This document shows positions 1 through 25,550 of a stretch of 25,550 bases of DNA, one piece after another (position 1 is the stretch's first letter; every line of letters starts with the position of its first letter). The position numbers were made by a program, and so were the translations under genes. The notes under the pieces are model-generated. The model did not search any database and was not told where the DNA came from. It saw only the letters and a program-made list of their open reading frames with translations. The stretch spans positions 1-25,550 of the IMG/VR virus record IMGVR_UViG_3300022890_000095; one strand, written 5' to 3'. The DNA comes from a virus.

Positions 1-334
1 CCGTGTATTGTAGTTCAGCCCGTTTAGTGTCTATATTACTTTTGGAAAGGGTACGTTGTAAGCCGTATTCCTCATTTAATGATTTAACTGCATTCCTTAA
101 TGTTATTTCACCAAGGGCAAGGGAAACAGCATCAATATCACCTTTTAATTCTTTAAGGTGTTGCCTTTCGTCACCTGTGTAACCTCCTTCAGCATAAAAG
201 GTACGGTATAATTCAAATAGGGATTCCGTGTATTGTAGTTCAGCCCGTTTAGTGTCTATATTACTTTTGGAAAGGGTACGTTGTAAGCCGTATTCCTCAT
301 TTAATGATTTAACTGCATTCCTTAATGTTATTTC
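1..334. repeat. 225-bp-period direct repeat in the tape measure gene
   Basis: Bases 1-109 are identical to bases 226-334 with no mismatch. The offset is 225 bp, exactly 75 codons, so the tape measure frame is kept. The unit reads as charged, probably coiled-coil helix (for example EITLRNAVKSLNEEYGLQRT). Because the left copy meets the window edge, the repeat may be longer or may continue with more units. Confidence 0.9.
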
Positions 335-1939
335 GCTTTTTACTGCCTTTTCTTTTAGGTCTGTAATATCCTTTAGACCATCCTCTAAATCAGCATCCTC
401 CGTTGTCATTATTGTTTTCCTTATATCGGCAACCATACCATCAAACAGTTTGGAAACATCCTTCTTTTTCCCTTCCAACTGGTTGTACTCTGAAATTAGG
501 TTATCTATTTCCTGCCCAAAGGTTCTGAATGAAGTGGTTACCCTTCCAAAATCATCCACTTCCTGTGAAAACCCTGAAGAACCTAATTTTTCCAAATCAA
601 AACCTGCTTTTACAAGCCTGCTTCTTACATCTAATTGGGCTGTAGTTATATCCACAACGGCCTGTTCTTTTAACCTTATGGCAATAGAATTAATTAACCC
701 ATCGTTAACCAATTTTTGGGCTTTTTCAATATCCTTCAAAGTTGATTTTTCCGTTAATAGGTTTGGCAAATATTCGGAGTACCTTGAATTTATTTCATCT
801 ATGGCCCTTTTCCTATCCCCCATTGAAGCGTTTACCTTATTTAAAGCACCAAATAAAAACTCACTTCGGGCAAGGGTTTTATTAATGGTTTCATTAAACT
901 TTTCTTGGTGTTTTATGGCATCCGAAGTATTAGAAGTAAACAATACCACGGCAGCACCAAGGGCAACCACTGCGGCCACTGCCAATAAAACAGGGTTTGC
1001 CAATAGGAAAGTAAAGGCAGTCCCTAATGATTTCACCACCGTTACAAGTGGGCTAAACATAGAAAGCAATTTACCCCCTACATAAAGAAGCGGGCCAATG
1101 GCTGCCGCCACACCAGCAATACCTAATATCCATTTCTTGGTACTTTCGTCCATATTCTTTAAAGCTGACATCCATTCGTTTACCCTTTTAATCATGGGGG
1201 TAAAAATAGGAAGTAATAATTGCCCAAAGGTTGTGGCCACCTCTTTAATGGATTCCGTAAATATCCTCATTTGGTTGGCTGCCCCTGCTTGTGTACGTAG
1301 GAAATCCCCTTGACTATTTTTGGTTACAGATAACACAAAGTTGTATCTTAACTGCACCTTTTCGGCTTGGGACATACTTTCCACCGTTTTATCAATACCC
1401 TCCGAAAGGGCAAAGGCCTTTAGATTAGCCTGTGTCATTATAATACCAAGGGTTTTCAGTGATTCTGTTTCCCCCGTGAAAATACCTTTTAGGGCTGAGG
1501 ACACTTGGTCAACCCCAATATTCTTAAAGGAAGCCATATCAGCGGCAAGACCTACAAGGGATTTGGACATATTTGCTGCATTCCCCTGAGCAAACCCCAT
1601 ACTGGTGGCCATATCCCCAAACAAAGAAACCATATCCAAGGCAGTAACCTGAGCCAAACCAAAAGTTTCCAAGGTGGTTTTACCCCATTCCTTTATAATA
1701 TTGGAACTATCCCCAAAGGCAACATCCACTTTGTTTATAGCCTCTTCCATATCAGAACCCGTTTTAAATGCTGCGGCCCCTGCGGCTAATAATGGGAGGG
1801 TGATAAATAAGGACATTGTTTTGCCCATCTTTTGCATGGTTTCCCCTGTCTTTTTCATTCGTTGCTCCGCTGAAGCTAATCCAGCATTGAATTTCTTCAT
1901 GTCAACTCCAAGGGATACAAGTAATTTTCCTAATAACAT
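1..1939 (-). CDS. Tail tape measure protein, N-terminal part (partial)
   Basis: This is the scaffold that sets tail length; it fills the growing tail tube and helps pass DNA at infection. The frame is open from the ATG at 1939 to the left window edge, giving 646 codons without a stop. The first residues (MLLGKLLVSLGVDMKKFNAG) and the following coiled-coil stretch are typical of TP901-1-type tape measures. Residues around 300-340 are hydrophobic and Ala/Val/Gly-rich, like the membrane-active segment of this family. Beyond that the protein is mostly charged helix. An AGAGG precedes the ATG by about 10 bases. It follows the tail chaperone pair, the expected order. The distal part contains a perfect direct repeat of 75 residues, described separately. 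The C-terminus is outside the window. Confidence 0.95.
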   Translation of the reverse strand, partial: MLLGKLLVSLGVDMKKFNAGLASAEQRMKKTGETMQKMGKTMSLFITLPLLAAGAAAFKTGSDMEEAINKVDVAFGDSSNIIKEWGKTTLETFGLAQVTALDMVSLFGDMATSMGFAQGNAANMSKSLVGLAADMASFKNIGVDQVSSALKGIFTGETESLKTLGIIMTQANLKAFALSEGIDKTVESMSQAEKVQLRYNFVLSVTKNSQGDFLRTQAGAANQMRIFTESIKEVATTFGQLLLPIFTPMIKRVNEWMSALKNMDESTKKWILGIAGVAAAIGPLLYVGGKLLSMFSPLVTVVKSLGTAFTFLLANPVLLAVAAVVALGAAVVLFTSNTSDAIKHQEKFNETINKTLARSEFLFGALNKVNASMGDRKRAIDEINSRYSEYLPNLLTEKSTLKDIEKAQKLVNDGLINSIAIRLKEQAVVDITTAQLDVRSRLVKAGFDLEKLGSSGFSQEVDDFGRVTTSFRTFGQEIDNLISEYNQLEGKKKDVSKLFDGMVADIRKTIMTTEDADLEDGLKDITDLKEKAVKSEITLRNAVKSLNEEYGLQRTLSKSNIDTKRAELQYTESLFELYRTFYAEGGYTGDERQHLKELKGDIDAVSLALGEITLRNAVKSLNEEYGLQRTLSKSNIDTKRAELQYT

Positions 1940-2043
1940 TTTTCGTTTGCCTCTATTTTATCGTTTGTACTGCGTTTTTACCTACTTTGGGTATATAGTT
2001 ACCCCTTTGCTTAGATAGTTAAGCACGGGGCAGGAAAAGGGGG

Positions 2044-2514
2044 TTACTTGGGGGCTTTTCTTCTCTTCATCTTTTGTTCTTTATTTTTTTCTGTTCTCCC
2101 TACACTTTGCAGGACTTTTTTCATTTGTTCTACTGTTTGCTTTTCCTCTTTATCCCAACTCAATTTAAAAGCGTCTTTCATTGTTTCAGGCATTGGTTTC
2201 AATCCTGGTGTTAACCTCATATGGTAAAAAACTCTTGCCCTTGTGGTTTCCCACATTGTTTGAACAACTATATCCAAACTTGCTGCCTGCCTTTCATTAT
2301 AATCTTCCATTGCATAATGGAACTCCGCAGGACTTAAATCGTAAAACTCATCGGGTGTTACCCCCAAACATGAAAGGGCAACCCCTGCGAGCTTATTAAA
2401 GTTTATGGCTTCTCTTTTTCTTTTTCGGGTGGTATTACTGGTTCTGCCACTTGGGGGGTCATTCCCCCGTTCTGGAAAAAATCCGTTAAAGCCTCCATAA
2501 AACCTTTCAAACAA
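2044..2514 (-). CDS. Tail assembly chaperone, downstream (T) frame, expressed by frameshift
   Basis: This frame overlaps the end of the upstream chaperone gene and lies in its -1 frame, the arrangement of lambda gpG/gpGT. The ATG at 2514 has no convincing ribosome binding site. The residues before about 2427 merely read the upstream gene out of frame (low complexity, Gly/Phe/Arg), so I infer that ribosomes enter by slipping near 2412-2426. The protein would then be the upstream 118 residues plus about 125 from here. The recognisable part (residues from INFNKLAG) contains a motif like TPDEFYDLSPAEFHYAMEDY, typical of phage tail chaperone T domains, and a basic tail. The GT form recruits the tape measure protein and tail tube subunits during assembly. 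Confidence 0.8.
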   Translation of the reverse strand: MFERFYGGFNGFFPERGNDPPSGRTSNTTRKRKREAINFNKLAGVALSCLGVTPDEFYDLSPAEFHYAMEDYNERQAASLDIVVQTMWETTRARVFYHMRLTPGLKPMPETMKDAFKLSWDKEEKQTVEQMKKVLQSVGRTEKNKEQKMKRRKAPK

Positions 2515-2759
2515 TCATCCAAGATAAATTCCACTTCTGTTCTTTCAATAGTAAACTCCTTACCCTCTTTTTTATGCCCCAACTTTAGGGAATAAAATAA
2601 AATAGGTTCTAACATTTCCAAATCGCCTGAAAAAATATCCTCCATGCTTATTTCTTTTTTGGAACCTTTTTTAACTTCAATGGCTGTATGTTTTAAAGCA
2701 TAATACCCCACTTTAATTGGTAACTCTTTTTCCTCGTATGTAATATGTAATACTGACAT
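2403..2759 (-). CDS. Tail assembly chaperone, upstream (G) frame
   Basis: A 118-residue acidic/basic protein placed between the tail tube gene and the tape measure gene, the invariant place of the tail assembly chaperone in siphoviruses. It starts MSVLHITYEEKELPIKVGYY and ends PPEKEKEKP. The final codons run through two consecutive AAAAAG stretches before TAA, which provides a slippage site into the following frame. I assign the role mostly from position and the frameshift architecture; the sequence itself is not strongly conserved in such proteins. It would act in the cytoplasm, keep the tape measure protein soluble, and not be part of the finished virion. Confidence 0.8.
   Translation of the reverse strand: MSVLHITYEEKELPIKVGYYALKHTAIEVKKGSKKEISMEDIFSGDLEMLEPILFYSLKLGHKKEGKEFTIERTEVEFILDDCLKGFMEALTDFFQNGGMTPQVAEPVIPPEKEKEKP
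2412..2426 (-). promoter_or_regulatory. Probable -1 ribosomal frameshift site (GAAAAAGAAAAAGAG)
   Basis: In the upstream frame the codons are GAA AAA GAA AAA GAG AAG CCA TAA. Two A AAA G tracts allow the P-site lysine tRNA to re-pair one base back. The downstream frame is exactly -1 and stays open to 2044. It is not a perfect X XXY YYZ heptamer; it resembles the simpler A AAA G sites of some insertion elements. Confidence 0.6.
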
Positions 2760-2799
2760 AATTTTATAAATTTATTTAATTAATAAATAAGTTGTTTAA

Positions 2800-3216
2800 T
2801 TAAGATAGATTAAGTTCCGTTATTCCTGAAACTTTGATAGTTACGTTTGCCGTAATCTTATCATCCAAAGGAACCTCCAAAGGTAACCCAGTTACAAGCC
2901 CACTAAATTCAAATGTAGTGGCTGCCGAATCTGGTAATACTATTTGATACTGTTGAAGGTCATCATCTTCAAAGTCATCATTCATGATTTCATAGGCTGC
3001 GGCTGTAAAGTTCATATTTAAACTTACTTCCCCACCATCACGAAGGCTTCCGATAAATTCCCTATACCCACCTGTACTGTCAAAAGACGTTACGTCAATT
3101 GTTTCCCTGCTTTTACTTGGGCCTGAAATATTACTTACTTCTGCGAGGGCCACCCATGCTGAACCGCTATAACGATTAAACGCTGCTCCAATTCCACTTA
3201 CTGCTGTACTTGCCAT
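2800..3216 (-). CDS. Major tail tube protein
   Basis: A 138-residue protein with the layout of TP901-1/lambda gpV-like tail tube subunits. It has an N-terminal segment rich in small residues, a conserved SRETIDVTSFDSTGGYREFI stretch near residues 36-55 (the usual tube-protein pattern of T-x-D-V-T-S-x-D followed by a Gly-rich loop), and a C-terminal beta-rich domain ending in KITANVTIKVSGI. It polymerises as stacked hexameric rings around the tape measure protein. The ATG is preceded by AGGAGAAAG, a strong ribosome binding site as expected for an abundant virion protein. It lies just upstream of the tail chaperone genes. Confidence 0.88.
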   Translation of the reverse strand: MASTAVSGIGAAFNRYSGSAWVALAEVSNISGPSKSRETIDVTSFDSTGGYREFIGSLRDGGEVSLNMNFTAAAYEIMNDDFEDDDLQQYQIVLPDSAATTFEFSGLVTGLPLEVPLDDKITANVTIKVSGITELNLS

Positions 3217-3255
3217 TTTTACTTTCTCCTATTTTTTAGTTATTAATTATTGTTT

Positions 3256-3690
3256 TTATAAAGATGGGTTTGCAGGGATAGCATTATCCCTTTTTGCCCG
3301 AAAATTCATTGTATATATTATTTCCCCTTTATTATCCTTTTCTGTACCCCCTGGGTCTGTGACTTTCATTGGCCCATTCATAAGTAATATGAATAAATAC
3401 CAAGTGTCATTCCACAGTTGGTTTGTAAATAGGTGTAGGGCTTTTATTATTTTTTGATTGATTTCATTTACATCTAAGTAATTAACCCCCCTTACCATTA
3501 TTTGTACACTATCCTCAAAGAGGCTTGTTTTGTCCAAGGTATTATCAGGGGCTGCTCCACCTGTTTCATAAATACATACACTAATAACAGGTTTTGTGGG
3601 CATATTGTTTATATATAAACTTGTACCCAGTACCAATTCACTTATTTCAGTAGTTAGTATTTCTGCAATATCTTTTCCTATTGGGTTCAT
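3256..3690 (-). CDS. Tail terminator / minor capsid-type tail completion protein
   Basis: A 144-residue protein starting MNPIGKDIAEILTTE, with a central YETGG and a beta-strand-rich C-terminal half. This pattern (short helical start, a segment giving the paired subunit strands, VQIMVRG in the middle) fits the phage minor capsid/tail terminator proteins that cap the tail tube and join it to the head. The gene is translationally coupled to the HK97 gp10-like gene upstream by an ATGA overlap and is followed by the tail tube gene, the usual order. Assignment rests on order plus overall resemblance, without a decisive motif. Confidence 0.7.
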   Translation of the reverse strand: MNPIGKDIAEILTTEISELVLGTSLYINNMPTKPVISVCIYETGGAAPDNTLDKTSLFEDSVQIMVRGVNYLDVNEINQKIIKALHLFTNQLWNDTWYLFILLMNGPMKVTDPGGTEKDNKGEIIYTMNFRAKRDNAIPANPSL

Positions 3691-4193
3691 ATTTTTGCGT
3701 GTTTTGCAATAGTGGCCAATATGGCTCCCCTATTCCTGTTTAAACTTTCCTCAAACCATTTTGCCCCTGAGCCTGGTCTGCTCCATTTAATTGTCTTGCC
3801 TGCCGTTTTTGGGCCATACCCCATTTCATGTACAGCCATAGCATAAAAAGCTGTGTAACCCATTATTAGGGTGGGTTGTCTTTGTTGCTGTACAAAGGTT
3901 TTGGCCTCCTCCGTGGTTTGGCTGTGTTCCGTAGTTAGTTTACCACTATCATCCCCACTAAAGCCCCTGCCACCTTTGTCCGTCATGGTTGCTGTGGTTA
4001 TAAACAAGGAGTGTTGTAAATTCCTATCCTTTACAGGGGTTTTGGGATTGCCTTTATCAACATCACGTTTCACAATAATAGCGGCATCGATAAGGCCTGC
4101 AAAGGTTTTACCTCGCATTTTAATTACTTCCTTATTCATATTGGAAATAACCTTTTCTAAACCAGTTACCGTTACCATTGATGTTCCTGCCAT
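3687..4193 (-). CDS. HK97 gp10-like tail completion / head-tail joining protein
   Basis: A 168-residue protein with the features of the HK97 gp10-like family. The N-terminus reads VTGLEKVISNMNKEV. A helical segment follows with a P-K-T-P-V-K-D-R-N-L-Q-H-S motif (family pattern: P.dTG.Lr.S) near residues 50-63. A late segment, AFYAMAVHEMGYGPKTAG near residues 113-130, matches the usual Y-A-x-x-x-E-x-G motif. These proteins complete the tail end that meets the connector. The start overlaps the stop of the previous gene in a TAATG junction, and its own end overlaps the next start as ATGA, so these genes are probably translated in a coupled chain. Confidence 0.82.
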   Translation of the reverse strand: MAGTSMVTVTGLEKVISNMNKEVIKMRGKTFAGLIDAAIIVKRDVDKGNPKTPVKDRNLQHSLFITTATMTDKGGRGFSGDDSGKLTTEHSQTTEEAKTFVQQQRQPTLIMGYTAFYAMAVHEMGYGPKTAGKTIKWSRPGSGAKWFEESLNRNRGAILATIAKHAKI

Positions 4194-4555
4194 TATAGTA
4201 TTACCCCCTTTACAAATTTGGTGGTACTTTTAAACAATGGGGTGGTGCTTACCTTTTTAATAGGATATGCCTTTGCCACTAACATTGGATTTGCCTTTTC
4301 GGCTGTGGTTAACCCTGTAAGGCTTCCCAACCATAGCCAACTTCCCTCCACAAGGGTTTCATTGGTAAGTATTTGGGCTGAAGATATTAACTCCTCCCCT
4401 GTTCTACTTATATACTTTTCCGCAATATCATCCCAACGGCATAATATTTCCACGGGGGCATCATAGGTATAACCTCCCGTGCCATCATTAACAGGGTTGG
4501 CCCAATATACTGCCGTTTGCACGGACACTTTGTCTATAAATTCAAGTAATCCCAT
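4193..4555 (-). CDS. Head closure (stopper) protein
   Basis: A 120-residue protein. The sequence FIDKVSVQTAVYWANPVNDGTGGYTYDAPVEILCRWDD is typical of small beta-barrel head-closure proteins of the SPP1 gp16/HK97 gp7-like group, which plug the connector once DNA is packaged. These carry a W-D pair after a strand, followed by an exposed loop and a C-terminal strand set. It sits between the adaptor gene and the gp10-like gene, its usual location. It ends in a TAATG overlap with the next start. The family is weakly conserved, so order carries much of the call. Confidence 0.75.
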   Translation of the reverse strand: MGLLEFIDKVSVQTAVYWANPVNDGTGGYTYDAPVEILCRWDDIAEKYISRTGEELISSAQILTNETLVEGSWLWLGSLTGLTTAEKANPMLVAKAYPIKKVSTTPLFKSTTKFVKGVIL

Positions 4556-4556
4556 T

Positions 4557-4916
4557 TTATAATGCTTGTATTGATATTGGTTTGTTTCCGTCAGCTAAGG
4601 TGTCCAAAGTTCCCGTGCTGTCTAATTCTATGGCTGTTTGGCCGTACATGGTTTGTTTAAGCCCTTTGGCAAACTCCCCTACATATTCCACTTTGGCACT
4701 TCCCGCCTCCTCTTTACGGGCCACCCTCTCAAAGGTCATTGCAATCATGTGGGCTGCAATCCACCTTTCAATATCTTTTAAGGTATATGCATCCAAGGTG
4801 GTGCTGCCTAAGTGATTAGTGACAAATAGGTTTGCCGAAAGAATAAAGGCATCCACCTGCCCTGTTAGGATAGTGGTGGATATTATTAATCGTACATCTG
4901 CTTCAGTTGTTCTCAT
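4557..4916 (-). CDS. Head-tail connector adaptor (DUF4054/gp15-like)
   Basis: I place the start at the ATG at 4916 (MRTTEADVRLIISTTI) because it follows AAAAAGGAAAATA, a good ribosome binding site, and overlaps the sulfotransferase gene by only 14 bases. The ATG at 4982 would overlap it by 80 bases. The 119-residue product is mostly helical. It begins with the T-x-A-D-V-R-x-I motif common in small connector adaptors, then a hydrophobic helix with AFILSANLFV, a D-I-E-R-W-I-A-A-H motif near residue 50, and a C-terminal segment rich in turns. Such proteins form the ring beneath the portal to which the head closure protein docks. It is the first clearly structural gene after the sugar/sulfate cassette. 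Confidence 0.8.
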   Translation of the reverse strand: MRTTEADVRLIISTTILTGQVDAFILSANLFVTNHLGSTTLDAYTLKDIERWIAAHMIAMTFERVARKEEAGSAKVEYVGEFAKGLKQTMYGQTAIELDSTGTLDTLADGNKPISIQAL

Positions 4917-5595
4917 TATTTTCCTTTTTAATTGATTTCCATAATTTAGGCTCAATGAAAGCCCGTAACTTTTCCGTGTCACACTCTATGCCAAGCGTTT
5001 TTAAAATAGCTTCCATCTGTTGATAATTCCCCTCAACCATTTTCTGCGGCCAAACTTCATAAACTAATGCCCCTGAATTTTTCAATTCATTAATCATATA
5101 AGCATACTGGCTTTCCCACCATGCCCAGCCTTCTTTTATTGTTTCTACACGGGTTTTCAGCCTTACCTCTTCACTATTAAAAGCGTCCATGTAACCTGTT
5201 TGCATACAGGAGTTGATAATATCCTGGGTTTCCCTTCTAACCACAATCCATATTGCCCCAGGGTACACCATATCCAGTAAGGGATTAATCAAAAGTAAAC
5301 GGCTGTCCTTATACATCCATTTCCCTGCTGCCATGTAATATCCCATTTTCTTTTTCCAGCGGGATCCCATTTCCTGGGTCACTGTGGAGGGGTGAAATAT
5401 AGGTAAAGGGTATTGCCCCTCTTTATCAATCCCACAAATAGTTAGAAACGGCTTCATTACCTTTTCCCGAATATCAATATCCTCATACATCTTATCCACC
5501 CTGCCAGTTAAGACCCCCGCCTGGGATAAAACCCCTGCGATTATGCTTGTCCCACTCCTGGGGCAACCTGTTATGAAAATTGGCCTTTGGTTCAT
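4903..5595 (-). CDS. Sulfotransferase-like protein
   Basis: A 230-residue soluble protein with the phosphosulfate-binding loop of PAPS-dependent sulfotransferases, FITGCPRSGTSIIAGVL at residues 7-23. It also has a second conserved region, WIVVRRETQDIINSC at residues 116-130, matching the 3'-phosphate-binding strand and helix (normally ..vRdP.d...S). It would move a sulfate group from PAPS onto a hydroxyl, probably on a sugar, since it ends an operon of glycosyltransferases. It overlaps the GT2 gene upstream by ATGA and the adaptor gene downstream by 14 bases. The acceptor cannot be read from the sequence. Some P-loop kinases share the G-x-x-R-S-G-T start, but the R-x-E/S region favours a sulfotransferase. 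Confidence 0.82.
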   Translation of the reverse strand: MNQRPIFITGCPRSGTSIIAGVLSQAGVLTGRVDKMYEDIDIREKVMKPFLTICGIDKEGQYPLPIFHPSTVTQEMGSRWKKKMGYYMAAGKWMYKDSRLLLINPLLDMVYPGAIWIVVRRETQDIINSCMQTGYMDAFNSEEVRLKTRVETIKEGWAWWESQYAYMINELKNSGALVYEVWPQKMVEGNYQQMEAILKTLGIECDTEKLRAFIEPKLWKSIKKENNENN

Positions 5596-6323
5596 AGGGT
5601 GTTTATTTTATTTTTTAATATTGTTTTTTGCCATACGTAAAACATATCAGGGGATTTTTTATTATACAGCCAACCGCAGGCTTTACCTACTTTGTAATGG
5701 CTGCCATGGCTTTTAATTAATCCCATTTCCCAAGCCTTTTCCCTTCTTTTTAATTTTTCCTCCTGCACCTCTACTGGTTTACAACTTCCGTACTCAAAAA
5801 TTACCCCAGTTTGTATAGGTTTTGGGTTTGGTATAATTATTCTGTCCGCTTCAATAGTCAACTCCCCAGAATATGCGCTGGATAACATCACTTTATTATT
5901 TACGTGTGCATACCTAAACGCCTTTTGAATAGGCAATGAAAATATATCTTCCTCTGTAGGTTTGAATGAATAGCATGTACTTTTTATTTGATTATACCCA
6001 ACGGAGGATAACAGTTCTATACCTTCCCTAATAGTGGTAAGGTAAGAGTGGAATAAATCAGGGGCAAACCAAAGAAACCAATCAGGTTTTATTTTATGAA
6101 TAGTTTTAATCATTTCCTCTTGTAACCAGGATAAATGAAATGCCCCTTGGGTGTTAAAACGGTGGGAGGGGATTTTCTGCTCTTGCAGCCATTCCCAGGT
6201 GCCGTCTGTACTACCATTATCTATTACGTATAACATATCACACCCCTGAGCCCTGTAATACTTGACAGCCTGCTCAATGTAGGGTAATTCATTATATACG
6301 AATGCTATGGCAAGGATTTTCAT
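5592..6323 (-). CDS. Glycosyltransferase family 2-like protein
   Basis: A 243-residue protein with a GT-A fold start: MKILAIAFVYNELPYIEQAV, then YVIDNGSTDGTWEWLQ at residues 32-47, the classic nucleotide-sugar-binding strand (D-N-G-S-x-D-G-T). The usual metal-binding DxD or DADE after the hydrophobic WFLWF strand is here A-P-D (residues 87-89), so one Asp is missing. That could mean altered metal use or loss of activity. A basic region near residue 192 (KLKRREKAW) and an H-G-S-H-Y motif near 207 follow, a pattern seen in the sub-group that modifies phage or capsular sugars. It is coupled by ATGA overlaps to genes on both sides. Confidence 0.8.
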   Translation of the reverse strand: MKILAIAFVYNELPYIEQAVKYYRAQGCDMLYVIDNGSTDGTWEWLQEQKIPSHRFNTQGAFHLSWLQEEMIKTIHKIKPDWFLWFAPDLFHSYLTTIREGIELLSSVGYNQIKSTCYSFKPTEEDIFSLPIQKAFRYAHVNNKVMLSSAYSGELTIEADRIIIPNPKPIQTGVIFEYGSCKPVEVQEEKLKRREKAWEMGLIKSHGSHYKVGKACGWLYNKKSPDMFYVWQKTILKNKINTL

Positions 6324-7099
6324 TTTAATAAAGTTTTAAGATAAAAACCGTTTTTTATTTCATGTACACAAGCCTCTTTCATAATATCTATCAGTTCCGT
6401 ATCCACGGTTCCTATTTTTGTGGATTCTTGTAATATTGCAGATTCAATATCAGCAAGGGTTTTCCAAGGGATTGTATTTGGGGTGGTTAATACATTTGTA
6501 ACCACGCGGATTCCTCGTAAACCCATCTCCAGTATAGAAGTTCCCCCTGCACAATATGTGGATAAGGCAAGCCCGATAAATGCCTGCTCATAATACTCTT
6601 CACATTTGCCTGCATACCATTCTTTTTGTTCAATAGTATAATCAGCCACAAGGATTTCAAAAGGGGTGTTCAGTTGCTTAATTATTTCAGCCCCATAATA
6701 TGCTGCATTCTTTTTATGAATGTAGGTGTACACCTTTTCCCCCGGGGGCTGCGGGGTATTGTTACTTAAAAAGGCCAGGGGCTTTATTAATTCACTGGTA
6801 ATATTAACATCCTTTAATACTGGTTGTATTTGTTCTTTTTCAGTAACGTGAATAATATTTGATTTTCTTAATGTAGGCAGCCATTCCCTTTTAATTCTTT
6901 TACTATCCAAACCGCACCAAATGATTACGGCAAGCCCTTTATGCCCCTGAATAATAGTAATATCCTCCTCTGTGTAGCATCCGTAGAATACCGCAGGGCT
7001 GTTCATATCTATATAAGGGCTTAATGAGAATAATCCCATAAAACCAAATGCCCCCAGGCCATTTGATTTTCTTCCCTGATGTATTATTATGTTTTCCAT
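6320..7099 (-). CDS. GT-B-fold glycosyltransferase-like protein
   Basis: A 259-residue protein. Residues 173-202 (FIGLALSTYCAGGTSILEMG and following) fit the donor-binding motif of GT-B glycosyltransferases, where a Gly-Gly-T/S then E-x-G/A pattern contacts the nucleotide sugar. The N-terminal 30-110 segment looks like the short Rossmann half of a compact GT-B enzyme and is paralogous to the last 80 residues of the upstream gene (both have G-C-[FY], an [IV]-x-W, then L-P-x-L and N-I-I-H). Start and upstream stop share a TAATG junction. The acceptor is unknown, and the protein is smaller than most GT-B enzymes (about 350-400 residues), so it may be a minimal form. Confidence 0.65.
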   Translation of the reverse strand: MENIIIHQGRKSNGLGAFGFMGLFSLSPYIDMNSPAVFYGCYTEEDITIIQGHKGLAVIIWCGLDSKRIKREWLPTLRKSNIIHVTEKEQIQPVLKDVNITSELIKPLAFLSNNTPQPPGEKVYTYIHKKNAAYYGAEIIKQLNTPFEILVADYTIEQKEWYAGKCEEYYEQAFIGLALSTYCAGGTSILEMGLRGIRVVTNVLTTPNTIPWKTLADIESAILQESTKIGTVDTELIDIMKEACVHEIKNGFYLKTLLK

Positions 7100-8880
7100 T
7101 ACATTTTTTTTCTTAATTCATCAATATTAAACCCTTGAAAATCTGTAGGTAACAGAATACACAATATACCCATTCCATTAAGGGTTTCAATAATTTCAGT
7201 ATCAAAACTGGTATGAATAATATTTGGCCGTTGTAAATATGGTAAATCTCTTCCTTGTATTTTTTCAAATGCTTTTCCCACCCAATGAACTACAAGAATA
7301 CTGCGGTGACGGGTCACTATCTGAAAATCCTTTTGGTTGAAACATCCAAACATTACCAAAGGCTGTTTATTATCCTCATATACACGTAAGGCATATTTGG
7401 AAAGGTAAGGTTCTTCCCCTCCAGAATTGGTTGAAACAAACCCCTGAAGAATATTGCCTGGTTTACAGGGGGTGATTCTATTCTTGAAAAGGGAAACCCA
7501 TTCCCCTTTTGAAAGTGGCGGCGGTGTGGTCTCTAATAAGGATTGCCGCATCATATTATAAAATGCGAAGGCTTCTGGGTCAAGGAATTGTTCTACCCAT
7601 TCCATTTTTTGGCTGTCATAAGCCTTGTAATCCCTGTCATTATGCCCTCTTCCACCGCAGACCCCTATATGATGTTTTATTGAAATCGGGGGGTTTATAA
7701 AGTTAACCAGTGCCCCGCCTGGGTTTGCCTTCCAAAGGTAAACATCATAAAAAGCATTTCCCACTTCCCCCACCATGTACTTCGCCCCTTTGGCAATAGC
7801 TGTACAATGGGCTGATGAATGATGTTGGGGGGTCATCACAGAATAACCTAAACTTAAAAGGTGGTAATACCTTGTCGTATTACACCCTATGATAGAAGGG
7901 CATCCAGCATTTATCCAATTTTCTTCCATTTCCTGAAGATATGTGACTGGGTAAAAATCATCATCTTCAATAAACACCACTAAATCAGCACCTTTTTCAA
8001 AAGCCTCTTTAATCCCTTGTTGATACCTTTCCACTAAATCTATTTTGCCAGGAACGTTGTGATAATCAATAAACAAGGAAAAATTTGCTTTTCTGGTCTG
8101 TTTATTAAGCCTATTTTTACAGAATTCTATAAATAAGGCCCTTTCAGGGCTGTTACTGGGTGTTATGGTGGCTATAACATATTGACCACTCTTCTTACCC
8201 GTTCGTCCATGTACGGGGCTTATATGGGCTGGTAAAGTAAGTATTTCTGATAATGGCTTAACTGGAAACTCCTTTATCGTAGAAACAGGGCTACAATTAA
8301 TTATTTCAATACCTAATTTATCGGCATCCTCTTTTATTTTTGGAAAACCCTTTTTATGTTTCGCATAAGGCATGGATGGTGGTGATTGGTATTCATTATG
8401 CCAGTGGCTTTCCCCTTCTACATTTACCATATCGAACCCAAGTAAAATGATAGTGGTTGCCCCTTGGTGGGCTGCGTAATCTATGGCAGCGGCACCCGAA
8501 TTGTTATTCCAGCATAAGGTATTTTGATTTTCCGATAAACCTAATTTTTTTAACTTATCCTTTGGAAAATAGGTAATGTCGGAAATTCCTGCCTTAAAAC
8601 AGGAGTTTGAACTTACATTTTCCGCTGAATGAGCCAATAGGTTTTCTTTATTATTTTTCCAAAACCCCTCATCCCCAAAGAAAATAGTCTTTAGCCACGG
8701 GGCCAAAACATAGGCCATATTCACAGCAATAACATTCTTATCCTTTAGGGGTTCCATATAAGGGGCAAGCAGGGTAAGGTTATTTGTTTCCCTCACCTTT
8801 GCCTGCACCTCTTGTGGTACTTGTAATGAAGCCATAAGTGATGGGCCACCACCTATGATATAAACTGTTTTAGTCTTCAT
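7099..8880 (-). CDS. Three-domain glycosyltransferase (DUF115/MptE-like + GT-A + GT-B half)
   Basis: I choose the ATG at 8880 (MKTKTVYIIGGGPSL), which overlaps the upstream gene by 11 bases; the ATG at 8934 would overlap it by 65. The 593-residue product has three parts. Residues 1-230 match the DUF115/MptE-like fold of Maf-type glycosyltransferases, with G-G-G-P-S at 10-14, NNSGAAAIDYA near 126-136 and LLGFDM near 146-151. Residues 232-440 are a GT-A-like domain with VVFIEDDDFYPV near 301-312, an acidic metal-binding triad. Residues 505-580 resemble the N-terminal half of a GT-B enzyme and match the next gene. Such a fusion could build a short sugar chain on one scaffold. The substrate is unknown. 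Confidence 0.78.
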   Translation of the reverse strand: MKTKTVYIIGGGPSLMASLQVPQEVQAKVRETNNLTLLAPYMEPLKDKNVIAVNMAYVLAPWLKTIFFGDEGFWKNNKENLLAHSAENVSSNSCFKAGISDITYFPKDKLKKLGLSENQNTLCWNNNSGAAAIDYAAHQGATTIILLGFDMVNVEGESHWHNEYQSPPSMPYAKHKKGFPKIKEDADKLGIEIINCSPVSTIKEFPVKPLSEILTLPAHISPVHGRTGKKSGQYVIATITPSNSPERALFIEFCKNRLNKQTRKANFSLFIDYHNVPGKIDLVERYQQGIKEAFEKGADLVVFIEDDDFYPVTYLQEMEENWINAGCPSIIGCNTTRYYHLLSLGYSVMTPQHHSSAHCTAIAKGAKYMVGEVGNAFYDVYLWKANPGGALVNFINPPISIKHHIGVCGGRGHNDRDYKAYDSQKMEWVEQFLDPEAFAFYNMMRQSLLETTPPPLSKGEWVSLFKNRITPCKPGNILQGFVSTNSGGEEPYLSKYALRVYEDNKQPLVMFGCFNQKDFQIVTRHRSILVVHWVGKAFEKIQGRDLPYLQRPNIIHTSFDTEIIETLNGMGILCILLPTDFQGFNIDELRKKM

Positions 8881-9238
8881 CTTCTTCTGTTTGTTTGTAA
8901 AGTTGTTTAATAAGTTCGTCTGCATCCTTGACATAGATACCCCTGGGGTTCATCATAATACCATTTTCATCGAATACATCCCACCAAGTTTTACTAAGAC
9001 CACGGGCCACCTTTGTGTATTCTTTGTCCTTGGCTGCTTCTCCTTTTAGTGGTGGTTTTACCCAAACGGTTCCGTCCTCGTTACATCTTTTTATTACATC
9101 CATTGCCCCTTTAGGGATTTCACTGGCATCTGCTTCAAATACTTCGTTTTCTTTGTAACGTACACCATTATGTTTGTAACTACCTAAGATTCGTTTCCAA
9201 AACATTTTTACTTCTTTATTATCTTTTTTTCTTTCCAT
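8870..9238 (-). CDS. Small protein of unknown function between capsid and glycosyltransferase genes
   Basis: A 122-residue hydrophilic protein which I do not recognise. After the first 11 residues it reads MFWKRILGSYKHNGVRYKENEVFEAD, a pattern (K-H-N-G-x-x-Y-K-x-x-[ED]) often met in small head-region proteins that lie after the major capsid gene. It ends in an acidic stretch. The ATG at 9205 is preceded by AAAGAAG while the ATG at 9238 has no clear ribosome binding site, so the true protein may be 111 residues. It is separated from the capsid gene by a 69-bp gap holding a small hairpin, and overlaps the glycosyltransferase start by 11 bases. Confidence 0.65.
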   Translation of the reverse strand: MERKKDNKEVKMFWKRILGSYKHNGVRYKENEVFEADASEIPKGAMDVIKRCNEDGTVWVKPPLKGEAAKDKEYTKVARGLSKTWWDVFDENGIMMNPRGIYVKDADELIKQLYKQTEEDED

Positions 9239-9271
9239 GATTAAATTATGATTAAATTAAATTTGATATAA

Positions 9272-9291
9272 AACCTGAATGATTACAGGTT
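9272..9291 (-). terminator. Small hairpin after the major capsid gene (possible attenuator)
   Basis: On the minus strand AACCTG and CAGGTT form a perfect 6-bp stem with an 8-base loop, followed by TTATAT. The T-tract is poor, so at most partial termination or a processing/stability hairpin is likely. It would fit a need for more capsid transcript than downstream transcript. Confidence 0.3.
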
Positions 9292-9307
9292 AAAAAGATT
9301 TTCAGTA

Positions 9308-10390
9308 TTACGAAGCATGAACAATACCCGAATTACCTGACTGGTCTGCACGGATTTGAGGTACTTGTATGGTCATTACTTTGTACTTGGTAAGGAAGTT
9401 TCCTTCAACACTCCATTGTACATTCTGGATACCCATTCCACGTACTAAACGAACCACGTCAGAGGTCATTTGTACTAACAATACATTGGCTGCGGTCAAA
9501 GTATCAACTACCTTAACATCAGTGATACCACCAATTTTCAGGATGCGGTCACGAATAGTCTGTGTGCTTGTTCCTGAAGTATCATAATCCTTATCCATTA
9601 CGGTTTCATAAGCAGTGGGGATATAAAGTTCCCAAGGGCCATAATGGAGGGCATCAATAGAAGCCTGCTTCATTGCCAATACCTTTGCAAGAATAACTGC
9701 ACCTGTGGCCGTGCCCCAGTCAGTACCTAAAGCAACGATATTCCTTTGTGGTTGATTTAGGTAACTATATATAGTACCACCACCGAAAGCATATGTTTCA
9801 TTTGTGAAAAGCATATCTTCTAACTTCTCTGAAACTTTTCTTGCTGCACGTTCTGCCATACCTACGTCCAAACCATTACCCATCTTACGAGAGGCAGAAA
9901 GTACACGGGCATTAATTTCATAATCCATGTGGATTATAGGGATAGGAAGGTAAGTGGTTCCAAATACCTGGCGGTCACCTTTTGAACGGCTTACCCCATC
10001 CATTGTCATTTCGGCACCAGTGGTGTCACTTGAATCGTGCATTTCAAGTACAGTTGTACCCATTGCATTACCAAGGTTATAGGTTAATCCTTTTGTTATC
10101 AAGGACTGAATACCGTTTAAACGGGTTTCACTAATTTTTAGTACAGCATCATCAAGTGTTTTCCACTCGTCCCTGCGAAGGGTTCCTGTGGCTGCATTGA
10201 TTTGGATAGTTTGGTAAGATTTAGGGTCTTTGGCATTACCTGAACCACTATAAACACTTACAAAGGTATTACCGTTGTGTACAAATGGGCGGTAAAATCC
10301 CACATCCGTTTTTGCATCGGCCATGATTTGAGAAGCTACATCACCTTGGGCTTTTCCATTAGCAATTAAATCTACTTGAGCGTTTTCCAT
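9308..10390 (-). CDS. Major capsid protein (HK97 fold, encapsulin-like subfamily)
   Basis: A 360-residue protein following protease/scaffold and decoration genes, with a strong AAAGGAG site before its ATG. The layout is that of encapsulin-like major capsid proteins (HK97 fold): an early E-loop region, LRRDEWKTLDDAVLKISETRLNGIQSLI near residues 72-99, then Y-L-P-I-P-I-I-H near 147-154, R-A-A-R-K-V-S-E-K-L-E-D-M-L-F near 181-195, and a late P-domain containing LGTDWG and a V-V-D-T-L-T segment. It forms the icosahedral shell. I see no long N-terminal delta domain, consistent with a separately made scaffold. The precise subfamily is inferred, but the capsid role is well supported by order and length. 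Confidence 0.85.
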   Translation of the reverse strand: MENAQVDLIANGKAQGDVASQIMADAKTDVGFYRPFVHNGNTFVSVYSGSGNAKDPKSYQTIQINAATGTLRRDEWKTLDDAVLKISETRLNGIQSLITKGLTYNLGNAMGTTVLEMHDSSDTTGAEMTMDGVSRSKGDRQVFGTTYLPIPIIHMDYEINARVLSASRKMGNGLDVGMAERAARKVSEKLEDMLFTNETYAFGGGTIYSYLNQPQRNIVALGTDWGTATGAVILAKVLAMKQASIDALHYGPWELYIPTAYETVMDKDYDTSGTSTQTIRDRILKIGGITDVKVVDTLTAANVLLVQMTSDVVRLVRGMGIQNVQWSVEGNFLTKYKVMTIQVPQIRADQSGNSGIVHAS

Positions 10391-10430
10391 TATTTTATTC
10401 TCCTTTTTTATTGTTTTTTACTTTGGTTAT

Positions 10431-10874
10431 TTATTTAACACGAACTCTGATTCTTGCGGCTGCACCCGAAGCATTAACGGCCTCAATTGCTTGGCAAATA
10501 ATCTGTTCAGGATACTCATCACCCCCTGCTGTGGTAGGGTCTGGGGCTGCTTTAAGGCGTCCATCGCCATTACTAGCAAGGAAAGCACCTGCGGCTACAC
10601 TTTGCCCTGTGGCTAAGATGCAATAGGCAATATCACCTCTACCTGGAACCCATACCTGCACTTGGGCTGCGGCATCGTAATCCGTACTAATTAAACCACC
10701 CTGAAGTTCGTCTTCAAGAGCAATCATAGGGAGTACATTACCATCCTGCGTGGAGTGGGCTTGTACTGTTGTGGCTGATGCCAATTCTACTACCATACCT
10801 GGGGTAATGGCTGCGGCAGCTACATATTCTTCTTGAATATCGCTGTACTTTTTTAATTTAATTGTGTTACTCAT
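10431..10874 (-). CDS. Head decoration / capsid-stabilising protein (DUF2190-like)
   Basis: A 147-residue, Ala- and Gly-rich beta protein. The pattern AAAITPGMVVELA near residues 19-31, a run of short strands (VQVWVPGRGDIAYCILATGQSVAAGAFLASNGDGRL near 71-106), and a C-terminal IICQAIEAVNASGAAARIRVRVK fit the DUF2190-type or related trimeric decoration proteins that sit on capsid three-fold sites. Such proteins typically contain P-G-x-x-[VL]-E and G-x-x-L-x-x-x-x-D-G-[RK]-[VL]. A strong AAAGGAG site lies upstream. It sits directly before the major capsid gene, as the pair does in many siphoviruses. Confidence 0.8.
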   Translation of the reverse strand: MSNTIKLKKYSDIQEEYVAAAAITPGMVVELASATTVQAHSTQDGNVLPMIALEDELQGGLISTDYDAAAQVQVWVPGRGDIAYCILATGQSVAAGAFLASNGDGRLKAAPDPTTAGGDEYPEQIICQAIEAVNASGAAARIRVRVK

Positions 10875-10917
10875 TTTTTATTTCTCCTTTTTTATTATTT
10901 TTTACTTGGGTTATTTC

Positions 10918-11451
10918 TTATCCTACTTTGTACGTTTCAGTCGGCAGCATAGGCTCAGGGGCTTTGGAAGTATTTACAATAACTTCGGGGATGACTTCAC
11001 CTGCATTTAAACTGTAATCAACAATACCTGCGGCCTTTTCAGGGGCAACGGTTTTGGCAATTTTCCTTAACATACCACACTCCATCGCCTGAAGTTCTGC
11101 GGCTTCCCATTCCTTGGAATTGTTAGTGATAAGGGTAATGGTTTCGGTACGGGTTTTTTCCCTAAGTTCTAAACCTGCCGTTACATTGGCCTGAAGGGTA
11201 ACGGGTAACAAAGCAATAATATCTTTCTGCTCCATATTGGCCATAAATGCCGTTACGGTTTCCGCAGTAAGTTCCTTTTCCTCTGCCTTTGTGGCTTCCT
11301 TATTTACCTGTACTTCTTTAGGGGTCATTTTATCAATGGCCTCTTGGGTTTGTTCTGCCAACCATTCACGGTCAGTTTCTACGAATGTGTTCAGTGAGTT
11401 GGCAATCAATGCCGTTACTGAGCATTCGGTACATTTTTCTGCTCTTTTCAT
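10918..11451 (-). CDS. Nested head scaffold protein (internal start in the protease gene)
   Basis: A 177-residue in-frame product starting MKRAEKCTECSV at residue 317 of the protease gene. The start is preceded by AAAGGAG with 9 bases to the ATG, the same strong site used by capsid, decoration, portal and protease genes. The product is charged and helical (WLAEQTQEAIDKMTPKEVQV, then ETVTAFMANMEQKDIIALLP), with a Cys pair near its start. This is the layout of lambda C/Nu3, where the scaffold is the C-terminal part of the protease and is made in excess from an internal start. The function is inferred from architecture. Confidence 0.65.
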   Translation of the reverse strand: MKRAEKCTECSVTALIANSLNTFVETDREWLAEQTQEAIDKMTPKEVQVNKEATKAEEKELTAETVTAFMANMEQKDIIALLPVTLQANVTAGLELREKTRTETITLITNNSKEWEAAELQAMECGMLRKIAKTVAPEKAAGIVDYSLNAGEVIPEVIVNTSKAPEPMLPTETYKVG

Positions 11452-12399
11452 TTTTGTTTTCTCCTTTGGTTTATTATTAGTTGTTATTTCAATATATTCA
11501 GTATTTTCCTTTACAGGAATGGCATCACCATTTAAGGTAATGGTATCATCCTGGGCCTTGGTGTACATTTGTTTGTACAGGGTGGGCATATTCCCTGGAC
11601 GGTTCTTTGGGTTTTTACGATAAACAAATGAATCATCATAAACCTCCTGAAGGTAATAATAAGCCATATCCCCATCCCAACTATCAACCATTCGGCTCAG
11701 GTTACTTACTAAAGCCCGATACCCTATATTAGTGTTTAGTTCCATTAGGGTGGCTACCGAAAGGGCTTTCCTTTCGTCGATTTGTTTTTGTTCCATAATT
11801 ATTATATTTGAATTGATTTGATTATTCTTAGCATTTACCCTAATCCCACAACCGTCATTCCAGCCACAAGCCCCATGTTCACCAGGAAGCAAGGCCAAAT
11901 GGTCAGGGGTGTAATTTTGGGTAATCCCACTATAAACGGTGCCATTGTAATCCCCTGCCTCATCACTTATGGCTGAAAATGCCCCAATGCTTACTTCCAA
12001 GGGGGTTCCTGCCATTATACTTGTGTGAGCCAAAGCACTTGCACCCATTAAGGTTAATTCATTTAATACTACTTCACCCCTTAACTTGTTTCCGTCCATT
12101 ACCGTACCCCTTATGTAGCCAACGGGGTTTACCCCTGCACTGGCTGCACTTATAAAATTACCTTGGTCGTCTTTAGGATGGGAAATTGTTACGGGCATTC
12201 CGTTCCAAGCACTTGCACTGGCTGCCATGATTGCCTGGGTGTGTAATATAGGGCCTTTATTTCCTGCCCTTACGCCTTCGGTCATCATTACCACAGGAAC
12301 AATGATATGTTTTATATTACCAATCATTTCCGTTACCACCTTATACTTTTTTAGGGCATTGGTGTTAAATTGTATGGTTTTGTTTACTTTGGTACTCAT
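10918..12399 (-). CDS. Prohead protease (DUF2213-like) with C-terminal scaffold region
   Basis: A 493-residue protein in three parts. Residues 30-190 resemble DUF2213 head maturation proteases, with TISHPKD near 71-77, EVSIGAF at 135-141 and PDHLALLPGEHGACGW at 165-180. His74, Ser137 and His167 are plausible catalytic residues by analogy with other prohead proteases, not proven. Residues 202-316 are a helical middle part beginning at an in-frame Met. Residues 317-493 are charged, helical and Glu/Lys-rich, like an internal scaffold. The ATG at 12399 follows AAAGGAGAAACC. The scaffold part can apparently also be made separately from an internal start at 11451. The protease would cut scaffold and itself during head maturation. 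Confidence 0.82.
   Translation of the reverse strand: MSTKVNKTIQFNTNALKKYKVVTEMIGNIKHIIVPVVMMTEGVRAGNKGPILHTQAIMAASASAWNGMPVTISHPKDDQGNFISAASAGVNPVGYIRGTVMDGNKLRGEVVLNELTLMGASALAHTSIMAGTPLEVSIGAFSAISDEAGDYNGTVYSGITQNYTPDHLALLPGEHGACGWNDGCGIRVNAKNNQINSNIIIMEQKQIDERKALSVATLMELNTNIGYRALVSNLSRMVDSWDGDMAYYYLQEVYDDSFVYRKNPKNRPGNMPTLYKQMYTKAQDDTITLNGDAIPVKENTEYIEITTNNKPKEKTKMKRAEKCTECSVTALIANSLNTFVETDREWLAEQTQEAIDKMTPKEVQVNKEATKAEEKELTAETVTAFMANMEQKDIIALLPVTLQANVTAGLELREKTRTETITLITNNSKEWEAAELQAMECGMLRKIAKTVAPEKAAGIVDYSLNAGEVIPEVIVNTSKAPEPMLPTETYKVG
11461..11470 (-). promoter_or_regulatory. Strong internal ribosome binding site for the nested scaffold
   Basis: The minus strand reads ACCAAAGGAG followed by nine bases (AAAACAAAA) and an in-frame ATG. 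Inside a coding frame such a complete site is unlikely by chance. It matches the sites before 10390, 10874, 12399 and 16148 almost base for base (AAAGGAGA). Confidence 0.7.
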
Positions 12400-12510
12400 T
12401 ATATGGTTTCTCCTTTGTTTTTGCTTGTTTTCCCGTGTTGTATGGGCTTATCTTTTGTTTTAGGTAACTTTATATAGGTTTAAGGTTTTTATGTTGTTTT
12501 GGGCTTCTTT

Positions 12511-14700
12511 TTAGGTAGTGGGGGTTGGTTTCTTTCTTACATACTTATTCCCTACATCGCTTTTTCTAGCAGGTAAAGCCAAGCATCTACAATTATGTAC
12601 AACTATTCCTTTTGCCATATAACTTTCATCTTGCTCTACAGACAAATTGAATAATGTTCTTGGATGTGTTACTTTCCATTTTTTTATGCTTTCAATTTCT
12701 AAACTGGTAGTATTATATTCCCCCGTATGGTTTCCAACTACACGGGCCAACTCATTTTCAATTTCATCTAAACATTGATTTATTTTTGCCCCTGTATAGC
12801 GTAATACAAACCAACCCTCATTTTCAATATTCTTTTGACGTATTGCATCCTTTTCCTTATCCTTATGCCAGTACTCACCATCACACTCAATAACTATTTT
12901 TAAAGTGGGGATTGCAAAATCTGTATTATACCTTAAAATAGGATACTGAAATACATAATCAACTCCCATTTTATCTAACAATAAAGCCATACGGGTTTCA
13001 ATATAAGTTTTACGCCCACTTTTCCTATGTTTAGCCATTCTTGCATTTATTCTCTTTTCTGGATAAAGCTCTAAAGTTTTTGCTAAAGTTATTTGCACCT
13101 TTTTACGGGTTTCCATATTATACATAGGATTGTTTTCCTTCATTCTTTTAGTAGATGCTTCCCTATGTTCTTTAGTGTTTGTTAAATGCCTGCCTGATTC
13201 CCTTACTGATTCTTGTTGTAATATCCACTTACCTTCTTTTACTAATTGGCGTGTTTTTTCATTTGCGGCCTTTGTCACAGTATCTTTATCCCTTAAACCA
13301 ACTTTGTATTGGTGTAACATACTTGCAGAATTCTTTTTGCTTATATTCTTTCTATGTTCAGGATTACTCCATTGCTTATCTGTTATATCTAAAGAATTAC
13401 AACGTTTACTACAATAAGTATTATAATAAGGAATTGGATTTCCACACCTTTTGCATTTATTTGCAAGTATAGTTATGTTTTCACCTATTATAAAATCCCC
13501 TGCTTCTTTCCAGCGGCCTATTGTACCCCCTGTATTACTTTTTAATACTTGATGATTAATTGTCATTGTTAGTGTTGTACCCCCTTTAAATGTAAACTTA
13601 ACCACTTCAGGGGTTTGTTTTTTTGTTCTTGGTAAGGCATAAACCTTTTGAAATCTTTTTTTATGTGTTAAAACATAATCACCTATTTCAATATCCCTTA
13701 TTTTTTTCCACCCATTTGTAGTATATATAGGAACTTGTCCATTTATAAAACAATTTGGATGTCTCGGAATCATTGGTTGTATGGCCTCCAATGTGTAAAA
13801 CTTTCCTTGTAAGGGGGCGCACAAATTACAAACCCTACTATCCCCTGCCGTACTCCATTCCGCTTGTACCGTTACCCCTTCGGCTCCCCAATTCTTATAT
13901 TCCTGTATAGTGGCCACATGGTGTGCCCTTATTATTTCCGTTCTGGCTAACATCTTGGCCCTACGTTCCGCAGGGATAAACCTTCCAAGGGTATCCGTAA
14001 TACCTAAAGTTTTTCCACTGCCATCTATTACGGCTGTTAGTTTACGGCTAATTAGGTAAGGGCTGTCCCCATTCATAAGCCCCTCTGTTAGGACACGGCT
14101 TATTTGGTTGTTCATCGCATCCGTAATACCCTTTAGGTCATTAAATGTACGGGTGTATAAGGCCCCTAAACGGTCTACATGGAATGGGGATGATAGGCTT
14201 GCACCTATTCCACCCGTGGCATCAGCTAATTCGGCAGGTACTGCATATCCTGCTTTCTTTAGTTCGAGCCTTGCCCTTTGAACACCCCTTGTATATGAAT
14301 CGGTAATATAAATATCTGTCCATGCCTTGTTTACGGCTGAACCACTTTGTTGGAAAAAGTCAATGTCCAATATATCTGCATCCACTTGGGCCTTTAGCCA
14401 ATCAATAAAGGAATTAACCTTACCCCCTGTGGTATTAAAGGCAAATGCCTTAGGGCCTGGTAAAGTGGCATATACTGTGGGTGAGGAAAACACCACGGGT
14501 TTTAGCCCGAATACATCCTGTGTATTAACGGCCTGCCGTATGGCTTTCTTTACCTTTCCAAACCTTAACATTAACTGCCTATCGAAAGACCTTGCCAACA
14601 CGGCTGTATTGGTAGGGTCTGCCTTGGCAATAGCATATAATGCCAACCCTGTTTTAAATAGGGGGGCTTTTGCTTTATATATGTTTAGGTTTCTATTCAT
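12511..14700 (-). CDS. Minor head protein (MuF/SPP1 gp7-like) interrupted by an intein
   Basis: The precursor has 729 residues. The flanks form a head morphogenesis protein of the Mu gpF/SPP1 gp7 type: a helical N-terminal part, then a domain with MLARTEIIRAHHVATIQEY at 250-268, EWSTAGDSRVCNLCAPLQGK at 281-300 and RHPN at 313-316. It resumes with CRCLALPAR at 704. Joined, these make the family's R-H-P-N-C-R-C motif. Residues 317-703 are an intein. The spliced protein would be 342 residues, normal for this family, which helps head assembly and DNA entry and sits near the portal. The gene lies right after the portal gene, its usual place. Without splicing the conserved Cys motif is broken, so splicing is probably needed for function. 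Confidence 0.92.
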   Translation of the reverse strand: MNRNLNIYKAKAPLFKTGLALYAIAKADPTNTAVLARSFDRQLMLRFGKVKKAIRQAVNTQDVFGLKPVVFSSPTVYATLPGPKAFAFNTTGGKVNSFIDWLKAQVDADILDIDFFQQSGSAVNKAWTDIYITDSYTRGVQRARLELKKAGYAVPAELADATGGIGASLSSPFHVDRLGALYTRTFNDLKGITDAMNNQISRVLTEGLMNGDSPYLISRKLTAVIDGSGKTLGITDTLGRFIPAERRAKMLARTEIIRAHHVATIQEYKNWGAEGVTVQAEWSTAGDSRVCNLCAPLQGKFYTLEAIQPMIPRHPNCFINGQVPIYTTNGWKKIRDIEIGDYVLTHKKRFQKVYALPRTKKQTPEVVKFTFKGGTTLTMTINHQVLKSNTGGTIGRWKEAGDFIIGENITILANKCKRCGNPIPYYNTYCSKRCNSLDITDKQWSNPEHRKNISKKNSASMLHQYKVGLRDKDTVTKAANEKTRQLVKEGKWILQQESVRESGRHLTNTKEHREASTKRMKENNPMYNMETRKKVQITLAKTLELYPEKRINARMAKHRKSGRKTYIETRMALLLDKMGVDYVFQYPILRYNTDFAIPTLKIVIECDGEYWHKDKEKDAIRQKNIENEGWFVLRYTGAKINQCLDEIENELARVVGNHTGEYNTTSLEIESIKKWKVTHPRTLFNLSVEQDESYMAKGIVVHNCRCLALPARKSDVGNKYVRKKPTPTT
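12592..13752 (-). mobile_element. Intein (387 residues) with zinc ribbon and Vsr-like homing endonuclease
   Basis: The intein starts at Cys317 and ends His702-Asn703, with Cys704 as the +1 residue, the standard splicing set. Block A is CFINGQVPIYTTNGWKKI plus IGDYVLTH. Block B has T-I-N-H (Thr380 to His383). Blocks F/G read LFNLSVEQDESYMAKGIVVHN. The insert between holds a zinc ribbon (CKRC near 416-419, then C430 and C434), then repeated basic NUMOD-like segments (HRKNISKKN, HREASTKRMKENNPMY). A nuclease domain follows with ETR at 568-570, YNTDFAIP at 591-598 and IECDGEYWH at 604-612, matching Vsr-like/EDxHD homing endonucleases. This makes it a probable mobile intein able to copy itself into uninterrupted alleles. 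Confidence 0.9.
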
Positions 14701-14705
14701 TTTTA

Positions 14706-16148
14706 TTATTTATTCTCTGCATCTAGTAATGCCTGTTCCTCTACCGTTGGTTCTTCCACTTCCATACCGGCCAAAAAGTCGGCAAGGTACATTTGAAGCT
14801 CTTCTATTTCTTCAGCCGTCATATGCATTACATACTTGTAGAACATTTCAGGAGGAAATAACATTGCTGCGGATGGGTTGGCAGTATATTCCTTTATGGC
14901 CATTGCCCTTATTTTACCTATTTCAGCCTTTTCCTTTTCACTTGTATTTGTTAGGGTTGTCCACTCCGTGCCATAATCCTCCACCAAGGGTAATACCTTT
15001 ACACTCATTAGCCTGTTTACAAATTCCCTTAATATCATTGTATCAGCATATTCCTGCCTACGGGTTTCAATTAGTTCTTTCCAAGCGTCTGCATCCTGCC
15101 CACTACTTAACTCACCCCTTTCACTTCCTGTTAATATTCTTTTAGGTATTCCCTTAACAGAACTTATCATCGTTACCTGTACATCAACATGAGCTGTGGG
15201 GTCGCTTACCTGTGTGGCAAGGCTTTTCATTTCCACACCTTCATTAATAAAGAACCGTCTTAGGTTATTTTCATATTCATCCATTTGGGTGTCCAGGTTT
15301 TCTTTTAGGTTGGGGCCTCCTGAGTAACCTTCTTTTACATCTGCCGTATAACCTGCACGGGCACCCCTCCAAAACATTTCAGCCGAACCGCCTACAATCT
15401 TTTCCAAGTCCAAAAGGCGGTTGTAAATACTTTGTAATTCAGGTTCACCATATATTTCACTTTCCAGTTGTGTTCCTGCCACATGGATTACACGGCTGTA
15501 ATGCACTAATAAGGTAGTGTTATTCCCATCATCGTATTTGGTTTCCAATTGATATACCAATGGTTTACCATAACGGGGGGAGGTTTTTGTTGTGTCCCAT
15601 TTATTAATACATACGGCATTTTCTGAATACGGTGTAACGTACTCTAATTTTAAGGTCGTGGAGGGCTTAACACCCTCTTCCCATACCTCAGGTGTACTTA
15701 CATCGTTAAAGCCCAGGAGAAGCACCCCAAAACGGCCTATGCAGGACAACTTGTCTAAGCGTATAAAGGCCTGTTTTAATTTAAGCTCTTTATATAGTTC
15801 TTTCCATGCTTTTAGTAGTTCATCGGCTTCTACAACCTTACCTGGGGTAAATACAATCTGTTCACCTTTCCAAGTGGCTTCAATTGGTCTGTCTATTACG
15901 GCCTTGGCAATATCCTGCCTTTTATACTTACCGTAATAATCCCTATAAGTTATTTTATCAGGATAACCAAGGGCAGTGTAAATATTCCTTTCACCCCCGT
16001 ACTGTGAACCAAGGTTACCGAAGTATTTTAAACGGCTTGTGGCAGAACCCAACATATCTTGGTAAACCCGAAGGTTAGTTTCCATTTCCTCAGGGGTGGG
16101 TTTTCTTTTAATATGTGTTTCAATAATAGGTGTTATACCTCTTACCAT
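14706..16148 (-). CDS. Portal protein (DUF1073-like)
   Basis: A 480-residue portal, the dodecameric ring through which DNA enters the head. Residues 333-352 (GIPKRILTGSERGELSSGQD) are the hallmark of the DUF1073 portal group. The N-terminal half contains DRPIEATWKGEQIV near 86-99 and FGVLLLGFNDV near 140-150, both usual for that group. The C-terminal part is helical and acidic. The length fits the family. The ATG follows AAAAAGGAGACAAAATC, and the first seven bases overlap the end of the large terminase gene. The next gene is the minor head protein, the standard order. Confidence 0.9.
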   Translation of the reverse strand: MVRGITPIIETHIKRKPTPEEMETNLRVYQDMLGSATSRLKYFGNLGSQYGGERNIYTALGYPDKITYRDYYGKYKRQDIAKAVIDRPIEATWKGEQIVFTPGKVVEADELLKAWKELYKELKLKQAFIRLDKLSCIGRFGVLLLGFNDVSTPEVWEEGVKPSTTLKLEYVTPYSENAVCINKWDTTKTSPRYGKPLVYQLETKYDDGNNTTLLVHYSRVIHVAGTQLESEIYGEPELQSIYNRLLDLEKIVGGSAEMFWRGARAGYTADVKEGYSGGPNLKENLDTQMDEYENNLRRFFINEGVEMKSLATQVSDPTAHVDVQVTMISSVKGIPKRILTGSERGELSSGQDADAWKELIETRRQEYADTMILREFVNRLMSVKVLPLVEDYGTEWTTLTNTSEKEKAEIGKIRAMAIKEYTANPSAAMLFPPEMFYKYVMHMTAEEIEELQMYLADFLAGMEVEEPTVEEQALLDAENK

Positions 16149-17650
16149 GATTTTGTCTCCTTTTTGCTTGTTAGTTTTGCGAAGGCTGCACCTGCGGCAT
16201 CCACTTGGTCTTTATATTTTCCGAAGGGAAAGAACCTATGCTCTTCTACGAACTCGTGATTCCAATCCCCGTGTAATAACATCACATTACCCCAGTTTAT
16301 TTGAACACTCCAAGGGTCAGCCCGATATACTTTATTACCTACGGGCCTTTCAGCTTCTATTAGGAAGCCTGCCAACATCTTTACAGTATTTTCGGCACTT
16401 TCTTTTCCACCACTCCCTGGCTCCTGCTCAATAAACTGTTTTACGTCACGGCCATCCGCTTCGGCAGTTTGCTTTATCATTGTCTCCCTGTCCTCACTGC
16501 TCCACTGCCCACGTTTAACGTCTAATACAATATACCTATCCTGTTTGGTTTTTAAGACCTTTACACCCGTTGTATAGGCCCCACCACCTGCGGTTCCTGC
16601 CTTATCCCAATACCTTATCGGTGCATTCATATCATAATCAGGAGGTAATTGGGTGATAGTTTGGAATTTCTCTACTTTGAACATCCCTCCACCTGGGGGT
16701 GTTGGATTTTGGCCAACTTGACCTGCATAACCATATTGACCTAAATCGGCTTCCAATTCCAAAAGGGCTTCTTTGTTTAGCCTGTTAGGGTCTAATAAAC
16801 CATTGATATATCTCTCCTTTAATTCAGGTGGTTGTACATACTTATCATACCCATTGGATAATTCACCTGGAAGGCAAATATGTTTTAGGTTTGTTTTCTT
16901 TTTAGCAAGCAAATGGCCTGATATATCGTTTTGGTGTATTCTTTGCTGAATTATAATTGTTACGGAAACAGATTTATCCACTTTCCTTGTGGAAGATACT
17001 GAATCAAACCAATGATTTGTTGTTTCTAAGGGGGTGGCATTTTTTTCTGGTTTAGGGTTGTTTAAATCATCCCATATTAATATATGTCCATGAAATCCAG
17101 TTAAGGAACCACCTACTGAGGTACTATATCTATACCCACCAATTTTCACGCCTTTACCCCTTCTACCAAGGTTTTCATCAATAGTTTTTTTAATTACCTT
17201 ATAATTACTCTTTTGGTCTTTGTCCTCTTTTATCCCCAATTCAGGGTACATGGCTTTAAACTTTTCACTTCGTATCAACTCCCTGCAATCTTCTGCACTT
17301 TCCAAACTCAATGTACTACTGTATGACCCTGTAAGGAATTGTATATGAAACCACCGTGTCCATACCCAAGCAGGAAACGCCCTTAAACATATAGTTGTCT
17401 TTGTTGTTCCTGGGGGTATATTTATAAGAATATCATATAATTTCTTTTTCCTTTCCCCAACTCTTTCCCCTACTATTTGCAGTTCATCACAAAGGTATTG
17501 GATATGCCAGGCATCTTGGTAAGGTTCCTGTGTTAGTTCACTCCAAAAGTATAACAGGAAGACATAGTATGACCTATTGTTTAACTCCCTCTGAACCAGT
17601 AGGGGGTTTTCCAATAGCATCTGCATTGTTTCTTGTTTATTGCTTGTCAT
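16142..17650 (-). CDS. Terminase large subunit
   Basis: A 502-residue packaging motor. The ATPase half has a Walker A of the terminase kind, NIPPGTTKTT at residues 77-86, a Walker B ILIWDDLNNP at 190-199, and the coupling motif QQRIHQND at 235-242. The C-terminal RNase H-like nuclease half begins with RYWDKAGTAGGG at 346-357 (Asp349), continues with YIVLDVKRGQW at 373-383 (Asp377) and has a late D-Q-V-D-A motif. Both halves are intact. It cuts concatemeric DNA and pumps it into the prohead. The gene starts six bases after the small subunit stop. Length and domain order match T4/P22-like large terminases. Confidence 0.95.
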   Translation of the reverse strand: MTSNKQETMQMLLENPLLVQRELNNRSYYVFLLYFWSELTQEPYQDAWHIQYLCDELQIVGERVGERKKKLYDILINIPPGTTKTTICLRAFPAWVWTRWFHIQFLTGSYSSTLSLESAEDCRELIRSEKFKAMYPELGIKEDKDQKSNYKVIKKTIDENLGRRGKGVKIGGYRYSTSVGGSLTGFHGHILIWDDLNNPKPEKNATPLETTNHWFDSVSSTRKVDKSVSVTIIIQQRIHQNDISGHLLAKKKTNLKHICLPGELSNGYDKYVQPPELKERYINGLLDPNRLNKEALLELEADLGQYGYAGQVGQNPTPPGGGMFKVEKFQTITQLPPDYDMNAPIRYWDKAGTAGGGAYTTGVKVLKTKQDRYIVLDVKRGQWSSEDRETMIKQTAEADGRDVKQFIEQEPGSGGKESAENTVKMLAGFLIEAERPVGNKVYRADPWSVQINWGNVMLLHGDWNHEFVEEHRFFPFGKYKDQVDAAGAAFAKLTSKKETKSW

Positions 17651-17656
17651 TTCTTA

Positions 17657-18247
17657 TTAGGCTTCTGCCTGGGGTTTATTAGTTAATAGTTTACCTGATA
17701 TACTATTAAGTAAGGTTAATTCTTCTGTTGTTAGTTGGGCTGTTTCTTCTTGTTTCTTTGTTAAGTCTTGTAATGGTATTCCATCTTTTCCTGTATGTTC
17801 CATTCTACTTACATCCGTCCAGTTGTTTTCTAAATGCCTTGTTCTATTTTTTAACCAAAATATTTGTGCCGTGGTGTTTGGTTGTACGTGCTTAACTGTT
17901 TTCTCACTCAGCACCATTGTTCCTTTTTTGGTTCTATAATATTTCTTTTCCTCAAACTCATAACCACAGGCGGCCTTATACATACTATGTGCCACTTTGC
18001 TATCAGCTTCACCCCTTCCGCATCTTATGGCATCAAGAAATTCAGGTACTTTCATTTTCCATGATGTAATGGTGTCGGGGCTTATTCCTAATATCTTTGC
18101 CATTTCATTATCAGTACAACCCAATAAAGCTAACCTATACACCCTTTCAGGCATATCAGGTGTCCACTTTGTTTTTGTGGAATGAGTGGAAACCCCTACC
18201 TTTTGAAGTGATTTTCTTCTTGCATGGGGGGTTTTCCCTCTTTTCAT
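17657..18247 (-). CDS. Terminase small subunit
   Basis: The start is placed at the ATG at 18247 (MKRGKTPHARRKSLQ), preceded by AGAGGTGA at a spacing of about 10. An ATG at 18271 is possible. The open frame runs back to an ATG at 18421, but that lies upstream of a transcription terminator, so it is unlikely to be used. The 196-residue product has a helix-turn-helix, YRLALLGCTDNEMAKILGISPDTITSW, near residues 34-60 of this start, as usual for small terminases that bind the packaging site. The next part (KVAHSMYKAACGYEFEEKKY) is the oligomerisation-type region. It is directly followed by the large subunit, and heads the late operon. Confidence 0.88.
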   Translation of the reverse strand: MKRGKTPHARRKSLQKVGVSTHSTKTKWTPDMPERVYRLALLGCTDNEMAKILGISPDTITSWKMKVPEFLDAIRCGRGEADSKVAHSMYKAACGYEFEEKKYYRTKKGTMVLSEKTVKHVQPNTTAQIFWLKNRTRHLENNWTDVSRMEHTGKDGIPLQDLTKKQEETAQLTTEELTLLNSISGKLLTNKPQAEA

Positions 18248-18297
18248 CTTGGGTTTGTCACCTCTTATCATTTGCTTTAAAATTGTTATAACCTTTT

Positions 18298-18313
18298 TCG
18301 GGTATAAAATTAA
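18298..18313 (-). promoter_or_regulatory. 16-bp motif shared with the putative origin region (possible promoter or operator)
   Basis: On the minus strand the sequence TTAATTTTATACCCGA occurs here and, without mismatch, at 24541-24556, in the same orientation. Here it lies 51 bases before the small terminase start and just downstream of two terminators, so a promoter for late genes must be close. The flanks also share CTAATA a few bases upstream. Function is inferred. Confidence 0.45.
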
Positions 18314-18388
18314 GGGTATTAGTACACGTATGTGGCTTTTATATTGTGTTGGTTTTAAACTTACCCCCTTTTTTATGTTTTGGGCAAT

Positions 18389-18415
18389 AAAAAACCCCCT
18401 GAGTATTAGGAGGTT
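18389..18415 (-). terminator. Intrinsic terminator 2 before the late operon
   Basis: On the minus strand AACCTCCT, a 7-base loop and AGGGGGTT form an 8-bp stem with one G-U pair, followed by a run of T's. It ends transcription coming from the replication block just upstream of the small terminase gene. Confidence 0.75.
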
Positions 18416-18426
18416 ATGCATTCAAT

Positions 18427-18470
18427 AAAAAAAAACCCACCTCATTTAAGTTTTTGGCAGGGTTTTTTTA
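18427..18470 (-). terminator. Terminator 1, possibly bidirectional
   Basis: AAAAAAACCC at one side and GGGTTTTTTT at the other (plus-strand arms 18429-18438 and 18460-18469) can pair, with an inner CC/GG pair. A T-run follows on the minus strand, and also on the plus strand. It lies just after the 73-residue ORF and only 12 bases from terminator 2. Confidence 0.65.
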
Positions 18471-18517
18471 TATTTTTCTATCTATTATATTTTATATTAT
18501 ATTTATAGTTTACTGAG

Positions 18518-18739
18518 CTAACCACCACAACCACCAAGGCCAAATCCATTACGTCTATTATTATTCTTTATACTACCCAGGGGGTTTATAGGTAGTGCAA
18601 TTGTAGTTTCTTTCTTGAGGTTTGATTTTTTATACCTTTTTAGGGATTTCACATAACAACGGAATGAATTTTCTATTTCCTTCATATCCCTTATTATGTT
18701 ATTTAAAAAACTAAAATCAAAACCTCCAAAACCGTACAT
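18518..18739 (-). CDS. Small Gly/Asn-rich protein of unknown function
   Basis: A 73-residue basic ORF beginning MYGFGGFDFSFLNN and ending NNRRNGFGLGGCGG. It has Gly/Phe repeats at both ends and a Lys-rich helical middle (KSLKRYKKSNLKK). I do not recognise it. It lies between a candidate promoter box and two terminators, so it may form its own transcription unit. Start support is weak (AAAAAAGATAGAAT upstream). The low-complexity ends make a non-coding interpretation possible, but the clean placement between promoter-like and terminator signals argues that something is expressed here. Confidence 0.5.
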   Translation of the reverse strand: MYGFGGFDFSFLNNIIRDMKEIENSFRCYVKSLKRYKKSNLKKETTIALPINPLGSIKNNNRRNGFGLGGCGG

Positions 18740-18912
18740 ATTCTATCTTTTTTGTTTTCAAACTTAAAAATGTATCATTTACTGTCACTTCCTATATTAC
18801 CCTTGGGGTTTGGTGTTGTTTCCCACCACCTCTAATCAGAGAATTTTCCATCCGTACTGAGCCCGCTGACCCTTCTTAGTGTTATTAATGTGTTATATCC
18901 CTTTGGTATGTT
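18740..18912 (-). other. 173-bp intergenic region with hairpins (candidate leader or small RNA)
   Basis: No gene fits here. Two neighbouring hairpins are seen: arms 18812-18818 and 18824-18830 (7 bp, one mismatch, 5-base loop), and CTCT/AGAG at 18830-18841 with a 4-base loop. The stretch is less AT-rich than other gaps in the window. It matches no RNA family I can name. Confidence 0.35.
18759..18766 (-). promoter_or_regulatory. TAAGTTTG, possible Bacteroidota-type -7 box
   Basis: The minus strand reads TAAGTTTG, matching TAnnTTTG, 20 bases before the ATG of the 73-residue ORF. I find no clear TTG at -33, and an eight-base pattern with two free positions is not rare, so this is weak. Confidence 0.25.
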
Positions 18913-19446
18913 TTATTTATTTAGGTAGTTTATAAACTCTTCTTCCTTAAAAAATACACGGCCCATTTTACGTAGTTGTACCCAATCCTTCATCCTATTA
19001 TACCCTTTCTTTGCTTGAATGATACTTGTTATTGTAGCGTAATTAAACTCCTTTATTTTCAAGGTAGAATCATCCTCATTTATAATAAATACATCCACTT
19101 TCCACCCGTAGAACATAAAAATAGATTTCAACCCCAATTCTCCACTATATTTGGTATGTGGTTTAGTTTTGGCAGGAAATTGTTCTTGGTAAAGTTCCAA
19201 GGTTTGTTCGGTGAACTCCGTGGGCTTAATAAGGATAATATCAATATCATCTGCCTTTTCCACCAACCCATATACTTTAAGGGCTTGGCCTCCTGTAACA
19301 ATAAACTTTTCACAAGGGAATATCTTTTTCAATCGGGTTAACACTTCGTTTACAGGGGATTTCTCCTCTTCGTTTGAATTACTGATGGCCATAACGTCAT
19401 CCATATCAATACTTCTTTTTTTCCTTACTGATGCTTCTTTTTCCAT
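18913..19446 (-). CDS. Nucleotidyltransferase-fold protein
   Basis: A 177-residue protein with the signature of the polymerase-beta-like nucleotidyltransferase fold. FIVTGGQALKVYG is at residues 48-60, then DDIDIIL at 66-72 (Asp67 and Asp69), and a third acidic strand KVDVFII at 116-122 (Asp118). The G-G, D-x-D and distant D set is complete, so it may be active, moving a nucleotide onto a protein, RNA or small molecule. The C-terminal part (KKGYNRMKDWVQLRKMG) resembles the basic helix of AbiEii-type and related stand-alone nucleotidyltransferases. The N-terminal 30 residues are charged and probably flexible. No antitoxin-like partner is next to it, so a toxin role is not shown. Confidence 0.75.
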   Translation of the reverse strand: MEKEASVRKKRSIDMDDVMAISNSNEEEKSPVNEVLTRLKKIFPCEKFIVTGGQALKVYGLVEKADDIDIILIKPTEFTEQTLELYQEQFPAKTKPHTKYSGELGLKSIFMFYGWKVDVFIINEDDSTLKIKEFNYATITSIIQAKKGYNRMKDWVQLRKMGRVFFKEEEFINYLNK

Positions 19447-19485
19447 AATTTATTTTATTGGTTTGATTTATTATACAAATGGCCC

Positions 19486-19782
19486 TTACTTTTTTAAAAT
19501 TATATTTATTTCAGCCTGTGCAGCCTCCAAGGCCCACAACTTTACCACCTTTGGCACATCCACTTTATCAATGGTTATGGTAGAACTTTTTGGGCTTCTC
19601 TTATACCAACACATGGTTGTTTTGTATGTTAAGCGTAATTCCTGATATTCGTAACTCCAAAGGATAAGGTCAAAACCTACCAATTTAAACCTAAATACTT
19701 TCCTGACTGAGGGGGCAAAGTTTTGGTATATTGTTATCATGGCATTTTTTCTGGCCTGTGAGCAAAGGGTTATTTTTGGCAT
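19486..19782 (-). CDS. Unknown small protein
   Basis: A 98-residue basic protein that I do not recognise. The middle (KVFRFKLVGFDLILWSYEYQELRLTYKTTMCWY) alternates hydrophobic and polar residues, like a compact beta-sheet, and the end (VVKLWALEAAQAEINIILKK) is helical. No signal peptide or membrane helix is evident. It starts three bases after the stop of the 43-residue zinc-finger gene, so the two are probably co-translated. It lies in the string of small genes between replication and packaging genes. Confidence 0.6.
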   Translation of the reverse strand: MPKITLCSQARKNAMITIYQNFAPSVRKVFRFKLVGFDLILWSYEYQELRLTYKTTMCWYKRSPKSSTITIDKVDVPKVVKLWALEAAQAEINIILKK

Positions 19783-19785
19783 GGT

Positions 19786-19917
19786 TTATTTGGTTTTATT
19801 TGATTTTATTAAGCAGGAAATATGGCAGGGCTTTCCTGTTTCCCGATAAACTTCTTGCCGTTTTATTGTGATAGGTTTACCACAAATAGTGCATATTACT
19901 GGTTCGTTTGGTTTCAT
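19786..19917 (-). CDS. 43-residue treble-clef-like zinc-finger protein
   Basis: A very short ORF starting MKPNEPVICTICGKPITIKR and ending TAA three bases before the next gene. It holds C-x2-C (residues 9 and 12) and a late C-H-x2-C (PCHISC, residues 31-35), a spacing typical of small treble-clef or zinc-ribbon knuckles with the C-I-C-G-K-P turn. It probably binds one zinc ion and could contact DNA or a partner protein. Regular operon spacing on the right side and the complete motif argue it is real. The precise role is unknown. Confidence 0.7.
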   Translation of the reverse strand: MKPNEPVICTICGKPITIKRQEVYRETGKPCHISCLIKSNKTK

Positions 19918-19977
19918 TTATTAGGTTTTTACTATTTACAATTATTATTTTATTTATTTCTGTTGCTGACATAACTC

Positions 19978-20583
19978 CTAATTTGTTTTAATTAAACTTA
20001 CTTCATTTTTTATACTTACACTAAAAACCTTGTCGGCTGATTCCGTTAGGGTATCTTCGTGGGTAACAATTATAAATTGTATGCCCAGTTTTTCACTTAC
20101 CTCCTTTAACATACGGGAAGCCATTGGATGTTTTAGTTTATCCAAATGCTTAAACGGTTCATCCAGTATCATTGTATTTCTTGACCTTGGGTGCTTCATA
20201 CTCCAACTTGCACCACGGAGGGCAAAACAGGCAATATCTACGGCACCGTACCCACTACTTTCCAAAGGTTCTATTTCCTTACCGTTTCTTACAAATAACA
20301 AATCACATTCGGTTTTGTTTCGCCTTTGTACAAAATCAACTTTCAGTGTATATGGCTCCTCAAACACGGCATCCAGGGCCATACTTGTTATATCGGATAA
20401 ATGAAATTGAAGTGATTGTTGGGTTTCAAGGCCCACAGCCCTTACCAATTCCCGTGCCTGCTCATAATAAACAAGGCTCTTGCCCTCAGTCCTTATGCTT
20501 AAACGGGTTTCCTGTATTTGCTCCGTGACCTTGGCCTGCTTGCCCTTTAGCTGTTCTAATTTATTTCTTAGTTCTTGGCTCAT
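19978..20583 (-). CDS. SMC/Rad50-like half ATPase without Walker A
   Basis: A 201-residue protein. Residues 1-45 form a coiled coil. Residues 109-115 (SSGYGAV) resemble the ABC signature. TMILDEPFKHLD at 137-148 is a Walker B plus D-loop, and FIIVTHED at 170-177 is the H-loop. This is the C-terminal half of a Rad50/SbcC/RecF-type ATPase head. No Walker A (G-x4-GK-S/T) occurs here or in the next small genes, so either an N-terminal half lies elsewhere, or the protein works with an unusual partner. In the family such ATPases act in DNA repair or recombination, fitting its location among replication genes. It overlaps the gene before it by 23 bases. Confidence 0.78.
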   Translation of the reverse strand: MSQELRNKLEQLKGKQAKVTEQIQETRLSIRTEGKSLVYYEQARELVRAVGLETQQSLQFHLSDITSMALDAVFEEPYTLKVDFVQRRNKTECDLLFVRNGKEIEPLESSGYGAVDIACFALRGASWSMKHPRSRNTMILDEPFKHLDKLKHPMASRMLKEVSEKLGIQFIIVTHEDTLTESADKVFSVSIKNEVSLIKTN

Positions 20584-20803
20584 AATACTTATCTTCTGTT
20601 ATTTTATAATTTAAGTCTTCAGTCCATGTAAGGTCTATAATGTGTGCAGGTTTTACCTTTTTAAAGTGGTGGCGGAACCTTTGTTGCCAATACCATAACT
20701 CCCTTTTTAAGCAAATGAAATTAAAAGGGATTACAAGTAAGCGTATGCCCTTTTTGTTGCTTATGCTTAGGGTAAGGATTTTAATGGGTTTGTTATACTT
20801 CAT
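20561..20803 (-). CDS. Unknown small basic protein
   Basis: An 80-residue basic protein I do not recognise, beginning MKYNKPIKILTLSISNKKG and containing a Trp/Arg/His-rich middle (ELWYWQQRFRHHFKKVKPAH). Its start overlaps the previous stop by 11 bases (ATGAAGTATAA) and its end overlaps the half-ATPase start by 23 bases. This tight coupling favours a real gene. The basic middle would fit nucleic-acid contact, which is only a guess. Confidence 0.6.
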   Translation of the reverse strand: MKYNKPIKILTLSISNKKGIRLLVIPFNFICLKRELWYWQQRFRHHFKKVKPAHIIDLTWTEDLNYKITEDKYYEPRTKK

Positions 20804-21119
20804 TCTGCTTTTTTGCCTTTAATACTCGAAACTTCATATCCTTTTTCCTATCCTTATACACCGTGATTACCTGCTTTTCAGGAATGTTGTAAATACATTG
20901 GATAGGGAAATATTCAACTTTCTTTGCCTCAATCATCACTTCCACCCTCTGCACTATCCCGTCACGGGTGTTTGCAGGCAGGTCGGAGGCCTTGGCCTTA
21001 ATCCACATATACTCCTTTATTTGTAGGCAGTTATCATACACGATTTCTGCTTCTGTTCTTGCCTTGGGTGCTTTGGTTGGGCCTTTAATGGCTTGGCCAC
21101 TTTTGTGAAATTTACTCAT
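20793..21119 (-). CDS. Unknown 108-residue protein of the replication operon
   Basis: A basic protein not recognised. The N-terminal 20 residues are Lys/Pro/Ala-rich and probably flexible. The rest (ARTEAEIVYDNCLQIKEYMW, then EVMIEAKKVEYFPIQCIYNI and KQVITVYKDRKKDMKFRVLK) suggests a mixed alpha/beta fold. It is 50 bases downstream of the helicase gene and overlaps the next small gene by 11 bases. Position suggests a replication or recombination accessory role, with no motif to prove it. Confidence 0.6.
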   Translation of the reverse strand: MSKFHKSGQAIKGPTKAPKARTEAEIVYDNCLQIKEYMWIKAKASDLPANTRDGIVQRVEVMIEAKKVEYFPIQCIYNIPEKQVITVYKDRKKDMKFRVLKAKKQNEV

Positions 21120-21169
21120 TTTATTATTTGTTTTTTATTTTTACTATTATACAAAACCCCTTTACTTTT

Positions 21170-22726
21170 TTAAAAATAACTTGCCACAATAGGTCTACCG
21201 AGCATCATTTGCTGCACGATATAACAATGACGGTTCGTGTCAAAATCCCCTTCACGTAACAATAATTCATTTATTCTTAGGATGCCCATTTTCTTTTCCC
21301 GTCCGTGCCTGTCTTGGTTTAAACCATAAAAGGCCGTGCAGTGGGCAAACTTCCTTTTATCCTCACTAAAGTTTTTAAGGCTTAACGTGTCCGAATCATA
21401 AGCCCCTGAATCACTTTGGGTGGAGGTGATAAATAAACAATCCAACTCCTGATTTAACCCACGTAAATCCCTCCATACAGCATTTTGTTTGTGTCTTGTT
21501 TCGTTTTGTGAAAAGTCCTCCACCAAATCAGCATAATCCAAAGCCAACACATCAGGCACCCACCCATCTTCATCTTTCCATTGCTCTAAGACCCTTTTCA
21601 TTTCCTTTACCGTTAAAGTGCCATTAGGATAGGAAACCATACGGAAATCCCTTTGCTTTCTTACAAAAAAATCTTCCACCACTTTTCCTGCCTCATCAAA
21701 ATCCAAAGTGTTTTTTATTTCCATTTTCTTTAAACATACCGTGCCAAGTCCTGCCCTTTCCTGCCATTCTTTGCAGTTGTGGCAAGGGGCGTAATGGGTG
21801 TTCCCATCCATAGCCTCATATATATCCTTATACGTAACTTCGGCCCTTAAACGGGTTTCATCCCACCCCTTATGCTCCAAAATACCTTCATAACATTCCC
21901 GTACATCCTTATCACATTGATTTAGTTGGTTTCTTATACAGTCAGGTACTGCCACGTATTGGGTGCCTGTGTACCTTACATCTACGGGTGTTTTGGTTAG
22001 GTAAATTGCCTCCCTGCGTAGTTGTTGGTCTGTGGACATGTCCCCTGCGTTAAACAATGCCACCTTTTTACCACCTACGGAAGCCCTATTACAAGCATCT
22101 AAAGTAATAGCACTCTTACCCCTCTTTTCAGGAGAAAGGAAAGCCACGAAGCCCCCACGCACCATTTGGTGGTTCCAAAACTTACCCAAGGCCCCAGGAT
22201 ATACAATTAATGGTTCATATGTTTTGGATAGAGAATGGATTACCCTTTCTTTTACACCCTCCTGATTAAGTATTACCCCATCCGCCTTTTCCTCAGTTGT
22301 GGTGGCCCTGTGTTGATTTACCAATTCTTCGGCTTCCTCTACATTACCCTTATTCAATAGGGCTTTCATGCTTCTATTTAAGTTCAAAAGGGATTGTTCA
22401 GCAAAATACTTTCGGGCCTTTGGAATAAGGTATTCAAGGTCAATTCCACCAGCATTTTCATATTCCTTTGACATTTCAGGCAGAATATCCTGCTCCAACT
22501 CATCAGCCACATCCTTTTGAATTTTACCCTCTTTGAGCTTTTCAAAATAAATATCTTCTATGGTGGGGCCTGGGGCCTTACCGTGTTCGTCAAAGTATTC
22601 CAAGCACCAAGTTAAAAGGAGCCGTGCCGTGGAGGCCTGTATGAACTGCGGTTTCATTACATCACGGCATTTCTTTAGGAAAGCGGTGGAGGTTATCGAA
22701 GCTATTATAATGTTTCTTTCCATCAT
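21170..22726 (-). CDS. Replicative DNA helicase (DnaB-like) with an insertion
   Basis: A 518-residue protein with a helical N-terminal domain (residues 1-150) and a RecA-like C-terminal domain. Around residue 198 the Walker A reads SPEKRGKSAIT, with Ser in place of the first Gly. Walker B is VPDVLALDYADL at 390-401. LFITSTQSDSGA at 431-442 corresponds to the DnaB/RecA Q-motif strand. Between Walker A and B there is an insertion of about 90 residues containing C315-x2-C318 and C331 (possible zinc site, with further Cys at 263, 271, 278). It unwinds DNA at the fork, loaded by the DnaC-like protein encoded upstream. MM at the start leaves two possible initiator codons. Confidence 0.85.
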   Translation of the reverse strand: MMERNIIIASITSTAFLKKCRDVMKPQFIQASTARLLLTWCLEYFDEHGKAPGPTIEDIYFEKLKEGKIQKDVADELEQDILPEMSKEYENAGGIDLEYLIPKARKYFAEQSLLNLNRSMKALLNKGNVEEAEELVNQHRATTTEEKADGVILNQEGVKERVIHSLSKTYEPLIVYPGALGKFWNHQMVRGGFVAFLSPEKRGKSAITLDACNRASVGGKKVALFNAGDMSTDQQLRREAIYLTKTPVDVRYTGTQYVAVPDCIRNQLNQCDKDVRECYEGILEHKGWDETRLRAEVTYKDIYEAMDGNTHYAPCHNCKEWQERAGLGTVCLKKMEIKNTLDFDEAGKVVEDFFVRKQRDFRMVSYPNGTLTVKEMKRVLEQWKDEDGWVPDVLALDYADLVEDFSQNETRHKQNAVWRDLRGLNQELDCLFITSTQSDSGAYDSDTLSLKNFSEDKRKFAHCTAFYGLNQDRHGREKKMGILRINELLLREGDFDTNRHCYIVQQMMLGRPIVASYF

Positions 22727-22857
22727 TAAAAACTTATTTTAAAGCGTTTTAAGGGGTTTTTATACCCTTGTAGTATCTTTATATAACTTTATATAGATAG
22801 TCCAGCAGAAGTAAGGAAAACCACCTACATTTTAATTTAAAATCTTATTATTAAAAC

Positions 22858-23430
22858 CTATTCCCACTTATCCCATTTTAATACTTTACACATTCTTTTT
22901 ATCCTTGAAGTCAACCTTTCATCACCCCAGGTGGTTTCGATTTCCTTTAAACTGAAATTACTTGTGATAATGGTGGGTAATAGGTTTTCATACCTGTAAT
23001 TCAGGATAAGGTACATAATTTGATAGGCCCAATCACTTAGTTTTATCGTTCCAAAATCATCCAACACCAATAAAGGGGCTTTCCTATAACGGTCAAGGAT
23101 TTGGGTGTCTGTTTCCCCCTCCTGGGCCTTGTCAAAAGAGTTTTTCAGTTCACTGATTAGCTCGGCAATACTAAGGAAACTGCACTCCCCTGCCTCATTG
23201 TTTAGGTACATTTGCTTTTCCTTTTCGAGGAGCATGGCCGCAGCCTGAACGGTTTTACCATAGGCGGATTTTCCAAAAATAAAATAACCTAACATTTCAA
23301 AGGATACATTTGGTTTTACCCCCCTTTGTGGCCTATACTCATTTAGCATTATGCCCTGCAAACGTACTGTAAACAGGTTTTTTATTTTTATGGGTCTTAT
23401 TTTTTCTTCCCATGTTTGTTCGTTTCTCAT
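22858..23430 (-). CDS. Helicase loader (DnaC/IstB-like ATPase)
   Basis: A 190-residue AAA+ ATPase. Walker A is GKSAYGKT at residues 53-60, Walker B PLLVLDDFG at 119-127, the sensor-1-like strand TIITSNFS at 153-160, and an arginine-containing DERLTSRIKRMC at 170-181, all in the usual order for DnaC-type loaders. It is shorter than E. coli DnaC, and only about 45 residues precede the ATPase domain, possibly the helicase-binding part. The start overlaps the initiator gene stop (ATGA), and the DnaB-like gene follows after 131 bases, supporting a loader role. Confidence 0.88.
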   Translation of the reverse strand: MRNEQTWEEKIRPIKIKNLFTVRLQGIMLNEYRPQRGVKPNVSFEMLGYFIFGKSAYGKTVQAAAMLLEKEKQMYLNNEAGECSFLSIAELISELKNSFDKAQEGETDTQILDRYRKAPLLVLDDFGTIKLSDWAYQIMYLILNYRYENLLPTIITSNFSLKEIETTWGDERLTSRIKRMCKVLKWDKWE

Positions 23431-24359
23431 TGGCCTTTGTAATTAGGGTTCATAATTATTTCTTGTCCTTTTATGGTGTATTCGGTATATTCATCCATTT
23501 CTTCATCCTCATTTGAAATCTTACCCAAAGTAAAACCAGGGGTATTAGGTTTTTCCTCTTTTTTATCCCAAACTTGCATTTCAGCAGGGTCATCTAACCA
23601 CCTCATATTATTTAGCCATGTAGTGGGGTGAGGTATAAATTGTTTTTCCTGCCACCTTTCAGATTTCTTTTGTAGGATAATAGCTCTTTTAATTTCTCTC
23701 CATGTAGGTTTATCTTTAGGGGCTTTATTACATAGTTCTTGCCATTTCTTTTTAGCTTTTCCCAAATCCACATGCCTTGGATATAATTTCCAAAAATCAT
23801 CAAATAAGGAATTAGTTATTTTTTTATCTGCTGCTACAGTAGTATTTGATTTAATATTATTAGATTTGATTTTATTATGTTTAATATTACTTATATTATT
23901 CGTTAGGTTTTCTAATGGTAAATCGTTAGGTTTCCTTACCTTTAATTGTAAGGATTCCTTACCCTTATTTGTTAGGTTTTCTAATGAATGGGCAAACACC
24001 CTATTAATAAGGGTTACAAGGTTTATTTTATAAAATTCTACTGGTGGAACTCCCTTCATTTTAGTTTCTATAATACCATCCTTTTTTAAAAGCTCTTTGC
24101 AGGTTCTTAATGCAGTTAAACCAAGCCCCATTTGCTCAGTCATATATTTATGTTTCATATAAAACCACTCCCCATTTAGCAAACCACCTTCACTATTTAG
24201 AAAGTACTTATATTTTGAAATTAAATTGGATAAGAAAACGGCTGTATTAGGGCCATAAATTTGCAATAGTTTATTATTAACTATCAAAAAACCATCAGTG
24301 GCAAATAAGTCAAGTGCTTGTGATACATGGATTTCATCTATTTGAATTCCTTTTTTCAT
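23427..24359 (-). CDS. Replication initiator / replisome organiser with winged-helix N-terminus
   Basis: A 310-residue protein. Residues 30-120 form a winged-helix-like domain (LLQIYGPNTAVFLSNLISKY, then WFYMKHKYMTEQMGLGLTAL and KDGIIETKMKGVPPVEFYKI) as found in phage replication initiators. A low-complexity Asn/Lys/Ser linker follows near 120-180. The C-terminal part has FDDFWKLYPRHVDLGKAKKKW and FIPHPTTWLNNMRWLDD, the standard DnaD/DnaT-type C-terminal module of phage replication proteins. It probably binds the adjacent 357-bp region and brings in the loader-helicase pair. It overlaps the loader gene as ATGA. Confidence 0.85.
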   Translation of the reverse strand: MKKGIQIDEIHVSQALDLFATDGFLIVNNKLLQIYGPNTAVFLSNLISKYKYFLNSEGGLLNGEWFYMKHKYMTEQMGLGLTALRTCKELLKKDGIIETKMKGVPPVEFYKINLVTLINRVFAHSLENLTNKGKESLQLKVRKPNDLPLENLTNNISNIKHNKIKSNNIKSNTTVAADKKITNSLFDDFWKLYPRHVDLGKAKKKWQELCNKAPKDKPTWREIKRAIILQKKSERWQEKQFIPHPTTWLNNMRWLDDPAEMQVWDKKEEKPNTPGFTLGKISNEDEEMDEYTEYTIKGQEIIMNPNYKGQ

Positions 24360-24394
24360 TTAAAAGTTCCTCATATTATAGGTTCATAACATAA

Positions 24395-24519
24395 ACCGTA
24401 TAAGGTGTGACTGGGTCCCAACTTAAAAGCATGATAAAATTTACCCCTCAGCCCCTCACGGAAACTGACACCTTATTACGGTCTATATTAAAAATAAAAT
24501 CTTTGTGTATATCATGCTT
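24395..24519. repeat. Two interlocking inverted repeats upstream of the initiator gene
   Basis: Pair 1: 24395-24408 (ACCGTATAAGGTGT) with 24468-24482 (ACACCTTATTACGGT), 14 bp with one bulged base. Pair 2: 24427-24436 (AAGCATGATA) with 24510-24519 (TATCATGCTT), 10 bp, perfect. The arms alternate, so both can only coexist as a pseudoknot or as alternative folds. They could be protein-binding sites or an RNA leader. Confidence 0.6.
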
Positions 24520-24540
24520 GTCTTTTTTCTGTTGTTTTTG

Positions 24541-24556
24541 TCGGGTATAAAATTAA
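24541..24556 (-). promoter_or_regulatory. 16-bp motif shared with the late-operon leader
   Basis: The minus-strand sequence TTAATTTTATACCCGA is identical to the one at 18298-18313 in the same orientation. Here it lies 182 bases upstream of the initiator start, before the inverted repeats, so those would be in the leader RNA if this marks a promoter. Confidence 0.45.
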
Positions 24557-24675
24557 TATATATTAGGTTATATTATACAATTATATTAGTAAAGTTTAAA
24601 ACTTAACCCTATTTAATTTTTTAACTGCTTATTTTATAGGGTTTTATAGAATTAATTTATTTTTTAAGTATATGG

Positions 24676-24719
24676 CATTTGCTATACATTTGCTATACGA
24701 ACGTATTACGAACGTATTA
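24676..24719. repeat. Four abutting 11-bp units in AABB order (iteron-like)
   Basis: CATTTGCTATA occurs at 24676-24686 and 24687-24697, then CGAACGTATTA at 24698-24708 and 24709-24719. All are exact and without spacer. Eleven bp is about one helical turn, so bound proteins would line up on one face. The last unit includes the primase stop codon. Confidence 0.75.
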
Positions 24720-25550
24720 TATTATTGTTTTTAAATATTCTACTAATTCCGTTGCCTCCTTTGCCCCCATACTTCCAGGGTCTTTATCAGGAACATAATT
24801 AATACAGGCAAGCCCTCTAAATTTAAGGTCAGCCACTAATTTTCTTGCACTTTCCTGTCCTGCCACATCAGGGTCAAATATTACAACAACCCGTTTAAAG
24901 TTTTTGGAGATTAACCTCACCTGCTTTGTTTTATACTTAACCCCATACAGGGCAACGCTTTCAAACCCTAATTTCCAAACATCGGTAACGCCCTCCACAA
25001 CAATTCCAAAGTCACCCCAATATTCGGGCTTCCCGTAAATGGTATCCTTTATATTCATCACTGCCCTTTCATCGGAACATACCAAGTATTTAAACTCAAT
25101 CTTTTCCCTAATAGAACGGGCAAGGTAGGTAACCACTTTGCCCTCCCAATATACAGGTATGATAAAACGGTGGCTAAAGTCTATTTTATCCAAAACAGAA
25201 TAAACCCCAGTGCCCAAAACACCCCAGTCCCGTATAATGGCTTCGGGGTCGTACCCCCTTTTCACTAAACGGGCTTTGTGGTTGGGCTGAAGGGGTAAAG
25301 TATTTGGTGGATATGTAAAGGGCTTTTTGTCTGTATCTACCTTTACAGGGGCTTCATATACATAGCCATCATACTGCCTTATGATTTCCTTAACCTTTTG
25401 GGGGTCTTTAATGTTTAGCAGGGTGGACACTACTTCATAGGTAGAGTGCCAGCCACACCTCCAACAAGAATGATAATTACCTATTTGATTGAACCCAAGG
25501 TGTAATCCTGGATTTCCCGTACAAAAAGGGCAAGCAGTATGTACCCAGTT
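24717..25550 (-). CDS. DNA primase, zinc ribbon plus TOPRIM (partial, N-terminus outside)
   Basis: The frame is open to the right window edge, so 277 residues are seen and the start lies beyond. A GTG at 25430 is merely an internal codon. Counting from the edge, C7-x2-C10 and C29-x2-C32 (CPFC and CWRC) form the zinc ribbon of phage/bacterial primases. The TOPRIM domain shows VVEGVTD (Glu near 186) and VVVIFDPDVAGQ (Asp226, Asp228), then a D-K-D-P-G-S motif near 255-260. The primer is made on single-stranded DNA during fork progress. There is no helicase domain here; the DnaB-like protein is a separate gene further on. Only a few residues are probably missing at the N-terminus. Confidence 0.92.
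   Translation of the reverse strand, partial: NWVHTACPFCTGNPGLHLGFNQIGNYHSCWRCGWHSTYEVVSTLLNIKDPQKVKEIIRQYDGYVYEAPVKVDTDKKPFTYPPNTLPLQPNHKARLVKRGYDPEAIIRDWGVLGTGVYSVLDKIDFSHRFIIPVYWEGKVVTYLARSIREKIEFKYLVCSDERAVMNIKDTIYGKPEYWGDFGIVVEGVTDVWKLGFESVALYGVKYKTKQVRLISKNFKRVVVIFDPDVAGQESARKLVADLKFRGLACINYVPDKDPGSMGAKEATELVEYLKTII

Follow-up and report, generated by a model that had tools for sequence, protein, structure and literature searches.

A predicted mobile intein carrying an EDxHD endonuclease domain in frame interrupts a MuF-type head protein of an uncultured tailed virus at a conserved cysteine

The stretch of DNA analyzed here (the window, 25,550 nucleotides) corresponds to positions 1-25,550 of the IMG/VR virus record IMGVR_UViG_3300022890_000095. 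The open reading frame under study occupies 729 codons on its minus strand (12511-14700) and encodes the precursor of a MuF-type minor head protein. Residues 198-317 match Pfam Phage_Mu_F (PF04233; E 5e-9, above cut-off), and the precursor matches the head morphogenesis family phrog_758 (E 8.5e-34), in agreement with the MuF-like identity given in a preliminary description of this DNA. Adjoining genes, also on the minus strand, encode a portal protein directly upstream (14706-16148; phrog_146, E 1e-63; Pfam Phage_portal_3, E 4e-36) and the terminase large subunit (16142-17650; phrog_38, E 1e-78). This neighborhood, together with the Phage_Mu_F domain and the arrangement C-x2-C ... H-P-x-C-R-C, is that of the MuF/SPP1 gp7-like proteins. 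Downstream, on the same strand, lie a gene for a DUF2213 protein resembling head maturation proteases (10918-12399; Pfam DUF2213, E 3e-7; phrog_12864, E 5e-7) and a major capsid protein candidate (9308-10390; Pfam DUF6260, E 3e-22; phrog_771, virion structural protein).

Also downstream of the head genes is an ORF of 611 amino acids (7099-8934) that matches phrog_4603 (alpha-2,3-sialyltransferase, E 2e-35) and is weakly MptE-like, an odd place for a glycan enzyme. Searches for tRNAs and Rfam families returned none in the window. Matches to the MuF clade are scattered over contigs of metagenome-assembled genomes (MAGs) assigned to Syntrophomonadaceae, Spirochaetota, Bacteroidales, Deltaproteobacteria, Halanaerobiaceae and others, and the nearest isolate by MuF is a haloarchaeal virus at 33%; given this scatter and the distance of that isolate, host assignment from the MuF clade was dropped.

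The MuF reading frame is interrupted by an intein of 387 residues (residues 317-703), which corresponds exactly to nucleotides 12592-13752 (-). It is flanked by an N-extein of residues 1-316 (13753-14700, -; PF04233 and phrog_758 matches and MuF motif alignment) and a C-extein of residues 704-729 plus the stop codon (12511-12591, -), whose first residue, C704, is at once the +1 nucleophile and the conserved cysteine of HPxCRC. The protein junctions read IPRHPN/CFINGQ ... VVHN/CRCLALP, and those in the DNA ...CATCCAAAT / TGTTTTATAAAT ... GTACATAAT / TGTAGATGC... Removal of the intein thus yields IPRHPN-CRCLALP in a protein of 342 residues (729-387). Both the placement of the intein exactly at the HPN/CRC cysteine and the restoration of R-H-P-N-C-R-C on excision, as put forward in the preliminary description, are upheld by these junctions, and the Pfam, NCBIfam and phrog domain matches offer independent support that this reading is not due to chance. 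Its designation of the motif as the most conserved of the family is slightly strong: the motif is conserved, but C-x2-C and ARTE are equally so in the alignment.

The intein as a whole is recognized by Pfam Intein_splicing (PF14890) and NCBIfam TIGR01443 (intein_Cterm, C-terminal splicing region). The Pfam match ends at residue 703 with an E-value of 1.5e-8 and 35.1 bits, slightly below the curated cut-off of 35.8, and the NCBIfam match exceeds its cut-off. A custom HMM and an alignment of 29 inteins delimit an N-terminal Hint splicing half (residues 317-412; 13465-13752, -), and TIGR01443 and the same alignment a C-terminal half (residues 664-703; 12592-12711, -). The N-terminal nucleophile, C317, occupies intein position 1 and is at least 90% conserved in this alignment, in which the threonine and histidine of the block B TxxH (T380-H383) and the terminal histidine and asparagine (H702-N703) are invariant. 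An AlphaFold2 model of the intein alone reached a pLDDT of 85 (57, a poor value, for the full precursor, whose model was set aside), and its best structural matches are Hint or intein domains (1at0, 6qaz, 6bs8 and 2in0; TMt 0.5-0.57) and the catalytic domain of I-Bth0305I. A position-1 nucleophile, TxxH, HN, a +1 cysteine, continuous intein-free homologues and a Hint fold are thus all found, as expected of a class 1 intein, and from these features we infer that the 729-residue precursor would undergo class 1 protein splicing.

Between the two Hint halves lies a putative homing endonuclease in frame. The insert opens with a zinc-ribbon-like motif, C-x2-C-x10-C-x3-C (C416, C419, C430 and C434; 13399-13455, -), the four cysteines of which are at least 90% conserved among the 29 inteins. 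This is followed by a helical linker (residues 435-545; 13066-13398, -) with ANEKTR and NPMY stretches, presumably DNA-binding and NUMOD-like judging by sequence and model, and by an EDxHD (Vsr-like) endonuclease domain (residues 546-660; 12721-13065, -). Precursor residues 579-652 match the Vsr-like nuclease family DUF559 (Pfam, E 1e-11), and I-Bth0305I (PDB 3R3P) ranks first by sequence profile (E 3e-12) and matches the fold of the model with a TMt of 0.87 and an rmsd of 1.7. Alignment assigns E568, D594, E605/D607 and H612 as candidate catalytic residues, so that both the EDxHD/Vsr catalytic fold and its candidate residues are present. The profile and fold matches to 3R3P place the enzyme among the EDxHD endonucleases, a type described from group I introns (PMC3943268). 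The likeness to I-Bth0305I, reviewed in the same work, is one of catalytic-domain fold and profile; I-Bth0305I belongs to a group I intron, whereas the domain in the window is fused in frame into an intein. The window enzyme is predicted to cut intein-less MuF alleles. Such a homing endonuclease within the intein, absent from the preliminary description, would explain the spread of the element. Free-standing EDxHD endonucleases with zinc-finger N-termini were also observed on two other contigs (L014:2868-3791 and L015:3662-4393); they share DGEYWHKDKEKD with the window intein, and the L014 copy adjoins phage structural genes.

A profile search of genome contigs with an alignment of whole precursors recovered no relatives. 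Viral contigs were searched with an extein-only alignment, which avoids the bias of an intein query. H-x-x-C-R-C is uninterrupted in 72 of the 78 nearest viral MuF relatives with a readable site, and the intein is present in the other six, two of which are copies of the window. The alignment of intein-free homologues across the junction, proposed in the preliminary description as a check, therefore favors the intein; the junction was also seen by eye to be continuous in seven intein-free proteins (L005-L009, L011 and L013). The site is likewise empty in the MAG relatives L101-L104, L107, L109 and L110, and the sister proteins L023 (with intein) and L102 (empty), 74% identical in amino acid sequence, provide a clean case of presence and absence. 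Among homologues the asparagine of HPN varies (N/Q/M/G/S/L), and the histidine, the cysteine and the R-C are fixed. One contig lacking both intein and CRC (L180) was considered as a possible intron carrier at the same codon and rejected, since it continues into a MutS-like frame with no Rfam match and is probably chimeric. Another MuF protein (L009:3168-5675), with an intact HPQCRC, has a C-terminal extension of about 500 residues.

Composition and relationships of the intein differ from those of its host protein. Its G+C content is 32.0% versus 44.7% for the N-extein. Over its full length the intein shares 49% identity with that of L038, whose extein aligns with that of the window over 39 amino acids only (E 0.009); such identity between inteins with barely recognizable exteins indicates that the intein moves horizontally. 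The inteins of L039 (48%), L042 (46%), L045 (43%) and L046 (39%) are also similar, with distant exteins in each case. On the extein tree, in which 4 of 27 branches are well supported, the full, mini and absent states require 12 changes, a number as low in 143 of 200 label shuffles. Mini-inteins without endonuclease occur in L034 (193 aa), L036 (173 aa) and L044 (140 aa). The related in-frame endonucleases are under purifying selection, with dN/dS of about 0.11 in the two informative pairs of relatives (L038/L039 and L023/L031); these figures come from relatives, the four metagenomic copies L001-L004 being near-identical and such pairs uninformative. Taken together, distribution, decay and selection fit a homing cycle in which inteins are gained, decay and disappear.

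The element is therefore very probably a mobile full-length class 1 intein that carries an EDxHD homing endonuclease in frame and interrupts the MuF protein of this uncultured tailed virus just before the conserved cysteine of H-P-x-C-R-C. Following known intein chemistry, C317 would undergo an N-S acyl shift, C704 would attack, N703 would cyclize with the help of H702, and the exteins would be ligated as HPN-CRC into the 342-residue MuF protein. During co-infection, as in known homing biology, the endonuclease would cut intein-less MuF alleles across the insertion codon, and recombination would then copy the intein into the empty allele. Two features probably favor the site: there is little variation in its DNA and residues, and the motif would not survive an imprecise loss of the intein.

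The alternative that survives best, though an unlikely one, is that splicing is active but the endonuclease of the window is dead and the intein now inherited vertically. The outright loss of the endonuclease from the three mini-inteins shows that decay does occur at this site; however, the candidate residues E568, D594, E605 and H612 and the four cysteines of the zinc motif are intact and conserved in the window, and the low dN/dS of the related in-frame enzymes also speaks against it.

Inteins at this position are not confined to the window. A single pattern scan, counted by hand, yielded some 40 different MuF genes interrupted by an intein at the same codon, portal-MuF fusions included, about 24 of them with an in-frame EDxHD domain. 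In 2004 an intein was described in the MuF of a Mu-like prophage of Methylococcus capsulatus (Bath), without recognizable endonuclease and resembling archaeal IF-2 inteins (PMC517821), and in 2020 another in a phage minor head protein (PMC7468147). What the prophage shares with the window is an intein within the MuF (gpF/gp30) head protein, a likeness at the level of the host protein, whereas the window intein carries an in-frame EDxHD domain. Interruption at the same cysteine was also found in Vibrio phages 1.266.O and 1.265.O, Gordonia phages Lennon, Vivi2, Fosterous and Malisha, Aaphi23 and Klebsiella phage RCIP0054; the site of 1.266.O reads HPNA/C and its record names a 'hint domain protein'. 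All these share the H-x-x-C/C-R-C codon with the window, and wherever an endonuclease was found it is of the EDxHD type; in those checked (Lennon excluded) it lies antisense inside the intein region, as opposed to in frame in the window. In GenBank, the depositors of Escherichia phages vB-Eco-KMB36 and fEg-Eco06 annotated a 'minor head protein with inserted intein'. That of KMB36 interrupts the CxxC cysteine (TSTTC/RARDG) and not HxxC, and the first cysteine of the C-x2-C pair constitutes a second MuF intein site (L037; KMB36, L098). One MuF gene (L052:3962-5884, equivalent to L083) harbors two mini-inteins, at the CxxC and the HPxC cysteines, and in L045:959-1960 the intein sits at the second cysteine of CRC (HVSCR/C), a third insertion codon within that motif. 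Given these loci, the two papers and the GenBank annotations, the view of the preliminary description that a structural head protein is an uncommon intein host does not hold, and the window intein is a new example, with an in-frame EDxHD domain, among already known MuF-site inteins.

A tblastn search with the window intein led to isolate phages in which the match falls on the strand opposite MuF. The MuF gene of these phages is contiguous and open, and a long ORF running antisense within its intein region encodes the EDxHD endonuclease. Carriers are Vibrio phages 1.266.O, 1.265.O and H2, E. coli phage KMB36, Gordonia phages Malisha, Fosterous, Vivi2 and Angelicage, Aaphi23, Klebsiella phage RCIP0054 and Pseudomonas phage CF74b (antisense ORFs at L097:1285-2022, L098:2767-3519, L099:2524-3420 and L131:2504-3343; also in L132, L133, L134, L135 and L136). 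Three translated antisense ORFs match DUF559, MTES_1575 or Vsr, two have HTH domains, and the antisense endonuclease is unannotated in the isolate phages checked. The Malisha protein has relatives in 127 phage records, some of which were inspected for strand. In informative Gordonia and Vibrio pairs, dN/dS in the overlap is 0.21-0.28 in the antisense frame versus 0.59-0.72 in the sense frame, indicating that selection falls on the antisense frame. Group I introns are known to harbor endonuclease genes in antisense orientation (PMC9548176). No intein with such a gene turned up in a literature search of open-licence papers, and this arrangement may be undescribed so far.

In a further group (L070, L074, L077, L127 and L128) the MuF gene is divided into separate IntN and IntC ORFs that flank an EDxHD ORF on the other strand, four of these being portal-MuF genes (L070:2165-5487, L074:1940-5230, L077:2057-5267 and L127:3779-6175). 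The IntN of L070, L074 and L077 has A or S instead of Cys at position 1, as in class 2/3 inteins. Dassa and colleagues reportedly described, in 2009, fractured genes in which split inteins are associated with Vsr-like endonucleases; the same kind of endonuclease is tied to inteins there, whereas the window intein is contiguous and its endonuclease in frame. At two other loci (L069:1519-2954 and L072:1740-4909) the MuF intein seems to be divided between overlapping frames, and the IntC ORF is fused to an HNH endonuclease.

The position of the intein also bears on head assembly. Dependence of assembly on splicing is plausible from the sequence: in the unspliced protein, the two halves of a probable metal site, CxxC and HPxCRC, are kept apart by the intein. 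Splicing that is conditional on redox state or metal at this cysteine-rich site could go further and control head assembly, making the intein useful to the virus. The location on a cysteine of the probable metal site, the second site at the first CxxC cysteine (L037, L052) and the suggestion that splicing rate may regulate head morphogenesis (PMC517821) are in line with this proposal. We nevertheless consider it improbable, as its absence from 72 of the 78 closest relatives and its scattered distribution argue against usefulness, and conserved cysteine codons also suit homing and the +1 nucleophile, making regulation unnecessary. That the Hint domain is instead a module for regulated cleavage and release, as in polymorphic toxins and BIL domains, is very hard to credit, since, although the Hint fold is common to hedgehog, BIL and polymorphic-toxin HINT domains, 1at0 and a BIL domain are among the structures matched by the model, and some MuF proteins have C-terminal extensions (L009), the C-extein here is only the 26-residue MuF tail, its +1 cysteine completes HPxCRC, the terminal HN+C is present, intein-free homologues are continuous and there is no separate C-terminal effector domain.

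With a mobile homing intein as the preferred reading of the window, the comparison favors, with some reserve, a wider view in which the metal-site cysteines of MuF are a homing hotspot and one EDxHD family is connected to inteins in four different arrangements: as an in-frame domain, lost altogether, as a free-standing gene between split halves, and antisense in a contiguous intein with the antisense frame selected. If true, the antisense-in-intein arrangement would be a new wiring of mobile inteins, and the window would stand for the fused state in this series. The idea that phage structural proteins rarely host inteins is thereby corrected: MuF appears to host them repeatedly, at the cysteines of its metal site. 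The occurrence of empty, full, mini, split and antisense-endonuclease versions at essentially one codon provides a natural series for the invasion, fusion and loss of endonucleases, which is also suited to asking whether head assembly is sensitive to splicing.
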